DNA from: Peribacillus simplex
Lineage (GTDB): Bacteria; Bacillota; Bacilli; Bacillales; DSM-1321
DNA length: 64,000 nucleotides
NCBI RefSeq assembly: GCF_001542915.1
Contig: NZ_LNNH01000027.1
Span: 62,001 to 126,000, forward strand
Direction of reading: 5' to 3'
Below are positions 1 through 64,000 of the stretch, piece by piece. The notes beneath the pieces are model-generated. The model was given only the letters and a program-made list of their open reading frames with translations, searched no databases and was not told the DNA's origin. The position numbers were made by a program, and so were the translations under genes. Positions within the stretch are counted from its first letter, which is position 1. Every line of letters starts with the position of its first letter.

Positions 1-56
1 ATAGAGGGTGAAAGCTATCATTCCTCATGGATTCCATGACATAAACAGTCAGTGGA

Positions 57-713
57 TCATTCATTATTGGCAAAGACGGCTAGATCTTCTTTATTGCCAA
101 CGACTAGAAGCATATCTTTTTCATGAATATCCTGATCCGGTGATGGTGCTATGATGATTTCTCCATTACTGACGATGGCAATGACGCTGATATTATATGT
201 TGCACGTAAATCGAGCTCTCTGAGGCTTTTTCCCTTCATGCTCATGGGGAGGATGATTTCCTCGATATTGTATTCTTTAGAGAGCTCTATATAGTTCAGC
301 ATGTTAGGGGAGAGAAGCTGATTCGCGACCCGTTCCCCCATATCCCTCTCAGGATAGATGACCCAGTCGGCACCGATTTTCGAGAGCACCTGGCCGTGAT
401 TTTTATTAAGGGCTTTGGCAATGACTTTTTTGACCCCAAGCTCTTTTAAAAGCAAGGTAGTTAAAATGCTCGATTGCATGTCATTTCCGATGGCTACGAT
501 GACACAATCGAAATTACGGATTCCGATCGATTTCAATGTCTCTGCTTCGGTTGTATCCGCAATGACTGCATGGGTAACGCTCAATTCCGCATTCTCGACA
601 CTTTCCTCATTGATATCAATCCCCAAAACCTCTTGGCCGGCAGTATATAATCTATGTGCCACACTGGTTCCGAATCTGCCTAATCCGATTACGGCATATT
701 GTCGTTTGCCCAT
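57..713 (-). CDS. ktrA: KtrA-type potassium channel regulatory subunit (RCK)
   Basis: Cytoplasmic gating subunit of a Ktr potassium uptake system. The N-terminal RCK domain opens with a nucleotide-binding Rossmann motif (GLGRFGTSV, about residues 10-18) and an acidic end to beta-2 (GIDINEE); the last 80 residues form an RCK_C domain, where this family binds c-di-AMP. The length of 218 aa is normal. The start follows a GGAGG site with a 9-base gap. It lies 23 bases after the membrane subunit gene, so the two are one operon; the order ktrB-ktrA is the reverse of Bacillus subtilis ktrAB. Could be called ktrC by sequence alone, but operon context favours ktrA. Confidence 0.9.
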   Translation of the reverse strand: MGKRQYAVIGLGRFGTSVAHRLYTAGQEVLGIDINEESVENAELSVTHAVIADTTEAETLKSIGIRNFDCVIVAIGNDMQSSILTTLLLKELGVKKVIAKALNKNHGQVLSKIGADWVIYPERDMGERVANQLLSPNMLNYIELSKEYNIEEIILPMSMKGKSLRELDLRATYNISVIAIVSNGEIIIAPSPDQDIHEKDMLLVVGNKEDLAVFANNE

Positions 714-736
714 CTTCTACACGCCTCCTTTTATGA

Positions 737-2083
737 TTAACCAATCATGATTTTCCCTTTTGGCCGACGGAACGGATCTGGTTTGCGCCGCATGGCGATA
801 GCAAAGGCCAAAGTCAAAGGGCCCACACGGCCTGCAAACATCGTAAAAATGATGAGCATCCGGCCAAGCGGTGATAATTCTGGGGTCAAGCCCATTGAAA
901 GTCCCACGGTGGCGAATGCTGAAGTGGCTTCGAACAAAATCATCAAGAAGTCACTTCCGCATTCCGTGATGGCCAGCAGAATGGAGATGCTTGAAACCAT
1001 GAATACGCCAATGAATGAAACGGATAATGCTTTGAAAATCGTTTCACTCACAATACGGTGACGGAATAAGACCACATCATCCTTTCCTTTAATCTGTGAC
1101 CAAACCGTTCCGATAAGCGTCGCCAATGTAGTTGTTTTAATCCCGCCGCCAGTCGATCCGGGAGAAGCCCCAACGAACATCAAGAAAATGATGAGCAGCA
1201 AGGTAGGCTGAGTCAAATCAGGAATATCCAACGTATTAGAGCCTGCCGTCCTTGGTGAAACCGACTGAAATAAAGACGATAGCGTTTTACCCATCAAGGA
1301 TAAAGGCTGCAATGTTTTGGCGTTGCCGAACTCGAATATAAAGATTAAAATTGCGCCGGCAATCGTAAGGATCAAGCTTGTCGTTAGAACGACCTTCGTA
1401 TGTACGGATAAACGCTGGATATCACGATATTCGTATAGTTCATTCATCACGATGAAACCTATTCCGCCAAACGTGATGAGGAAGACGACCGTAAGGGTTA
1501 TGAATGGATCCGATACATAGGGGGTTAAACTCCTGAATTCCCCCATTAAATCAAAGCCGGCATTATTGAAATTCGATATGGAATGAAAAACCCCATAATA
1601 AATCGCTTTGCCGATTGGCATGTCAAATGAGAAGCGAATCGATAAGATAAGGGCGCCCATGCCTTCAATGATGGCGGTGAAAATCAAAAGTCGTCTCACT
1701 AACCTGACTACACCTGCCATGGATAGATTATTTAAGGACTCCTGCAAAAGTAACCTGCCTTTTAAGGAAATTTTCTTGCCTAAAAGGAAAAAGAAAAACG
1801 TCGCAAATGACATGAATCCTAAGCCGCCTATTTGAATCAGTGTCAAGATGACCAACTCGCCAAAAGTGGTGAAAGTCGATCCCGTATCCACTACGACAAG
1901 CCCTGTTACACAAGTAGCGGATGTTGCGGTGAAAAGAGCATCCAGAAAAGAAAGACCATGCCCGCTTTCAGTGGAAATCGGCAAGGTCAATAAATAGGAC
2001 CCGATCAGTATCAGGATGCCAAACCCGAGTACAAGTATTTTTGGCGGATCCAATAAATTTTTTGCTTTTATCAAATTGATCAT
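737..2083 (-). CDS. ktrB: KtrB/TrkH-family potassium transporter subunit
   Basis: Integral membrane ion-conducting subunit of the Ktr system, 448 aa and strongly hydrophobic. The four filter-type P-loops of the TrkH/KtrB family are visible as SATCVTGL, FNNAGFD, SPRTAGSNT and FATVGLSMG, each with its glycine. The annotated ATG has its AGG-rich site only a few bases upstream; a TTG three codons later has better spacing from AGGCAGG, so the protein may begin MIKAKN. Expression is probably controlled by the c-di-AMP riboswitch in its leader, which fits the known link between c-di-AMP and potassium import in Bacillus. Downstream ktrA encodes the partner. Confidence 0.9.
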   Translation of the reverse strand: MINLIKAKNLLDPPKILVLGFGILILIGSYLLTLPISTESGHGLSFLDALFTATSATCVTGLVVVDTGSTFTTFGELVILTLIQIGGLGFMSFATFFFFLLGKKISLKGRLLLQESLNNLSMAGVVRLVRRLLIFTAIIEGMGALILSIRFSFDMPIGKAIYYGVFHSISNFNNAGFDLMGEFRSLTPYVSDPFITLTVVFLITFGGIGFIVMNELYEYRDIQRLSVHTKVVLTTSLILTIAGAILIFIFEFGNAKTLQPLSLMGKTLSSLFQSVSPRTAGSNTLDIPDLTQPTLLLIIFLMFVGASPGSTGGGIKTTTLATLIGTVWSQIKGKDDVVLFRHRIVSETIFKALSVSFIGVFMVSSISILLAITECGSDFLMILFEATSAFATVGLSMGLTPELSPLGRMLIIFTMFAGRVGPLTLAFAIAMRRKPDPFRRPKGKIMIG

Positions 2084-2217
2084 CCCTGCCTATGATAATG
2101 TAATGTGTAACATTATATGAATATATGAACCATCAATCTTTCATTCCGAAGCTTTTAGAGCATAATAAAAAGACCTGCGAAAAACCTCGAACGGCTAATT
2201 TGACACAAATAACGTGC

Positions 2218-2390
2218 AAAAAAGCTTCCGAATTAGGCGGTCTTATGACCTCCTTCGCTTTAGCCGACGAAGTTAGCTGACGGGTAGGATGGCGAAAGAG
2301 CTGATCTCATCCCTTCTGCAAGGCAGAATTAACCCCAAATGATTGGGTCCTCCGTACTCAAATCCTTTGAGTTTTGGCCGAATTATATTA
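2218..2390 (-). ncRNA. c-di-AMP riboswitch (ydaO/yuaA type) with terminator
   Basis: On the minus strand the leader of ktrB contains the conserved blocks of the ydaO motif in order: CGGAGGACCCAAU, UGGGGUUAAUUCUGCC, GAAGGGAUGAGAU, CUUUCGCCAUCCUACCCGUC and AGCUAACUUCGUCGGCUAA. Its 3' end runs into a hairpin (2221-2261, GGAGGTC pairing with GACCGCC, AAAGC with GCTTT) followed by six U, so ligand binding and terminator formation can be coupled. The family is an OFF switch: c-di-AMP promotes termination. The position before a potassium transporter is the classical one. Confidence 0.93.
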
Positions 2391-2404
2391 AATGGATAAA
2401 ACGT

Positions 2405-2434
2405 ATTCTACTCCCATCATTTAGCAGTTGTAAA
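2405..2434 (-). promoter_or_regulatory. Probable sigma-A promoter of ktrBA leader
   Basis: Minus-strand TTTACA and TAGAAT boxes separated by 18 bases. The expected start of transcription lies just before the riboswitch, which supports the call. Confidence 0.55.
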
Positions 2435-2506
2435 CCCCTAAATTGTAAAAAAATATTTCTTTAACAAAACTGAAAATTAACATTTCATTTACATTTTGAA
2501 AACGTA

Positions 2507-2535
2507 TTGACAAATATTAGTTAGCACATTATGAT
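2507..2535 (+). promoter_or_regulatory. Sigma-A promoter of the small gene at 2646
   Basis: TTGACA, 17-base spacer, TATGAT: close to consensus. It points at the 63-residue gene about 110 bases downstream and is divergent from the ktrBA promoter. Confidence 0.65.
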
Positions 2536-2645
2536 AGGTTCGATTCATTCAAAAAATAAAATTCAGACAATATATATAATCGTTATTTTGGGGAAATCCT
2601 AAATAAAATCAAACACACTTTACAAAGAAGGCGGGCAAGGCAATT

Positions 2646-2837
2646 ATGGAGAAGACGTTCAATCGATATGTTATCAATGCTACAGGCAAGGGCGGCCAGA
2701 CATACTTAACACAATGCCAGGATAAAGATGCACTAAGGAAATGGATAGCCGATCATGAGGATCAAATCATCATGAATGAATTAAGAATAACCGACAAGAA
2801 AAAGAATCCTTTGTTAAAATTCTTTTCCCAAAGGTGA
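2646..2837 (+). CDS. Small hypothetical protein, 63 aa
   Basis: A short charged cytoplasmic protein starting MEKTFNRYVI and ending KFFSQR, with no signal peptide, membrane segment or motif I recognise. It has its own strong promoter, a purine-rich site (GAAGGCGGG) before the ATG and an intrinsic terminator directly after it, so it is a real single-gene unit and not a shadow. Divergent from the riboswitch-controlled ktr operon; whether it is related to potassium homeostasis cannot be told from the sequence. Confidence 0.7.
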   Translation: MEKTFNRYVINATGKGGQTYLTQCQDKDALRKWIADHEDQIIMNELRITDKKKNPLLKFFSQR

Positions 2838-2907
2838 AAATCGTCCATTTCTTCTGCGGTAATATAACTTGAACGAGCCGAAAAATCCATATCTTGTTTC
2901 GCTTTCA

Positions 2908-2935
2908 AACTCATTGCCGATCAATGGGTTTTTTT
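2908..2935 (+). terminator. Intrinsic terminator
   Basis: Stem AACTCATTG / CAATGGGTT with a 5-base loop, followed by a run of T. It ends the 63-aa gene. Confidence 0.75.
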
Positions 2936-3055
2936 GCGTTGGAATCATTTACATGTCGGAATGGATAATGTTAAAATTTAGGGAAAAAGGACTTCGTTGT
3001 AATACCGGATAGGGAGGCCATTCAGCCGGGCATGACAACCAGGGGTGGGGAATAG

Positions 3056-4305
3056 ATGAGATTCAAACATGTAATGTCATCATGGAAGTATCCTTCCATT
3101 TTATTGTGCGGAATCGGGATTTCGAACTTCGGCGCATGGGTGTATTTCATCGCCCTTAATTTGATCGTTCTTGATTTGACCAAGTCTCCCTTAGCAGTGG
3201 TTTATATATGGTTAAACCGTTGGCGGTATTGTTGACCAATGTTTGGGCTGGCAGCGTCATCGATCGGAGAAATAAGCGGAATATGATGGTCACACTTGAT
3301 CTATTCCGGGCGGCATTCATCGCTTTGCTGGCATTGACTTCCTCCATTTGGGCGATCTATTCGCTCGTATTGGTGATCAATATGGCAGAGGCCGTGTTTG
3401 GTACAACATCAAGGACGTATATAACAAAATTAATACCAATCGAACAAAGAAAACGATTCAACTCATTGCGAAGCTTGATCGATTCAGGGGCTTTTTTGAT
3501 TGGACCAGCGATAGCGGGTCTCCTTTTCATAATCGGCACCCCCGTCGCTGCCATCTATATCAATGCTCTAGCCTTAGTATTATCAGGCGTGATCACGCTA
3601 TTCATGCCAGATCTTGAAAAGGATGATTCCTTTAGCCTTATCGATCGCCACCTATCCTGGGCCATCGTGAAAAAGGATTGGGGCATCGTCCTCGATTACA
3701 GCCGGAAAGCCTCCTATGTGATGCTCATATATTTCTTGTTCAGCTGCATGGTCGTAATGGAAACGGCCATGGACTCCCAAGAAGCAGCATTTGCCAAAAG
3801 CGTGCTTTCTTTGTCGGACAGCGATTACGGATTCCTCGTAAGCATCGCCGGGGCGGGTATCATTGCCGGAGCAATCATAAATGCATTATTCATCAGTAAA
3901 GTGCGGATATCCTATCTGATTGGCCTGGGTTCCGTATGTGTTTCGATCGGTTATATGATTTATGCCGTGTCGACTTCGTTTTCAATCGCGGCCACGGGAT
4001 TTTTCCTTATTGCCTTTTCATTGGCTTTTGCTAATACTGGCTTTCAAACTTTTTATCAGAATAATATCCCGTCAGACATCATGGGGAGGGTGGGCAGCAT
4101 GTTCGGTTTGTTGGAAGCATTATTGATCATTATGACAACAGTGATTGTCGGTGCTTCTGCGCATTTCCTTTCGATTCGGTTCGTCGTGATTGCAGGTTCC
4201 GTGATGCTTCTTGCGTTTTCGATTTTATTATGTGTACTCAGTATGAAGCCAGTGAAAAGCAAGTATTATTCCAGTGAAGGGGGATTGGCAGAGGAAAAGG
4301 GGTAA
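3056..4305 (+). pseudogene. MFS transporter with a -1 frameshift
   Basis: A major facilitator of the DHA3-like (macrolide-efflux-type) group that would be about 416 aa if intact. An ATG at 3056 after GGGGTGGGG opens MRFKHVMSSWKYPS and a first membrane helix, but this frame stops near 3224. The rest of the protein (from about 3190 to 4305, including the loop-2 motif GSVIDRRNKR) is in the next frame. The two frames meet around 3196-3205, inside the stretch encoding SPLAV..LYMVKPLA; restoring one base there (GTG GNT TTA TAT ATG) joins them. Either a natural null allele or a base missed in sequencing. The longest intact frame alone (from 3208) lacks the first helix and would not be a normal transporter. 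Confidence 0.8.
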
Positions 4306-4351
4306 GCGACCTTTCCAACAAGGCATGCGGTGAACATGCCTTATATCCATT

Positions 4352-4951
4352 TCATTTAATGAATGTGCGTAATTGGCTGATGAAGTTCAAGATTTGAAAA
4401 TGTATCTTTGCCATTTCCTCCACTGATTGCTCCTCGCAATTCTCCAGCCACTCCTGAATCACCCCTAAAATCGCTGATGTCAAAAAGGCATGCATATATG
4501 TTCGAAATGCTTCATTTTGAGCTGCTGGATGCTGGCTGATCAAGCGGTCCAAGAGGACTTCACCGAATACTCGCTTTATTTTTTTCGCAAAAGAAGGATC
4601 ACCCTGATCACCAAGTATCGCTCTCAATGCTTGGGCATGCTCACCGATGAATTGGAAAATCGCGACGAATGGCGGATATAGCTGTTGCTGATGAAGGGCA
4701 AGGAGTGCCTCTTTCGGTAAAATTGCCGTAATGCGTGCTTGAAGTTCATCCAGCAAGTCTTGCTGCAATTGATCCATCAACGCATATTTATCTGCATAAT
4801 GAAGATAGAAGGTGCCTCGATTGATGTTCGCACGCTCTGCAATCTTCTTTACCGACACATGCGTGAATCCTTCTGCTTCAACGAGTGCAACGAAGTGATG
4901 CTGGATATGCGCTTTCGTTTTTTGTATCATTTCTTCATGAATCGATGCCAC
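4352..4951 (-). CDS. TetR/AcrR-family transcriptional regulator
   Basis: About 200 aa, with an N-terminal TetR helix-turn-helix (FTHVSVKKIAERANINRGTF, then YLHYADKYAL) and a helical C-terminal ligand domain of the PF14278-like kind. I place the start at a GTG (VASIHEEM) because a GAGGGAG site lies eight bases before it; the longer frame to 4981 has no ribosome binding site. It is divergent from the ABC exporter at 5077-6815, with about 125 bp between them, so it most likely represses that exporter and itself. The effector is unknown. Confidence 0.85.
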   Translation of the reverse strand: MASIHEEMIQKTKAHIQHHFVALVEAEGFTHVSVKKIAERANINRGTFYLHYADKYALMDQLQQDLLDELQARITAILPKEALLALHQQQLYPPFVAIFQFIGEHAQALRAILGDQGDPSFAKKIKRVFGEVLLDRLISQHPAAQNEAFRTYMHAFLTSAILGVIQEWLENCEEQSVEEMAKIHFQILNFISQLRTFIK

Positions 4952-5076
4952 TCTGAATATCTCCCTCACTTCACTGAACATTTTTCAAAATCTGTTTATT
5001 GTATTGAAACTCATGCTACCTTAATATGATGATACATTCAACACCGTGTTAATTAAAGTGGAAGGGAGTGCGTCCA

Positions 5077-5799
5077 ATGAAACATGCGATTATCATGGAA
5101 GGTATTGCCAAAGGCTTTCAACATAAAAGGGTCATTCAGCCCTTGGACCTCACGATAGAAAAAAGTGGTATATTCGGCTTGTTAGGTCCTTCAGGATGCG
5201 GAAAGACGACCTTGATCAAAATGATTGTCGGCCTGATTAAGCCGGATGCCGGGAGCGTCACGGTTCTCGATCATAAGGTGCCAAATGAAACATTATTGAT
5301 GAAAATCGGCTATATGGCACAATCCGATGCTTTGTATACTGAGCTGACTGGTGCTGAAAATCTTGCGTTTTTTGCGAAGCTATATCGGTTATCGAAAAAG
5401 GAAAGAAGCGAGCGGATTCGATATGCAGCTGAAATCGTCGGATTAACGAATGATTTGAACACTCGGATTGCCCATTATTCCGGGGGGATGAAGCGCCGTT
5501 TGTCCTTGGCGATCGCCCTCATCCAAAATCCCGAAATCCTCATTTTGGATGAACCGACGGTGGGGATCGATCCTATGCTAAAACGAACCATTTGGCAGGA
5601 GCTGGAGCGGTTAAGAGATGAAGAGCACAAGACGATCGTGATAACGACGCATGTCATGGATGAGGCAGAACGATGCGATGAACTGGCGATGCTGCGTGAG
5701 GGAGCTATCATTGCATCGGGAACGCCTGCCGCTTTAAAAGGACAATTTGGGGCGGAAACGCTTGATGATGTATTTTTAAAGATTGGAGGCGGACGGTAA
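5077..5799 (+). CDS. ABC-2 type exporter, ATP-binding protein
   Basis: Cytoplasmic ATPase of an efflux-type ABC transporter, 240 aa. Walker A GPSGCGKTT, signature YSGGMKRRLS, Walker B ILILDEPT followed by VGIDP, and the H-loop histidine in ITTHVMDEAE are all present. The ATG at 5077 is preferred over a GTG nine bases earlier because GGAAGGGAG stands at the right distance. Its stop overlaps the start of the permease gene by one base, so translation is coupled. The divergent TetR gene suggests substrate-induced expression; the group includes DrrA-like drug exporters, but the substrate cannot be told. Confidence 0.9.
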   Translation: MKHAIIMEGIAKGFQHKRVIQPLDLTIEKSGIFGLLGPSGCGKTTLIKMIVGLIKPDAGSVTVLDHKVPNETLLMKIGYMAQSDALYTELTGAENLAFFAKLYRLSKKERSERIRYAAEIVGLTNDLNTRIAHYSGGMKRRLSLAIALIQNPEILILDEPTVGIDPMLKRTIWQELERLRDEEHKTIVITTHVMDEAERCDELAMLREGAIIASGTPAALKGQFGAETLDDVFLKIGGGR

Positions 5800-6815
5800 T
5801 GCGGATTTCCTCTCTCGTGACGCGAATCATCCAGCAGCTGCGCCGTGATCGAAGGACCCTCGCTTTATTTTTCCTCGCCCCCTTGCTCATCTTAACGCTC
5901 ATGTACTTCATTTTTGGCACAGAAGCGAGTGAGTTGAAAATCGTCGTAACCGGCAGTGATCAAAACACGATCGCGGGATTGAAACAGGCCGATTTTCAAG
6001 TAAAGGCAGCTGAGGAGTTTTCAAGGAAACGAATGATTGAAACCAAAACGGATGGCTGGTTGCACGTTGAACATGGAAAAATGGAGCTTACGCTGTTGAA
6101 CGACGAACCAGCACGCGCAAAAGCCGTCCAAATGCAGCTGATGCTGGGACTGCAGGGACATGCAAGCAAAATGCCTTCCATTGAATCGCAATATGTGTAC
6201 GGAGATGAAGATACAAAGGGCTTTGACACCTTCAGTCCGATGCTCGTGAGCTTTTTCGTTTTTTTCTTCGTGTTTTTGATCGCGGGAATCGCGCTTTTGA
6301 AGGAGCGAACAAGCGGAACGCTGGAGCGGCTGCTGGCCACGCCGATCAAGCGGCATGAAATCGTCGCCGGCTATGTGATCGGCTATGGTTTATTCGCCCT
6401 CATTCAGACGATCATCGTCGTCCTCTATGCCGTCAACGTACTGGATATCGTGCTCGTGGGCTCCTTATGGCTCGTGTTATTGACGAATATACTTGTCGCA
6501 CTCGTGGCCTTATCGCTTGGCACGCTGCTGTCCAGTTTCGCCACCTCCGAATTCCAAATGGTGCAATTCATCCCGCTCGTCATCGTGCCGCAGATTTTCT
6601 TCACAGGGATATTCCCCTTGGATGCTATGACGGACTGGCTGCAAAAAATCGGCAAAATCATGCCGCTTTATTACGCATCGGATGCCATGAACGGCATCAT
6701 GTATAAAGGTTTTTCTTTCGCTGATGTATTCCTGGATCTTATCGTACTCGTGGCATTTTCGGCCGTGTTCATAACGATCAATATCATTAGCTTGAAAAGA
6801 TACCGTTCCTTATGA
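5799..6815 (+). CDS. ABC-2 type exporter, permease
   Basis: Membrane partner of the preceding ATPase, 338 aa. One N-terminal helix (LFFLAPLLILTLMYFIF), an extracellular domain of roughly 130 residues, then five hydrophobic segments from about residue 145. The cytoplasmic stretch ALLKERTSGTLERLLATPI is typical of ABC2_membrane proteins of the DrrB/YhhJ type. The gene starts inside the stop codon of the ATPase (TAATG). Two hairpins follow it as terminators. Likely drug or lipid efflux, regulated by the TetR protein encoded upstream on the other strand. Confidence 0.88.
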   Translation: MRISSLVTRIIQQLRRDRRTLALFFLAPLLILTLMYFIFGTEASELKIVVTGSDQNTIAGLKQADFQVKAAEEFSRKRMIETKTDGWLHVEHGKMELTLLNDEPARAKAVQMQLMLGLQGHASKMPSIESQYVYGDEDTKGFDTFSPMLVSFFVFFFVFLIAGIALLKERTSGTLERLLATPIKRHEIVAGYVIGYGLFALIQTIIVVLYAVNVLDIVLVGSLWLVLLTNILVALVALSLGTLLSSFATSEFQMVQFIPLVIVPQIFFTGIFPLDAMTDWLQKIGKIMPLYYASDAMNGIMYKGFSFADVFLDLIVLVAFSAVFITINIISLKRYRSL

Positions 6816-6871
6816 ATGAGTGCAATGGTTGTCCCGAAAGGATAAAATCAGCCAAAAGAAGCAAAAAAAAT

Positions 6872-6901
6872 TCAAGAATGCATTTAAATCAGCATTCTTG
6901 A
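6872..6901 (+). terminator. Hairpin after ABC exporter
   Basis: Perfect 10-bp stem TCAAGAATGC / GCATTCTTGA, followed by ATTTTAAA. The T-run is weak, so it may act with the next hairpin. Confidence 0.5.
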
Positions 6902-6912
6902 TTTTAAAGAAG

Positions 6913-6955
6913 GGGCGTCAAAAAGTCGAAATCGGCCTAATTGACGCCCTTTTTA
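6913..6955 (+). terminator. Intrinsic terminator
   Basis: Stem GGGCGTCAA / TTGACGCCC with five T after it. Ends the ABC exporter operon and faces the convergent small gene at 6978-7160. Confidence 0.7.
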
Positions 6956-6977
6956 GCCTAAACATTTTTATTTTCTT

Positions 6978-7160
6978 TCAGTCTTTGTTGTTGTTTACCA
7001 TCAATGATACAAAACAAAATAAGGCTATAAAAAATAGAAGTGCGGGAAAAGTATAAAATGTTGCATTGTATTTAATAGAAGAATCAACCTTTAAACCATA
7101 TAAATAAATAAATAGTATAAAAGAAACGGATAATGCTAGAGTACCGGTTAATAATTTCAT
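6978..7160 (-). CDS. Small two-helix membrane protein, 60 aa
   Basis: Starts MKLLTGTLAL and has two hydrophobic segments (about residues 5-22 and 37-55) ending in NNNKD. A GGAGGT site stands eight bases before the ATG, which argues it is translated. AT-rich, like the secreted-protein gene starting at 7254 on the other strand, and the two are divergent with about 90 bp between them. Function unknown; small membrane proteins beside secreted ones can be immunity or export partners, but nothing here proves that. Confidence 0.6.
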   Translation of the reverse strand: MKLLTGTLALSVSFILFIYLYGLKVDSSIKYNATFYTFPALLFFIALFCFVSLMVNNNKD

Positions 7161-7253
7161 TATTTTACCTCCACTTGGTTAATTTGTATTATTTTTTAAA
7201 AAATGTATAATGATATTATACAGAAAATATAGGAAAAAAGGGGAGATTTAAAA

Positions 7254-7881
7254 ATGAGAATTTATAACCAAAAGTTTTACATTCGACTTCTTTATTTTAT
7301 TAATCGGATCTTTGAACCTATCAAAAGTTTCTGCAGATAAAGGAGCCGATTCTGTTTTTGATATTGAAGAAGCCAATGTAGGATTAACAGTTGATACTCC
7401 GTATAGGTTAACAAAAGACGATGGGACTTTAGTGTTTTTTGATACAGTAGAAGATTATAATGCCTATTTAGATAACCAAATGATTAAAATTGTTCCTAGA
7501 TGCGCAACGTGCAATAAAACTACAACTACTACTATTTCTACTAATACAACAAAAGAAAAATGGGTGAACTATCATCCTCTTACAAATGCTTGGATTAAAG
7601 CTAGCAGTTATACTATTTCTCGTGGGAAATCTTATACTATTTCAGGTTCTTATAGTTATAGTGGTTATAATGTGGGGGTTAGTGTATCTCATAATACATC
7701 AGTTTCTGCTACCATCCCAGCTAATTCAAAAAAATATAGTAGATTAGGTGTTTGGTCAGACATTACTTTCAAAAGATTTAAGCATGTAGTAAAAAGCCCT
7801 ACTGGAAAGGTTATAAATACGTATTATTCAAATACCGCATATGCTGTAGGTGCTCCTTATATTAAAGTGAAATATAAATAA
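7254..7881 (+). pseudogene. Secreted protein of unknown function, frameshifted in the signal peptide
   Basis: An AGGGGAG site precedes ATG 7254 (MRIYNQKFYIR), but that frame stops near 7340. The main frame, one base off, continues a good signal peptide (FFILLIGSLNLSKVSA) and then about 180 residues to 7881. One extra base, probably in the run around 7282-7290, explains the break. The mature part has a CATC motif followed by a Thr-rich stretch, then Ser/Tyr-rich strands (SGSYSYSGYNVGVSVSHNTS) that look like a beta-sheet domain. No family recognised. If the break is real, the product would only be made from an internal TTG (7312) without a signal peptide. AT-rich relative to neighbours, which hints at acquisition. 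Confidence 0.65.
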
Positions 7882-7933
7882 AACACGATATATTTTTATT
7901 AATCAATGGAAAATAAAACAGTATATCTATTCA

Positions 7934-8000
7934 GGGGCTGTCCCAAAAGTCAGGAATAAGACTTCTAGGGGGCAACCTTTTTCATTTAAGGACTTTTTTC
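7934..8000. repeat. Insertion-element end-like remnant
   Basis: The string GGGGCTGTCCCAAAAGTC resembles terminal repeats that are common at insertion sequences and small non-autonomous elements in Bacillaceae; AAGGACTTTTTT about 60 bases on could be the degenerate other end. No transposase is present. It separates the AT-rich patch from the bltD-like gene. Confidence 0.3.
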
Positions 8001-8017
8001 GCATGTTTCCTCCATGC

Positions 8018-8467
8018 TCATATTTTCTTGACCATGACTCTTTCATTGTTGAAATCTGCTTCGCCATTGAAGGCAAAGCCGAATTTCCTATACAAGTGAG
8101 AAGCAGCCTGATTCTCTTCGACTATGCTCAAATAGACCTCGGGGCAATCATACTCCATGGTTAACCGTTCGATCAAAGCCTCGAGCAGGATTGTTCCAAG
8201 GCCCTGGCCCTGATGCTTTGCGTCAATGAAAAAACGGTCGAGCCAAACTCGGCCATGCTCCCCTTCGCCAGGGAAAAAACCATACATCGCAAAACCGACC
8301 AAGGTATCTTCCGTATAAAGACCGACTGGCCTGTAATATTTACATTCCCGTGCATCTTTCAAACATTGCTCGGTCGTTTCGATAAATGTTCTTTGCTTTT
8401 CATGGATGTGCAGCTTCAAAATCTCCGCTCTATTTTCGTTCGTGACTTCTTTAATATGGACTGTCAT
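8018..8467 (-). CDS. bltD: BltD-like polyamine N-acetyltransferase (GNAT)
   Basis: 149 aa GNAT enzyme that closely follows Bacillus subtilis BltD, the spermine/spermidine acetyltransferase. Shared features: VGFAMYGFFP, GRVWLDRFFID, the acetyl-CoA loop HQGQGLGT, YLSIVEENQAASHLYRKFGF and the C-terminal ERVMVKKI. Expected role: acetyl transfer from acetyl-CoA to polyamines in the cytoplasm. The start is the ATG after GAGGAAGG; the long N-terminal extension of the open frame is not real. It is divergent from a MerR-family regulator, as expected for a blt-type locus, but the Blt efflux pump gene is missing. Confidence 0.88.
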   Translation of the reverse strand: MTVHIKEVTNENRAEILKLHIHEKQRTFIETTEQCLKDARECKYYRPVGLYTEDTLVGFAMYGFFPGEGEHGRVWLDRFFIDAKHQGQGLGTILLEALIERLTMEYDCPEVYLSIVEENQAASHLYRKFGFAFNGEADFNNERVMVKKI

Positions 8468-8525
8468 ATAATTTCCTTCCTCAATTCGCTCCGGTTTATC
8501 CGTTTTGTTATGATGATATACTAAT

Positions 8526-8556
8526 ACCCTAAGGTATCTGGTTACCATATAGTCAA
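8526..8556 (-). promoter_or_regulatory. MerR-type promoter and operator of bltD-like gene
   Basis: Minus-strand TTGACT (8556-8551) and a poor -10 (TAGGGT) are separated by 19 bases, the long spacer typical of MerR-activated promoters. The spacer holds an imperfect dyad, TATGGTA and TACCTTA with 6 bases between (8530-8549), the likely binding site of the adjacent regulator. Confidence 0.6.
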
Positions 8557-8570
8557 GAGGAGAGATCAAA

Positions 8571-9395
8571 ATGTCCGAGCTAAATATAGGAAAATATTTC
8601 ACAACCGGTGAATTCGCCAAATTATGCAATGTAAAGAAACAAACGCTCATCCATTATGATGAAATTGGGCTTCTGACTCCCGACATCAAAAACGACAAAG
8701 GGTATCGATATTATTCCTATCAACAATTTGAAGTTTTTTCTGTCATTTCATTATTAAAGGAATTCAATATGCCATTGAAGGAGATTAAGTGGTTTCTTAC
8801 CAACCGGTCACCTCTGGAACTGATCGAGCTTTTCAAAGAAAAGTCGCTGGAATTGGAAAAAAAGATAAGAAATCTTCATCGTATGCAGAAAATCATCGAA
8901 ACGAAAATCTCTCTCACTGAAAAAGCGCTATGTATGGATGACTCGCAAATCACCTTGAGACTCGAGGAGGAAGAACAGCTTTTTCTCAGTGAATCCATCC
9001 TGAACTCTTCTGATGCCGAATTCTTGAAAGCGACTTCGGACTTCATCGATTTCTGCAATGACAATGAATTTTACACCGGATTCCCTATCGGGGCGATGAT
9101 AAGCAAAGAAAGAATCCTCGACGGAGATCATGATAATTATTCGTTTCTTTACACGAAAGTAAATGATACGCATCATACCCCTGCCTTCCATGCCAAACCG
9201 AAGGGACTTTATATCGTTGCCTACCATAAGGGAAGCTATGAAAATATTTCCGAAACTTATAAAAGAATCGTCCGCTTCATGGAACATGAAAACTTGAACA
9301 TCAAATCGTTTGCCTACGAAGAATACATCCTGGATGAAGTCTCGGTAAAGGGATATGAAAATTACCTGACCCAGATCATGGTGGAAGTCGAATAA
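8571..9395 (+). CDS. MerR-family multidrug-type regulator (BltR/BmrR-like)
   Basis: 274 aa. N-terminal MerR winged helix (TTGEFAKLCNVKKQTLIHYD, then EIGLLTPD), coiled-coil dimer helix (about residues 75-125), and a C-terminal GyrI/BmrR-like effector domain of about 150 residues ending QIMVEVE. A GAGGAGAG site lies six bases before the ATG. Being divergent from a bltD-like gene with a 19-bp-spacer promoter, it probably activates that gene in response to a hydrophobic or cationic compound. The histidine in LIHYD replaces the more usual arginine (LRYYD). Confidence 0.85.
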   Translation: MSELNIGKYFTTGEFAKLCNVKKQTLIHYDEIGLLTPDIKNDKGYRYYSYQQFEVFSVISLLKEFNMPLKEIKWFLTNRSPLELIELFKEKSLELEKKIRNLHRMQKIIETKISLTEKALCMDDSQITLRLEEEEQLFLSESILNSSDAEFLKATSDFIDFCNDNEFYTGFPIGAMISKERILDGDHDNYSFLYTKVNDTHHTPAFHAKPKGLYIVAYHKGSYENISETYKRIVRFMEHENLNIKSFAYEEYILDEVSVKGYENYLTQIMVEVE

Positions 9396-9503
9396 GGGAG
9401 CGCTTTTAACCCGGCATCACACGATTGAGACGTTTGTTGACGGTTTGTGGAAGATGCCCTAGGATAAAAAGATAGGTATGATTTGGAAGGAGGATGAACG
9501 CAT

Positions 9504-10115
9504 ATGTCGCTAAAATCGGTCCTGCTTTCCTTGTTTCTGTCGCAAGCGTTATTTTTTTGCGGTCTGCCTTTGTTTCTTAAGCTTTCCTTATATTTGAATC
9601 CTTTGGCAATCCTGGTTGTCTGGTTTTGTATCCTCATGCTCGTTTCGTTCGCCGTTGTTTATTTTCGCAGAGAAGTGATCACCGTCCGGCGTTTTTTATG
9701 GCAGGCCGCACTTGTCGGCTACAGTACATCACTATCGGTTTTGCTGTTTTTTCGGCCAAAAGGGCAGGTCTATTCCTATAATCTGATTCCATTTTCCACC
9801 ATTCTATCTTATGCATCGAACGAAATGGATGGGTTTGTGTCATTTTATAACCTTAGTGCCAATGTGGGACTCTTCATTCCGTTCGGGCTGTATTTGTTGT
9901 CCAGGGAAGGGAAAGAGCCGACCGCCTTAACGAAATTTCTTCATCCGTTCACCTTGATTTTCATCATCGAGATCAGTCAGTTCGTTCTGCGGCGCGGAAG
10001 CTTGGATGTGGATGACCTTATCCTGAACATGAGCGGTGTTTACTTGGGATACCTCCTATATCCCCTTTTCTCCAGGGTGGTTAAGATCCTGCCTGGGAAG
10101 GGAAGATGCTGGTGA
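9504..10115 (+). CDS. VanZ-like membrane protein
   Basis: 203 aa with five or six membrane segments and the VanZ-family blocks YNLIPFSTI, ANVGLFIPFG, EISQFVLRRGSLDVDDLILN and SGVYLGYLL. VanZ confers low-level teicoplanin resistance in enterococci; chromosomal VanZ-like proteins in bacilli have no firm role. The ATG follows GGAGG by about nine bases. A single gene, with a conventional start and no obvious regulator; pepD follows 48 bases later and may be cotranscribed. Confidence 0.85.
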   Translation: MSLKSVLLSLFLSQALFFCGLPLFLKLSLYLNPLAILVVWFCILMLVSFAVVYFRREVITVRRFLWQAALVGYSTSLSVLLFFRPKGQVYSYNLIPFSTILSYASNEMDGFVSFYNLSANVGLFIPFGLYLLSREGKEPTALTKFLHPFTLIFIIEISQFVLRRGSLDVDDLILNMSGVYLGYLLYPLFSRVVKILPGKGRCW

Positions 10116-10163
10116 CGAAGTGTTCCAAGTTATATAAATAGGTTGTATGAAAGGGTGTTTTTC

Positions 10164-11627
10164 ATGTATCGCACGTTGGAAGAATTAACGGACCATCCCG
10201 TGTTTCATTATTTTGCAGAGATTTCGAAAATCCCGAGAGGTTCGGGAAATGAAAAAGCGATCAGTGATTATCTGGTTCGTTTTGCGAAGGAAAAGGGCCT
10301 AGAGGCAATCCAGGATGAAGCCCTCAATGTCATCATTAAAAAGCCGGCAGCACCTGGGTATGAAAGCGCTCCTGCCATCATCATCCAGGGACATATGGAT
10401 ATGGTATGCGAAAAGAATAAGGGGACCCTTCACGATTTTGAGAACGATCCCCTCCAATTACGGGTAATCGGCGACATGCTCTATGCGACGGATACCACTC
10501 TAGGTGCGGATAACGGCATTGCGGTTGCTTATGCATTAGCTCTCCTGGATGCGAATGATATCCCGCATCCTGCGCTTGAAATCGTGATAACGACCGAAGA
10601 AGAAACGACGATGAACGGGGCCCTTGCCGTTGATCCAGCTCACTTCAAGGGGAAAATGCTGATCAATATCGATTCGGAGGAAGACGGAAAGCTGCTCGTC
10701 AGCAGTGCGGGGGGAATCCGTGTCAGACAGATCCTCCCGATCACATGGGAAGCCGCCCCTAACGATGCAGTTCCCTATAGTATCAGGATTAAAGGGCTGA
10801 AGGGCGGACATTCAGGTATATCGATCGATAAGGAAAGAGGGAATGCCAATAAACTGTTGGGAAGATTATTACAAGATTTAACGATGGAATTCCCATGCTT
10901 TATTGAGCAAATGAGCGGGGGGCTAAAAGGGAATGCGATCCCTCGTGAAGCAGAGGCAATGGTACGGTTTCATGTTGAGGATGAGCAGAAGGTAAAGGAG
11001 AAAATCCAGCAATGGGACGAAACGTTTAAAAATGAAAGGCAATCCTCCGATCCTGAAGTGTCGATAAAGTTTGACCGGAGCTTCGCCGTTTCTGACACCG
11101 TTTTTTCCAAGGAGACGGCGGCTAAAGCCATTTCCTCCCTATTGATCATCCCCCATGGCGTACAAGGAATGAGCATGGGCATAAAGGGATTGGTCGAGAG
11201 CTCGACGAATCTAGGGGTCGTTACTGCCAATGAGGCCGAATTGACATTCGAAAGTGAAATCAGAAGCTCGATCAAAAGCATGAAATACCATATGGTCACC
11301 CAGGCAAAGGCCATCGCGGACATGCTCGGCTGCGACCTACTGATTGATGCGGATTATCCGGAATGGCCTTATAATCCTGATTCGAAACTCAAGAAATTAT
11401 TTGAAGCAGCATATCAAGACAAATATGATGCGGAGATTGAAATCATCGCTGTCCATGCAGGAATTGAATGCGGGGTGTTCATCGATAAGATACCAGGATT
11501 GGATGCCGTTGCGATCGGGCCGGATATATTTTCCGTCCATACACCTGATGAACATCTCAGCATCCCCTCGACGATAAATAACTGGGAATACTTCCTATAC
11601 ACATTAAAAAGGATGAAGGACCTTTAG
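10164..11627 (+). CDS. pepD: Cytosolic dipeptidase PepD (M20C aminoacyl-histidine dipeptidase)
   Basis: 487 aa, full length for PepD. Metallopeptidase of the M20 clan that cleaves dipeptides such as Xaa-His in the cytoplasm, using two zinc ions. Seen: metal-binding IIIQGHMDMVCEK, the bridging-aspartate region TTLGADNGIAVAYALAL, catalytic TTEEETTMNGALA, NIDSEEDGK, a dimerisation-type insert with GLKGGHSGISID, and the last metal histidine in the region PDIFSVHTPDEHLSI. The ATG at 10164 with AAAGGGTG upstream is preferred over a TTG seven codons earlier. Confidence 0.93.
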   Translation: MYRTLEELTDHPVFHYFAEISKIPRGSGNEKAISDYLVRFAKEKGLEAIQDEALNVIIKKPAAPGYESAPAIIIQGHMDMVCEKNKGTLHDFENDPLQLRVIGDMLYATDTTLGADNGIAVAYALALLDANDIPHPALEIVITTEEETTMNGALAVDPAHFKGKMLINIDSEEDGKLLVSSAGGIRVRQILPITWEAAPNDAVPYSIRIKGLKGGHSGISIDKERGNANKLLGRLLQDLTMEFPCFIEQMSGGLKGNAIPREAEAMVRFHVEDEQKVKEKIQQWDETFKNERQSSDPEVSIKFDRSFAVSDTVFSKETAAKAISSLLIIPHGVQGMSMGIKGLVESSTNLGVVTANEAELTFESEIRSSIKSMKYHMVTQAKAIADMLGCDLLIDADYPEWPYNPDSKLKKLFEAAYQDKYDAEIEIIAVHAGIECGVFIDKIPGLDAVAIGPDIFSVHTPDEHLSIPSTINNWEYFLYTLKRMKDL

Positions 11628-11661
11628 GGTTGTATATAAAAAAAGGAATGGAGATCTGGTT

Positions 11662-12561
11662 ATGAATCTGAAGATATTCATGATAGCGGCGGTAGCCATC
11701 ATCTTATGGGGATCTGCTTTTGCGGCCATTCGTGCAAGCCTCCATGGCGGTTACTCCGCAGGGCATTTAGTGCTGATTCGTTTTCTTATAGCATCAGGCG
11801 TTTTCATCCTTTATGCTCTATGGCCTGCGAGCAAATTCCGTTTACCGCGAAAAGAGGACGCGATAAAAATAGTGATCTTGGGCTGGATCGGCATCAGTCT
11901 CTATCAATTGGGTGTAACATTCGGTGAAGAAACCGTTTCAGCGGGGACGGCAGCGATGCTCGTTGCCTCTGCCCCCATTTTTACGGCGGTAATCGCTGCC
12001 ATGGTCTTAAAGGAGCGTCTAGGTTTGTTTGGCTGTGCCGGGTTAGTGATAGGTTTTGTCGGAATCTTCCTTATTACGTTGGGAACGGCCCGTTCAAGCT
12101 TCCATATTTCTAACGGAGCTTTTTTAGTATTATTCGCATCCGTTGCCACTTCGGTTTTTTTTGTTTTTCAAAAACCATTATTGCTTCGTTACAAGCCGAT
12201 TGAATTGACGGCGTATTTTACATGGGCAGGTACATTGCCTTTTTTCATCTTTTCTCCAGGCCTTATACATACAGTTCAAGAAGCGACACTGGAAGCGAAT
12301 GTCTCTGCTCTCTATATCGGCATTTTTCCGGGAGCCGTCGCTTATGTCTCTTGGGCCATCGCCCTATCATTAGGGAAAGCCAGCTCCGTTTCGAGCATGA
12401 TGTATATTGAACCGGCATTTGCTATTATCGTTGCTTGGATCTGGCTCCAGGAGCTTCCGAGTGTCCTTTCCACAATAGGCGGACTGGTTGCGGTTTCGAG
12501 TGTCGTCATCATCAATGGATTTGGAAAAAAGACAGACCAAGCACTAAAAAATAGTGCCTGA
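11662..12561 (+). CDS. EamA/DMT-family transporter
   Basis: 299 aa, ten predicted membrane helices in two EamA repeats; the first begins AAVAIILWGSAFAAIRASL and the second around residue 155 (FLVLFASVATSVFFVFQKPL). Drug/metabolite superfamily inner-membrane transporter, usually exporting amino acids or metabolites; the substrate cannot be told. GGAG stands before the ATG. It starts 34 bases after pepD, so the two may be cotranscribed, and a strong terminator follows. Confidence 0.88.
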   Translation: MNLKIFMIAAVAIILWGSAFAAIRASLHGGYSAGHLVLIRFLIASGVFILYALWPASKFRLPRKEDAIKIVILGWIGISLYQLGVTFGEETVSAGTAAMLVASAPIFTAVIAAMVLKERLGLFGCAGLVIGFVGIFLITLGTARSSFHISNGAFLVLFASVATSVFFVFQKPLLLRYKPIELTAYFTWAGTLPFFIFSPGLIHTVQEATLEANVSALYIGIFPGAVAYVSWAIALSLGKASSVSSMMYIEPAFAIIVAWIWLQELPSVLSTIGGLVAVSSVVIINGFGKKTDQALKNSA

Positions 12562-12592
12562 AAAACAGGTCATGGATTTTTGGAAACATGTA

Positions 12593-12619
12593 CGGTGTGA
12601 ATATTCACACCGTTTTTTT
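12593..12619 (+). terminator. Intrinsic terminator
   Basis: CGGTGTGAATATTCACACCG palindrome followed by seven T. Confidence 0.85.
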
Positions 12620-12718
12620 GCCTTTCATGAAATACCTGAAGATTTTGAGAGGTAATGGTAGAATGGAACAATAAACATATTATTCAGACAATGGGTGTTC
12701 CGATAAGGAGGAAAAACG

Positions 12719-13531
12719 ATGGACCAAGTCACTAGCATCATTACGCTTAACAACATTAACTGGCGGAGAAAAGGGACAACGATTTTGAATGAAGTGTCGT
12801 GGGAGGTTCGGCCAGGAGAGCATTGGGCCCTTCTAGGACTTAATGGATCAGGGAAAACATCCCTGCTGAAGATGATTATAGGGTATCAATGGCCAAGCAG
12901 CGGTCAAGTGTCCGTGTTGGGACATATTTTTGGCAAAACGAATATACCCGAGCTGCGGAAGTCCATTGGCTGGGTAAGTTCTTCCCTGGATCAAGAGTAT
13001 CAAGCAAGGGCAAATGATTCGGCCCTCGAAGTCGTCATAAGCGGCAAGTTCGCTTCGATCGGAATATATGACAAGATCACGGACGTTGATCGCAACAAGG
13101 CGATGGAACTGCTCGAGCAATTCAGGATCAAGCCTTTGGCCGATCAACTCATCCATACGCTCTCTCAAGGTGAAAAAAGAAAAGTGATGCTTGCAAGGGC
13201 CCTAATGTCTTCACCGAAGCTGCTGGTGCTGGATGAACCATGCAATGGACTGGATATTCACGCTAAGGAAGAATTATTGGCAGCGATCGAAAAAATGGCG
13301 AACTCCCCAGTCGCTCCAACGATCCTATATGTTACCCACCATATTGAAGAAATCGTCCCATCGCTCACACATGCGTTATTGATCAATTCCGGCACCGTAG
13401 TGGCTAAAGGTGAAAAAATGGAGGTCTTAACGGAGCCTATATTGGAAAGGACCTTTCAAGTCCCCGTCACGGTGAAATGGGAGAACGAGCGTCCCTGGAT
13501 CCGGATCAAATCCTTATTAACCCAAGGCTGA
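12719..13531 (+). CDS. Stand-alone ABC transporter ATP-binding protein (YlmA-like)
   Basis: 270 aa ATPase with Walker A LLGLNGSGKTS, signature TLSQGEKRKVML, Walker B LLVLDEPCNGLD and H-loop YVTHHIEE. It resembles Bacillus YlmA, an ABC ATPase with no permease gene next to it, which is also the case here. The 35 residues after the H-loop are unusual for an importer ATPase and end KWENERPWIRI. GGAGG precedes the ATG. Whether it energises a permease encoded elsewhere or has a non-transport role is unknown. Confidence 0.85.
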   Translation: MDQVTSIITLNNINWRRKGTTILNEVSWEVRPGEHWALLGLNGSGKTSLLKMIIGYQWPSSGQVSVLGHIFGKTNIPELRKSIGWVSSSLDQEYQARANDSALEVVISGKFASIGIYDKITDVDRNKAMELLEQFRIKPLADQLIHTLSQGEKRKVMLARALMSSPKLLVLDEPCNGLDIHAKEELLAAIEKMANSPVAPTILYVTHHIEEIVPSLTHALLINSGTVVAKGEKMEVLTEPILERTFQVPVTVKWENERPWIRIKSLLTQG

Positions 13532-13590
13532 GCTTGCAGTTTCAAGAGTACTAGTGTCCAAGTTTTAGAGAGTATGTGCAGGCATCTTTA

Positions 13591-14358
13591 TTATTTAATC
13601 GTATTGCCACCATCCATTACGATATTTTCACCAGTAATTAGATTTGTCGCCTCGCTGGCTAGGAATAAGGCAATGGCTGCCACTTCTTCGGGATATCCAA
13701 AGCGTCCAAGCGGAATTTCTTTTTTCGCTTGTTCCCCTTTTTCTCCAGCCCAAGCCTTTTTCCCTAATTCAGTCAAAATAACGGTAGGTGAAATAGCGTT
13801 TACTTTAATGTCAAATTGAGCCCATTCATAAGCAAGCACTTTCGTCATTCCAAGAATGGCCGCTTTACTTGCAGCATAAGCTACATGATTATCCAATGCA
13901 ATAAGTGCTGCCTGAGAAGCTAAGTTGATTATCTTCCCGCCTTTTCCTCGTTCAATCATTAAATGGCCGACCTTCTGGCACATTTTAAATGAACCAGTTA
14001 AGTTAACCTCCATCGTTTTTTGCCAGTACTCATCAGAAATATTTTCGGCATCATCGAGTAAAGCAATACCAGCACAATTGACTAGAATATCAATCTTGCC
14101 GAAGTGTGCTTTAACTTTCTGAATGGCTTGGTCCATACTTTCGTTACTAGTGATATCGCATTGCACGCCGATGGAATCTTTCACACTCCATTCCTTAGCT
14201 ATATCTGCCACAAAATCTTTTTGATCAAAAATAGCGACTTTTGCCCCCTTTTCTATGTATAATTCCGCTATAGCTTTTCCAATTCCGCTTGCTCCGCCTG
14301 TAACAATAGCAACTTTGTCTGTAATATTGAAGTTTTTATCATATCCTTGAAAATCCAT
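13591..14358 (-). CDS. Short-chain dehydrogenase/reductase (GolD-like)
   Basis: 255 aa classical SDR. NAD(P)-binding TGGASGIG (residues 20-27), NCAG at about 95, catalytic Ser in NLASQAA and Tyr161/Lys165 in YAASK, and the C-terminal GENIVMDGG. The N-terminus MDFQGYDKNFNITDK and overall pattern resemble GolD-type polyol dehydrogenases, so a sugar-alcohol substrate is plausible but not proven. GGGAG before ATG 14358 decides the start. A cre site just upstream supports carbohydrate-linked regulation. Single gene. Confidence 0.85.
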   Translation of the reverse strand: MDFQGYDKNFNITDKVAIVTGGASGIGKAIAELYIEKGAKVAIFDQKDFVADIAKEWSVKDSIGVQCDITSNESMDQAIQKVKAHFGKIDILVNCAGIALLDDAENISDEYWQKTMEVNLTGSFKMCQKVGHLMIERGKGGKIINLASQAALIALDNHVAYAASKAAILGMTKVLAYEWAQFDIKVNAISPTVILTELGKKAWAGEKGEQAKKEIPLGRFGYPEEVAAIALFLASEATNLITGENIVMDGGNTIK

Positions 14359-14388
14359 AAAATAGAGCTCCCTTTCATCGTATATTTT

Positions 14389-14403
14389 TGACAACGCTTT
14401 CAT
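14389..14403 (-). promoter_or_regulatory. cre site (CcpA) upstream of SDR gene
   Basis: TGAAAGCGTTGTCA on the minus strand fits the cre consensus TGWAANCGNTNWCA at every position. It lies about 30 bases before the SDR start, downstream of where the promoter must be, the arrangement of catabolite repression. Confidence 0.75.
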
Positions 14404-14625
14404 TATTGAATGCTGAATTAACTGTTTTCAGTTTATTACAAATGCAATTGATTATTCAATAGTTTTTTTCATTTATTTTTATATTTTTTCATTTTTTATC
14501 GTTTGTTATTGGATTTGATGGCCCGTAAATAAGACAGAAAAAAACTTGGTAATGATCCCACCCCAAGCTCATGCATGTAGCTCTCATTTTTTATTTAAAG
14601 CCCTCGTTATTTCTGTAAGGCCTTA

Positions 14626-15162
14626 TTATAGCCCGCCATCTAAACCGTCAATTTTCACGCCTCTACTCCATTCACGGTCGATTTTCAATCCCTTATTTGT
14701 AATGGATATGGTTAATTCTCCTTCCTTCTCATAAACCTTAGATGAGTTCCCGTCATAAACTTTAAATTTCGTTGTATAAAAATAATCTATTGTGCCATCA
14801 TCATTTTTGCTTTGTTCTTCAAGGGTCACATCTTTTACTTCAATACTTTTGTTAAGCTGCTTGGATACCAATTCCGGTATCTGATATTTACGGTTATCGA
14901 TCTCCGCCTTATATTGTTCGTCTGTTAAAAATACTTTCATATTTTTTGCAATTTCATCAAAAGTAGGGGGATCGGATGCATCTTTAATGGTATATAGCTC
15001 TGTACTATACCCTTTAAATAATTTTTCTGCATCCTCCAGACTGACCTTTTCCCCCTCATTAATAGGTATCCCTTCCTTCACCGCATCCTTGCTACAAGCA
15101 ACTACACCATTAAACAAAACAAATAAAAACAATAAACTGAGAATTTTCTTTATGATAGCCAC
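14626..15162 (-). CDS. Putative lipoprotein of unknown function
   Basis: About 178 aa with a type II signal peptide (hydrophobic ILSLLFLFVLFNGVVAC, lipid-anchored Cys23) and a soluble, charged domain outside the membrane. I start it at GTG 15162, six bases after AAAGGA; a TTG five codons earlier lacks a site. No enzymatic motif seen. The C-terminal half (YFYTTKFKVYDG, ELTISITNKGLKID) looks like beta strands. The gene stands alone. Confidence 0.75.
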   Translation of the reverse strand: MAIIKKILSLLFLFVLFNGVVACSKDAVKEGIPINEGEKVSLEDAEKLFKGYSTELYTIKDASDPPTFDEIAKNMKVFLTDEQYKAEIDNRKYQIPELVSKQLNKSIEVKDVTLEEQSKNDDGTIDYFYTTKFKVYDGNSSKVYEKEGELTISITNKGLKIDREWSRGVKIDGLDGGL

Positions 15163-16105
15163 CTCATTTCCTTTCAATGTCCTTACACTCTACATATTGA
15201 AGCAAATCGTTTCATTGAACGTTCATTATCATTAATTTTAACATAAATATCCATCTTGTATTTACACTACATATCAGGGAACAACCCCATCACCTCTTTG
15301 AAAATAACAGTGCTTGTGACAGCGGGTGAAGCTGAACCCTTGTTGAACCTAGCCGCACCTGATCAAGGAATCGGTGCTCATGTTTCCAAAAGCTATTTTT
15401 TAAAAAAAGTGTCATTATTTAACACATTTATACTAGAACGCTTGTTCTGTATGTGTTATTATAATAAAAACAAAAGATCTTATCGCTGCAAATGACTAGA
15501 TTCGCATTGATAATGAAAGGTCGGTTGTATCCGCGGGCCTCACACGGTTGTACCGCTGAGCCGAACCAATCAAAATCCTTCATTTAACAAAGGGTTCTTA
15601 CAGCCCCCTCTTCAGTTCATTAAGTAAAACCATCAGCTTCAGCCAGCATCCACATGACAAAAGTAAAACTCTGTCGCTTTAGAAGAAGCCCTTCCATCAT
15701 TGATCCCCAATCAACAAGTGGGTCAATAGAACGCCAAACAGAAATTCATCTTGTCGATTATTTGCGAATTCAGGGGTAAAGTCCAACGGTCAAATGAATC
15801 AATCTTCATACTATTAGCCTGTTTAATAATTTTATTGGGATAACTTCAGCCGAAGAATAGGTATGATGTATGAAAAGTAATGATAATATTCTGTTAATAT
15901 TTCGTGTGATATTGTAAATTTGTTTTAAAATTGGATTATTTTGTTGTAATATAGGATATACACGAATCTTTACAGGAAAAAAGTAGGGGGATTTGTGTAA
16001 ATGATGAAGTTTTTTCAGATATAATTTTTTGAAAAGCGTGCCAATTCAAGGGCCGTGTTAACAAATTATTATGTCAGTATAGAACTTATGGGAGGATATA
16101 CTCTA
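15163..16105. other. Intergenic region of about 940 bp with gene debris
   Basis: No supportable gene. It holds broken frames (for example VTAGEAEPLLNLAAPDQG near 15320-15380 that cannot be extended), one copy of a 53-bp repeat (15741-15793) also found at 52311-52363, and an AT-rich stretch (15890-16000) that must contain the promoter of the nucleotidase gene. The leader from about 15960 to 16105 is long and unexplained. The debris suggests past insertion or deletion before the nuclease locus. Confidence 0.55.
15741..15793. repeat. 53-bp repeat, copy 1
   Basis: Begins GAAATTCAT and ends AAAGTCCAACGGTCAA; about 47 of 53 bases match 52311-52363. The second copy abuts the truncated end of a nuclease-like gene fragment, whereas this one lies 313 bases before the intact nucleotidase-nuclease pair. 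Confidence 0.7.
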
Positions 16106-18910
16106 ATGGGGAAAAAGAAAATCGTGAAAATCGCATCTGCTGCGATGATGGCTGCGACAACGATCGTGGCAGTAGCACCGGCACCATCAGACGCCGCCAC
16201 TAGCCTGAATGCAAAAATCAAAGCAGCTAAGGCCACCATCAAAAAACCATTCGATACCTATTTCTACTCTTCTAAACTCGCTTCCGTGTCCACTGTCGAG
16301 AAACAAATCAAGTCAGCCAAGCAAGCTAAAAAAGACATCAACTCTTCAATTAAAAAATCACTATTAAGCAAAAAAGAAAAAGAAGCCAAATACAAAGAAA
16401 TCGAAGCTTATGATAAATATATCACCCGATCAGAGGGCTATGTAAAAGGATATAAAGACGCTGAAAAAGCGAAAGCGGCTCATGATAAGACGATCAATTC
16501 CCTTACGAACGCGGTCATTGCCAAGAAATCCAATGATATCAGAGATCAATACAACGCACTTGATAAAGCCGTGAAAAAGGCAGACAAGGCCATAAAGGAT
16601 ACGGTGTACGGTGCGAAGATCGAAAAGCTTTTATACGATAAATTCACAAAGTCGGCAAAAACGGCTTTGGATGGTGACCTTAAAGTGCCGTTTTACTATG
16701 AAAAAGCTGAGTACTGGGTGAAAAAAGGCGATTTGAAAACGGCAGACCAACGGATGAAAACCGTTTCGGCACAGCTGAAAAAGGTCAGTAAAACATCCAA
16801 ACTCGGCAAGGGCATCCATGCTTACGTAAAAGAAGTAACCGCTAAGTATGATGCTGCGGTATACGCAGAAAAGAAAAAGGAAGTCGCCAAAAAAGTGAAT
16901 GCCTATATAACTCTTGCCAACGGGGAGCTTAAAACGAAAGAACAGATAGACGCGGCTAAAAAAGCCAAGGCCGCCATCAATTTAAGTGGAATCAAGGATG
17001 CCGATCGCAAGGAATTCGAGGCGAAGATCACCCTGGCGGATAAAAAGGTTGCGGCTGCCGAAGAGGCTTTAAAGCCGAAGGCGATCACGCTTTCCTTGAT
17101 GCACACGAATGACACGCATGCCCACTTGGACAATGTGGCCAAAAGGGTGACGGCTGTTAAGGAAGTGCGTCAAGAAAAACCCCAAGCGTTGTTGGTGGAT
17201 GCCGGGGACGTATTTTCGGGAACTCTCTATTTCAATGAATTCAAGGGACAAGCAGATCTTCAATTCATGAATCTCATGAAATATGACATCATGACCTTTG
17301 GAAATCACGAATTTGACTTGGGTTCAAGTGCGGAAGGGCATCAAGCTTTGGCCGATTTCGTCAAAGGGGCACAATTCCCATTTGTCAGTTCGAATGTGGA
17401 TTTCTCCAAAGATAATAAATTTAAGGGACTCTTCTCTGACTTGATTTCAAGTAAACCGGAGCAAGGGAAGATTTACAATGGAATCGTGAAGGAAGTGGAC
17501 GGTCAAAAGGTCGGGTTCTTCGGGCTTACAACGGAAGAAACGAAAGATATTTCAAGTCCTGGAAGCATCCAGTTCGAAAACTATCTAGAAGAAGCCGAAA
17601 AAGCGGTCAAGGCATTCGAGGGCATGGGTGTGAATAAAATCGTCGCCATCTCCCATATTGGCTATGACGACAATGCAGCTTACGACAACGATCTTACATT
17701 GGCCGCAAGCGTAAAAGGGATCGATGTGATCGTGGGCGGCCATAGCCATACGCAATTGGATAACCCTGTCGTTATCGACAAGGATGCAAAAGGGAACGAG
17801 AAGGATCCTACTGTCATCGTTCAGGGCTATCAGTATAGTGACTTTTTGGGAACGGTCGATGTGAACTTCGATAAGGACGGCAAGATTGACGGCCATGCAG
17901 GCAAGCTGATCAAGCTTGCCGATAAACAGGAAGATGCCGAAGCGGCTAAAGTGCTTGAAACATACTCCTCGAAGATTAAGGAGCTGAAGGAAACGAAGAC
18001 AGGGGCAACCGCCGTGAATGCTTTGGAAACCCCTCGTGATGGAGGCGTCGAAACGAAGCCGAGTGTACGTAAAAATGAAACGGAACTAGGTAACTTGATT
18101 ACGGATGGCATGCTTAGCAAAGCGAAAGAATTCAATAATGCTGCAGTCATCGCGTTCCAAAATGGGGGAGGGATCCGGGCCGGCATCGATCAAGGCGATA
18201 TCACGCTAGGGGAAATCCTGACCGTTTTACCATTTGGCAATACGCTGGCGACGATGAAGCTGACTGGTGCCGAAATCACGGAGGCATTAGAGCATAGTGT
18301 CAGCCTTGCACCTAAGGAAAATGGTGGTTTCCTCCATGTAGCCGGAATGAAATTCAGCTACGACAGCTCGAAGCCGGCAGGCAGCCGTGTGAACAAGGTT
18401 GAGGTATTGGGCCAAGATGGAACATACTCCGAATTGGAGGCAGCGAAGCAATATGTCGTGGCGACCAACGCTTTTACAGCCAAGGGCGGAGATGGCTTCA
18501 CCGTTTTCAAGAAGGCTTATGAAGAAGGACGGGTGACGGATATCGGGCTCGCCGATTGGGAAAATTTACGCGATTATGTAAGCGGACTGAAAAACATCTC
18601 TCCAAGCATGGAAGGACGGATTAAAGACGTGGCTGGAAACCCTGCTGATCCAACCGTAGTATCTGCTAAGGACTTTGGGGGAAGTGCTGATGCACCGAAG
18701 ATCCATAACGGCGATGTGGTTGTGGACATTACGGATATCGACTCTTTGAAGGATGCGGAAGTTAAAGGCAATCTTACATTGACGGGTACTCCTGCGGATG
18801 ACTTCACTTTTTCGAATGTTACGGTCGAGGGCGATCTGGACGTAGCAGTTGTTCAAGGTAAAAACGTGAACATGAGCGGCATCACCGTGAAGGGCGAAAT
18901 CATTTTTTAA
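16106..18910 (+). CDS. Exported multidomain 5'-nucleotidase/metallophosphatase with wall-binding coiled coil
   Basis: 934 aa. Signal peptide (about 1-30), then a lysine-rich helical region (33-310) like the SbsC-type S-layer/cell-wall-polymer-binding coiled coils. A calcineurin-type metallophosphatase follows with HTNDTHAH (about 332), DAGDVFSG (366), GNHEFD (398) and VGGHSHTQ (544), then a 5'-nucleotidase C-terminal domain with ELGNLITDGM (660), QNGGGIRAG (684) and the substrate-binding AKGGDGFTVF (792). The last 70 residues are a beta-rich tail. Expected to release phosphate from nucleotides (and perhaps 2',3'-cyclic nucleotides) outside the cell. GGAGG before ATG 16106 sets the start. The dual nuclease gene follows 45 bases later: one operon. 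Confidence 0.9.
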   Translation: MGKKKIVKIASAAMMAATTIVAVAPAPSDAATSLNAKIKAAKATIKKPFDTYFYSSKLASVSTVEKQIKSAKQAKKDINSSIKKSLLSKKEKEAKYKEIEAYDKYITRSEGYVKGYKDAEKAKAAHDKTINSLTNAVIAKKSNDIRDQYNALDKAVKKADKAIKDTVYGAKIEKLLYDKFTKSAKTALDGDLKVPFYYEKAEYWVKKGDLKTADQRMKTVSAQLKKVSKTSKLGKGIHAYVKEVTAKYDAAVYAEKKKEVAKKVNAYITLANGELKTKEQIDAAKKAKAAINLSGIKDADRKEFEAKITLADKKVAAAEEALKPKAITLSLMHTNDTHAHLDNVAKRVTAVKEVRQEKPQALLVDAGDVFSGTLYFNEFKGQADLQFMNLMKYDIMTFGNHEFDLGSSAEGHQALADFVKGAQFPFVSSNVDFSKDNKFKGLFSDLISSKPEQGKIYNGIVKEVDGQKVGFFGLTTEETKDISSPGSIQFENYLEEAEKAVKAFEGMGVNKIVAISHIGYDDNAAYDNDLTLAASVKGIDVIVGGHSHTQLDNPVVIDKDAKGNEKDPTVIVQGYQYSDFLGTVDVNFDKDGKIDGHAGKLIKLADKQEDAEAAKVLETYSSKIKELKETKTGATAVNALETPRDGGVETKPSVRKNETELGNLITDGMLSKAKEFNNAAVIAFQNGGGIRAGIDQGDITLGEILTVLPFGNTLATMKLTGAEITEALEHSVSLAPKENGGFLHVAGMKFSYDSSKPAGSRVNKVEVLGQDGTYSELEAAKQYVVATNAFTAKGGDGFTVFKKAYEEGRVTDIGLADWENLRDYVSGLKNISPSMEGRIKDVAGNPADPTVVSAKDFGGSADAPKIHNGDVVVDITDIDSLKDAEVKGNLTLTGTPADDFTFSNVTVEGDLDVAVVQGKNVNMSGITVKGEIIF

Positions 18911-18955
18911 TTCGCATGAAACAGATATACGTAAAAAGTCGGAGGGGTTGAGATC

Positions 18956-21900
18956 TTGAAGAAGAGTGGGATGAGCAAGCTTTTCCTTGCCATATTGTTT
19001 GTGCTATCAACGGTTTTGCCATACGCCGCCGTTGCAAACGCGGAAGGGACGACGATAACGGTGGCGGAAGCCATTACCAATAACAGCGGGACGGCAACCG
19101 TGAAGGGATACATTGTCGGAGTCGCAAAAAACGGGACAAGCTATCAGCAGGCACCGCCTTTTACTGAAGGGACGAATATTGGGATAGCGGACAGCCGGGA
19201 TGAAACGGATGTAAAGAAAATCATGCCCGTTCAGCTTCCAGCCGGAAGCATCCGCACGGCATTGAATCTAGTCGATCATCCGGAATTGTTGAAGGCACAA
19301 GTGACGATTACCGGGAAATTGGAAAAATATTTTTCCGTACCTGGTCTGAAATCGCCGACCGCATACACCATCATCACGGATGGCGGAACTCCTCCTGAAC
19401 AGCCAGATGTGAAGGTTCTGGATTCCATTGCCGAAGCCCGCACGAATACCGAAGATGTTGTGCAGGTGGATGGCGTGGTGACCACAGGGCTGGGATATTG
19501 GGGTGGTAAAGGATTTTATATCCAAGATGAGACCGCTGGGCTATATGTGTATGGTTCTTCATGGCCTAAGGATGTGAAGCAAGGGGATAAGGTTCGTTTA
19601 ATTGGCAAGGTTTCGGCTTATAATAAGGAATTGCAAATGCAGCCGACTTCCTTGGATATCATTTCTTCCGGGAATGAGCTTCCGAGGATCCAAAAGCTGG
19701 ACGCAACTGGCGTCAATGGGGACACACAAGGGGAGCTGGTCACCCTTGAAAACGTGACCATTACAGGATTGGCTGCATCGGGAACATACGGAACATTCGA
19801 ATTTCTGGCGAAGGATGCAAACGGAAACACGGTGATTGTCCGTCATGATAACCGCAACGGTTCGACTTATGACGATTTCCTGAAAAGCTTTAAAGACGGC
19901 GATGTCATTTCCGTTACCGGAATCGCCTCACAATTTAATGACATATACCAACTGAAGCCGCGTGGCCTTGAAGATTATGAACTACTCAACAAACCGGCCG
20001 TTTACACGGATATTTTCCCTGGAACGGTGAGTGAACATACGAAGGTAATACTTAATACCGGCTGGAAAGATGCGAAGATTCATTATACGCTCGATGGCTC
20101 AGAACCGACTTCAGCAAGCACGCTTTACACAGAGCCCATCATCTTGACGAAAGATACGGTCATAAAGGCAATGGCCGTTAACGACAAAACGTCTGAGGTT
20201 TTCTCATTTGCCTATACCGTCACGAAAACCAATGAAGTGAAAATCCGTGAAATCCAGGGGATGGATCATTATTCATCGTACGAGAATCAACTCGTCTCTG
20301 GTGTCGAGGGTGTCGTCACGTATGTAAAAGATGCGAATAACTTCTACATGCAGGATCCGAATCCGGATCAGGACGTAACGACTTCGGAGGGAATTCTTGT
20401 ATACAATAAAGCGCATGGTCTGAAAGCGGGAGATCATATCAAGGTGGCAGGTAAGGTCGTTGAATGGTATATCGAGGGGTATGCCGAGATGAAAACGACA
20501 GATTTGCCAACAACGGAGTTGACGAACACGACCGTTGAAAAGCTCGGCACAGTGACTGTACCGAAACCGATCGTCATCGGCAAAGACGTCACTCCGCCTG
20601 CGGAAAACATAGATGATGATAGATTGACAGAATTCAATCCAGGCGAAGATGGCATTGATTTCTACGAGAGCTTGGAGGGTATGCTTGTCCAGGTATCCAA
20701 TCCAAAAGTGGTTGCTCCACAAGACTATGGTGAATTGGTCGTGGTTCCTGGGAATATGGAAACGACGACTGCTGTTGGAGGCGTGAAAATTACGGAAACG
20801 GACTACAATCCAGAACGGATCATCTTGGATATAGATGATGAAAAATTCGTGGCCAAAACCGGTGATTCCTTTGAAGGATCGGTTACGGGTGTACTCAGTT
20901 ATGGATTCAGCAACTACCGGGTGCTGACGGATAAAAATCAGCTGCCGACATTAAAGGATGGCGGCACGGCCCGGGAAGTGACAGCGTTAGAGAAGGATTC
21001 CGATAAATTATCGATTGCTTCCTATAATATCGAGAATTTCTCGACGCAAACGGCTAACGCGAAAGTGGAAACGATCGCAACATCCATCATTACAAATCTT
21101 AAGCAGCCCGATATCATCGGCGTTACCGAGATGCAGGATAATGATGGGGAAACGGACAGCGGGACAACGGATTCTGCACAAAGTGCCAAGAAGCTAACGG
21201 ACAAAATCAAAGCATTGGGCGGACCGGACTATCAATTCATCGATATCGCTCCAGAAGATAGACGCGATGGCGGAGCGCCAGGCGGGAATATCCGTGTCGG
21301 CTTCTTATATAATGCCGACCGTGTCAAGTTAACGGAGGGAACGAAAGGGTCGGCGACGCAGTCGGTAGCCTTCAAGGATGGAAAGCTTACCTTGAACCCT
21401 GGACGGATCGAGCCTGCTGATCCTGCCTTCGCTTCAAGCCGGAAGCCTTTGGCCGCTCAATTCGAATTCAAAGGCGAAAGTGTCGTGGTAGTCGCCAATC
21501 ATTTCAATTCAAAGGGCGGCGACCAGCCATTATTCGGAAAGAATCAGCCTCCTGTGCTTTCAAGCGAGACGCAAAGGCTTAAGATTGCTTCCATCGTCAA
21601 CGGATTTGTCAGTGATATCAAGGCACAGAATGCCAAGGCGAATATCGTCTTGCTTGGCGATTTCAACGATTATGAATTTTCGGCACCGCTTAAAACATTA
21701 AAGGGTAAAGACTTAACGAATATGATCGAGAAAGTCCCTTTTGAGAAACGTTATTCATACACCTATCAAGGGAATTCCCAAGTATTGGACCATATTCTCG
21801 TCTCGAATAATATGGCCGCCGCGACGAAAGTCGATATTGTCCATATTAACTCATCCTTCATGGAAGTGCATGGACGGGCAAGCGATCATGATCCTGTATT

Positions 21901-23290
21901 GATTCAAACCGCTTTATCCGGATCGGGCGGAGTTGAACCGGTTACGCCAGATAAAACGTATCATCTGCAAAACGTTAAAACAAAAAAACTTACGATTGCA
22001 TCCCCTAGTGTTTTGGTGGATCTGGACGAAGCATCCAAAATTGATGAAGGCATCATGTTAAAGAGTTCCTATGCAGTATTCAAAGGCTTGGGGCTCAAAA
22101 ATGCAGCAGTCACGATCAAGCCGGATAAGGAAGGCGCAGTCATTGATTTTGGCGGCATGGCGGTGAAGGAAGTCATCATCGATAATGCTCATGTAAAAGA
22201 AATCCGCGGCGCTGAGAATGTCCAGAAGTGGTCAGTAACCAAAGGCGTCGACACAAAGAATATCAAGTTTTTCGATTCGAAAGGGGAAGCCATCGCTTCC
22301 CCTTTTGGGATTAAAGAAAATCAAGCGCCAGTCGTGACGAAACGTTTGGAAAACGTTAATGTGCAACTAGGGTCTAAGGTAACGATCGATCTGGATGAAC
22401 ATTTTACAGACCCCGATGGCGATCCACTGACCTTTTCATCGACGCTTGGTATGGTTGCCGGCTCCACGTTAACTCTCCCTACGAATGAGGCGGGGACAAC
22501 CATTGTGGCAGTCAAGGCCGAAGACAAACAGTCGGAAGCGGTTGCCCGTTTCACGTTGAACGTCTCGGATGACTCGACGCTTGAAGCTTATTATGAAAAG
22601 GCGGCAGGAAAAACAGGGACGGAATTGAAGGCTGTGCTGCACTCCATCATCAAGGGACATACGATGGTGTCTTATGATCAAGTATGGAATGCTCTTAAGG
22701 AAACGGATGAAGATCCGCAAAACAGCAATCATGTCCTTTTGCTGTACTCTGGAAAATCGATTGCCAAGAACGCCAATGGCGGCAATGTTGGGCAATGGAA
22801 CCGTGAACATGTTTGGGCAAAATCCCACGGTGATTTTGGAACAAGCAAAGGCCCAGGGACCGACCTGCACCATCTCCGTCCCGCCGATGTGACGGTGAAT
22901 GGCAAACGGGGCCACCTCGATTTCGACGATGGCGGCCAAACGTACAATGGCTGTGAATGCAAATTCGATGCAGATTCATGGGAACCGCCAAACCATGTGA
23001 AAGGCGATATCGCCCGGATGCTGTTTTACATGGCCGTCCGTTATGAAGGGGACGGGGAGCTGGATCTGGAATTATCCGATTCGGTCAATACGTATCCGAA
23101 ACCGCTCCATGGAAAGCTTTCGACACTACTGAAATGGAATCAACTCGATCCAGTCGACGATTTCGAAAGCCATCGCAATCATGTCATTTATGGCTGGCAG
23201 CATAACCGCAATCCATTCATCGATCACCCTGAATGGGCGTCCAAGATTTGGGGTGCCGTGAATTCGAAGGATGAGAAAAAGGCTAGCTAG
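18956..23290 (+). CDS. Exported dual nuclease: OB folds, EEP nuclease and endonuclease I
   Basis: 1444 aa. Signal peptide to about residue 29; DUF6359-like domain (32-140); OB-type domain (152-260); second OB-like stretch; chitobiase-type beta domain (345-425, HYTLDGSEPTSAS); OB domain (427-670); endonuclease/exonuclease/phosphatase domain (682-985) with SYNIENFS, GVTEMQDN, VANHFNSKGG, LLGDFNDYE and SDHDPVLI; a beta domain; a cadherin/Ig-like domain (1122-1203, FTDPDGDPLTF); and an endonuclease I domain (1208-1444) with WNREHVWAKSHGD and DLHHLRPAD. The start is TTG, eight bases after GGAGGGG. YhcR of Bacillus subtilis also links OB folds to an extracellular nuclease, but two unrelated nuclease folds in one chain is unusual. 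Likely digests extracellular DNA/RNA, handing nucleotides to the upstream nucleotidase. No sortase motif seen. Confidence 0.9.
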   Translation: MKKSGMSKLFLAILFVLSTVLPYAAVANAEGTTITVAEAITNNSGTATVKGYIVGVAKNGTSYQQAPPFTEGTNIGIADSRDETDVKKIMPVQLPAGSIRTALNLVDHPELLKAQVTITGKLEKYFSVPGLKSPTAYTIITDGGTPPEQPDVKVLDSIAEARTNTEDVVQVDGVVTTGLGYWGGKGFYIQDETAGLYVYGSSWPKDVKQGDKVRLIGKVSAYNKELQMQPTSLDIISSGNELPRIQKLDATGVNGDTQGELVTLENVTITGLAASGTYGTFEFLAKDANGNTVIVRHDNRNGSTYDDFLKSFKDGDVISVTGIASQFNDIYQLKPRGLEDYELLNKPAVYTDIFPGTVSEHTKVILNTGWKDAKIHYTLDGSEPTSASTLYTEPIILTKDTVIKAMAVNDKTSEVFSFAYTVTKTNEVKIREIQGMDHYSSYENQLVSGVEGVVTYVKDANNFYMQDPNPDQDVTTSEGILVYNKAHGLKAGDHIKVAGKVVEWYIEGYAEMKTTDLPTTELTNTTVEKLGTVTVPKPIVIGKDVTPPAENIDDDRLTEFNPGEDGIDFYESLEGMLVQVSNPKVVAPQDYGELVVVPGNMETTTAVGGVKITETDYNPERIILDIDDEKFVAKTGDSFEGSVTGVLSYGFSNYRVLTDKNQLPTLKDGGTAREVTALEKDSDKLSIASYNIENFSTQTANAKVETIATSIITNLKQPDIIGVTEMQDNDGETDSGTTDSAQSAKKLTDKIKALGGPDYQFIDIAPEDRRDGGAPGGNIRVGFLYNADRVKLTEGTKGSATQSVAFKDGKLTLNPGRIEPADPAFASSRKPLAAQFEFKGESVVVVANHFNSKGGDQPLFGKNQPPVLSSETQRLKIASIVNGFVSDIKAQNAKANIVLLGDFNDYEFSAPLKTLKGKDLTNMIEKVPFEKRYSYTYQGNSQVLDHILVSNNMAAATKVDIVHINSSFMEVHGRASDHDPVLIQTALSGSGGVEPVTPDKTYHLQNVKTKKLTIASPSVLVDLDEASKIDEGIMLKSSYAVFKGLGLKNAAVTIKPDKEGAVIDFGGMAVKEVIIDNAHVKEIRGAENVQKWSVTKGVDTKNIKFFDSKGEAIASPFGIKENQAPVVTKRLENVNVQLGSKVTIDLDEHFTDPDGDPLTFSSTLGMVAGSTLTLPTNEAGTTIVAVKAEDKQSEAVARFTLNVSDDSTLEAYYEKAAGKTGTELKAVLHSIIKGHTMVSYDQVWNALKETDEDPQNSNHVLLLYSGKSIAKNANGGNVGQWNREHVWAKSHGDFGTSKGPGTDLHHLRPADVTVNGKRGHLDFDDGGQTYNGCECKFDADSWEPPNHVKGDIARMLFYMAVRYEGDGELDLELSDSVNTYPKPLHGKLSTLLKWNQLDPVDDFESHRNHVIYGWQHNRNPFIDHPEWASKIWGAVNSKDEKKAS

Positions 23291-23308
23291 TATTTTTAAG
23301 TTATTGGA

Positions 23309-23341
23309 GGAGCAGCTGGCATGTACACAGCTGCTCCTTTT
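23309..23341 (+). terminator. Intrinsic terminator of nucleotidase-nuclease operon
   Basis: Perfect 10-bp stem GGAGCAGCTG / CAGCTGCTCC, 9-base loop, TTTT. The 430 bases between it and sdaAB hold a small hairpin (23369-23398) without a T-run and the sdaAB promoter region; no gene seen. Confidence 0.85.
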
Positions 23342-23775
23342 GCCCTCCCATGTTCCAATGGGATAGGCTTTGATCTTCAGTATGCCAAAAAGATCAAAAG
23401 GGTATCGATCGAATCAATGGTTCTCTCCTTATTTAAAATGAGAATGGGAAGAACCGTAAAAGAGATTTTCGAGCATTGCTAAATTATGTAAAAATACTGA
23501 AAAATTAATCTTTATTTTTATTTTCTTAATAAGAAATTTTGTTAGGTATGCAGTCTAATATATGGTAAGATGAAATATGCAATGAAAGGGTTTACATTTC
23601 TAGGAAAAATAAAGATATTTTAATATAATAAAGAGGTTGTCCGTTTCGACAGCTTTATAGATGCTCGGCTTTAATGGAGGCTTTGGCAGAAGCGGTTACG
23701 CCGCCAGTCCATGAATGAAGAACAAAAAGCGGCATAAACAATGTCGGTTTAGTGCCAGAAAAGGAGCGGTACACA

Positions 23776-24438
23776 ATGAAATACAGATCTGCATTTGATA
23801 TAATCGGTCCCGTGATGATCGGACCTTCCAGTTCACATACAGCAGGAGCTGCCAGAATAGGCAGAGTGGCAAGGACATTATTCGGGAAGCAACCTAATAA
23901 AGCCATCATTTCTTTGTACGGTTCTTTTGCAAAAACCTACAGGGGACACGGCACGGATGTTGCTGTCGTTGGCGGGATATTGGATTTCGATACCGATGAT
24001 GAAAGGATCCCTTCCTCCTTAACCATTGCGGAAGAAGCGGGCATGGAGGTTACCTTTACAATCGAGGATACGGTGATGGACCATCCCAATACAGTCAAGA
24101 TCAGGCTATTCGATGAAGAGAAGGAATTGGAGCTTGTTGGAATCTCCATAGGCGGGGGTACAATCGAAATAACGGAGCTGAATACATTTAAGCTTAAATT
24201 GTCAGGCGAAAATCCAGCCATTCTGGTTGTGCACAACGATGTATTCGGGATCATATCCTCCGTTTCAACCGTGTTGGCCAATCACGAAATTAACATCGGT
24301 CATATGGAAGTTTCACGAAAAGAAAAAGGCCAGATGGCCCTCATGGTGATCGAAGTGGATCAGAAGATCAAGCTTGAAATCATGAAAGAGCTTGAGGGAT
24401 TGGAAAACGTTTTGCAAGTCATAAAAATGGTCGAATAA
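23776..24438 (+). CDS. sdaAB: L-serine dehydratase, iron-sulfur type, beta subunit
   Basis: 220 aa. With SdaAA it deaminates L-serine to pyruvate and ammonia using a 4Fe-4S cluster. Family block DIIGPVMIGPSSSHTAGAAR at the N-terminus and GTDVAVVGGILDFDTDDERI; the C-terminal 70 residues form an ACT domain (ILVVHNDVFGIISSVSTVLA). Start at ATG 23776 after AAGGAG rather than the GTG at 23752. The alpha subunit gene follows after 41 bases. Normal two-gene organisation of Bacillus. Confidence 0.95.
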   Translation: MKYRSAFDIIGPVMIGPSSSHTAGAARIGRVARTLFGKQPNKAIISLYGSFAKTYRGHGTDVAVVGGILDFDTDDERIPSSLTIAEEAGMEVTFTIEDTVMDHPNTVKIRLFDEEKELELVGISIGGGTIEITELNTFKLKLSGENPAILVVHNDVFGIISSVSTVLANHEINIGHMEVSRKEKGQMALMVIEVDQKIKLEIMKELEGLENVLQVIKMVE

Positions 24439-24479
24439 AGAAAATTCAAGAATGTTGGTATAGATGTGGAGGTAGAGAT

Positions 24480-25355
24480 ATGTTCCGGAATGTAGCAGAG
24501 TTGGTTGAACTAGCTGAAAGTAAGAATGTTAAAATCGCAGAGATCATGATTTTGCAAGAAATGGAGTTCTCAGGCTTGTCGAGGGAGCAAATCATTGAAA
24601 AAATGGACAGGAATCTGACGGTCATGGAACAAGCGGTCGAAAGAGGACTTAAGGGAGTGCAATCCGTTACAGGCCTAACTGGCGGAGATGCGGTCCTGTT
24701 GCAAAATTATATGAAGACGGGCAGGGCTCTCGCAGGCAATCTGCTCTTGGATGCCGTCAGCAAGGCTGTTGCCACGAACGAGGTGAATGCAGCGATGGGA
24801 ATGATTTGTGCCACTCCCACTGCGGGGTCTGCAGGTGTGGTTCCCGGTACCTTATTTGCTGTGAAGGAAAAACTGAATCCGACGAGGGCAGAAATGATCG
24901 AATTTCTCTTCACCTCGGCAGCGTTCGGTTTTGTCGTTGCGAACAACGCCTCGATTTCAGGGGCAGCTGGAGGCTGTCAAGCAGAAGTCGGTTCGGCAAG
25001 CGGAATGGCGGCAGCTGCGATTGTGGAGCTAGCCGGAGGTACGCCTAGTCAATCTGCAGAGGCGATGGCGATTACATTGAAAAATATGCTTGGCCTTGTT
25101 TGCGATCCCGTGGCTGGTTTAGTTGAGGTTCCTTGCGTGAAACGTAACGCGATGGGAGCATCTAACGCGATAACGGCAGCAGACATGGCACTGGCAGGCA
25201 TAACGAGCCGCATTCCATGCGACGAAGTGATCGATGCGATGTATAAAATTGGGCAGACCATGCCAGTCGCCCTTCGCGAAACGGCAGAGGGAGGCCTTGC
25301 GGCTACTCCGACAGGCCGGAGATTGGCAGAGGAAATATTCGGGTCCTATAAATAA
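24480..25355 (+). CDS. sdaAA: L-serine dehydratase, iron-sulfur type, alpha subunit
   Basis: 291 aa, normal length. Cysteine residues in MICATPTAGSAGVVPG, ISGAAGGCQAEVGSASGMAA and LGLVCDPVAGLVEVPCVKR are those expected to hold the iron-sulfur cluster and the active site. The C-terminus GGLAATPTGRRL is conserved. GGAGG precedes the ATG. Forms the catalytic complex with the preceding beta subunit in the cytoplasm; a terminator follows at once. Confidence 0.95.
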   Translation: MFRNVAELVELAESKNVKIAEIMILQEMEFSGLSREQIIEKMDRNLTVMEQAVERGLKGVQSVTGLTGGDAVLLQNYMKTGRALAGNLLLDAVSKAVATNEVNAAMGMICATPTAGSAGVVPGTLFAVKEKLNPTRAEMIEFLFTSAAFGFVVANNASISGAAGGCQAEVGSASGMAAAAIVELAGGTPSQSAEAMAITLKNMLGLVCDPVAGLVEVPCVKRNAMGASNAITAADMALAGITSRIPCDEVIDAMYKIGQTMPVALRETAEGGLAATPTGRRLAEEIFGSYK

Positions 25356-25361
25356 TTATCC

Positions 25362-25401
25362 AACCCCCATTAACGACAGTCGTGGTTCGTGGGGGTTTTT
25401 T
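25362..25401 (+). terminator. Intrinsic terminator of sda operon
   Basis: AACCCCCA / TGGGGGTT stem followed by T-run. Confidence 0.8.
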
Positions 25402-25645
25402 ACATTGTTTACCTGTATAAGCCATGCATCACAAAAATCAAAAAAGGAAAATAGAGGAAATTAGAGAGATTCGGCGTTTCCATGCTCCGTGAGCTGAACT
25501 GGCGGCCGAGAATCTGGATTATCAATGAATATGAAGGCTGAGTCACTTTGTCAGTTATCGGGCGGAATGATAAGATGAAAACGAAATTTAAACTGGAAAG
25601 GATTGATTCTTCATCAATTTTCTCGAATTAACGTACACGTCGGCA

Positions 25646-25804
25646 ATGGAAAAAGCAATGTTTCAGGCTCATGGGATCGGTTATGCACTATATGCTCAAA
25701 AATTGGAGCAACGGATAATGGTTGAACAAGAACGGGAACTGGATCATCTACTAAGCAGGCGTATATCTGAGGGAATGAGAGCCAATCTTTTTTTGGGAAA
25801 TTAA
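25646..25804 (+). CDS. Possible small protein, 52 aa
   Basis: Open frame MEKAMFQAHGIGYALYAQKL to RANLFLGN, largely helical and charged. No clear ribosome binding site before the ATG; the frame stays open 36 bases upstream and AAAGGA lies near 25600, so an unusual start is possible. A terminator follows 30 bases later, which favours a transcribed unit. The rest of 25402-25950 shows nothing else. Confidence 0.3.
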   Translation: MEKAMFQAHGIGYALYAQKLEQRIMVEQERELDHLLSRRISEGMRANLFLGN

Positions 25805-25835
25805 GAGCGAGTGCCAAAAAGCGAATAAGCGAACG

Positions 25836-25864
25836 AGAGGGCAATCTGAGGATTGCTCTTTTTG
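25836..25864 (+). terminator. Intrinsic terminator
   Basis: Stem GAGGGCAATC / GATTGCTCTT with a 4-base loop and T-rich tail. Confidence 0.65.
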
Positions 25865-25950
25865 TTTTGTTATGGAATAAGGAAGGAAAAGAGGAATACC
25901 CATATCCTTCAACGAATTTCACTATAAAGGATACAGATGAGGGGGTCGAT

Positions 25951-26496
25951 ATGCTGATAAGGGAGGCAACGGTCGCCGATGCAGAAGGGATAGCGATCGT
26001 ACATGTAGACAGTTGGAGAACGACTTATAAAAATATCATTCCGAACGATTTTTTAGCGAAACCGTCCTACCACAAAAGAAAGGCTTCATGGATAGAGAAT
26101 ATATCGAATGAAGGGAATCACGTTTACGTAGCAGAAAATGGCGATGGAAGGATTGTCGGGTTCATTAATGGCGGAAAAAGGGCAAAAAATCCGGTTGCAG
26201 ATTCCGGTGACTTAACCGCCATATATATCGTCGAAGAATTTCAAGGAATGGGCATAGGCAAAAAGCTTCTGAAGCAACTGTTTTTGAAATTGGAAGAGCT
26301 GGGATTTCATTCGATTTTGGTCGAAGTGCTGGATGGAAACAAATCCCGATTTTTTTATGAAGCATTTGGAGCAAAGGTGATTAAGTCGGAACCCATCAAA
26401 ATCGCCGGCGAAGCATTAACGCTTTTGGTTTACGAATGGAAGGACACGGCCCTGGTATTGGATGCCAAGAATGTACGTGAAAGCGGAGGGAATTGA
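25951..26496 (+). CDS. GNAT-family N-acetyltransferase
   Basis: 181 aa acetyl-CoA-dependent acetyltransferase. N-terminal MLIREATVADAEGIAIVHVD, acetyl-CoA pyrophosphate loop FQGMGIGKKLLKQL, and the C-terminal FFYEAFGAK strand-helix. Start at the ATG after GAGGGGG; the longer frame begins inside a terminator. It overlaps closely with the DinB-like gene (start two bases after its stop), so the two form an operon. Substrate unknown. Confidence 0.85.
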   Translation: MLIREATVADAEGIAIVHVDSWRTTYKNIIPNDFLAKPSYHKRKASWIENISNEGNHVYVAENGDGRIVGFINGGKRAKNPVADSGDLTAIYIVEEFQGMGIGKKLLKQLFLKLEELGFHSILVEVLDGNKSRFFYEAFGAKVIKSEPIKIAGEALTLLVYEWKDTALVLDAKNVRESGGN

Positions 26497-26497
26497 A

Positions 26498-27025
26498 TTG
26501 GAGAAAAGGGAATTAAGAATCACTGCATTACCGGGATATGAAGGAGAAATTGGGCGGTGGCTCTGGTGTTTGGAAGATGTACGCCGTACGATCCTATCGC
26601 AATTAACCGGCGTCAGCCAAGCTATAATCGATACGAAGACGGCTGAACGGCAAACGATTGGCTCGCTGCTTTATCACATTGCATTGGTCGAGGCGGATTG
26701 GTTATACGAAGAAGTGCTTGTCAGGGAATGGGACCCGGAAATACTTGCGCTGTTTCCGGCAGACAGCCGTTCAGCGGATGGCTCCCTGACCCATATGGAG
26801 GGACAAACTGTAGAAGAACACGTGGACCGCCTGAACCGGGTACGCAAAGTTTTCCTCTCATATTTCCAAACAATGGACCTGGATGACTGGCGTAAACCAA
26901 GAATACTTGAAAAATATGACGTCACACCTGAATGGGTCGTTTACCATTTGATTGAACACGAATCCCATCACCGCGGACAAATCTTTCAACAACTGAGGCA
27001 ATTACGGAACGAAATAAAAAGTTAA
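26498..27025 (+). CDS. DinB-family (metal-dependent) protein
   Basis: 175 aa four-helix DinB/YfiT-type protein. The putative metal-binding histidines are in SLLYHIALVEADW and in the C-terminal EHESHHRGQ. Members include bacillithiol or thiol transferases, but most are unassigned. I start at TTG 26498, since GGAGGG stands eight bases before it and the GNAT stop codon ends just upstream; the frame is open further but lacks a site. Translationally linked to the GNAT gene. Confidence 0.8.
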   Translation: MEKRELRITALPGYEGEIGRWLWCLEDVRRTILSQLTGVSQAIIDTKTAERQTIGSLLYHIALVEADWLYEEVLVREWDPEILALFPADSRSADGSLTHMEGQTVEEHVDRLNRVRKVFLSYFQTMDLDDWRKPRILEKYDVTPEWVVYHLIEHESHHRGQIFQQLRQLRNEIKS

Positions 27026-27035
27026 CGACCGATCA

Positions 27036-27222
27036 AACTGGCGATAATCCGTCCGAGTGGAGTGAGAATTCGCCCCAGCTGGAGATAATTCGTCCAACCC
27101 GCATGAGAATTCGCCCCAGCGCGCGATAATTCGTCCAATCCGCGTGAGAATTCGTCCCAGCGCGGGATAATTCGTTCAACCCGCGTGAGAATCCGCCCCA
27201 GCACGCGTTAATCCGTCCCAGC
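27036..27222. repeat. Tandem repeat array 1, 41-bp unit made of two ~20-bp halves
   Basis: About four and a half imperfect copies. Each unit joins GATAATTCGTCCAA and TGAGAATTCGCCCCAG with CG-rich spacers (CCGCG, CGCGC). It lies between two convergent genes. Frames read through it give repetitive peptides and are not genes. See the related arrays at 52134, 56432 and 60309. Confidence 0.85.
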
Positions 27223-27255
27223 ATAAAAAATCCAGCCAACTGCAAAAACAAAAAC

Positions 27256-27281
27256 AATCTGTCCAGGATCCTGGACAGATT
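27256..27281. terminator. Bidirectional terminator
   Basis: Perfect palindrome with arms AATCTGTCCAG / CTGGACAGATT around GATC, with A-rich DNA on the left and T-rich DNA on the right. It serves brnQ (minus) and the GNAT-DinB operon (plus). Confidence 0.85.
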
Positions 27282-27298
27282 ATTTTGCTGTTTTTTTA

Positions 27299-28633
27299 TT
27301 AGTCGATTTGATGGTTGTGGCTCGGGCGTATGAGGCTGCTGGCGTAACCGACGAGTCCTCCTACGATGGCCGGGATGATCCATCCTAGTCCTTCCCCATA
27401 TAAAGGAAGGATTGCATTAAAGAAAGTATCGATGAATGAAATGTGAATGCCAGCTCCGCTTAATCCATCAAATAAGCTGACGATGAAGGTCAGCAGTAAG
27501 CTGCCTTGATACACTTCCGGTTTCCCTTTGAATAGAGAATGGAAGAATGTTAAGAAAATCAATACGATGGCCAACGGGTAAATGGCTGTCATCACAGGTA
27601 CGGAAATGGCAATGAGCTGGGTCAGGCCGATATTGGCAACTATTGCACTGAAGACCGATAAGCTGATCGCAATGGTTTTGTATGGCAGATTCGGGAATAG
27701 CTTATGGAAGTATGTCGAGCAAGACGTTATCAGTCCTACACTTGTCGTTATACAGGCTACCGTAATCATTAGTCCCAATAGGATTCCGCCGTACGCCCCA
27801 AAGTAGTAATCCGATACTTTGGCCAAGACGATCCCTCCGTTGTCCAGATGTCCCAGCTTTTCTACGCTGGAAGCTCCCATATAGGAAAGGGCCGTATAAA
27901 TCGTTGCAAGGATGATGGCAGCAATGGCGGTTGCTTTTCCGCAAACGATCATGATTTGTTTTTTTGTTGTGGCGCCTTTTGCTTTGATGGCATTAATGAT
28001 GATGATACCAAAAACAAAGGATGCAAGTGTATCCATCGTTAAATACCCTTCTTTGAATCCATTGAAAAATGGTTGAATGGTATAGTTACTGGCAGGTGCT
28101 TGAAAGTCCCCGATTGGATGAACGAATGCGACCACCACGAGAATTCCAATGAACGTTAACTTGATCGGTGTCAAAACTTTCCCCACAATTTCGACAATTT
28201 TCGCAGGATTGAGCGAAAGAAGACACGTTACTGTGAAAAAGATGATGGTGAAAATGATTAAAGGCAGTGGTCCTGGATTTTCGGGTAAGAAAGGTTTCAC
28301 ACCGATTTCAAAGGATACGTTACCTGTTCGTGGTATTGCGAATAGCGGCCCGATCGCTAAATATAGAACGGTTGTGAAGACAATCCCAAACACCGGATGT
28401 ACGCGACTCGCTAGCGACTGTAAATCATCTTTTCCTGAAAAGCCAAGCGCCATTACACCGAGTAAAGGCAGTCCGACTCCCGTTACCAAGAACCCGGCAT
28501 TGGCAATCCAGACATTCATTCCTGCCGATTGACCAAGCATTGGCGGGAAGATTAAATTTCCTGCCCCAAAGAATAAAGCGAACAGCATGAAACCGATCAC
28601 TACTATGAATGAAGATGGCACTTTATTAGACAC
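27299..28633 (-). CDS. brnQ: Branched-chain amino acid transporter, LIVCS family
   Basis: 444 aa, twelve membrane segments. Sodium- or proton-coupled importer of leucine, isoleucine and valine. Diagnostic first helix FMLFALFFGAGNLIFPPMLG, followed by NAGFLVTGVGLPLLGV, FAIPRTGNVSFEIG and, late, YPLAIVLIFLTFFHSLF. The start codon is GTG, seven bases after GGAGG. A CodY box sits within its promoter, fitting repression when branched-chain amino acids and GTP are plentiful. Single-gene unit. Confidence 0.93.
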   Translation of the reverse strand: MSNKVPSSFIVVIGFMLFALFFGAGNLIFPPMLGQSAGMNVWIANAGFLVTGVGLPLLGVMALGFSGKDDLQSLASRVHPVFGIVFTTVLYLAIGPLFAIPRTGNVSFEIGVKPFLPENPGPLPLIIFTIIFFTVTCLLSLNPAKIVEIVGKVLTPIKLTFIGILVVVAFVHPIGDFQAPASNYTIQPFFNGFKEGYLTMDTLASFVFGIIIINAIKAKGATTKKQIMIVCGKATAIAAIILATIYTALSYMGASSVEKLGHLDNGGIVLAKVSDYYFGAYGGILLGLMITVACITTSVGLITSCSTYFHKLFPNLPYKTIAISLSVFSAIVANIGLTQLIAISVPVMTAIYPLAIVLIFLTFFHSLFKGKPEVYQGSLLLTFIVSLFDGLSGAGIHISFIDTFFNAILPLYGEGLGWIIPAIVGGLVGYASSLIRPSHNHQID

Positions 28634-28678
28634 ATTAAAACCTCCATGAATTTACCCATAATTTACTATTTTAAAAAA

Positions 28679-28707
28679 TAATTAAATTTTCTAAAAATTG
28701 TAGACAA
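28679..28707 (-). promoter_or_regulatory. brnQ promoter with CodY box in the spacer
   Basis: Minus-strand TTGTCT and TAATTA are 17 bases apart. The spacer (28685-28699) reads AATTTTTAGAAAATT, one mismatch from the CodY box AATTTTCWGAAAATT. The remaining 230 bases up to the next gene are AT-rich without further features. Confidence 0.7.
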
Positions 28708-28944
28708 ACTAATATTTAAGACCATTTCGTATTATATCTAAATAAAATTGATATTTCAATATATTTTTTGAATTTTATTGCCAAATCTTTTGCCCAGGTC
28801 TCCGTTTCCAGCTTTCCTTATCTTATTTTGAGCATCTAAAAGCAACTCATACCATTAAGTTGCAATCAATCATGAACGATAGGTAATCATTGCACATAAA
28901 TTAAAAGGATATCATTTTGGGACGTTTATTGGAGGGATTGGGTC

Positions 28945-29433
28945 ATGATTAGTTTTAAACCGTTTCATGGAATCGTCACCATGGTCAGTGATTTTCCAAC
29001 CGGGCAAAATGGTGAGCGGGAGGGCTGCTATAAATTAGTATCGGTGGAAGATAGGGGGACATCCGTGAATTTCGTCGTGTCACCCCGCACGTACTTCGTC
29101 GACCAGGCAATGGTGTCGGTAGGTGATCGGGTAACTGGATATTATGATGAAAATGCGGCTGTTCCTCTTATTTACCCGCCGCAATATCGGACACTTATCA
29201 TGGTGAAGGATCGTCCATATCAAAACGTGAAGGTGGATTATTTTAACGACCAGCTGGAGAGCCGGGATGGTCAATTGAGATTGAATCTTTCCTCGTTCAC
29301 GCAAATCGTTTTACAAAACGGGCAACCTTTTTCGAGATCTCCTGAAAACCGAAATCTCATTGTCATCTATGGACCTGCCACCAAAAGCATCCCTGCCCAA
29401 ACCACGCCATATCGAATCATCGTTTGGTGTTAA
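28945..29433 (+). CDS. Hypothetical protein, 162 aa
   Basis: Soluble, beta-rich protein beginning MISFKPFHGIVTMVSDF, with several strand-like stretches (NFVVSPRTYFVD, VGDRVTGYYDENAAVPLIYP, QYRTLIMVKDR) and ending PYRIIVWC. No family I can name with confidence; the layout recalls OB-like small domains found in bacilli. GGAGGG lies before the ATG. Its 3' end is convergent with an SDR gene, separated by a hairpin. Confidence 0.65.
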   Translation: MISFKPFHGIVTMVSDFPTGQNGEREGCYKLVSVEDRGTSVNFVVSPRTYFVDQAMVSVGDRVTGYYDENAAVPLIYPPQYRTLIMVKDRPYQNVKVDYFNDQLESRDGQLRLNLSSFTQIVLQNGQPFSRSPENRNLIVIYGPATKSIPAQTTPYRIIVWC

Positions 29434-29441
29434 GGAAAAAG

Positions 29442-29474
29442 AAACGACCGGAAGCATCAGGCTTGCGGTCGTTT
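29442..29474. terminator. Intrinsic terminator between convergent genes
   Basis: AAACGACCG / CGGTCGTTT stem; on the minus strand it is followed by TCTTTTTCC, so it mainly ends the SDR gene. Confidence 0.7.
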
Positions 29475-29482
29475 GGGGCTTG

Positions 29483-30349
29483 TTAAGAAGACATCGTGAT
29501 GCCGCCGTTGATATGGATGCACTGTCCTGTTATATACGCTCCTTCATCAGATGCGAGCAGTACATAAGCCCCGGCGTGATCTGCCGGCTGCCCAGGGCGG
29601 CCAAGCGGTGCCTCCGTGCCGAATTCAGCTACGCTTTGTTCGTCGAACGTCGCCGGTATGAGCGGGGTCCAGATTGGGCCTGGGGCCACCATATTGACGC
29701 GGATCCCTTTCTTTGCCACGTTCTGGGCGAGACTGCGTGTGAAGCCGACGATTGCCCCTTTTGTCGCCGTATAGTCCATCAATGTCGCGTGTCCTCTGTA
29801 GGGGTTGATGGAGGTCGTGTTAATGACGGAATTACCTTGCTTCATATGCGGAACCGCATGCTTGCTCATGTAGAATACGGAATATATATTGGTGCGGAAC
29901 GTCTTGTCCCATTGCTCGTCCGTGATATCCTCAATATTTTCCGTCGGGTATTGCACCGCAGCGTTATTCACAAGGATATCCAGCTTGCCGAATTCGTCGA
30001 CTGTTTTTTTGATCAATTCCTTGCAGGTCGCTTCCTCCGATACATCTCCTGGCAGCAAGAGGCAGCGAACGCCTTCCGCTTCAATCAGCTGCTTCGTTTC
30101 CTCTGCATCACTGTGCTCATCCAAATAATTCACCACGACATGAGCCCCTTCTTTTGCATACGCCATCGCAACCGCACGCCCGATGCCGCTATCGCCGCCA
30201 GTAATCAGTGCGACGCGGTCCTTCAGTTTATCGCTTCCTTTGTAATCTTTCGGCTGAATCGGCAGTGGATCCATCTTTGATTCGATGCCGGGCTGCCTTG
30301 GCTGTGTTTGTCCGGGCTGTCCATTTTTTTGCTGTTCATATATATTCAA
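29483..30349 (-). CDS. Short-chain dehydrogenase of the general-stress type (YhxD/YdaD-like)
   Basis: 288 aa SDR with the long polar N-terminal arm (rich in Q, P and G, residues 1-40) typical of this subfamily. TGGDSGIG cofactor motif at about 50, NNAAVQ at about 130, Ser in NTTSINPYRG and Tyr193/Lys197 in YTATK. The C-terminus GQCIHINGG is canonical. The start is TTG, seven bases after GGGGAG. Related Bacillus subtilis genes belong to the sigma-B stress regulon, but I see no clear sigma-B promoter here. Confidence 0.88.
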   Translation of the reverse strand: MNIYEQQKNGQPGQTQPRQPGIESKMDPLPIQPKDYKGSDKLKDRVALITGGDSGIGRAVAMAYAKEGAHVVVNYLDEHSDAEETKQLIEAEGVRCLLLPGDVSEEATCKELIKKTVDEFGKLDILVNNAAVQYPTENIEDITDEQWDKTFRTNIYSVFYMSKHAVPHMKQGNSVINTTSINPYRGHATLMDYTATKGAIVGFTRSLAQNVAKKGIRVNMVAPGPIWTPLIPATFDEQSVAEFGTEAPLGRPGQPADHAGAYVLLASDEGAYITGQCIHINGGITMSS

Positions 30350-30564
30350 GAAAATCTCCCCTTATATGATTTGATGTATGGATACTTTAGCCGTTAAGAA
30401 GGGCAGATAAACATCATGGTTGTGTAAGGGTCCCGTTTAAGGGCATACCAAACCAAGCATGAGAGGGAATGGTGCAATCATGAAAGTTTCGCCAAATCAC
30501 CCCGAATTTCCGTAACAAAGAAAAATACAGCTTAATATGATATCACGAAGGAAGGGGCGGAAAA

Positions 30565-32022
30565 ATGGCAGCTATTAACGGAAATCAGTATATTGATCGG
30601 ATTGACCGGCTAAAAGCGACTGTATGGATCGATGGAGATCTTGTGACGGGAAAGATTTCGGAGCATCCTGCATTTAAGGGTGTCATGAAAAGCCAAGGAA
30701 AATTATATGATTTCCAGCTTGAAGACCGAATCAAACAAAAAATGACTTATCTATCCCCCTTAACGGGAAAACCGGTGGGAATGTCCTACTTACAGCCAAA
30801 GACAATCGATGATTTAGTCAACAGGCGCACCATGATTCAAGATTGGGCGAAGCTGAACAATGGGATGATGGGCAGAAGTCCGGATTATATGAATACGGTC
30901 ATCATGGCATTTGCGTCTTCTGTAGGCTTATTGGCAGGCAAAGCGAATTGTTATCCAGAACATATAACGAATTTCTATGAATATGCACGCGAAAATGATT
31001 TATCGATCACTCATACATTTATTGATCCGCAGGTAAATCGGGCCCACTATCATTTTGAAAATGCGGAGGAGCCGATTGCAGCAAAAATCGTCGAAAGAAA
31101 TGCTGAGGGAATCGTGATCAACGGTGCGAAGGTATTGGCGACACAGGGCGGGATAACGGATGAAATATTAGTATTGTCAGCAGCAGGATTCGGGGGGAAG
31201 GATCAAGGTTTTTCATTCAGCATTCCCAGCAACAGCAAGGGCTTGAAATTCATCTGCAGGGATTCCTTTGTTGGCGGGGAATCTGCATTCGATCATCCTT
31301 TGAGTTCGAGATTTGAAGAAATGGATACGATTGTTGTTTTTGACCATGTATTGGTCCCCTGGGATCGGGTATTTTATTTTGATAATCGTGAAATCTCCAA
31401 TACCTTCATGAATTCCAGTTCATTTTCCGCTTTCACCATGCATCAGGTTGTAGCCAGACGGATCGTTAAAACTGAATTCATTCTAGGCATTGTGCAATCC
31501 ATCATCGAGACGATAAATATTGGCGCCTACCAGCATGTCCAAGAAAAAGCGACCGAAATCATCGTTGCCCTGGAGACGATGAAAGCCTTGCTGTTTAAAG
31601 CGGAAATGGAAGCGCAAGTAGATGAATGGGGTTACATGAGGCCAGATCAATTAACGCTTCAAATTGCCTGTAATTTGTTTCCCAAAATTTATCCAAGGTT
31701 TACGGAAATCATTCAATTGCTAGGTGCAAGCGGGTTAATGACGACCCCTACAGAAAATGCGTTCCGATCCGGGATCAGAAAAGATTTAGATCGATATTTG
31801 CAAGGCGCATCCAAAAATGCAGAAGATCGCACTAAGCTTTTTCGTTTGGCATGGGATATGTGCATGAGTTCATTTGGTACAAGAGAAACGTTATACGAAC
31901 GGTTTTTCTTTGGTGATCCAATCAGGATTGCAAGCCAATTGTATTCTTCCTATGATTCTACACCCTATGTAAAACGCGTGGAATCCATTTTGTCGTCCAC
32001 TGACCGCTTAGCCGATGATTGA
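30565..32022 (+). CDS. hpaB: 4-hydroxyphenylacetate 3-monooxygenase, oxygenase component (HpaB/YoaI-like)
   Basis: 485 aa, full length. Flavin-dependent oxygenase of the HpaB/PvcC family that ortho-hydroxylates phenolic substrates using reduced FAD from a separate reductase. Seen: N-terminal YIDRIDRLKATVWIDGD, central THTFIDPQVNR and NAEGIVINGAKVLATQG, FDHVLVPWDRVFYF, and a helical C-terminus with GTRETLYERFFFGDP. GGAAGGGGCGG precedes the ATG. No reductase (HpaC) or catabolic genes for homoprotocatechuate are nearby, so the partner must be elsewhere and the true substrate is open. Confidence 0.85.
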   Translation: MAAINGNQYIDRIDRLKATVWIDGDLVTGKISEHPAFKGVMKSQGKLYDFQLEDRIKQKMTYLSPLTGKPVGMSYLQPKTIDDLVNRRTMIQDWAKLNNGMMGRSPDYMNTVIMAFASSVGLLAGKANCYPEHITNFYEYARENDLSITHTFIDPQVNRAHYHFENAEEPIAAKIVERNAEGIVINGAKVLATQGGITDEILVLSAAGFGGKDQGFSFSIPSNSKGLKFICRDSFVGGESAFDHPLSSRFEEMDTIVVFDHVLVPWDRVFYFDNREISNTFMNSSSFSAFTMHQVVARRIVKTEFILGIVQSIIETINIGAYQHVQEKATEIIVALETMKALLFKAEMEAQVDEWGYMRPDQLTLQIACNLFPKIYPRFTEIIQLLGASGLMTTPTENAFRSGIRKDLDRYLQGASKNAEDRTKLFRLAWDMCMSSFGTRETLYERFFFGDPIRIASQLYSSYDSTPYVKRVESILSSTDRLADD

Positions 32023-32232
32023 TTCGGCCTTTCGTCATTTGCTTGACTATCATCCACATCAAGTAGCCCAAAACACGCAATCGCTAAGGTGTTTGATGGA
32101 CTACTTTTTTTAGTGTCTTTTACATCCCAGCCAATGGCGGCGGGCGAATCTGGCATCGGCAAACCGACTCCATTGTAACGGCACCCTTTTTCAAAGTTGT
32201 CTGAATTTTAATTTTTGGTGTGGGAAAAACCG

Positions 32233-32317
32233 TTGACAACAAATAGGTCCAAGTATATATTTATTTTAAGTAAAAATTTTACTTAAATTTTTTTATCGGT
32301 AGTTGAAAGCGCATTCA
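32233..32317 (+). promoter_or_regulatory. Promoter, LacI-type operator and cre of the sugar ABC operon
   Basis: TTGACA (32233) and TATATT (32256) with a 17-base spacer. Four bases downstream is a perfect dyad of two 11-base arms around one base (32265-32287, arms TTTAAGTAAAA and TTTTACTTAAA). A cre-like site TTGAAAGCGCATTCA follows at 32303-32317. Placement over and after the transcription start implies repression by both the local LacI-type regulator and CcpA. Confidence 0.75.
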
Positions 32318-32423
32318 TCAAAACGGGAGGTGTGTTGCTGATAGAAGGGGAACGATGTCTTACGATCATCCATTCCTGATTGTATTCAAGTGGATCGAAA
32401 TAAACATAAGGGAGTTAACCTAG

Positions 32424-33695
32424 ATGAAAAAGAAAAAGCTAATCGGCGCTGTCTTGGCAACAGCGCTTGCGATAGGATCTTTGGCTGCTTGTTCCAATGA
32501 AGATAAAGCTTCGACCTCCGGTGATGAAGGCAACGGTAAAAAGATCACATTTTGGACACCATTTTCTGGTGCGGATGGCCCGAGAATGAAGAATATTGTC
32601 GAGAACTATAATAAATCGCAGTCTGAATATGAAGTGAATATGCAAATCGTTCCGCAATCGGATTATTATAAAACGGTCGATGTAGCATTTTCCGGTCAAA
32701 AAAATGCTCCTGATCTATTAATCATGCATACCGATCAGTTAACGAACTATGTGGAAAAGAATCTAGTGAAAGATGTTAGCGAGACAGTGGCATCTGCAGG
32801 TATCAAACAAGAGGACTATTCCGAAACGGCCTGGGGAGCCGGGACAGTGGACGGAAAGCAATATGCGATCCCGTTGGATATCCATCCCCTGCTTCTGTAT
32901 TACAACAAGGACTTGTTCAAGGCTGCTGGTTTGGATCCTGAAAAGGCCCCGGTGAATCGGGACGAGTTCCTCCGTTTTGCGAAAAAGTTAACGGACAAGT
33001 CAAAGGGACAATATGGCTATGTCGTGCCGACTCTTTGGCCGAATCAGTTCATTTACCCGACGATCTTCTATCAAAATGGCGGGGAATTCTTAAAGGATGG
33101 CAAGCCTGATTACAATAGCCCGGCTGGTGTTGAAGCATTGACCTTCCTGGCGGATCTTATCCACAAGCAGAAGGTGTCCCCGGCCAATGTTCAGCAAGAT
33201 GGAGAAGTGAACCTTTTCCTTCAAGGCAAAAATGCGATGCAGTTCAATGGACCGTGGATGATGGAGCAGTGGGACAAGGCAGGCATTAATTATGGGGTTG
33301 CCGAAGTGCCGCAATTGGGAACGGAAAAACAAGCGGTATATGCAAATGGTCATAATTTTGTCATACCCGCTACTGTTAAAGATAAAGAAAAGTTGGCCGC
33401 CATCAATGATTTCCTGAAATTCGCTGCCAAGAACACATTGGAATGGGCAAAATCAGGTCAAGCCCCTGCTTCCAAGGCAATCTATGAGCAAAATGAAGAA
33501 TTTAAAAGCATGGTTCAACAGCCTAAGGTTGCCGCTTCGTTTGAATACGCCAAGTTTGCCCCAAGAATTGCAAACTGGGGCCAGATCTCAGATCCATTAT
33601 GGGCTGAAGTGAATCTGGCGTTATTAGGGAAAAAAGATCCAAAACAGGCGTTGGATGATGCAACGAAAAAAGCCGACCAGATCTTGAATAAATGA
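32424..33695 (+). CDS. Sugar ABC transporter substrate-binding lipoprotein
   Basis: 423 aa family-1 extracellular solute-binding protein. Lipoprotein signal with lipobox LAAC (Cys23), then ITFWTPFSGADGPRM, KNAPDLLIMHTDQL, PLDIHPLLLYYNKDLF, and FQF-type binding-site stretch NAMQFNGPWMMEQWDK. Lipid-anchored outside the membrane, it should bind an oligosaccharide or galactoside for the two permeases encoded next. Resembles the GanS/CycB-MalE branch. GGGAG lies before the ATG; the leader holds the operator and cre. No ATPase gene is in this operon, so a shared MsmX-type ATPase is likely used. Confidence 0.9.
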   Translation: MKKKKLIGAVLATALAIGSLAACSNEDKASTSGDEGNGKKITFWTPFSGADGPRMKNIVENYNKSQSEYEVNMQIVPQSDYYKTVDVAFSGQKNAPDLLIMHTDQLTNYVEKNLVKDVSETVASAGIKQEDYSETAWGAGTVDGKQYAIPLDIHPLLLYYNKDLFKAAGLDPEKAPVNRDEFLRFAKKLTDKSKGQYGYVVPTLWPNQFIYPTIFYQNGGEFLKDGKPDYNSPAGVEALTFLADLIHKQKVSPANVQQDGEVNLFLQGKNAMQFNGPWMMEQWDKAGINYGVAEVPQLGTEKQAVYANGHNFVIPATVKDKEKLAAINDFLKFAAKNTLEWAKSGQAPASKAIYEQNEEFKSMVQQPKVAASFEYAKFAPRIANWGQISDPLWAEVNLALLGKKDPKQALDDATKKADQILNK

Positions 33696-33776
33696 CTTGA
33701 AGGGGGCGGCAGGTGAATATCACTTGCTTCCTCCTATTATTATATCGACCGCAGAGATTAATAAGGAGAGAAACCT

Positions 33777-34679
33777 ATGCAGCGAACATCGTGGAAATCG
33801 AAAGCCACTTCCAGTTTATTTGTCTTACCGTACTTGATCTTGTTTACTGTTTTTCTCATAGCACCGATTGGATATGGGGTCTGGATCAGTTTGCACGATT
33901 GGGATTTGCTGAATCCGGTCAAAGAGTTCGTCGGGCTTAAAAACTACCTGAATATTTTTGACTCTGAATCCTATCTGCACAATTTATTTTTTGAGGGACT
34001 GAAAAATACGTTCTTGTTCGTCCTCTTCAGTGTGCCATTACTTGTCGCCGTCGGGCTTGGTTTAGCGCTGCTGCTGAATGCCCTGCCAAAGAAACTGACA
34101 GGTCTATTCCGAACTGCTTATTTCATCCCCTACTCTGTATCCGTTTCCATCGTTGCCATCATCTGGCTTTGGATATTTGATACGAACAGTGGCTTAATCA
34201 ATCAATATCTCCAGAAGGTAGGGCTTTCGGCAATCCCTTGGCTGACGGATATCCCTTGGGCCTGGGTTTCCATCATCATCGCGACGCTTTGGTGGACGAT
34301 AGGATTCAATATGGTAATCTTTACCAATGCCTTGAATGAGGTATCGGAGGAATTATATGAAGCCGGTTCATTGGATGGGGCCAACAGATGGCAGACCTTC
34401 TTTCACATTACGCTGCCGACCATCAAGCCAACGATGCTATTCGTCACCCTTACCTCGACGATCGCATCCTTCAATATCTATGGCCAGCCTTATTTGATGA
34501 CCAGGGGCGGTCCCGGCACATCAACGCAGGTCCTCCTGATGAATATTGTCGAGGAGGGCTTCAATCAGCGGCAATTGGGAAATGCCGCAGCGATGTCGAT
34601 ATTGATGGCCCTGATCATGATCATCATCTCACTCGTTCAATTTAGACTGACTAGGGAAAAGAAGGAGGCAATGAAGTAA
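33777..34679 (+). CDS. Sugar ABC transporter permease (MalF/GanP-like)
   Basis: 300 aa, six membrane helices. The ABC-interacting EAA loop reads ELYEAGSLDGANRWQTFFHI, then TLPTIKPTML. AAGGAG precedes the ATG. It sits 81 bases after the binding-protein gene, with the second permease gene directly following its stop codon. Partner permeases form the channel for the sugar bound by the lipoprotein. Confidence 0.9.
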   Translation: MQRTSWKSKATSSLFVLPYLILFTVFLIAPIGYGVWISLHDWDLLNPVKEFVGLKNYLNIFDSESYLHNLFFEGLKNTFLFVLFSVPLLVAVGLGLALLLNALPKKLTGLFRTAYFIPYSVSVSIVAIIWLWIFDTNSGLINQYLQKVGLSAIPWLTDIPWAWVSIIIATLWWTIGFNMVIFTNALNEVSEELYEAGSLDGANRWQTFFHITLPTIKPTMLFVTLTSTIASFNIYGQPYLMTRGGPGTSTQVLLMNIVEEGFNQRQLGNAAAMSILMALIMIIISLVQFRLTREKKEAMK

Positions 34680-35510
34680 ATGAGAAATAAAGGGTTCAAG
34701 ATATTTATAGTCACGATAGCGATTGTCGTTTCCATCTTCTTTATCGCTCCTCTTTTTTGGATGCTGGCTACTTCCTTTAAAACGGATCAAGAAGCCTTCA
34801 CCTCTGGAATTAAATGGATACCGGAAGTATTCACGCTGGAGAATTATACGTATAGCCTTAGCGGCGGCTCGGATACGCCAGTCTTTACGTGGATGTCAAA
34901 TTCGCTATTTGTCGGAATTGCAGGCACGTTGATCGTGTTAATTGTCGATACCCTTGCTGCATATGGTTTGGCGAGGCTGGACGTGCCTTTCAAAAAGCTA
35001 TTGTTCGCGATGTTCATTGGCTCATTGACGATTCCATGGGTGATCACGTTTTTACCTTTATATATGGGGTTCAACCAGCTAGGTTTATTGGATACATATG
35101 CCGTGCTCATTTTGCCTTATTCCGCCAACGCATTTGGCGTGTTTCTTTTATATCAATCCTTCAAGGCTTTCCCGAAGGAATTGGAGGAGGCAGCCCATCT
35201 GGATGGAGCGAACAAATGGCAGGTGTTCACCAAGATTGCCTTACCATCTGCACGCCCCATTATTTGGACATTGGCGATTTTCACCTTCATGTCGATTTAC
35301 AACGATTTCCTTTGGCCATTGCTGACGACAAGCTCGCCGGAAATGCGAACCATCACGACCGGCATTGCCATCATGCAGCAAGGAAGCTTCGTTTCTTCAC
35401 CAGGAAGGCTAATGGCGTTAACGGCGATTGCCACCATTCCCGTTATCCTTATCTTCATTTTGGGTCAGCGCTCGTTCATCAAGGGAGTCACCCAAACAGG
35501 CATTAAATGA
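34680..35510 (+). CDS. Sugar ABC transporter permease (MalG/GanQ-like)
   Basis: 276 aa, six membrane helices; EAA loop ELEEAAHLDGANKWQVFTKI. C-terminus GQRSFIKGVTQTGIK is the signature ending of MalG-type permeases (FIKGLTAGAVK in others). Its ATG touches the TAA of the previous gene, with GGAGG inside that gene's end, so translation is coupled. Completes the membrane part of the importer. Confidence 0.9.
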   Translation: MRNKGFKIFIVTIAIVVSIFFIAPLFWMLATSFKTDQEAFTSGIKWIPEVFTLENYTYSLSGGSDTPVFTWMSNSLFVGIAGTLIVLIVDTLAAYGLARLDVPFKKLLFAMFIGSLTIPWVITFLPLYMGFNQLGLLDTYAVLILPYSANAFGVFLLYQSFKAFPKELEEAAHLDGANKWQVFTKIALPSARPIIWTLAIFTFMSIYNDFLWPLLTTSSPEMRTITTGIAIMQQGSFVSSPGRLMALTAIATIPVILIFILGQRSFIKGVTQTGIK

Positions 35511-35599
35511 AATGATTGCAGGGGAGCGGGAAATGGGCAGGTATCCCGGAATGATTTACGATTCCCTTTAGGAATAGCCCCTTTCTTTTTTATGGATAA

Positions 35600-36646
<1,047 letters not shown>

Positions 36647-36700
36647 ATGAAATGATGCAGAGTGAATCGTGATTCTTCAATTTTTTTGAGGAGTGCACAT

Positions 36701-36880
36701 AGACCGTTACATTCCACTGCAGGTGCTCCCTTTCCGCGGGCGGTCCTTGAGCCTCCTCGGCTTTCAGCCTGCGAGGTCTCACGTAGACGCGCATTTCCCG
36801 CAGGAGTGTCGCGCCTTCCGTTTCATTCCACTCTGCGTGAAAACGGAGATGGAAACTTCATTGCCCACCGAACTGATGGT
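36701..36880. repeat. GC-rich dispersed repeat, copy 1
   Basis: Starts AGACCGTTACATTCCACTGC and contains CCGCGGGCGGTCCTTGAGCC, CAGCCTGCGAGGTCTCACG, and CCCGCAGGAGTGTCGC, with several short palindromes able to fold. A closely similar copy lies at 48225. Frames through it are not genes. Confidence 0.85.
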
Positions 36881-36883
36881 TAT

Positions 36884-37205
36884 AGAACGAACGTTACATT
36901 CCACTACAGGCGATCCTTATCCAGAGGCGGTCCTTGAGCCTCCTCGGCTTTCAGGTGGGCACTGAAAAAGTCCGTTTAAAGAGAAAAAGAAGCTAATTAC
37001 CTACTGCATATAGGTTGTTAGCTTCTTTTATTGTCAGTATATAGATGAAAATTTAAAAAGCGTTATTTTTCAGCAGCCTCTTACAGCCTGCGGTGTCTCA
37101 CGTAGACGCGTATTTACCGCAAGCAGGAGTGTCGCGCCTTGTTTTTCATTCCCCTTTGTAAGAATTTGAAGATAGCATTCCATTGCCCATAGCTCTGGAT
37201 TATCT
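36884..37205. repeat. GC-rich dispersed repeat, copy 2, split by an insert
   Basis: Left half (to 36954) ends CTCGGCTTTCAG and right half resumes CAGCCTGCGGTGTC at about 37083; in copy 1 these parts are continuous. The 128 bases between are an insertion. Together with copy 1 this fills most of 36647-37350. Confidence 0.8.
36955..37082. mobile_element. MITE-like insertion of about 128 bp
   Basis: Imperfect terminal inverted repeats (left GTGGGCACTGAAAAA, right complement GAGGCTGCTGAAAAA), no coding capacity, flanked by CAG on both sides, and inserted in the middle of a dispersed repeat. The centre is a long hairpin AAGAAGCTAA / TTAGCTTCTT (36987-37027) followed by T. The ends resemble those of IS1182-type elements; that match is from memory. 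Confidence 0.6.
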
Positions 37206-37362
37206 GTTCTTAGCCCGTTTCTTTTCACTTCAACCGGAAGTCTTGCATCCATCGTTCCGGGATCACGATGTTTTAACAATTACCTTTAACTCCCATTACT
37301 TTTAGCTTGAAACTATGGAATCCTTCCATGGTTTTTTATTTTGGTAAGAAAAAGGATTGATA

Positions 37363-37429
37363 AAAATTTTACTAAAATTATTGACGTTATTTTACTGATT
37401 ATATAAAATGGTGTTGTAGGCGCTTTCAA
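37363..37429 (+). promoter_or_regulatory. Promoter, operator half-sites and cre of the GH2-gal operon
   Basis: TTGACG (37381) and TAAAAT (37404) with a 17-base spacer. Two ATTTTACT half-sites, one just upstream of the -35 and one in the spacer, match the arm of the importer operator. TGTAGGCGCTTTCA (37415-37428) is one mismatch from the cre consensus and lies just after the -10. Confidence 0.65.
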
Positions 37430-37484
37430 TAATCGTAATGACTTTTTTTATAAGGAAATCAATCATCTATAGGGAGAGAATGCC

Positions 37485-39287
37485 ATGACATATCGCCAGG
37501 AATATCCAAGACCTCAATTTGTTCGCAAGGATTGGCTGAATTTAAATGGGGCCTGGTCATTTGCTTTTGACGATCAAAAAATTGGTTCCGATCAAAAGTG
37601 GTATGCGCAGGATGCCGCGGTTTTTGACAAGGAAATCCAAGTCCCCTTCGCCTATCAAACGAAGCTGAGCGGCATTGAAGATAAAAGCCTTCACGATATC
37701 GTTTGGTATAAACGGCATTTCGAACTGTCCGATCTATGGAAGGGAAAACGGATCCACCTTCATTTTGGAGCGGTGGATTATCGATCATGGGTATACGTGA
37801 ATGGACAGTTTGTGGGATTTCACGAAGGTGGTCACACAAACTTTAAGTATGACATAACGGAGTATTTAACTGGCGGGGAAGAAACGGTCGTTGTAAAGGC
37901 AGAGGATCCATCCACGGATGAAACGATCCCGCGCGGCAAGCAGTTTTGGCTCGAAAATTCGGAATCGATTTGGTACACGAGAACGACAGGCATCTGGCAA
38001 ACGGTTTGGATCGAGCCGGTCGAGCCAGTGAGTGTGGAGAACCTTAAATGGACGCCGGATATCGATCATGGAAATATCCAAATGGAATTTGAGGTATCGG
38101 GAGACTACAGCGGAAAACATGTAGACGTCGAGATCAACTTCCAAGGGGAACGGATCGTCAAGGATAGCCTGTGCATCATGGAACGATATACGAGCCGCAG
38201 CTTCAACCTCCATAATCATAAAATTTTCAGAACGAACACGCACCATGACGGCTGGAACTGGACCCCGGAGAATCCAAACCTTTTTGATGTAACGATAAAA
38301 TTGAAAGATGAGAATGGCAGGTTACTAGATGAGGTGGAAACATATTTCGGGATGAGGAAGGTCCATACGGAAAATGGCATGGTTTATTTGAATAATAAAC
38401 CCTATTATCAAAAGCTTGTCCTTGATCAAGGGTATTGGGAAGATGGGCTGCTGACGGCCCCCACGGATGGAGATCTGAAAAAAGACATTGAATTGGCTAA
38501 GGAAATGGGCTTCAACGGGTGCCGTAAGCATCAAAAGACAGAGGATCCCCGTTTTTTATATTGGGCGGATAAGCTAGGCTATCTTGTTTGGGGAGAGTGT
38601 GCGGCATCCGCTTCGTTCAATAACGATTCGGTTGCCCGTTTAACGAGAGAGTGGATTGAGATGGTAGCAAGAGATTATAATCATCCCTCGATCGTCGCTT
38701 GGGTGCCTTTGAACGAAAGCTGGGGCGTGCCGCATATCAAGGATAATTCCAATCAGCAGCATCATTCGTTGGCGATGTACCACCTCCTTCACTCCTTGGA
38801 TGGAACGAGGCTGGTGATATCGAATGACGGCTGGGAACTTACGAAAACGGATATTTGCGCCATCCACAACTACAATCACGGTGCGAAGGATGAAGAGGGC
38901 AAATATGAAACGTACAAAGGCGAGTTGGCGACAAAAGAGGCTGTCCTTGCGTCCATGCCAGCGAAACGAAAAATTTATGCCGATGGTTTTTCCCATCAGG
39001 GAGAACCGATCCTTTTGACCGAATTCGGCGGTATCGGCTATAAGGTCGGGGAAGAAGCTGGTTGGGGATATACATCGGCCGTAAATGAAGAAGAATTTGT
39101 AGGGGACTACCGAAGAATTATGGAAGCGATCTATGCATCCAACGTTCTTCACGGATATTGTTATACCCAACTAACGGATGTAGAGCAAGAAATCAACGGG
39201 ATCCTGACCTATGATCGAAAACCGAAATGTGACTTGAAAAAGATCAAGGAAATCAATGATATGTGGCATCCGGAAACGATCTCTTAA
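37485..39287 (+). CDS. Glycoside hydrolase family 2 (beta-galactosidase/glucuronidase-like)
   Basis: 600 aa, short for lacZ but normal for the smaller GH2 enzymes. Sugar-binding jelly roll (1-170, WKGKRIHLHFGAVDYRSWVY), Ig-like domain (about 175-290), then a TIM barrel. Acid/base Glu411 in WVPLNESWG and nucleophile Glu513 in LLTEFGGIG are in place. No signal peptide, so it acts on imported sugar. With galK, galT and galM downstream, release of galactose from a galactoside is the likely job, though beta-glucuronidase or arabinopyranosidase activity is possible for this branch. GGGAG precedes the ATG; galK starts 79 bases later. Confidence 0.88.
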   Translation: MTYRQEYPRPQFVRKDWLNLNGAWSFAFDDQKIGSDQKWYAQDAAVFDKEIQVPFAYQTKLSGIEDKSLHDIVWYKRHFELSDLWKGKRIHLHFGAVDYRSWVYVNGQFVGFHEGGHTNFKYDITEYLTGGEETVVVKAEDPSTDETIPRGKQFWLENSESIWYTRTTGIWQTVWIEPVEPVSVENLKWTPDIDHGNIQMEFEVSGDYSGKHVDVEINFQGERIVKDSLCIMERYTSRSFNLHNHKIFRTNTHHDGWNWTPENPNLFDVTIKLKDENGRLLDEVETYFGMRKVHTENGMVYLNNKPYYQKLVLDQGYWEDGLLTAPTDGDLKKDIELAKEMGFNGCRKHQKTEDPRFLYWADKLGYLVWGECAASASFNNDSVARLTREWIEMVARDYNHPSIVAWVPLNESWGVPHIKDNSNQQHHSLAMYHLLHSLDGTRLVISNDGWELTKTDICAIHNYNHGAKDEEGKYETYKGELATKEAVLASMPAKRKIYADGFSHQGEPILLTEFGGIGYKVGEEAGWGYTSAVNEEEFVGDYRRIMEAIYASNVLHGYCYTQLTDVEQEINGILTYDRKPKCDLKKIKEINDMWHPETIS

Positions 39288-39366
39288 CGAAAAAGGGGCC
39301 AGTGGCAGAGGATATGAAGCTTTGCGCTGGCCTTTCATTTTATCAAGGATATATAAAGGAGGGCCC

Positions 39367-40539
39367 ATGGACAAAAACACGTTAATAACTGAGTTTCAGC
39401 ATGTATTTTCAATCGAGGCAAGTCAGGGGGTGCACACCTTCTTCTCGCCAGGACGGATTAATCTTATAGGGGAGCATACCGATTACAATGGGGGATATGT
39501 GCTGCCTTGTGCAATCACATATGGTACCTATGGCGTTGTCAAGCTAAGGGAAGATCGCCGCGTTCGTGTCTACTCAAAAAATTTCGCAAACAAAGGCATC
39601 ATCGAATTCTCGCTTGATCGATTGGAATTCGATGCAAAAGATAATTGGGCTAATTATCCAAAAGGCATGATTCGTTATATACAGGAAAGAGAGGGAGCAC
39701 TTCCTGTTGGCTTTGATTTATATGTGTCTGGCAATCTCCCGAATGGAGCCGGTCTTTCTTCATCCGCGTCACTCGAAATGCTGATGGGGGTCATCCTGGA
39801 TGAGATTTTTGCTCTCGGGGTTGACCGTATCGAGCTTGTCAAGCTTGGACAAAAGGTCGAGAACGAATTCATTGGGGTCAACAGCGGTATCATGGATCAG
39901 TTCGCTGTCGGGATGGGGAAGGTGAATTGCGGGATATTCCTGGACTGCCAAACACTTGAATATGAGTATGCCCCGCTGAATATCGAGGGCCATAAAATCA
40001 TCATCATCAACTCCAACAAAAGAAGGGAACTGGCAGACTCCAAGTATAATCAGCGCCGTTCGGAATGTGAGGAGGCATTGCGGCTTTTGCAAAGTAAGCT
40101 GGATATCCAAAGCCTGGGTGATCTTACGGAAGAGGAATTTGAAGCCAACCTTTCCTTGATTGAAGACGATATGCTAAAGAGGCGGGCCAAACATGCGGTG
40201 TATGAAAACAACCGGACAAAAAAAGCCTTGAAATCGCTGAAGGAAGGGGACTTAAGCACCTTTGGGAACCTCATGGATGAATCTCATCTTTCCATGCGCG
40301 ATGATTATGAAATCACGGGAATTGAATTGGACACCCTAGTGGAAGCGGCGTGGGAACAAGCGGGAACCGTGGGAGCGAGAATGACCGGCGGCGGTTTTGG
40401 CGGATGTGCGATAGCATTGGTCGATGCGAATGAGGTGGATTCCTTTATCAAAGAAGTCGGTGGACGGTATAAGCAAGAAATTGGCTATGAAGCCGATTTT
40501 TATGTAGCAAGCATAGGGGACGGAGCCAAACGAATCTGA
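39367..40539 (+). CDS. galK: Galactokinase
   Basis: 390 aa GHMP kinase that phosphorylates galactose at C1. Signature GRINLIGEHTDYNGG (about residue 28), ATP-binding LPNGAGLSSSASLE, and GARMTGGGFGGCAIAL near the C-terminus. AAGGAGGG immediately before ATG 39367 sets the start; the open frame extends upstream into the GH2 tail. First step of the Leloir pathway, fed by the GH2 enzyme. Confidence 0.96.
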   Translation: MDKNTLITEFQHVFSIEASQGVHTFFSPGRINLIGEHTDYNGGYVLPCAITYGTYGVVKLREDRRVRVYSKNFANKGIIEFSLDRLEFDAKDNWANYPKGMIRYIQEREGALPVGFDLYVSGNLPNGAGLSSSASLEMLMGVILDEIFALGVDRIELVKLGQKVENEFIGVNSGIMDQFAVGMGKVNCGIFLDCQTLEYEYAPLNIEGHKIIIINSNKRRELADSKYNQRRSECEEALRLLQSKLDIQSLGDLTEEEFEANLSLIEDDMLKRRAKHAVYENNRTKKALKSLKEGDLSTFGNLMDESHLSMRDDYEITGIELDTLVEAAWEQAGTVGARMTGGGFGGCAIALVDANEVDSFIKEVGGRYKQEIGYEADFYVASIGDGAKRI

Positions 40540-40650
40540 AGGTCCGCTCTCGTCTCTCGGTCCCCTGAGATTAAAGGCAAAAGATGCATGGAAATGGCAT
40601 TGAACCGATCCACCAGGATAGGAAAAATAGATTAGCGAAGGAGTGTTTAT

Positions 40651-42138
40651 ATGGACATATATACAGCTATTCAAACACTTCTGAATCGGGCCGTTCAGCT
40701 CCATTTGATGGTGAAAGAGGATGAAATTTATTCCCGCAATCAAATGTTGGCCATCCTTCATTTGGAGGAATTCCCGCTTGCGGCAGAGGAACGGAAAAAT
40801 GCAGCGATTCCTGATTTGCTTGAGGAAATGGCGGTTTATGCCAGCGAAAAGGGCATCATTGGTGATCTCGACATCGATAAAGAAATCCTCAGCAGTAAAA
40901 TCATGAATGTTCTCATCAAAAAACCGTCGGAAGTGAATGGAACCTTTTATGAAAAGTATCAGCAAGACCCGAAAGCGGCGACAGAATATTTTTATCGATT
41001 GAGCCAGAACAGCAATTATATACAAATGAAGCATATCCATAAAAACATCAACTACAAATTGGAAAGTCCATTCGGTGAACTCGATATTACGATCAACCTC
41101 TCGAAGCCGGAAAAGGATCCAAGGCAAATCGCGTTGGAGAAAGAAAAACGGCAAGCCCTATCCTATCCCCGCTGCCTCCTCTGCGTCGAGAATGAAGGGT
41201 ATAACGGGAGGATCGGCCATCCGGCACGTTCGAATCATCGGACGATCCGGCTTGAATTGACGGATGAACGCTGGCATTTTCAATTTTCTCCGTACGTTTA
41301 TTATAATGAACATTGCATTGTTCTTTCGGAAGAGCACCGTGATATGAAAATAACCAAAGGAACATTTTCAAGGCTCTTGGAATTCGTGGAAAAGTTTCCC
41401 CACTATTTTATTGGTTCGAATGCAGATCTCCCGATTGTAGGAGGGTCGATATTGAATCATGATCATTACCAAGGCGGGAGATATGAATTTGCCATGGAAA
41501 ACGCAGTGGAAGAATTCCGCTTCGACGTGGACGGTTTTCCGGAAGTGACAGCCCATACCTTGAAGTGGCCGATGTCAGTCATTCGTCTAAGAAGTGAAAA
41601 CAAGGAAGAGTTGATGGAAGCGGCGGCGGACATCCTCGAGAAGTGGAGGCTATACTCGGATGAAGAGGCGGAAATAATCGCTTATTCAGGTGAGACGCCG
41701 CATAATACGATCACGCCGATTGCACGCTGGAAGGATGGTCATTTCGAGCTGGATCTTGTACTGAGGAACAATCGTACAAATGATGAGCATCCAGATGGAA
41801 TCTTTCATCCCCACCGTGATGTGCATCATATAAAGAAGGAAAATATCGGCTTAATCGAAGTGATGGGTCTTGCCGTTCTTCCGGCAAGGCTGAAAGAGGA
41901 GCTGGAGGAGATCGAAGCCTATTTGTTGGGCGGAACGAAAAAAGTGCAGGGATATCATTCGTCATGGGCTAACGAAATCAAGGCACGCTATGAGGCAAGC
42001 ATTTGTAAAGAAACCGTTCAAGGCATCCTGCGAAAAGAATTGGGTGTTAAATTCCTCAGGACATTGGAGGACGCCGGCGTATTCAAAAGGGATCTGCAGG
42101 GTCAACAGGCATTCCGCCGGTTTTGTCTGAGTCTATAG
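40651..42138 (+). CDS. galT: Galactose-1-phosphate uridylyltransferase, class II
   Basis: 495 aa, the Firmicute-type GalT (class II), larger than the histidine-triad class I enzyme. Transfers UMP from UDP-glucose to galactose-1-phosphate. Seen: FYEKYQQDPKAATEYFYRLS, CLLCVENEGYNGRIGHPARS, and VGGSILNHDHYQGGRYEFAM with the active-site histidines. AAGGAG before the ATG. It follows galK after 111 bases and precedes galM by 17. UDP-galactose 4-epimerase (galE) is not in the window. Confidence 0.96.
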   Translation: MDIYTAIQTLLNRAVQLHLMVKEDEIYSRNQMLAILHLEEFPLAAEERKNAAIPDLLEEMAVYASEKGIIGDLDIDKEILSSKIMNVLIKKPSEVNGTFYEKYQQDPKAATEYFYRLSQNSNYIQMKHIHKNINYKLESPFGELDITINLSKPEKDPRQIALEKEKRQALSYPRCLLCVENEGYNGRIGHPARSNHRTIRLELTDERWHFQFSPYVYYNEHCIVLSEEHRDMKITKGTFSRLLEFVEKFPHYFIGSNADLPIVGGSILNHDHYQGGRYEFAMENAVEEFRFDVDGFPEVTAHTLKWPMSVIRLRSENKEELMEAAADILEKWRLYSDEEAEIIAYSGETPHNTITPIARWKDGHFELDLVLRNNRTNDEHPDGIFHPHRDVHHIKKENIGLIEVMGLAVLPARLKEELEEIEAYLLGGTKKVQGYHSSWANEIKARYEASICKETVQGILRKELGVKFLRTLEDAGVFKRDLQGQQAFRRFCLSL

Positions 42139-42155
42139 GATGGAGGAGAAGGGAA

Positions 42156-43205
42156 ATGAAGGTATCTCAAGCTTTTTTAGGGGAACTGGATGGAAAGCGA
42201 ATCGTGGAACATAAAATCGTCAATGATGCAGGGATGGAAGTAACATGCCTCAATTATGGCTGTACAATCACCAGCATCTTCGTTCCTGACCGACATGGGA
42301 AAACGGAAAATGTTGTACTCGGTTTTGACACCGTTGCCGAATATCAGAAGCATTCCCCCTATTTTGGCTCAGTGATCGGACGCCACGCTGGCCGGATTAA
42401 AAATGGGCTGCTTACAGTGGATGGAGAGACGTACAGACTTGCCCAAAACAATCTTGGCAACCATCTTCATGGCGGCATCAAAGGGTTTGATAAAGCGGTT
42501 TGGGATGTATCCATCACCGAAGAGGCCGACTCAATAAGCCTTCGCTATAGCCGTTTAAGCGACCATCTGGAGGAAGGCTATCCTGGAACGGTTGAACTGG
42601 CGATGATTTATACGGTGACAAACGATCATGAAATCATCCTTACGCTCGAAGGCGAAAGTGATCGACCGACCATTTTGAATCTGACCAATCATACGTACTT
42701 TAATTTGAGCGGCAATCTGAAACGGTCAATCGCATTACATCGGCTGACGTTAAAAAGCGATCAATGCCTGGAGCTTGATGATTGCTTGATACCAACAGGT
42801 CAGGCCTTGGATGTGGAGGGGACTGTATTCGATTTCCGCAAAGGCCGTGTTATCCAAGACGGAATCACATCACGGCATCCGCAAAACCTCTTGGCTGGAA
42901 ACGGGTATGATCATCCTTTTCTATTACGAGGGGGCGATTCAGCGGACATCGTTTTGGAAGATGAAGAAAGCGGCCGCAGACTTATCATTGAAACCAATCA
43001 GCCCTCGGTCGTTTTATACACCGGCAATTCTTTGGAAGATGATTTTCAAATTCGCGGAAAGCAATCGGGAAAATACCTGGGCCTGTGCTTGGAAACCCAA
43101 GGTATCCCGGATGCCATCAATCATCCACAGTTCCCTACTACTCTTGTGGGCGAGGGGGAGCGGTATAAGTCTGTGACCAAGTGGCGTTTTGGCACAACCG
43201 AATAA
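42156..43205 (+). CDS. galM: Aldose 1-epimerase (galactose mutarotase)
   Basis: 349 aa. Interconverts alpha and beta anomers of galactose so that beta-galactose set free by the GH2 enzyme can be used by GalK. Family blocks YFGSVIGRHAGRIKNG, NNLGNHLHGGIKGFDK, ILNLTNHTYFNLSG, GYDHPFLL and LCLETQGIPDAINHPQFP are intact, including the catalytic histidine (NHTYFN) and glutamate (LETQ). GGAGGAG precedes ATG 42156. Last gene of the operon. Confidence 0.95.
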   Translation: MKVSQAFLGELDGKRIVEHKIVNDAGMEVTCLNYGCTITSIFVPDRHGKTENVVLGFDTVAEYQKHSPYFGSVIGRHAGRIKNGLLTVDGETYRLAQNNLGNHLHGGIKGFDKAVWDVSITEEADSISLRYSRLSDHLEEGYPGTVELAMIYTVTNDHEIILTLEGESDRPTILNLTNHTYFNLSGNLKRSIALHRLTLKSDQCLELDDCLIPTGQALDVEGTVFDFRKGRVIQDGITSRHPQNLLAGNGYDHPFLLRGGDSADIVLEDEESGRRLIIETNQPSVVLYTGNSLEDDFQIRGKQSGKYLGLCLETQGIPDAINHPQFPTTLVGEGERYKSVTKWRFGTTE

Positions 43206-43421
43206 ATGACTCCTCATGGAGTGTGGACCCCATGGAGGTTTTCAGACTGCAGGCAAACTCCACAGCATTGGAATTTGTCTGTCCCGTGAGAAGATAATCC
43301 AGTAGTGCTGGAACTGATGAGCTTAGCCATGCATGACGCATATCATATTCGGCAGATTGTATGCCTAAGTAATATCCAAGGAGCTTGGGCAAGGAAATGA
43401 AGCTTTTAATGGAATAAGAAG

Positions 43422-43448
43422 GGGGAACGTCCAAATCGGACGTTCCCC
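43422..43448. terminator. Terminator between gal operon and yfmQ-like gene
   Basis: Perfect stem GGGGAACGTCC / GGACGTTCCCC. T-richness is modest on both sides. The 215 bases between it and galM hold no supportable gene. Confidence 0.65.
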
Positions 43449-43479
43449 TTGTCTATACCTGAATGACCACTTTGACCCT

Positions 43480-43929
43480 TTAAGCTAAATCGCTGCTTAA
43501 TCGCATAGAACGTTCTTGGAGGCTATCGCAAGACAGGGTATACGCAGCTAATTTCTTCTTGTATTGTTTAACTACATCGATGTGGTCAGGGTAGATGAAG
43601 ACATGTAACTTTATATCTTTTTTACCTTGTTTCGTATCAAAGATTAATGGAGTTCCCCCGTTTTCCGGATGCAAAAACAATCGTTCGTTGCCCGGGAATA
43701 TATGTTTTTTCTTTAAGAATTTCGCCTCATTATAATGATTTATAACATGCAGCTTGTCTTCGCCCTCCAAGCGTTTTCCCTGGATCGTCAAACTTGTATG
43801 AGCTTGGTTGAGTTCGAAATGAAGTTCGAATTTCTTAAGGATCCAATTCACTGTACTCGTTGGAAGACAGGAAACCAGTAGCTTAATGATACTAAAGAAA
43901 ATGGTTAAAATTAAAGCGGTCGTTGTCAC
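43480..43929 (-). CDS. YfmQ-family protein
   Basis: 149 aa with one N-terminal membrane segment (MTTTALILTIFFSIIKLLV) and a soluble domain (WILKKFELHFELNQAHTSLT, HPENGGTPLIFD, VDVVKQYKKKLAAYTLSC-like end). The pattern matches the uncharacterised YfmQ family of bacilli. The start is GTG with GGAG about ten bases upstream, which is a little far. Function unknown; single gene. Confidence 0.7.
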   Translation of the reverse strand: MTTTALILTIFFSIIKLLVSCLPTSTVNWILKKFELHFELNQAHTSLTIQGKRLEGEDKLHVINHYNEAKFLKKKHIFPGNERLFLHPENGGTPLIFDTKQGKKDIKLHVFIYPDHIDVVKQYKKKLAAYTLSCDSLQERSMRLSSDLA

Positions 43930-44198
43930 CTATCATCATCTCCGTAATATTTAATAATATATTATTGAATTGATGATAACATGCTAAAGCAGCTCAGGGC
44001 ATAATAGCTCTCAAAGTTAATAAATTGTCCACATTTGTTACCGAGTCTTGAAAATAAAAAGTAACGGTCATCCCACCCTTCAGGTTTCCTGGAGTTTTTT
44101 TTCATGAGTAAAAAAAGCTGAGACAAAAAAAGGAGAAAGGCGAATGGATATCGTATAACCAAGTAGGACTTTTTGCGTCATTAAAGGGAGTGAAGAAA

Positions 44199-45206
44199 AT
44201 GGAAGCGTCAATAGAGAGGATTTTCACCGCTGAAATGGTGGAGTTGGCCGGGCGTTATTTTCAAGTGAACACAGGGAATCCGGTCAAATTGGGCGATGCC
44301 GAGAACTATGTATTTGAGGTTTATCGCGACGGGACACCATATATTCTGAGGTTGACCCATCAATCACATCGTGCAAAAGCTCAAGTGCTGGCTGAGCTAA
44401 AATGGATGGAGTATCTGCACAATGACGGATGCGCGGTTCCGAAGGTTATTCCTTCAAGGGACCATAACCTGGTTGAAATGGTAAAGGGGCTTGATGGGTC
44501 GGAGTTTCATTGCTGCCTGTTTGAAAAGGCCCCTGGTGCAAGAGTGAAGCTAACGGATGTTAATCATGACGGGGATTTATTTTATGTATGGGGGAAAACG
44601 ATAGGTCAGCTGCATAAAAAAACAAAAGACTACATTCCTGAAAAAGTTTATCAAAGGATGGATTGGCATGAAGAAGAATTATTGGATGCTGCACACTATC
44701 AAGCCGATGCTCCGGAACAAGTGTTGCGGCAGCAAGAAGTAATCACCAGCAAACTAAAGGCGCTTCCAGTCCACCGCGATAACTTCGGCTTGATTCATTC
44801 CGATATTCACCACGGGAATTTCCATTACCATGAAGGCAGGATTCACATCTTTGACTTTGATGACTGCTCCAATCACTGGTTCGCCAGCGACTTGGCCATC
44901 CCTTTATATTATTTGATCGGGAGCTTGGAACGCGAAGGCGTGGAAGACCTGGATGGATATGCCGCCCAATTCATGAGGGCATTCATGAAGGGCTATGAAA
45001 CGGAAAATAAACTGGCACGTGAAGATTACGAGACAATTCCTTTATTTTTGAAGGTAAGAGATCTTACATTATATAATTTTTTTCATAAAAAATATGATTT
45101 GGAAAATTCGGATCGTGAATGGAACAAAACGGTTCGAACGATCGAAAAAAGAATCATCGAAAACCGTCCGATCGTTCACTTCGATTTGGACGTGGCATCA
45201 CGATGA
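44199..45206 (+). CDS. Aminoglycoside phosphotransferase-like kinase (APH family)
   Basis: 335 aa of the APH/homoserine-kinase-II fold. Catalytic loop GLIHSDIHHGNFH and metal-binding IFDFDDCSNHWFASDLA are present; an N-terminal lobe holds GDAENYVFEV and YILRLTHQ with the ATP-binding lysine replaced by arginine in the ILRL strand, as often in this group. Phosphorylates a small hydroxylated molecule of unknown identity; resistance is not implied. GGGAG before ATG 44199. The VOC and GNAT genes follow within a few tens of bases, so an operon of three is likely. Confidence 0.85.
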   Translation: MEASIERIFTAEMVELAGRYFQVNTGNPVKLGDAENYVFEVYRDGTPYILRLTHQSHRAKAQVLAELKWMEYLHNDGCAVPKVIPSRDHNLVEMVKGLDGSEFHCCLFEKAPGARVKLTDVNHDGDLFYVWGKTIGQLHKKTKDYIPEKVYQRMDWHEEELLDAAHYQADAPEQVLRQQEVITSKLKALPVHRDNFGLIHSDIHHGNFHYHEGRIHIFDFDDCSNHWFASDLAIPLYYLIGSLEREGVEDLDGYAAQFMRAFMKGYETENKLAREDYETIPLFLKVRDLTLYNFFHKKYDLENSDREWNKTVRTIEKRIIENRPIVHFDLDVASR

Positions 45207-45225
45207 CACGGGGGATCGAGCAGGC

Positions 45226-45600
45226 ATGATATACAAGGCACTAATACCTGAATTATCCGTAACGAATATTAGTGAATCGAAAAAATTTTATCTTGATATT
45301 TTGGGATTTCATTTGGAATATGAACGTGTGGAAGATAAATTCGCCTTTCTTTCATTAGGCGAAGCACAAATGATGATAGAAGAAATGAACGGGAGCTGGA
45401 ATACAGCTGAATGGATGTATCCACTGGGTAGAGGAGTTAACTTTCAAATGGAAACGGATGATGTAGAAGGAATGGCGGCTGCTTTAAAAGGGCATGGAAT
45501 AAAATTATTCAGGGATGTAATGGTCAATCATTACGAAAGCGCTGACGGGGGTGTCACCGTGAAGGAGATCTTAGTGCAAGATCCGATGGGTATTTACTAA
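45226..45600 (+). CDS. VOC-family (glyoxalase/bleomycin-binding-like) protein
   Basis: 124 aa, the length of single-module VOC proteins. ALIPELSVTNISESKKFYLD at the start, GFHLEYERVEDKFAFLSLGE, and VKEILVQDPMGIY at the end with the metal/ligand glutamate region. Bleomycin-resistance proteins and glyoxalases share this fold; activity here is unknown. Start at ATG 45226; the site before it (GAGCAGG) is weak, and translation may be coupled to the kinase gene that ends 20 bases earlier. Confidence 0.8.
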   Translation: MIYKALIPELSVTNISESKKFYLDILGFHLEYERVEDKFAFLSLGEAQMMIEEMNGSWNTAEWMYPLGRGVNFQMETDDVEGMAAALKGHGIKLFRDVMVNHYESADGGVTVKEILVQDPMGIY

Positions 45601-45656
45601 GGTTTTCACAGATGATATCAGCTGGCAGCATATGAAAAATGGGGGAGGGAAGAAGG

Positions 45657-46178
45657 ATGTCCGAGACGCTTTCATATAAAATCAGGACTGCTGAAGGGAA
45701 AGATGCAGAAGCGGTTTTGGCCATACAGCAAGCCGTTATTTCCGAAGGCGAGTATTTCATTGCCGTATCGGACGAGTTCAATAAAACGGAGCAGCAGCAA
45801 AGGGAATGGATACAAGGACTATTGGAAAATGACAGGGAAACGATCATTGTCGCCGAAGTGAAGGGGGAAGTCATCGGCTGGATAGTGTTTCAATCTGAAA
45901 AACGAAAAAGGATGTCGCACAAGGGCTCATTCGGCCTCATGATCAGCGACAGTTACCGTGGGCTGGGAATCGGAGAAAAGCTGCTTCGTGCATTATTGGA
46001 TTGGGCAGAAGCGAACCCGCTCATCGAGAAGGTGAGTTTGGGCGTGTTCTCCACCAATCACCGGGCCATTTCCTTATACAAAAGGATGGGGTTCGTTGAA
46101 GAAGGCCGTAAAATCCAGGAATATAAGCTGAATGATCATGTATACGTGGATGACATTTTGATGTATAAGTTGGTTTGA
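45657..46178 (+). CDS. GNAT-family N-acetyltransferase
   Basis: 173 aa. IRTAEGKDAEAVLAIQQAVI, acetyl-CoA loop SYRGLGIGEKLLRALLDWA, and VFSTNHRAISLYKRMGFVEE, ending with YVDDILMYKLV. The pattern is close to RimJ/YhhY-like acetyltransferases acting on small molecules or protein termini. Start ATG 45657 after GGGAAGAAGG. Last gene of the kinase-VOC-GNAT set; terminator follows. Confidence 0.85.
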   Translation: MSETLSYKIRTAEGKDAEAVLAIQQAVISEGEYFIAVSDEFNKTEQQQREWIQGLLENDRETIIVAEVKGEVIGWIVFQSEKRKRMSHKGSFGLMISDSYRGLGIGEKLLRALLDWAEANPLIEKVSLGVFSTNHRAISLYKRMGFVEEGRKIQEYKLNDHVYVDDILMYKLV

Positions 46179-46194
46179 TGATCGAAAGAAAAAA

Positions 46195-46233
46195 GGGCAG
46201 GTATGGAAACAGTTGCCTCCATGCCTGCCCTTT
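46195..46233. terminator. Terminator between convergent genes
   Basis: Stem GGGCAGGTATGGA / TCCATGCCTGCCC, preceded by AAAAAA and followed by TTT, so active in both directions. Confidence 0.8.
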
Positions 46234-46272
46234 CCGTTATGTAATGGATTTATATGATGAATCAGCAATCGG

Positions 46273-47070
46273 TCATTTGATGACCTTGACCTTCACTTGC
46301 TTTCTTCCCCATGTTAACGCATCATCTTCCTTTGGTATGAATACATCGATTCTGTTTCCTTTGATGGCGCTGCCCGTGTCTGCCGCGATGGCTTGTCCGT
46401 ACCCCTCGACTTCGACGATGGAGCCTAACGGAATGACATTGGGGTCGACGGCTATCAGTTTCGCATCATCATACTTTTTCAGGTCGACGCCCATTCTGGT
46501 GGTACCTGAGCATCCCTGGCAGCTCGCTGTATAAGCTGTGCTTGTGACCGTAAGCTCTTTGGCGGATGAACTCGCTACACTAGCTTTTTCCTTCAATTTA
46601 CTGAAGGTCCGTGCACCGGCCATTCCATCGGCCGATAATCCCTGTTGTTTTTGAAAATTGATAACGGCTTGCTTCGTGCCTTTGCCATAGATGCCATCAA
46701 TCGTCGATGTGTAGGCATCCTTTGCTTTCAATAACCTTTGCAGCTCTGCTACTGGTCGTCCCATATCCCCGCTGCGCAACACCTGTATTTTTTGATTCGT
46801 TTTCGCTCCCGCTATTCCATCGGCTTTCAATCCCGATTTCACCTGGAACTTCTTAACCGATGCTTTTGTAATCGGCCCATAATACCCTGTTTCTTCATGA
46901 TAAGGGAAGACCCCTTTGGTCATTAATAATTCTTGGAGCTCTTTTACATCACTATTACTCATTCCGAATGAAAGGGTGCGATTCCCGGCTGCGGCTTCGC
47001 TGTCTGTTGGCGTGCAAACGCCTAGAATGAATACGGAAGCCGTCAGGATCGTTAATATTATCTTCTTCAT
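46273..47070 (-). CDS. Secreted cell-wall protein: two peptidoglycan-binding domains and a 3D domain
   Basis: 265 aa. Signal peptide (to about residue 27), two PG_binding_1 repeats (LKELQ-type; SDVKELQELLMTKGVFPYHE and MGRPVAELQRLLKAKDA), and a C-terminal 3D/MltA-like domain with STAYTASCQGC, AVDPNVIPLGSIVEVEGYG and AADTGSAIKGNRIDVF carrying the three conserved aspartates. This resembles YocH-type muralytic enzymes that bind and cleave peptidoglycan during growth. GAGGAGG stands before the ATG. The 335 bp up to the next gene contain no other feature I can support. Confidence 0.88.
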   Translation of the reverse strand: MKKIILTILTASVFILGVCTPTDSEAAAGNRTLSFGMSNSDVKELQELLMTKGVFPYHEETGYYGPITKASVKKFQVKSGLKADGIAGAKTNQKIQVLRSGDMGRPVAELQRLLKAKDAYTSTIDGIYGKGTKQAVINFQKQQGLSADGMAGARTFSKLKEKASVASSSAKELTVTSTAYTASCQGCSGTTRMGVDLKKYDDAKLIAVDPNVIPLGSIVEVEGYGQAIAADTGSAIKGNRIDVFIPKEDDALTWGRKQVKVKVIK

Positions 47071-47406
47071 GTTTATCCTCCTCGTTGTTTCCTGCAGTTA
47101 AACGATTCGTTAACCCATCCCCTTTTTTAGCGCAGGTAAGGAAAAACACCGCGAAGGCACTAAGGAACTGTTAAAACATGTAACGGCAAAGGAAAGAAAT
47201 GAGGCGGAGATAGGGCTACGATATCCTTAGTCATCGCGGATTTTGCATTCGAACGATGCAAGAAGGAAAAGATAGCTTAGAATCCTTATCCTTTTTAATG
47301 GAACGAAAATGAGAGGTCGGTTCAGTTGAATAAGGATAGGCATTCATGTACGTTTAGGGAAGGAGCCTGGGCTTTGTCCTCAAGCAATCCAAGGGGAGGG
47401 AATAGG

Positions 47407-48060
47407 ATGATAAAAGCAGTTATTTTCGACTTTGACGGTTTAATTTTAGACACGGAAACGGCTTGGTATGAAGCGTATAAAGAAACGATGGTTTTTTATG
47501 AAGCGGACTTGCCTCTCGAACGTTTTGTTACATGCATCGGAACGGATAATACGGAACTGAATGCATTTTTCAAATCCCAGTTAGGTGACAGATACAATAG
47601 TGAGGAGATTGAAACGAAAGCGAAAAGCCTGCATGAAGGAAAGATGAAGACACCAAAGGCACGTGAAGGTGTAAAGGAATATTTGGAGGAAGCAAAGAAT
47701 GCAGGTTATAAAATTGCCCTTGCATCAAGTTCATCGAAAGAGTGGGTCACTCTTTATTTGGAAAAACTCGGTCTGTTACACTATTTCGAGGCCATTATCA
47801 CGGGTGATGATGTGGATAAGGTTAAACCAGCGCCTGATTTATATATAAAGGCAATTGAAGTGTTGAAGATTGATCCGACGGAAGCCGTCGCCTTTGAAGA
47901 TTCATTAAATGGACTTCAAGCGGCCCTTAAAGCTGGATTAAAATGTGTGATCGTCCCAAATCCCGTGACGGAGGCTTTAGCGTTTGAACACCATCATTTG
48001 CGCCTGCAGTCCATGCGGGAAAAAAGCTTGGCTGATGTCATAAGGCAGATTGAGCAATGA
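47407..48060 (+). CDS. HAD-family phosphatase (YhcW/beta-phosphoglucomutase-like)
   Basis: 217 aa. Nucleophile motif VIFDFDGLILDTETAWYEAY, motif II ALASSSSKEW, lysine in KVKPAPDLY and acidic motif VAFEDSLNGLQAA. The helical cap lies between about residues 15 and 80. Similar to YhcW and other phosphoglycolate-phosphatase/beta-phosphoglucomutase-type HAD proteins; the natural substrate is unknown. GGGGAGGG precedes ATG 47407; the longer open frame is not supported. Confidence 0.88.
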   Translation: MIKAVIFDFDGLILDTETAWYEAYKETMVFYEADLPLERFVTCIGTDNTELNAFFKSQLGDRYNSEEIETKAKSLHEGKMKTPKAREGVKEYLEEAKNAGYKIALASSSSKEWVTLYLEKLGLLHYFEAIITGDDVDKVKPAPDLYIKAIEVLKIDPTEAVAFEDSLNGLQAALKAGLKCVIVPNPVTEALAFEHHHLRLQSMREKSLADVIRQIEQ

Positions 48061-48097
48061 TCTGGACCGAGTGCTAACGTATTGCCCATAACCAACG

Positions 48098-48126
48098 CCG
48101 AAGATATAAAGAGTCTTCGGTTTTTT
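48098..48126 (+). terminator. Intrinsic terminator
   Basis: CCGAAGA / TCTTCGG stem with nine-base loop and six T. Confidence 0.8.
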
Positions 48127-48224
48127 CGTTTCTTCCTTTCCTGCAGGCGTGACCATACAAGCTGAATTTGCTTCCACAAGTAAACATCTTATCCAGATTG
48201 CCTTCAGTTTTGATAATTGTACTT

Positions 48225-48490
48225 AGACCGTTTTCATTGCACTGCAGGTGCTCCCTTTCCGCGGGCGGTCCTTGAGCCGCCTTGGCTTTTAGCCTGCGGG
48301 GTCTCAAGTGGACGCGCATTTCCCGCAGGAGTGTCGCCCCTTCCGTTTCATTCCACTTTGATTGAAAACGAATGTGGAATCTTGATTGCCCACAGTTTTG
48401 GAGGATCTGTACCTAGACCGTTTCATTGCACTGCAGGTGCTTAGCTTTTCAGAGGCGGTCGTTCCTCTGCCACGCGCTGCTAAGCATCTA
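48225..48490. repeat. GC-rich dispersed repeat, copies 3 and 4
   Basis: Copy 3 (48225 to about 48405) matches copy 1 near 36701 almost throughout: AGACCG..CACTGCAGGTGCTCCC, CCGCGGGCGGTCCTTGAGCC, ACGCGCATTTCCCGCAGGAG. Copy 4 (48415-48490) shares only the left end and then forms a long hairpin (GGTGCTTAGC with GCTAAGCATC). Fills the gap between two genes. Confidence 0.85.
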
Positions 48491-48515
48491 CAGCCTTGCC
48501 TCTTTATAAGCTTGG

Positions 48516-48713
48516 TTAACCATTGGTAGGGCGATTTTTTAACCATTTATTTATCATTACGCATTCTCCGATTAAAAAACCTCCTAGAAAACATGTAATA
48601 GCTATGAGATTATCGGGGTTTATAAATAAAATTTTAGAGAGAATTGCACCGATAAGAAAACCTGAAAAAATAATAATATAAGATTTATACCTAAATTTCA
48701 GGTAGTCAATCAT
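48516..48713 (-). CDS. Small two-helix membrane protein, 65 aa
   Basis: MIDYLKFRYKSYIIIFSGFL opens a first helix, and LIAITCFLGGFLIGECVM a second; positively charged ends. GGGAGGGG lies seven bases before the ATG, strong evidence for translation. No family recognised. It faces the dispersed repeat at its 3' end. Confidence 0.6.
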   Translation of the reverse strand: MIDYLKFRYKSYIIIFSGFLIGAILSKILFINPDNLIAITCFLGGFLIGECVMINKWLKNRPTNG

Positions 48714-48890
48714 AGAAAAACCCCTCCCTTTTTACTATTATTATAGGTTAATGTTTTACTCACTGAAATAAAAAACCTGATCCTTATAGTTGCAGTGTCA
48801 TTCTTTTTTCAATATTTTCAAGCGGTACTTTAGCACTTTCTTCTCAGAAATAGGAAAACCCATAAGGAATAGTGCTTGAAGGAACGAGTG

Positions 48891-48983
48891 ATGAGCTACA
48901 TTTTAATAGTGTCGAGGGTGACAGATGCAGAAGGGAATCTTGTTAGTGAAGTGTTTCGGGAGAAAATGAGGAGTCAGATTTGA
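48891..48983 (+). CDS. Possible 30-aa leader peptide
   Basis: MSYILIVSRVTDAEGNLVSE and so on, with GAAGGAACGAG before the ATG. Its stop codon overlaps the TTG start of the next small frame. Alone the evidence is thin; the overlap with the next frame is what makes it worth listing. The rest of 48714-49225 shows only AT-rich DNA where the ABC operon promoter must lie. Confidence 0.25.
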   Translation: MSYILIVSRVTDAEGNLVSEVFREKMRSQI

Positions 48984-49081
48984 AACGTTCTCCGCAATTG
49001 CGGTCAACAAAATGTTTCCTTTTGTTTTTGCTTATCCTTTGCGTTGGCTTCCCTATATTTGACTTTTTATCGAAAAACTGA
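48980..49081 (+). CDS. Possible 33-aa hydrophobic peptide
   Basis: TTG start five bases after GAGGAG; encodes MKRSPQLRSTK followed by a hydrophobic stretch CFLLFLLILCVGFPIFDF. Such a basic head and membrane segment fits a small membrane or exported peptide. It lies 145 bases before an ABC exporter operon. Not provable from sequence alone. Confidence 0.3.
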   Translation: MKRSPQLRSTKCFLLFLLILCVGFPIFDFLSKN

Positions 49082-49225
49082 AACTTAATTCTATTAGTAA
49101 CGTAAGAAAAGGAGACGGATATTGGGAGATGTTACTGGAAGAATATCAATATAGTAATGATATGCATAATATGGTAATGTTGAGAATGTGTGATTTTGGA
49201 AAATACTAAAAAAGGAAGGTACTAT

Positions 49226-50158
49226 ATGTCTGATGCAGTTCTTAAGGTTCAATCCTTAACCAAAAAAATTGGCAATGCGACCATTGTAGACAATGTTAGC
49301 TTCGAGATAAAAAGCAATGAAATATTCGGTTTACTCGGTCCGAACGGAGCTGGTAAAACGACGATCATCCGGATGATCACAGGTCTTATCAACCGTACCG
49401 GCGGCTCCGTCATGATCAATGGCAGCGATCTTGATAAAGACTTCGAGGGCGCGATGAATCAATTGGGGGCCATCGTTGAAAACCCCGAGTTTTATAAGTA
49501 CATGACAGGCAGGAAGAATATCCTCCATTATGCTCGTATGTCTTCCAATGACATATCGAATGAGCGAATTGAAGAGGTCATCAAGCTAGTGAAATTGGAC
49601 CATGCCATCGACAAGAAGGTCAAGACCTATTCATTGGGAATGCGTCAGCGCCTTGGTGTGGCACAGGCCATCCTGCATAAACCGTCGTTATTGATCTTCG
49701 ATGAACCGACGAACGGCTTGGATCCGCAAGGGATTCGCGAGTTTCGCGATTATTTGAAGGTACTGGCAAGTGAGGGCGTCGGGATATTGATATCCTCCCA
49801 TTTGCTATCGGAAATGCAATTGATGTGTGATAGTTTCGCCGTCATCGAAAAAGGAAAACTGATACATACGAAAGAGCATATGATCGATGAAAAAACGGAA
49901 ACGATCCATCAAGTTTCCTTTGCTGTCAATGATGGGGCGCTAGCCAATAAGATTCTTCAGGAACAGTTCGCCGAAATTACGATTCTTACATTCGATGCGA
50001 GTACCATTTCGGTGTCCGCGACACGTGAACAAACGGCCCAGATAAACAGGCTATTTAATGGAAATGAACTGGATGTCTATGAAATTGGCATCACGAGAAA
50101 ATCATTGGAAGATAAATTCTTTGAAATTACCGAGCAGGAAATGAGGGAGTCTGTATGA
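49226..50158 (+). CDS. ABC-2 type exporter, ATP-binding protein (BcrA-like)
   Basis: 310 aa. Walker A LLGPNGAGKTTIIRM, signature TYSLGMRQRLGVAQAI, Walker B LLIFDEPTNGLDPQG and H-loop ISSHLLSEMQ. The 90-residue C-terminal extension after the H-loop, ending ITEQEMRESV, is characteristic of the BcrA/bacitracin-exporter branch. AAGGAAGG precedes ATG 49226. Its stop overlaps the permease start (ATGA). Peptide antibiotic efflux or immunity is plausible by family; no two-component sensor is adjacent. Confidence 0.88.
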   Translation: MSDAVLKVQSLTKKIGNATIVDNVSFEIKSNEIFGLLGPNGAGKTTIIRMITGLINRTGGSVMINGSDLDKDFEGAMNQLGAIVENPEFYKYMTGRKNILHYARMSSNDISNERIEEVIKLVKLDHAIDKKVKTYSLGMRQRLGVAQAILHKPSLLIFDEPTNGLDPQGIREFRDYLKVLASEGVGILISSHLLSEMQLMCDSFAVIEKGKLIHTKEHMIDEKTETIHQVSFAVNDGALANKILQEQFAEITILTFDASTISVSATREQTAQINRLFNGNELDVYEIGITRKSLEDKFFEITEQEMRESV

Positions 50159-51114
50159 TATCCTTAGTGAAAAATGAATGGATGAAAATCTTTTCTAAAG
50201 TATCGACTTATATATTCATCGCTTTTCTTTTGGTGGCAGCTCTCGGAACGGCAATCATCGACTTGAAGCTTAGTCCGGATGAATCCGGCAACGATTGGAA
50301 GCAAGAGGTAAAAGCAGATATACAAGAACAGGAACAAGCATTGAAAGCCAAAGATATCAGTGAAGATGAAAAGGCCGCAATCATGGAAGAAATGGACACC
50401 AATAAGCAATATTTAGCTGAAAATATCAACCCTGATTTAAGCACGAACTGGACCTATATGGCAGAGTATACAGTATCGCTGACATCATTCGTAACATTAT
50501 TCGTCGTGATCGTTTGCAGCTCGATGGTTTCCTCTGAATTTTCGGATGGCACCATTAAACAACTGCTCATCAGGCCTTATAAGCGCTGGAAGATCCTTCT
50601 TTCCAAATATATCACTTCCCTGTTATTTGCCGCGTTATTGCTTGTGAGCCTAGTGCTTTTCAGTTACCTGATCGGAATCTTATTCTTTGGCAATGGTTCC
50701 TATTCAGACAAGATGCTCGACCCGACAGCATTCGGAAGCTTCAGTACAGTGGTGGTCGGCTCCTATTTCTTCGATATGATCGTTTACTGGATACCGGGCT
50801 TCCTGGTCATCACGACGATCGCGTTCATGTTAAGCACGTTATTTAAGAACCAAGCGCTTGCAGTAGGGATATCGATCTTCATCTTATTTGCATCTTCGAC
50901 ATTGAATATGATCATTCAGTCTTTCATCGGGAAATACGAATGGTTAAAATTCGTCTTATTCCCTCACCTTGATTTAAGAGGGTACATTTCGGGAACGATG
51001 GAAATGTTCGATGGTGCTACACTCGGATTTTCAATGGGTGTACTCGTCATCTATTACCTTATCTTTTTGGCGCTGACATTCTTCTTCTTCCAGAAAAAAG
51101 ATATTACGAATTAA
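50155..51114 (+). CDS. ABC-2 type exporter, permease
   Basis: 319 aa, six membrane helices: the first at 14-33, then an external domain rich in K, E and D (about 40-100), and five helices from about 105 (SFVTLFVVIVCSSMVSSEFS) to the C-terminal FFFQKKDITN. The stretch SDGTIKQLLIRPYKRWKI between helices is the ABC2 coupling region seen in BcrB-like permeases. Translationally coupled to the ATPase gene by ATGA overlap. Partner of the preceding ATPase. Confidence 0.87.
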   Translation: MISLVKNEWMKIFSKVSTYIFIAFLLVAALGTAIIDLKLSPDESGNDWKQEVKADIQEQEQALKAKDISEDEKAAIMEEMDTNKQYLAENINPDLSTNWTYMAEYTVSLTSFVTLFVVIVCSSMVSSEFSDGTIKQLLIRPYKRWKILLSKYITSLLFAALLLVSLVLFSYLIGILFFGNGSYSDKMLDPTAFGSFSTVVVGSYFFDMIVYWIPGFLVITTIAFMLSTLFKNQALAVGISIFILFASSTLNMIIQSFIGKYEWLKFVLFPHLDLRGYISGTMEMFDGATLGFSMGVLVIYYLIFLALTFFFFQKKDITN

Positions 51115-51122
51115 TTGAGGCT

Positions 51123-51152
51123 ACCGGAATCCAATGGGGTTCCGGTTTTTTA
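51123..51152 (+). terminator. Intrinsic terminator
   Basis: ACCGGAATCC / GGGTTCCGGT stem and six T after the exporter operon. Confidence 0.8.
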
Positions 51153-51250
51153 TTATGGGAACTGTAGTTTCACGGGGATTGTTTTTATAAAAAATAGAAT
51201 ATTTGTAATAATTTGTAATAACAGGACAAAATACCCTTAAAAAATAAAAG

Positions 51251-51272
51251 TATAAACATTATAATGTTTATA
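51251..51272 (+). promoter_or_regulatory. 22-bp perfect palindrome over the LPMO promoter
   Basis: Two 11-base arms (TATAAACATTA and its complement) meet without a gap, and TATAAT lies at the centre, a probable -10. A second dyad CTACAT / ATGTAG follows. The site lies 45 bases before the LPMO gene and is a good operator candidate; the regulator is unknown. Confidence 0.55.
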
Positions 51273-51316
51273 TACTACATATCATGTAGGAAAATGATGA
51301 AGGAGATGTTGAAAGG

Positions 51317-51979
51317 ATGAAATGTTCGAAAGGTTTAAAGCGCTTTCTTTTCAGTACTTCGTTAGTTCTTGGGTTATCCGTTGTCGGTGCAAATGATTTC
51401 GCTTCTGCGCATGGGTATGTCGAATCGCCAAAATCACGGTCGTTGCTTTGCAAAGAGCAGGTGAATAAGAATTGTGGATCGATCATGTATGAACCGCAAA
51501 GCTTGGAAGGCCACAAAGGATTTCCGGGTGCGAGCATCCCGGATGGCAAGCTTGCATCGGCAGGCGGCTTATTTGGCGGCGTCCTTGATGAACAAACAGC
51601 GACACGCTGGAGCAAAAATGCCATTCAAAGCGGTCCCCAAACCTTCACCTGGAATTTAACCGCCATGCATTCGACAGCGAAATGGCATTATTATATCACG
51701 AAACAAAATTGGGATCCGAATAAACCGCTCACAAGAGATCAATTGGAATTGGTCCCATTCTATGAGAAAAATGATAATGGAGCAAGACCGTCCAATAAAG
51801 TGAGCCATCAAGTCGTCGTGCCGCAGCGGACTGGCTATCATGTCATTTATGCCGTATGGGATGTCGCGGATACGGTCAATGCCTTCTATAATGCGATAGA
51901 TGTTCAGTTTAGCGGGATGAATGTGGGAGGAACGTCGATTTCGGCTGTCAATTATCATTCGTCCTTTAAGACCTATTAA
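51317..51979 (+). CDS. AA10 lytic polysaccharide monooxygenase (chitin-binding protein)
   Basis: 220 aa, single-domain secreted copper enzyme that oxidatively cleaves chitin or cellulose. Signal peptide ends ASA, giving mature N-terminal His32 (HGYVESPKSR); the second copper histidine is His118 in LTAMHSTAKWHYYITK, with NWDPNKPLTRDQLELVPFYE as in CBP21-type enzymes. The C-terminal region has the axial position FYNAIDVQF. No carbohydrate-binding module is attached. GGAG is somewhat far and AAAGG very close to the ATG. Terminator follows. Could act with the GH18 enzyme encoded at 58673, though that one is probably wall- or spore-directed. Confidence 0.93.
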   Translation: MKCSKGLKRFLFSTSLVLGLSVVGANDFASAHGYVESPKSRSLLCKEQVNKNCGSIMYEPQSLEGHKGFPGASIPDGKLASAGGLFGGVLDEQTATRWSKNAIQSGPQTFTWNLTAMHSTAKWHYYITKQNWDPNKPLTRDQLELVPFYEKNDNGARPSNKVSHQVVVPQRTGYHVIYAVWDVADTVNAFYNAIDVQFSGMNVGGTSISAVNYHSSFKTY

Positions 51980-52053
51980 TTTAACGGGAAAGCAATAGGG
52001 AGATATTCGTGTAAGTTATATCTCTTGAAATAATGAATATTCCATTCGAGATA

Positions 52054-52076
52054 AAGGCTGCTCAGCAGTCTTTTTT
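52054..52076 (+). terminator. Intrinsic terminator of LPMO gene
   Basis: AGGCTGC / GCAGTCT stem, 3-base loop, six T. Confidence 0.7.
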
Positions 52077-52133
52077 CGTTTGCAAGAATAGTATTCTAAC
52101 AGTATGGGAGGGGGGATTCGTACTGGACCCTCA

Positions 52134-52310
52134 AATCCGGCCTAGCGTAGGGAAATGCGTCCGCCCCGAGTGAAAATCCGACCTAGCGCGCGACATAATC
52201 CGACCTAGCGCGAGATAATCCGACCGCCCCGAGTAATAATCCGTCCTAGCGCGCGGATAATCCGTCCGAACCATGGAATAATTCGACCTAGCGTGGGATA
52301 ATCCGTCCCG
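52134..52310. repeat. Tandem repeat array 2, ~20-bp period
   Basis: About eight imperfect copies of a unit like GATAATCCGACCTAGCGCGC, some reading GTCC for GACC. Closely related to array 1 (27036), where the core is GATAATTCGTCC. It ends where the 53-bp repeat begins. Confidence 0.8.
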
Positions 52311-52363
52311 GAAATTCATTATGTTGATTATTTGCAAATTCAGGAATAAAGTCCAACGGTCAA
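52311..52363. repeat. 53-bp repeat, copy 2
   Basis: About 47 of 53 bases match 15741-15793. It touches the point where the nuclease-like fragment loses homology (52367). Confidence 0.7.
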
Positions 52364-52366
52364 TTG

Positions 52367-52720
52367 ATCACCGGTTTTGGCCACGAATTTGTCATCATCT
52401 ATATCCAGGATGATTCGTTCAGAATTGAAATCCGTTTCCGTAATTTTTACGCCACCAACAGCAGTCGTCGTTTCCATATTTCCTGGAATCACGACCAATT
52501 TACCATAATCTTGTGGCCGACCGCTTTTGGTAATTGAATTGGCTACTTGGACGAGCATTCCTTCCAAGCTCTCGTAAAAATCAAAGCCATCTTCTCTCGG
52601 ATTAAAGTCTGTCAATCTATCATCATCTAAGTTTTCCGACGGCGGAGTGACGTCTTTGCCGATGACGATCGGTTTCGGTACCGCTGCTATGCCCATCTTT
52701 TCAATGGTCGTATTCGTCAA
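52367..52720 (-). pseudogene. Fragment of a paralogue of the dual-nuclease gene
   Basis: Encodes about 118 residues that align, at roughly 80 percent identity by eye, with residues 521-637 of the large nuclease (shared VPKPIVIGKDVTPP, DFYESLEGMLVQV, PGNMETTTAVGGVKITETD, ERIILDIDD). This is part of an OB-type domain only; no signal peptide or nuclease motif. Homology stops abruptly after KTGD, where the 53-bp repeat starts, and at LTNTT on the other side. Divergence shows it comes from a related gene, not a recent copy. Confidence 0.85.
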
Positions 52721-52840
52721 TGAGGCTAAAGGTCTCTTTTTATAATGTAAAATCATACATAATTTGGATTAAAGTGAAACTTAAACCAGTACAAATCGTA
52801 TAGGTAAGGACAAGGATATTTTAGGGAGGCAATTGGGCCG

Positions 52841-52933
52841 GTGATAATTTTCGGAATTATTTCATTACTGAGGAATTCAGTAACAGGGGGGGCTGGATTG
52901 TTCCAAGAAGAGAGAAAGAAGTGGTTCAATTGA
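52841..52933 (+). CDS. Possible 30-aa peptide upstream of membrane protein gene
   Basis: GTG start 11 bases after AGGGAGG; MIIFGIISLLRNSVTGGAGL then EERKKWFN. It overlaps the start of the next gene by a few bases, suggesting coupling. Little else supports it. Confidence 0.25.
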   Translation: MIIFGIISLLRNSVTGGAGLFQEERKKWFN

Positions 52934-53586
52934 TAAAAAAAATAAAACATCTATATATTGCACTCATCCTTTTTGTGCTCTCGTTTATATTGAATTTCCC
53001 TTTTCCGCACCAAGTTCCATACGGCGCTGCAATTGCATTTAGATTAGGCATACCGATCGAGTCCGAACATGGAATCCAATATGTAGGGGTGCTGGCGGTC
53101 ATTCTATTGCTGATCAGTCTGTTTTTTCTTGTCCAAGCAGTGGGAATGCATCCTGCCCGTTTTTTCACCCTGGCCGTCATCATAGCCTGGTTTGCACCGC
53201 ACTTCTTGGCGAATACGTATCAGAAGCATTTTGCCTCGGACATTTACGCCGTTTCCTATGATCGCGGATCCAGTACCTGCCGCTTTGATATGGAAGACAA
53301 AACAACGCTTCATGGCGTATGTGAGCTTCCTTTTGAGAATTACAGCAAGAAAGATGTCCAATTCAAGATCCAATTGATAGGCAGATACGACGATGATGAT
53401 TCGAAATTGGTATCACTCATGAACACCGAAACTCCTTATAAGGTCATTTTAAGGGGAAAAGAACGAAATCGACTGAGAATAGAAATGGATATTGATGTAT
53501 CAGGGATGAAGGAAAACCAGATAAGCGGGCAACTGGACCAAATCGACATCATCATGAAATCAGGGGAACGGATAAGGTGGCTGTAG
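52921..53586 (+). CDS. Hypothetical membrane protein, about 220 aa
   Basis: Three hydrophobic segments (residues about 10-27, 55-76, 82-100) followed by a soluble C-terminal domain of about 115 residues with YDRGSSTCRFDMEDKTT, GVCELPFENYSKKDVQFKI and a final SGQLDQIDIIMKSGERIRWL that looks like a beta sandwich. Two cysteines in the external part may pair. The start is GTG 52921, or TTG 52930, after a GAAGAGAGAAAG stretch. No family named. Lies in an accessory stretch of small unknown genes. Confidence 0.65.
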   Translation: MVQLIKKIKHLYIALILFVLSFILNFPFPHQVPYGAAIAFRLGIPIESEHGIQYVGVLAVILLLISLFFLVQAVGMHPARFFTLAVIIAWFAPHFLANTYQKHFASDIYAVSYDRGSSTCRFDMEDKTTLHGVCELPFENYSKKDVQFKIQLIGRYDDDDSKLVSLMNTETPYKVILRGKERNRLRIEMDIDVSGMKENQISGQLDQIDIIMKSGERIRWL

Positions 53587-53697
53587 GGGGGAAGAGAAGA
53601 GCGAGAATGGAAACCTTTAGAGTAATAGGCTCTAATTAATAATTATCACTTTGGACAAAAATAACATCTTGCGAGGAGGTCTTAAAATTAATTGTTC

Positions 53698-53838
53698 ATG
53701 ATGAGAGTGAACAATAAAATTAAAAATCTATCAGGAAATACAGTTAGGGCAAACAAAGGATTTAAAATTAACTGGAAAGATCAAGATAAGCTTCTTGTCT
53801 ATTATGAAAAATCTTCGAAAACTTATGAAATGGATTAA
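53698..53838 (+). CDS. Possible small protein, 46 aa
   Basis: MMRVNNKIKNLSGNTVRANK to YEMD, basic and soluble. GAGGAGGT lies 17 bases before the ATG; an in-frame TTG at 53692 is better spaced (11 bases). AT-rich like the gene that follows 37 bases later, with which it may form a unit. Confidence 0.4.
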   Translation: MMRVNNKIKNLSGNTVRANKGFKINWKDQDKLLVYYEKSSKTYEMD

Positions 53839-53875
53839 AGTGTGAATTGGACTAGTAGAAAAACAGGGAGGATTT

Positions 53876-54214
53876 ATGAAAATAAAGTGTAACTGCCCAC
53901 AAGATACACATGAGATTATAGTTGAGGCTGATTATGAAACAGATCCACTATGGTGTGAAAATTGTGGTGCTAATTTAGATATTGATGTTTTACCAGTAAG
54001 TCAGAATTTAATGAAAGAAGTTGAAAAATGGGCTATCAATTATGGTGAATGGATGGATTGGGAAAACGATAGATTGATGGTAAAGGGAGAATACCTAGAA
54101 ATGAAACATAATGAAATCGGGCAAAGTTTAACAATGAAAATAAAAGAGGAACTTGAAGGACTTTCAGTAGTTTTTAAACCTTCGGGCACTGCTGAACTCT
54201 ATAAAAAACTTTAG
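53876..54214 (+). CDS. Small zinc-ribbon-like protein, 112 aa
   Basis: Two cysteine pairs, KCNCPQD and WCENCGANLD, near the N-terminus could bind zinc; the remainder is charged and helical (MKEVEKWAINYGEWMDWEND, EIGQSLTMKIKEELEGL). GGGAGG precedes the ATG, so it is probably expressed. Function unknown. Base composition is more AT-rich than the housekeeping genes around, consistent with a mobile origin. Confidence 0.65.
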   Translation: MKIKCNCPQDTHEIIVEADYETDPLWCENCGANLDIDVLPVSQNLMKEVEKWAINYGEWMDWENDRLMVKGEYLEMKHNEIGQSLTMKIKEELEGLSVVFKPSGTAELYKKL

Positions 54215-54363
54215 GGGTGTCAGAGTATTCATGAAAGCAACAGTCCAAGAGTACCATGCAGCAAAGGACATGGCTGGCATATAAATTGTTTTTTTTCTAC
54301 GGTATTTATGCTTGAGAATAGTATACACATTATGCACAAATAAAAATGAATAGGGTGTTACGA

Positions 54364-54667
54364 ATGCATAAACATAACTCCTTTTATAGAAAAATTTGCA
54401 ACCATTGTTAAAAAAATAACTTGGTTAGAAACTAAAAAATATTGGAAGTTTGAAGGTGTGTTTGAAGTCCTGTATGAATTCAAACTGCAAGATTGGGTAA
54501 CTTATTCAGCTTTTCATGCCGTCTTGCAGTCTGTTTCCGACCATTGGTTAGAGCTAGGTACAGGGGAAGAAAAAAGTTTACTAGCCAGTAAAAATGCGGA
54601 GGAGTGCCAATTTATCCTCGGGAATATGGAGCTGGTTACGCTTACGCAACTTTCTGATTTACTATAA
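54364..54667 (+). pseudogene. Small hypothetical gene with a frameshift
   Basis: ATG 54364, after AGGGTG, begins MHK but its frame soon stops. One base off, the frame reads ITPFIEKFATIVKKITWLE and runs without break to 54667 (FKLQDWVTYSAFHAVLQSV, LSDLL). Removing one base near 54372 would give a single 100-residue protein. The part beginning at an internal GTG (54458) is open but has only a weak site. No family recognised. Confidence 0.5.
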
Positions 54668-54676
54668 CGGATTTCA

Positions 54677-54707
54677 AAGAGGCGCACCTAATAGCGGCCT
54701 CTTCTTT
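54677..54707. terminator. Terminator between convergent genes
   Basis: AAGAGGC / GCCTCTT stem with T/C-rich tail; the minus-strand TetR gene ends just beyond it. Confidence 0.55.
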
Positions 54708-54717
54708 CCCATGGGCT

Positions 54718-55296
54718 TTAACGTCCTATCAAACCGTAAAGGATAAGTTTTCCGATCTCCGCCGTTTTTGTTTGATACTCCTCTTTCGTTTCCCAGTTCG
54801 CCTGCATGCCCGCGACGGCATCAAGAAACTCCATGACTGTTTCCGTAGAAATGGTGGCATCGATTGCGCCTTCCTGTTTTCCAGATTCAATAAATACTTG
54901 CAAGATATCGCTCCGGACCTCACCTGCGCTTTCTTTAAATAAATCCACAAAAACGGCATCGTGCAGCGCTTCCTGTGAGAAGTGTTCTTCGAGGAGCTGG
55001 TGAGGCTTCTCGGCACAAATGGAAACCGCCCGCAGCAGTTTTTCTTTGAAGCTAATGTTTTCTAGAAGCAGGTCGTTCACCATCTGTGTTGCTTCCTGCA
55101 TCAGTATTCGTGCGCACTCCTTGATTACCCCTTCTTTGTTGCCAAAATAGTTGTAGATGGACACGGAGGATACGCCTGAAAGGGAGGCGATTTCATTGAT
55201 GCTGACGTTGGTGTATCCCTTGTTTCGGAATAGGTCCAGAGCCGCTTTGATGATGGCGTCTTTCTTTTTTTGCGTTCTGATTTCATATTTGTTCAT
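54718..55296 (-). CDS. TetR/AcrR-family transcriptional regulator
   Basis: 192 aa. TetR headpiece KDAIIKAALDLFRNKGYTNV, SINEIASLSGVSSVSIYNYF, GNKEGVIKECARILM; then an all-helical ligand domain. AGAGGGA precedes the ATG. Divergent from a ketopantoate-reductase-like gene; the intergenic region holds two 34-bp inverted repeats suited to TetR dimers, so it probably represses both. Ligand unknown. Confidence 0.87.
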   Translation of the reverse strand: MNKYEIRTQKKKDAIIKAALDLFRNKGYTNVSINEIASLSGVSSVSIYNYFGNKEGVIKECARILMQEATQMVNDLLLENISFKEKLLRAVSICAEKPHQLLEEHFSQEALHDAVFVDLFKESAGEVRSDILQVFIESGKQEGAIDATISTETVMEFLDAVAGMQANWETKEEYQTKTAEIGKLILYGLIGR

Positions 55297-55344
55297 GACA
55301 TTCCCTCTTATTCGTTAATACAAGTATTATGACATAAAACAGAT

Positions 55345-55442
55345 AGTTTTTAAACATATCTAGTTATATTTAAAAACTTTTGACAAACTGCAAAGATTTC
55401 TGTACATTAGTTTTTAAATATAGTTATTTAAATTAAAAAACT
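55345..55442 (+). promoter_or_regulatory. Promoter bracketed by twin 34-bp operators
   Basis: TTGACA (55380) and TACATT (55403) are 17 bases apart. Operator 1 (55345-55378) has arms AGTTTTTAAA and TTTAAAAACT; operator 2 (55409-55442) has AGTTTTTAAA and TTAAAAAACT. Both have the same length and 14-base centres and lie right before the -35 and right after the -10, centres 64 bases apart. Confidence 0.78.
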
Positions 55443-55460
55443 TTCAAGGGGGAAAACAAG

Positions 55461-56420
55461 ATGAAAATATTAATGTTTGGTAGAGGCGTTATGGCGACAC
55501 AGTACGGATGGGCGCTAGAAAAAGCGGGAAATGAGGTGGATTTCTATGTGCGGCCGGGAAGGGCTGCCCAATACGGTCCGTATGTTGACCTAGATATACT
55601 GGATGGCAGAAAAAGCAGGAAGGGGGACCAGGTCCTGGAGAGATGGTTTATAAATATGCGTGAGGAGATCAGTCCCAATCACGACTATGACCTCATTTTT
55701 CTCAGCGTTAACCACGAGCAGTTCGAGGAAGCGTCTAAAGTAGTAAGCAAACTCGCGGGAAAGGCCACGATTTTAATTTTCAATAATGTGTGGGATGATC
55801 AAGAGACTGTAGCGGCACGGCTGCCCAAAGAGCAAATATTGTGGGGCTTTCCAGGTGGAGGCGGAGGCTTTAGGGGCAAAAATAAATTGGAAGCCGGATT
55901 CATGAAGTCGATTTACTTGGAATCCGCTGCTACCGCTGCCTCTGTAAAAAGGCACGAAGATGTCGTCGATATGTTCAAACAGGCCGGCTTCTCCGTATCC
56001 TTGCAAAAAGACATGTACGTCTGGTATTTGCAACATTTCATCATGAATGCCGGTATGGCGGCGCAGGCCTTGAAGCTGGGAAGTTATCAAAATATGTATC
56101 AGTCGCCAAAACACGTGAAGCCAGCTGTGCTGTTAATGCGCGAGATGCTTCCGCTGATTCGGGCGAAAGGACGCAAGCCTGGTTTGGGCACCGCGCTCAT
56201 GCTGCACCTGCCTGCAGGATTGATGGGGTATGGCGTATTTAAAGTGATTACCGGTGGCACGCTCGCAGGCGCAATCATGGAACGGATGGAAGATACGGCC
56301 TATATCTCCCAAGAATCGTTCGCCCTCTTCCCAAGGGATATCCTGGCCGATGCGAGAAAGCTTAGCATCGAACTTCCGCGGCTCACGGCACTAGAACCCT
56401 ATTTTCGGATGAAAGACTAA
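55461..56420 (+). CDS. Ketopantoate-reductase-like oxidoreductase (ApbA/PanE fold)
   Basis: 319 aa. N-terminal NAD(P)-binding Rossmann domain MKILMFGRGVMATQYGWALE with VDFYVRPGR as the cofactor-specifying strand, and a C-terminal helical domain where VWYLQHFIMNAGMAAQALKL replaces the KLxxNxxxN helix of PanE. The canonical catalytic lysine and asparagine are not clearly kept, so it is probably not a true pantothenate enzyme. Under control of the divergent TetR protein. AAGGGGG lies before the ATG. Confidence 0.8.
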   Translation: MKILMFGRGVMATQYGWALEKAGNEVDFYVRPGRAAQYGPYVDLDILDGRKSRKGDQVLERWFINMREEISPNHDYDLIFLSVNHEQFEEASKVVSKLAGKATILIFNNVWDDQETVAARLPKEQILWGFPGGGGGFRGKNKLEAGFMKSIYLESAATAASVKRHEDVVDMFKQAGFSVSLQKDMYVWYLQHFIMNAGMAAQALKLGSYQNMYQSPKHVKPAVLLMREMLPLIRAKGRKPGLGTALMLHLPAGLMGYGVFKVITGGTLAGAIMERMEDTAYISQESFALFPRDILADARKLSIELPRLTALEPYFRMKD

Positions 56421-56431
56421 TTGTATGGATG

Positions 56432-56772
56432 CAAAATCCGCGAGTAAAGCGCCGCAACATTGAGAAAAGCCCTAATTCGCGAGTAAAGGTGCAGAATTGG
56501 CGAGTAAATCGCCCAAACTTTGAGGAAAGTGCCAATTCGCGAGTAAAGTCGTCAAACTCGCGAGTAAAAGTGCTGAATTCGCGAGAAAAGTCGTCAAATT
56601 TGCGAGTAAAGGTGCAAAACTCGCGAGTAAAGTGGCTAAATTGGTGAGTAAAGATGCAAAACTCGCGAGTAAAGGGCCGAAATCAGACGAGTAAAGCGCC
56701 GGAACATTGAGAAAAGCACCAACTCGCGAGTAAAGTTGAAAAATTCATGAGTAAAGTCGCAAAATGGATGAG
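56432..56772. repeat. Tandem repeat array 3, 21-bp period
   Basis: About sixteen degenerate copies of AAYTCGCGAGTAAAGNNGC; the most regular part is 56540-56670. Frames through it encode repeats of RVK-SSN type and are not genes. It fills most of 56421-56878. Confidence 0.9.
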
Positions 56773-56878
56773 TTTTGCCATTTTCCTTATTCTTTTCACA
56801 CCCTCATATGGAAGCGTGCAGGATGAAACTTTTTTCTGGTTCATTCGTATATGTTAACATCTGGAAAGGTGGGGTGAC

Positions 56879-57280
56879 ATGGACGGCTTTGATGTAAGTG
56901 AGGATTGGATGTTCAGCGGGGCTTCAGACTTAATCGGAATCATGTTTGTTATCCTTTTTATCATCTTTATCTTTCAATTAATCAACGGGCTCAGTCAATG
57001 GAAGAAAAACGAGGAATCCCCACGTTTGGCTGTTCCTGCCGTTGTGAAAAGTAAACGGACGAAAGTGACGGGACATGTTCACACAAACGAGCAACATATC
57101 TCTTCGCAAAGTAGCTCAACGGCCTATTACATTACTTTTGAATTTGAGGGTGGAGATCGGTTCGAATTCCATCTTTCGGGCAAGGAGTTTGGGATGCTTG
57201 CAGAAGGGGATAGCGGTACGTTAACCTTCCAAGGAACAAGGTATCTTGGTTTTGCCAGGAAGGATCATGGAGTCTCATAA
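56879..57280 (+). CDS. DUF2500-family membrane protein
   Basis: 133 aa. One N-terminal membrane helix (IGIMFVILFIIFIFQLI), then a DUF2500 beta domain: VPAVVKSKRTKVTGHV, AYYITFEFEGGDRFEFHLSG and GDSGTLTFQGTRYLGFAR. Role unknown. ATG after GGTGGGGTGAC. A small zinc-ribbon gene follows after 39 bases and may be cotranscribed. Confidence 0.83.
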   Translation: MDGFDVSEDWMFSGASDLIGIMFVILFIIFIFQLINGLSQWKKNEESPRLAVPAVVKSKRTKVTGHVHTNEQHISSQSSSTAYYITFEFEGGDRFEFHLSGKEFGMLAEGDSGTLTFQGTRYLGFARKDHGVS

Positions 57281-57319
57281 TCGCTGAGCTCTGTAACTAA
57301 AATTCGGGAGAGTGAAATC

Positions 57320-57523
57320 ATGAATGAAAAAGGGTGCTTGAAATGCGGCAGCAAGGATGCGGCCAAGAAGGACGTAGCCATGACTGGAACAGGGTTGTCA
57401 AAGATGTTCGATGTCCAGAATAATCAATTCACGGTCGTGTATTGCAAGCAGTGCGGTTATTCGGAGTTTTATAATAAGCAATCATCGGCAGGCAGTAATT
57501 TGCTCGATTTATTCTTCGGATGA
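57320..57523 (+). CDS. Small zinc-ribbon protein
   Basis: 67 aa with two CxxC knuckles, GCLKCGSKD and VYCKQCGYSE, flanking MTGTGLSKMFDVQNNQFTVV. This spacing and the GYSEFY ending match the short zinc-ribbon family PF09855-type proteins, whose role is unknown. GGGAGAG precedes the ATG; a terminator follows. Confidence 0.8.
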   Translation: MNEKGCLKCGSKDAAKKDVAMTGTGLSKMFDVQNNQFTVVYCKQCGYSEFYNKQSSAGSNLLDLFFG

Positions 57524-57538
57524 TCACGGTAAGCAGAG

Positions 57539-57566
57539 AATCTCCTTTTAACCGAAAGGAGATTTT
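57539..57566 (+). terminator. Intrinsic terminator
   Basis: AATCTCCTTT / AAAGGAGATT stem with T-run. Confidence 0.8.
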
Positions 57567-57757
57567 TCATTGTTCATGTTTGTTGGTTTAAGAAAAAAGG
57601 CAAGCTGGACCTTTAATACAATTTACGTGAATAGGCAGTCGTTTGGTCGACTCTACCCCGGGATAGCCGTTGTAAATGTGGGCCAATATCATCACTCGTG
57701 ACGGAATGCCCGAGAAATGATAGCATAAGCTAAAACGAATAGGTTAGGAGAGAGTAC

Positions 57758-58654
57758 ATGAATAGAATGGCCGTTCTTCAGCTGTCGGTGGCGATGGCGA
57801 TCTTTGGTTCCGTCGGTTTCTTTTCGGAACGGACGGGACTTCCAGCATTGGAATTGGTTTTTGTTCGCTGTATCTGTGCTGCGGTATTCCTATGTGCGGC
57901 CTGGATGGCTACAGGGCATTTCAAACGGGAGAAATGGGATGTCAGAGAGGGAATGTTGATTAGTTTTTGTGCGGTGGCCAACTTGTTAAACTGGATATTC
58001 CTCTTTAAATCATTTGAGCTGATTTCGGTGACCATTGCGATTTCGCTCTATCATTTAGCCCCGATCATTGTGCTGATCATCGGCAGCTTCATCTTCAGGG
58101 AGAGGCTGTCTTTATTCTCCATCCTGGCCATATCACTATGTTTCATAGGCACATTACTGATCATGGGAACGGATGGTTTTCAATCGTCATCTCCTGAATG
58201 GGAAGGAATCATGTATGGCATCATCGCGGCGTTTTTCTATGCGGCAACGATGCTTTTAGGAAAGTCGATTACAAAGACGAGTGTGTATGCGACCACGTTC
58301 CTGCAAATGTTCATCGGCTTTTTACTGCTGCTTCCATTTGTTGATTTCCACGCGTACACAACGCTGCATGCTTCGCAATGGTTTTACACGGTACTGACCG
58401 GCATCGTCCATACTGGCGTCGTTTATCTTTTGTTTTTCAATAGCATTCGTCATTTGCCTACAAATGTAGTGTCCTTCATGATTTTTGTGGATCCGGCAGT
58501 TGCCATCCTATTGGATATCCTGCTTTCGGGATTTGTGCCGAACATGGTTCAAATCTTTGGCATTTCATTGATTTTTCTTGGGATGATCTATTCACTCATG
58601 ACGACAAGACCGACTGAAAATGAGGTCATGCAGAAAAGGCCCCACACCATGTGA
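57758..58654 (+). CDS. EamA/DMT-family transporter
   Basis: 298 aa, ten membrane helices in two EamA halves (first MAIFGSVGFFSERTGLPALE, second from WEGIMYGIIAAFFYAATMLL). Different from the EamA protein at 11662. Likely metabolite exporter; substrate unknown. GGAGAG precedes the ATG. Its stop codon lies within the terminator hairpin. Confidence 0.87.
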   Translation: MNRMAVLQLSVAMAIFGSVGFFSERTGLPALELVFVRCICAAVFLCAAWMATGHFKREKWDVREGMLISFCAVANLLNWIFLFKSFELISVTIAISLYHLAPIIVLIIGSFIFRERLSLFSILAISLCFIGTLLIMGTDGFQSSSPEWEGIMYGIIAAFFYAATMLLGKSITKTSVYATTFLQMFIGFLLLLPFVDFHAYTTLHASQWFYTVLTGIVHTGVVYLLFFNSIRHLPTNVVSFMIFVDPAVAILLDILLSGFVPNMVQIFGISLIFLGMIYSLMTTRPTENEVMQKRPHTM

Positions 58655-58664
58655 GGCCTTTTTT
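58634..58664. terminator. Bidirectional terminator
   Basis: AAAAGGCC / GGCCTTTT stem reinforced by CACA / TGTG; A-run before, T-run after. Overlaps the end of the EamA gene and serves the convergent GH18 gene too. Confidence 0.8.
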
Positions 58665-58672
58665 CTACTTAT

Positions 58673-60190
58673 TCATTGATTAAAGTGATAGACATCCCAA
58701 ATATCAGCCGTTTCCGCTCCGATGTACCAAGCGGCTACCCCGCCTAGTTGGTTTTGTCTGACAAGGTCAAGACGAAGCGTCATCGATTTTTTATCTTCCA
58801 TCCATATTTGATGTTTTTCGCCTTTGGATGTGTATTCGACGTAATTTTGTGAGGTGTTTTTATCCCATACTTTTTTAAGTTTATGAGCCGAAACGATACG
58901 GTTGACCTCAGCCATGTTGCGGTCATGGCTTGTCACTTCACCGGTCGATAAATCGGTTACCCATTCCCGCGTATAAAATGGCACCGCCAGGATGATTTTA
59001 TGGGCAGGCACGTCCTTCATTAAAAGCCTGGTTCCTTCTTTGATCCAAGGCAAGGAGGAAACCGACCCAGCCACTGGACTTCCGCCCCAATGTTCGTCAT
59101 ACCCCATGATGATGATATAGTCCGCGATTTTGCCAAGTTCCTTCCTATCGAGGCTTTTTGACCAAAACGGATCTTCGTTTTCCCGGGTGACATCCACGGA
59201 TATCGTGATTCCATGAGGTTTTAGCGCTTTTTTCAATTCGCTTATGAAAAGGACAAAGTCTTTCTTATTTTTGGGATCGATGTTTTCAAAATCGACATTG
59301 ATTCCATCACTGTTCGTTTTAACTAGTGAATCGCGCAAAGCTGTAACCAGTTTCTGGCGTTTTTTTTCATTGCCCAGTACAGAACCAGTTAAAGCGGGAT
59401 CGAATTTATTGCCAATCAGCTGCCACACTTTTTTTCCTTGTTTATGAGCGGTTTGGACGTATTTTGTATCGACAGAAGCGGAAACGAAATGACCGGAATC
59501 CGTCAGTGTATAGGAACGTGGAGATACTACATTCAAGTTGGGCTGTTTAAGCTGCTGGGTGTAGTTTTCCTGCGATCCATTATGTTTCCAGCCCATGACG
59601 ATACGCTTTTGCGCCTTTTTAGGAAAGAGAGATTTCTTGATCCAGCCTTTTTTACCGTCAAGCAATTGAACCTGGTAGTAATAATCGGGAAGCTTCAATT
59701 TTTGCCCGACGTTAAGTGAAGTCTTCCGCAAGTTATTCAATTTTGTCAAATCGCTCACGGCTACCTCGTATTTATTCGAGATTTTCCACAATGTATCACC
59801 TGATACAACGGTATGTATCTTATATTTTTGAGGAATCTTCAGCTTTTGGCCAACGATGATATCGGAAGAACCTAATTTGTTTTCTTTTTGTATATCACCG
59901 ATCGAAACACCATATTGATTGGCTACCTTCCATAATGTGTTTCCGGCTATGACTGTATGCACAATAGGCTTTGCCGAATCCCCGGCGATAGTCGAAATGA
60001 CGGGAAAACGTTCGCCCTTTTTCAAGGTCTTGCGTATAGTGGAACCGAGTGCAGGAGAGCTGTAAACCTTTGTATTGTCCGCTTTAACCGAGCCTACGTA
60101 CAAGGTATTGCTTGCTGCCTTGCCGCTTTCTGGAAAGAAACAAATACAAAGAAGGCTTAACATAATAAGACATCCAACGTGTTTTTTCAC
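58673..60190 (-). CDS. LysM-containing GH18 glycosidase (spore/cell-wall type)
   Basis: 505 aa. Signal peptide (1-25), an SH3-like stretch (about 28-60), two LysM modules (VHTVIAGNTLWKVANQYGVS at about 76 and IHTVVSGDTLWKISNKYEVA at about 125), a short linker, and a GH18 barrel (about 190-505) with DGINVDFENID (catalytic Glu about 301), IIIMGYDEHWGG and AAWYIGAETADIWDV. The lack of an Asp-x-x-Asp pair before DFE differs slightly from chitinases but fits YaaH/YkvQ-type peptidoglycan N-acetylglucosaminidases. Start GTG, GGAGA about 11 bases before. Likely acts on cortex or cell wall. Confidence 0.87.
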   Translation of the reverse strand: MKKHVGCLIMLSLLCICFFPESGKAASNTLYVGSVKADNTKVYSSPALGSTIRKTLKKGERFPVISTIAGDSAKPIVHTVIAGNTLWKVANQYGVSIGDIQKENKLGSSDIIVGQKLKIPQKYKIHTVVSGDTLWKISNKYEVAVSDLTKLNNLRKTSLNVGQKLKLPDYYYQVQLLDGKKGWIKKSLFPKKAQKRIVMGWKHNGSQENYTQQLKQPNLNVVSPRSYTLTDSGHFVSASVDTKYVQTAHKQGKKVWQLIGNKFDPALTGSVLGNEKKRQKLVTALRDSLVKTNSDGINVDFENIDPKNKKDFVLFISELKKALKPHGITISVDVTRENEDPFWSKSLDRKELGKIADYIIIMGYDEHWGGSPVAGSVSSLPWIKEGTRLLMKDVPAHKIILAVPFYTREWVTDLSTGEVTSHDRNMAEVNRIVSAHKLKKVWDKNTSQNYVEYTSKGEKHQIWMEDKKSMTLRLDLVRQNQLGGVAAWYIGAETADIWDVYHFNQ

Positions 60191-60308
60191 TATTATTCTA
60201 TTCTCCTTAAATGTTGATCATTTTAACTTCACTAGTTTACTATGGAGAATCACGACAACATAGAGGTACATTGTGGAAGAAATGAGGGAAGTCTTCGATA
60301 CAGTGACC

Positions 60309-60430
60309 AATTCGAAGATAAAACGCTGAACTCGTCGATAAAAGCGCCAAACTTGCGGATAAAATGCAGAATTCGTCGATAAAGGCACCAAACTTGCGGA
60401 TGAAATGAAGATTTCGTAGATGATAAAGGA
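60309..60430. repeat. Tandem repeat array 4, ~20-21-bp period
   Basis: Five to six degenerate copies like AACTCGTCGATAAAAGCGCC alternating with AACTTGCGGATAAAATGC. Resembles array 3. Lies in the divergent gap between the GH18 and desaturase genes. Confidence 0.8.
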
Positions 60431-60499
60431 TAAAAACGAAGTTGGGGTTTCTACCATTTTTCATATTCTAGTGATGCGCAGTTGGGAAATTTTTGTATA

Positions 60500-60564
60500 T
60501 GACATATGTCACCTGCTCGTCATGACACCTGGTACTAATAATGTCATGATCATTTCCTTATAAT
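60500..60564 (+). promoter_or_regulatory. Desaturase promoter with DesR-type boxes
   Basis: Two GTCATGAY boxes (60519-60526 and 60543-60550), 24 bases apart, resemble the TCATGAC boxes bound by DesR before Bacillus subtilis des. A strong -10 (TATAAT, 60559) lacks a good -35, as expected for an activated promoter. A further palindrome TGACATATGTCA lies at 60500-60511. Confidence 0.68.
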
Positions 60565-60600
60565 AAGGTTACGACATATAAAGGGAAGTGCAATTGATTA

Positions 60601-61632
60601 ATGACTATACAAAATACGAAAAATTTGAGAAAACAAATTGCTCCTTTTGAACAATCAACGACAAAGGAAAGTATCTGGCAGATCATCAATACGATCGGAC
60701 CGTTTCTTATTTTATGGTACCTTGCTTATATGAGCCTTTCCGTATCATATTGGTTAACTTTGATCCCAGCCATACTGGCTGCGGGCTTCCTGACACGAAT
60801 CTTCATCATTTTTCATGATTGTACACATCATTCCTTTTTTAAAAATCGCCGTGCAAATAGAATAGTCGGGACATGTATGGGTGTTTTGACTTTATTCCCT
60901 TTTGATCAATGGGGTCATGAGCATTCGGTTCATCACGCTACAAGCGGCAACTTGGATAAGCGGGGGACAGGCGATATCTGGACCCTTACGGTGGATGAAT
61001 ATTTGGCAGCGCCGCTTAAGCTTCGTTTTGCCTATCGTTTTTATCGCAATCCATTGGTCATGTTTGGTTTGGGTCCGATTTATGTATTCCTTCTTAAGAA
61101 TAGGTTCAACCGTAAAGGTGCTAGAAAGAAGGAAAAAATGAATACGTATTTGACGAATGCATTGATCGCCGTTCTAGTAGTATTGCTTTGCCTGGCAGTA
61201 GGCTGGCAGTCGTTCCTTCTGGTACAAGGTACCATCTTCATGATTTCTGGTTCAGTGGGCATTTGGCTGTTTTACGTCCAGCACACATTCGAGGACTCTT
61301 ATTTTGAAGAAAATGAGGAGTGGGAATATGTATTGGCAGCAGTGGAAGGAAGTTCTTTTTATAAGCTTCCGAAATTGATGCAGTTCCTTACAGGCAATAT
61401 CGGCTACCATCATGTGCATCATTTGAGTCCAAGGGTTCCTAACTATAAATTGGAAATGGCTCACAATAATACGGAGCCTTTGGAGAACGTCCCGACGATC
61501 ACGCTTGCGACAAGCTTGCAGTCGCTCCGTTTCCGCTTATGGGATGAAGAAAACAAGAATTTTGTTAGCTTTAAGGACATAAAATATATAACGAAAAAAA
61601 GTGTGCCTGTTCAAGTGAAATCTGAACTATGA
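60601..61632 (+). CDS. des: Acyl-lipid fatty acid desaturase (Des-like)
   Basis: 343 aa membrane di-iron enzyme that introduces a cis double bond into membrane phospholipid acyl chains, in Bacillus subtilis at delta-5 on cold shock. Three histidine boxes: HDCTHH (about residue 78), HEHSVHH (about 105) and HHVHH (about 268); four to six hydrophobic segments. GGGAAG lies ten bases before the ATG. Promoter carries DesR-like boxes. A terminator follows, then a DesR-like gene; no DesK kinase is in the window. Confidence 0.93.
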   Translation: MTIQNTKNLRKQIAPFEQSTTKESIWQIINTIGPFLILWYLAYMSLSVSYWLTLIPAILAAGFLTRIFIIFHDCTHHSFFKNRRANRIVGTCMGVLTLFPFDQWGHEHSVHHATSGNLDKRGTGDIWTLTVDEYLAAPLKLRFAYRFYRNPLVMFGLGPIYVFLLKNRFNRKGARKKEKMNTYLTNALIAVLVVLLCLAVGWQSFLLVQGTIFMISGSVGIWLFYVQHTFEDSYFEENEEWEYVLAAVEGSSFYKLPKLMQFLTGNIGYHHVHHLSPRVPNYKLEMAHNNTEPLENVPTITLATSLQSLRFRLWDEENKNFVSFKDIKYITKKSVPVQVKSEL

Positions 61633-61648
61633 CACCAATGTGATTTCG

Positions 61649-61685
61649 GACTCCCTTCATAATCCTTGGATTTGGGGGAGTCTTT
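61649..61685 (+). terminator. Intrinsic terminator of des
   Basis: GACTCCC / GGGAGTC stem with short T-run; it would attenuate read-through into the regulator gene. Confidence 0.6.
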
Positions 61686-61716
61686 GTTGGTTATTCGATC
61701 AAGGAGGGAACGTAAA

Positions 61717-62229
61717 GTGATTCGAATCGTGATTGCAGAGTATCAGGAAATGCTTTTAGAAGCGATTAGTTCTCTACTCGATCTTGAAGAAGATATCGAA
61801 ATCGTCGGCCAGGCCAGCAATGGGGAGGAAGCGATTGCCCTTGTGCACCAATTGCATCCGGATGTCTGCATCATGGATATGGAGATGCCGGTCATGAGCG
61901 GACTGGAGGCAGCGGAAGCTTTACAGGCATGTGCATGCAAGGTGATTATTTTAACGACGTTTCGACGGGATGGTCATTTTCAACGAGCGCTCAAGGCGAA
62001 GGTAAGTGGTTATTTATTGAAGGATAACCCGAGTGACGAGTTAGCCTGCTCGATCCGCCGTATCATGGATGGCATGAGACTGTACTCCCCAGAGCTCACG
62101 GATGTGGCTGCTTGCCATGCTGACGGTCAAGCTGAATCAGGGTCTGCGATTTTGCAGCCTAACGCAATCGGGGCGGTAAGGAATTATTTGTCCACAATCA
62201 AGGATAAAATGAAGGCACCGACCGGTTGA
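61717..62229 (+). CDS. Degenerate DesR-like response regulator lacking most of its HTH
   Basis: 170 aa, against about 199 for DesR. Receiver domain is recognisable (PDVCIMDMEMPVMSGLEAAE with Asp54; IILTTF; GYLLKDNPSDELACSIRRIM) and closest to DesR. Two oddities: the acidic pair after beta-1, Glu-Asp in DesR, is Glu8-Tyr9 here (IAEYQE), and after PELTD the LuxR-type helix-turn-helix is mostly missing; only GAVRNYLSTIKDKMKA, similar to DesR's recognition helix region, remains. Start GTG 61717 after GGAGGG. Phosphorylation and DNA binding are both doubtful. A working DesR may exist elsewhere. Confidence 0.78.
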   Translation: MIRIVIAEYQEMLLEAISSLLDLEEDIEIVGQASNGEEAIALVHQLHPDVCIMDMEMPVMSGLEAAEALQACACKVIILTTFRRDGHFQRALKAKVSGYLLKDNPSDELACSIRRIMDGMRLYSPELTDVAACHADGQAESGSAILQPNAIGAVRNYLSTIKDKMKAPTG

Positions 62230-62233
62230 GGTG

Positions 62234-62517
62234 TTGACACGTTTTTTAAAATTGTGTAATATGGATAAAATCATAATATTGAAAATTCGATGATGAAGAG
62301 AGTAGTTCATTTGAAATGGCAAGCGAGTCAGGGATGGTGGGAGCCTGATGCAGGACGAATGGATGAAGCGCACTTTGGAGAAATTTCTTGAAACGTTAGT
62401 AGGGAATATCGGGGAGTCACCCCGTTACCAATGGAAAGTGGTCACAATTTGTGGCAACTAGAGTGGTACCACGGGAATCCATGCTCTCGTCTCTTATTAA
62501 GAGACGGGGGCTTTTTT
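62234..62517 (+). promoter_or_regulatory. T-box leader of argS with promoter and terminator
   Basis: Promoter TTGACA (62234), 17 bases, TAATAT. Leader shows stem I elements (GATGATGAAGAGAGTAG, AAGCGAGTCAGGGATGGTGGG) and a candidate CGC arginine specifier in GAAGCGCAC (about 62367-62375). T-box AGAGTGGTACCACGGG at 62460-62475, followed by a terminator with stem GCTCTCGTCTC / GAGACGGGGGC and six T (62483-62517). Uncharged tRNA-Arg should block termination and raise argS expression. Confidence 0.93.
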
Positions 62518-62537
62518 GTTTAGGAGGGAAAATGACG

Positions 62538-64000
62538 ATGAATCAACCAATTGCTGCCTTACTTTCAACTGCATTAAACCATGAATTGACCGCAAGTGAA
62601 ATTGAAAAATTAATCGAAAAGCCTAAAATGAGCGAGTTAGGGGATATTGCTTTTCCATGCTTTACGCTTGCTAAGAAGCTGAGAAAGTCCCCACAGTCGA
62701 TCGCTTCGGAAGTGGCTGGGAAGTTAAGCGATGGAATGATCCAGGAAGTGAATGCAGTGTCGGGGTATGTCAATATCTTCGTCAATCAGCAATGGGTGAC
62801 GGAAAATGTGCTTCAAGCAGTATTACGTGAAAAGGAACAGTATGGTTCGATGAAGCCTGCAAAGGAAAATGTCGTGATCGATTATTCCTCGCCGAATATT
62901 GCCAAGCCGTTTTCGATGGGGCATTTGCGCTCGACGGTGATCGGAAACGCATTGGCTAATATAGCAGAAAAGAATGGCTACCATGTTGTGCGAATCAATC
63001 ATTTGGGAGATTGGGGCACGCAATTCGGCAAATTGATTGTGGCTTATAAGCTCTGGGGAGACAAAGCGGCTATCGAAGCGTCCCCGATTCAGGAATTACT
63101 GAAGATTTATGTGAAGTTTCATGATGTTGCAGAAACGGATGAATCGCTGAATGAGCAAGCACGCGCCAGCTTTAAGGCGCTTGAAGAGGGGGATGAAGAG
63201 TCGCTTGCCCTCTGGAAATGGTTCAGGGATGCTTCACTTCAGGAGTTCGCTGCGATTTATGAGTTATTGGGCATTCATTTTGATTCCTTTGCGGGCGAAG
63301 CATTTTACAATGACAAAATGGATGCGGTCGTCGGGGAGTTGAAGGAAAAAGGCTTGCTTGCCCAATCGGAGGGAGCATTTGTCGTCGAGTTGGAGGATAT
63401 GCCTCCTTGTTTGATTACGAAAACGGACGGGGCGACGCTATATGCCACACGTGATTTAGCCGCAGCAATGTATCGCAAAAAACAGTATGATGCCAAGAAA
63501 ACCTTTTATGTCGTCGGAAATGAACAATCCTTGCATTTTAAACAGCTCTTCAAGGTGATCGGGAAGATGGGATATGATTGGTCTAGGGACTTACAGCATG
63601 TCGCGTTTGGCATGATGCTGAAGGACGGCAAGAAAATGTCGACACGTAAAGGGAAGGTCGTGCTGCTTGCAGATGTGTTGGCTGAGGCGATCGAAACGGC
63701 GAAGCGCAATATCGAAGAAAAAAACCAAGCGCTGGAACAGAAGGAGCTGGTTGCGAAGCAGGTTGGTGTCGGAGCGGTGATCTTTAATGATTTAAAGAAT
63801 CATCGCATGAATGATATCGACTTTTCATTGGAGCAAATGATGAATTTCGAGGGCGAAACCGGTCCGTATGTGCAATACACCCATGCCAGAATTTCATCAT
63901 TGCTGGAAAAGGGGCAATTTACAGAGCAGGCCATCGAGTTTGAGGCATTGGGCGAATATGCTTGGCCCGTGATCCAGCTGCTTGAGCAGTTCCCGAGCAT
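62538..64000 (+). CDS. argS: Arginyl-tRNA synthetase (3' end beyond window)
   Basis: First 487 residues or so of a class I synthetase that charges tRNA-Arg. Seen: N-terminal additive domain (1-115) with SELGDIAFPCFTLAKKLRKS, HIGH-type motif SSPNIAKPFSMGHLRST, GDWGTQFGKLI, catalytic KTDGATLYATRDLAA, and the KMSK-type loop GKKMSTRKGKVV. The frame is open to the window end. GGAGGG lies 9-10 bases before ATG 62538; another ATG at 62532 is only four bases away from it. Controlled by the T-box leader. Confidence 0.95.
   Translation, partial: MNQPIAALLSTALNHELTASEIEKLIEKPKMSELGDIAFPCFTLAKKLRKSPQSIASEVAGKLSDGMIQEVNAVSGYVNIFVNQQWVTENVLQAVLREKEQYGSMKPAKENVVIDYSSPNIAKPFSMGHLRSTVIGNALANIAEKNGYHVVRINHLGDWGTQFGKLIVAYKLWGDKAAIEASPIQELLKIYVKFHDVAETDESLNEQARASFKALEEGDEESLALWKWFRDASLQEFAAIYELLGIHFDSFAGEAFYNDKMDAVVGELKEKGLLAQSEGAFVVELEDMPPCLITKTDGATLYATRDLAAAMYRKKQYDAKKTFYVVGNEQSLHFKQLFKVIGKMGYDWSRDLQHVAFGMMLKDGKKMSTRKGKVVLLADVLAEAIETAKRNIEEKNQALEQKELVAKQVGVGAVIFNDLKNHRMNDIDFSLEQMMNFEGETGPYVQYTHARISSLLEKGQFTEQAIEFEALGEYAWPVIQLLEQFPS

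What the first reader, a model, noticed from the sequence alone, without database searches (positions are those of the whole stretch)
16106..23290. Two-gene exported module for extracellular nucleic acid: wall-bound nucleotidase plus a dual-fold nuclease
A 934-aa 5'-nucleotidase with an SbsC-like wall-binding coiled coil is followed by a 1444-aa exported protein joining an EEP nuclease and an endonuclease I domain, with at least two OB folds and Ig-like modules. Each domain is known; two unrelated nuclease folds in one chain, paired with a nucleotidase, would form a complete path from polymer to nucleoside and phosphate. The role (phosphate or DNA scavenging, biofilm remodelling) is inferred.
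Basis: partly seen in the sequence, partly recalled or inferred. Interest (0 to 1): 0.62.

Follow-up and report, generated by a model that had tools for sequence, protein, structure and literature searches.

The report
Wall-docked nuclease and nucleotidase pair
A soil Bacillus relative carries two neighbouring genes for a wall-bound enzyme and a secreted enzyme that together should digest DNA or RNA outside the cell, a variant of a known scavenging system; in some relatives the first gene is broken into pieces that apparently must be rejoined at the RNA level.

Summary
Window 16106-18910 encodes an exported 934-aa 5'-nucleotidase with an N-terminal SbsC-type region; 18956-23290 encodes an exported 1444-aa protein with an EEP (DNase I-like) and an endonuclease I domain. 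Both nuclease active sites are conserved and under purifying selection. The same 19 of 43 family genomes carry both full-length and adjacent. Of 57 distinct relatives of the nuclease, 27 carry both folds; 20 of 27 have a 5'-nucleotidase next door, and in 4 other relatives nuclease and nucleotidase are one chain. It works like B. subtilis YhcR (phosphate from extracellular DNA) but fails its membership tests. PhoP control is inconclusive. Unexpectedly, in Peribacillus loiseleuriae (two loci) and a genome of another genus (two loci) the nucleotidase gene is split: the catalytic half, without signal peptide, follows group II intron domains V-VI, and the signal-peptide/SLH half precedes the intron's 5' part, in permuted or divergent order. 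That implies natural back- or trans-splicing; nothing was tested experimentally.

The parts
15885..15970 (+). conserved upstream block (likely promoter region), nearly identical in Peribacillus orthologues
   Evidence: alignment of upstream regions, (only its correctly cut rows); contains antisense PhoP-like hexamers, significance inconclusive
16106..18910 (+). gene 1: exported wall-bound 5'-nucleotidase, 934 aa
16196..17053 (+). SbsC-like all-helical N-terminal region (P1 residues 31-316)
   Evidence: AlphaFold pLDDT 89.9; Foldseek top hits SbsC; SbsC_C in 4 of 13 relatives
17078..18640 (+). 5'-nucleotidase catalytic region (P1 residues 325-845)
   Evidence: Pfam; 5'-nucleotidase 2z1a E 3.1e-101
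18656..18907 (+). P1C module (P1 residues 851-934), no Pfam family
   Evidence: 397 genomes of the order: 18 strong places in 17 genomes, 17 of 18 directly upstream of an EEP-SOL nuclease, the other upstream of a contig-end fragment with the same first domains
18956..23290 (+). gene 2: exported dual nuclease, 1444 aa, TTG start
19055..19372 (+). DUF6359 (residues 34-139)
   Evidence: Pfam E 2.1e-35; of 14 control genomes only B. subtilis has it
19403..19999 (+). first OB-type region (residues 150-348)
   Evidence: tRNA_anti/DUF5689 matches
20012..20227 (+). chitobiase-C/Ig-like module (residues 353-424)
   Evidence: CHB_HEX_C_1 E 4.4e-19
20237..20995 (+). second OB-type region preceding EEP (residues 428-680)
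   Evidence: PDB 9sf9/9sf8 match 428-985; ExeM_NucH model 450-983, below its cut-off; OB profile made here
21002..21925 (+). EEP nuclease domain (residues 683-990)
   Evidence: Pfam; E725, H849, D902, N904, D945, H946, D977, H978 in 56 of 56 rows
21947..22303 (+). SOL module (residues 998-1116), beta-rich, probably a small solenoid, no Pfam family
   Evidence: AlphaFold pLDDT 96.6; no PDB match E<=0.001; matches in 45 of 397 genomes
22304..22582 (+). Big_9 Ig-like module (residues 1117-1209)
   Evidence: Pfam
22583..23263 (+). endonuclease I domain (residues 1210-1436)
   Evidence: Pfam E 3.1e-41; E1284, H1285, N1315 in 81 of 81 rows
23306..23340 (+). likely intrinsic terminator closing the two-gene unit
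   Evidence: -23 kcal/mol, z -4.3, followed by TTTT

Best explanation
The two genes make a cell-wall nucleic-acid digestion unit. Gene 1 is exported and held in the wall by its SbsC-type region; its catalytic half removes phosphate from 5'-nucleotides. Gene 2 is exported, has no wall anchor found by the tools used, binds nucleic acid through OB-type regions and cuts it with two different metal-dependent nuclease folds. The nuclease is probably kept near the nucleotidase, most likely through its SOL module and the P1C module of the partner, so that fragments are passed on and phosphate and nucleosides are released next to the cell. Shown by computation: domains, conserved active sites, selection, adjacency, SbsC fold. 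Inferred: secretion and wall binding, co-transcription, docking, substrates, and the scavenging role.
For: Domains and folds. Conserved active sites and purifying selection. The same 19 of 43 family genomes carry both proteins full length and adjacent. Of 27 distinct dual nucleases, 20 have an adjacent 5'NT and 23 an upstream P1C protein. EEP and 5'NT are one chain in 4 relatives. Where the anchor type changes (SbsC-like to SLH) the P1C end is kept in many; L081 has an SLH-P1C protein with no enzyme domain found, directly upstream of the nuclease. Of 18 strong P1C places in 17 of 397 genomes, 17 stand directly upstream of an EEP-SOL nuclease and the eighteenth upstream of a contig-end fragment with the same first domains. 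B. subtilis YhcR, NucA and NucB reclaim phosphate from eDNA in biofilms (PMC11458576, abstract and passages).
Against: No expression, secretion or activity data. The PhoP test is inconclusive. Docking is indirect: 14 of 44 SOL nucleases have no P1C protein upstream, and 5 pairs with a 5'NT lack it (L153, L216, L218, L232, L234); P1C and SOL evolve faster than the enzymes (dN/dS 0.20 and 0.14). Tree-aware tests had too few independent pairs to support SOL-P1C linkage (2 on starred branches). The nucleotidase is not always next door (7 of 27 dual nucleases without one, one of them, L069, a broken copy with the pieces upstream).
Confidence: 0.7

Rival explanations
1. The unit mainly remodels the matrix: the nuclease cuts extracellular DNA to loosen biofilm or free cells, and phosphate gain is secondary.
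For: ExeM of Shewanella has been linked to biofilm formation (PMC6085458 passages); Vibrio cholerae nucleases to biofilm formation and detachment (PMC6746945 and PMC3212620, listings with the start of the abstract).
Against: A 5'-nucleotidase partner, one chain with EEP in 4 relatives, adds nothing obvious to matrix cutting; in B. subtilis the analogous nucleases supply phosphate.
Confidence: 0.15
2. The two nuclease domains have different substrates (for example EEP on DNA, EndoI on RNA or single strands), so the unit handles both nucleic acids, and the nucleotidase serves either. This is compatible with the best explanation.
For: Both active sites are conserved and selected, which redundancy alone would not keep.
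Against: Substrate cannot be read from sequence; EndoI presence changes 9 times on the EEP tree, so it is optional.
Confidence: 0.45
3. The genes are neighbours for regulation only and the two proteins act independently; P1C and SOL are general surface modules.
For: SOL also occurs at the end of another large exported protein (L174, Metallophos just below the Pfam cut-off), in tandem (L217), on a nucleotidase (L216, L234) and on other large proteins (L219, L220, L231).
Against: 17 of 18 strong P1C places, and by its fragment probably the eighteenth, stand beside EEP nucleases; 22 weaker P1C matches were not examined.
Confidence: 0.35

Closest known systems
Bacillus subtilis YhcR (with YfkN, NucA, NucB)
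   Same: Exported, wall-held nuclease with 5'-nucleotidase (PMC3222306 passage); eDNA-phosphate reclamation shown for B. subtilis (PMC11458576 passages). Of 14 control genomes only B. subtilis has DUF6359; that it lies in YhcR is recalled.
   Different: Two chains instead of one; EEP plus EndoI instead of an SNase domain (YhcR's SNase is recalled); SbsC-type region instead of a sortase signal.
ExeM/NucH family extracellular nucleases (NCBIfam NF033681)
   Same: OB-type region followed by EEP; deletion of either inactivates ExeM (PMC6085458 passages).
   Different: Score 210.7 against a cut-off of 300; extra DUF6359, SOL, Ig and EndoI modules.
Endonuclease I family (Vvn, EndA, B. subtilis YurI; names recalled)
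   Same: C-terminal domain, E 3.1e-41, catalytic residues kept.
   Different: Often a small standalone protein (55 of the 81 rows have no EEP); own genome also has a standalone DUF6359-EndoI protein (L168 12505-13659).
PDB 9sf8/9sf9, EEP domain-containing protein
   Same: Closest solved relative by sequence of residues 428-985.
   Different: No paper naming these entries was found; organism not shown by the tool.
SbsC, bacterial S-layer protein (2ra1, 4uj6, 4uic)
   Same: Fold of the anchor region.
   Different: Here it carries an enzyme.
C.te.I1 group II intron of Clostridium tetani and circularly permuted (CP) group II ribozymes (relevant to relatives only)
   Same: ORF-less intron after a surface-protein exon with separate D5/D6 copies (PMC3919590, first of five parts and passages); permuted domain order (PMC8637638, abstract and passages).
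   Different: In four relatives here the parts are permuted around, or divergent from, a nucleotidase gene whose two exons abut them; [quoted passage not shown]

Membership tests
YhcR-type nuclease-nucleotidase | 5'-nucleotidase and nuclease in one exported chain | tested here: not met
   two genes in the window; one chain only in 4 relatives (L141-L144)
YhcR-type nuclease-nucleotidase | SNase-type nuclease domain (recalled) | tested here: not met
   Pfam lists EEP and Endonuclease_1, no SNase
YhcR-type nuclease-nucleotidase | sortase signal (LPDTS in YhcR, PMC3222306 passage) | tested here: not met
   no LPxT[GSAN] in the window nuclease, no C-terminal LPxT-like motif in the 5'NT ORFs scanned
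ExeM/NucH family | NCBIfam NF033681 cut-off 300 bits | tested here: not met
   210.7 bits
EEP superfamily nuclease | Pfam cut-off and conserved active-site residues | tested here: met
   35.9 bits over 24.5; residues in 56 of 56 rows
Endonuclease I | Pfam cut-off and EH...N catalytic residues (recalled from Vvn) | tested here: met
   142.1 bits over 25; E1284, H1285, N1315 in 81 of 81 rows
5'-nucleotidase (UshA/CD73 type) | Metallophos plus 5_nucleotid_C | tested here: met
SbsC-type wall-binding domain | SbsC fold | tested here: met
   three SbsC entries are the only Foldseek hits at E<=0.001; no Pfam match in the window protein itself
SbsC-type wall-binding domain | binding to secondary cell wall polymer | not testable with these tools
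   needs a binding assay
Pho regulon | tandem TTNACA-like boxes upstream (consensus recalled) | tested here: inconclusive
   sense strand: pstS 22/24, phoA on C46 20/24, phoD 19/24, second phoA 16/24, window gene 18/24; window gene 20/24 antisense, which 3 of 68 upstream regions reach
Group II intron D5/D6 (relatives) | Rfam RF00029 gathering score 40 | tested here: inconclusive
   37.5 (L076), 37.5 (L149), 33.2 (L159), 37.2 (L273) bits, all below 40, E 5e-6 to 1.3e-3 for the stretches given; covariation strong
Group II intron D1-D4 (relatives) | Rfam group-II-D1D4 models | tested here: inconclusive
   no D1D4 model at E<=1 in the stretches of L159, L149 and L273; a conserved part of roughly 640 nt follows exon 1

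The most novel reading that the evidence does not exclude
In relatives of this module the wall anchor of the nucleotidase is joined to it by natural group II intron splicing in back or in trans. In P. loiseleuriae two loci (L076=L275, L159=L279) and in a genome of another genus one locus (L273) have the order [D5-D6][5'-nucleotidase without signal peptide]...[signal peptide + SLH exon][intron 5' part] on one strand; in L076 the dual nuclease gene lies inside. A fourth locus (L149=L274) has the two halves divergent beside the dual nuclease. Back-splicing would give a circular mRNA that reads the SLH exon into the nucleotidase, or two transcripts would be trans-spliced; either would be, to the papers seen, the first natural bacterial case that builds a protein. 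The window's own copy is an ordinary unbroken gene.
Probability: 0.5. Interest if true: 0.92.

Novelty: new variant of a known kind. Interest (0 to 1): 0.6.

Why it matters
It extends wall-attached nucleic-acid scavenging from one-chain YhcR to a two-gene form, found in several families of the order, with two unrelated nuclease folds and two unnamed modules (P1C, SOL) that make the docking question directly testable. Its relatives also give a concrete, testable candidate for natural trans- or back-splicing in bacteria, a possibility that McNeil et al. [quoted passage not shown]

Tried and rejected
PhoP boxes: scored against shuffles and 68 real upstream regions; inconclusive. P1C and SOL as one family: profile comparison gave probability 1.5%, rejected. 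Strict P1C-SOL partnership: rejected as a rule because 14 of 44 SOL nucleases have no P1C upstream; tree-aware pair tests could not reach significance. SOL fold: no PDB match at E<=0.001, best VIA Z 6.9 to a cyclase-associated protein, too weak to name; a profile of SOL plus Big_9 found nothing significant in PDB sequences. Single origin of the EEP-EndoI fusion: not settled (9 changes on the EEP tree of 56 rows; 3 on a quick EndoI tree of 81 rows). Riboswitch reading of the element before signal-less ORFs: no Rfam match at gathering in five loci; a relaxed search gave group II intron D5 instead. Ordinary cis intron for the permuted and divergent loci: a D5-D6 model (E<=0.01) finds no further D5 in the 6-7 kb from the start of the 5' part onward in L273, L274, L275, L279. 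My first label 'phytase-like' for the ORF after the L277 element was replaced: Pfam calls it choice-of-anchor I. Dropped before counts: L083 (near copy of L081) from the EEP tree; L156, L140, L083, L146, L148 (second copies of loci already held) and domains under 190 residues from the EndoI set; L069 set by hand to P1C=1 and NT=1 in the tree because it is a broken copy. Row L252 in alignment A6 is a truncated 5' part. No paper naming 9SF8 or 9SF9 was found. Intron searches: 14 of 14 papers listed; 20 of 42 listed; 10 of 162 listed; none; unlisted papers were not seen.
Full report
WHAT IS THERE. The window lies in a Peribacillus genome or one close to it: named relatives of the second protein are P. 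muralis (90% identity), P. simplex and P. frigoritolerans. Gene 1 (16106-18910, 934 aa) has a Sec-like signal peptide, an all-helical region, a 5'-nucleotidase and a short C-terminal module that I call P1C. Gene 2 (18956-23290, 1444 aa, TTG start) has a signal peptide, DUF6359, an OB-type region, a chitobiase-C/Ig-like module, a second OB-type region, an EEP nuclease, a module that I call SOL, a Big_9 Ig module and an endonuclease I domain. The genes lie 45 bp apart. The scan shows no terminator-like site in that gap (its nearest site, 18975-18990, lies inside gene 2) and no significant hairpin folds there. A strong hairpin with T-run lies after gene 2 at 23306-23340; the site scan did not list it, probably because its loop is nine bases. 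An upstream block near 15885-15970 is almost identical in Peribacillus orthologues (correctly cut rows).

THE ANCHOR. The window protein has no Pfam SbsC match. A model of residues 1-330 (pLDDT 89.9) has three SbsC structures as its only Foldseek hits at E<=0.001. Of 13 aligned relatives, 4 match Pfam SbsC_C and 2 the SbsC spectrin-like repeat; a 1101-aa S-layer-like protein of a congener opens with the same region and matches SbsC_C. Wall binding itself is inferred.

BOTH NUCLEASES LOOK ALIVE BY SEQUENCE. In 56 EEP rows E725, H849, D902, N904, D945, H946, D977 and H978 are the same in all, and N691 in 52; in 81 EndoI rows E1284, H1285, H1305, H1306 and N1315 are the same in all. Which of these are catalytic is recalled from DNase I and Vvn. 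Median dN/dS over the pairs of 10 closely related sequences is 0.042 (EEP), 0.078 (EndoI), 0.066 (5'NT), 0.088 (anchor), 0.14 (SOL), 0.20 (P1C), 0.21 (Big_9).

THE PAIR. Of 43 genomes of the family, 37 have a gene 2 match at E<=1e-20 and 42 a gene 1 match; the same 19 genomes have both full length and adjacent, and G015 has both in fragments. Across the fetched loci I found 60 EEP ORFs, 57 distinct (many are close species, and some loci are short, so counts are neither independent nor free of missed neighbours). 27 carry EEP and EndoI: 20 of 27 have an adjacent 5'NT, 23 of 27 a P1C protein directly upstream; the four without either are L069 (broken copy with the pieces upstream), L074, L075 and L217. 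17 carry EEP and SOL without EndoI: 12 of 17 have an adjacent 5'NT. 13 lack SOL: in 4 of 13 EEP and 5'NT are one chain, in the other 9 no 5'NT neighbour was found, and none of the 13 has a P1C neighbour. On the EEP tree EndoI presence changes 9 times, P1C 8, adjacent or fused 5'NT 11 and SOL 4 times.

P1C AND SOL. Neither has a Pfam family. In 397 genomes of the order, P1C matches strongly (E<=1.5e-10) at 18 places in 17 genomes; 17 of 18 stand on the same strand 3.3-3.9 kb (start to start) before a SOL match, and the eighteenth (G098:C135) precedes a contig-end fragment with DUF6359 and the chitobiase-C module, the first domains of the nuclease. A further 22 weaker places (E about 1e-7 to 1e-4) were not followed. 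The P1C-bearing protein varies: SbsC-like or SLH anchor with 5'NT, SLH plus 5'NT plus a choice-of-anchor I-like region (L080), or SLH and P1C with no enzyme domain found (L081, 437-aa frame, 24 nt before the nuclease frame). Gene 2 shows no anchor of its own. This suggests, but does not show, that P1C and SOL hold the nuclease on the wall. Against it: SOL matches in 45 of 397 genomes, often without P1C and on other proteins, and pairs without P1C exist. The SOL model is confident (pLDDT 96.6) and beta-rich; no PDB structure matches at E<=0.001.

FUNCTION. The best reading is wall-localised digestion of extracellular DNA and/or RNA with phosphate and nucleoside release. It works like B. subtilis YhcR, which with NucA and NucB reclaims phosphate from eDNA in biofilms (PMC11458576, abstract and passages), but it fails membership in that family on chain organisation, nuclease type and sortase signal. 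A phosphate-starvation promoter could not be established: with a simple hexamer score (consensus recalled) pstS reaches 22/24, the phoA on C46 20/24, phoD 19/24 and a second phoA 16/24 on the sense strand; gene 1 reaches 18 on the sense and 20 on the antisense strand, a value that 3 of 68 upstream regions reach on that strand. The own genome has a second cluster: a YfkN-like 1271-aa protein (name by resemblance), a DUF6359-EndoI protein and an alkaline phosphatase within about 17 kb of contig C46.

AN UNEXPECTED TRAIL IN RELATIVES. Some relatives of gene 1 lack a signal peptide and anchor. In their place stands a conserved element that Rfam's relaxed search reads as group II intron domain V (RF00029, 33-37.5 bits, below the gathering score of 40). 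Twenty distinct elements were collected. Their D5-D6 structure shows 97% standard pairs and 9 pairs with changes on both sides, 43 such cells against 15.1 in shuffles. In 20 of 20 the reading frame after the predicted 3' splice site GRGAAT| is open in the same phase for 91-617 codons, against at most 28 in the other phases. Fourteen 5' parts were found by a shared start; each follows one long open frame (199-1220 codons, some cut by the end of the locus, against at most 47 in the other phases), and 12 of the 13 aligned share roughly 640 nt of conserved sequence, the thirteenth (L252) being truncated (L279, which has an insert, was left out). In 9 loci a D5 element follows the 5' part on the same strand within 1.6 kb, the order of an ordinary ORF-less intron. 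Four loci differ, all with a 5'-nucleotidase as exon 2. L076=L275 and L159=L279 (P. loiseleuriae) and L273 (G001) have D5-D6 and nucleotidase first and the signal-peptide/SLH exon with the intron 5' part afterwards; L149=L274 (G001) has them on opposite strands. The SLH exons are frames of 203, 206, 216 and about 527 aa with SLH domains by Pfam and signal-peptide-like starts. In the spliced order they would have the domain order of unbroken genes elsewhere: SLH-5'NT (L222, L145, L218), SLH-5'NT-P1C (L224), SLH-P1C-5'NT-P1C (L229, L233); L076 exon 1 aligns with residues 3-575 of the L233 protein (37% identity) and exon 2 with 592-1165 (55%). The D5-D6 model finds no other copy in the 6-7 kb from the start of the 5' part onward in these loci. 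Genome-wide at the thresholds used, G001 has 4 D5 elements and 4 loci with a 5' part, G018 7 and 2, G029 9 and 1; some of the weaker D5 matches are probably ordinary mobile introns. The window's genome has none by pattern, model or 5' part.

LIMITS OF THAT TRAIL. The 5' part matches no D1-D4 model of Rfam at E<=1 in the three stretches searched; it is taken as D1-D3 by its place and conservation. The exact 5' splice site is unknown. Splicing was not observed, and loss of function of the split genes is not excluded. D5 elements before a 5'NT (L276) and a choice-of-anchor I ORF (L277) have no 5' part within the 19-kb stretches fetched. McNeil et al. (PMC3919590, first of five parts and passages) describe alternative splicing of a C. 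[quoted passage not shown] Roth et al. [quoted passage not shown] The rows listed showed no paper on this arrangement by title or start of abstract, in a library that lacks most subscription journals.

VERDICT. The most novel reading concerns relatives, not the window.

Noticed in passing
L076 6084-15214 (=L275), L159 7747-4248 (=L279), L273 8522-5633, L149 3060-2221 and 3965-5852 (=L274): 5'-nucleotidase genes split around group II intron parts: catalytic half without signal peptide after D5-D6, signal-peptide/SLH half before the intron 5' part, in permuted (three loci) or divergent (one locus) order; suggests back- or trans-splicing.
   Followed up: partly
[quoted passage not shown] L278 has three D5-D6/exon units in tandem, as described for C. 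tetani, and G029:C15 a second weaker D5.
   Followed up: partly
L276 11482-11563 and L277 13922-14003 (genome G029): D5-D6 elements directly before signal-less 5'-nucleotidase and choice-of-anchor I ORFs with no intron 5' part within the stretches fetched.
   Followed up: partly
window 52340-52768, minus strand: Remnant of a second copy of the nuclease's OB region: about 122 residues, 80% identical to residues 518-639, no plausible start or signal peptide; also in the same-species genome G025.
   Followed up: partly
own genome C46:65900-82400 (L168, L169): YfkN-like 1271-aa protein, standalone DUF6359-EndoI protein and an alkaline phosphatase with sense-strand PhoP-like repeats lie close together: a possible second phosphate-scavenging cluster.
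   Followed up: no
L069/L156 (P. frigoritolerans T7-IITJ, G015): The pair is in several fragments with frameshifts and stops; genome is 87% complete, so pseudogene or assembly error cannot be told apart.
   Followed up: no
window 2247-2389 (minus) and 62281-62497 (plus): c-di-AMP riboswitch and T-box leader by Rfam.
   Followed up: no
DUF6359-EndoI proteins in Actinobacteria, e.g. L102, L105, L110: DUF6359 precedes EndoI in many standalone nucleases, so it looks like a general nuclease accessory domain.
   Followed up: no
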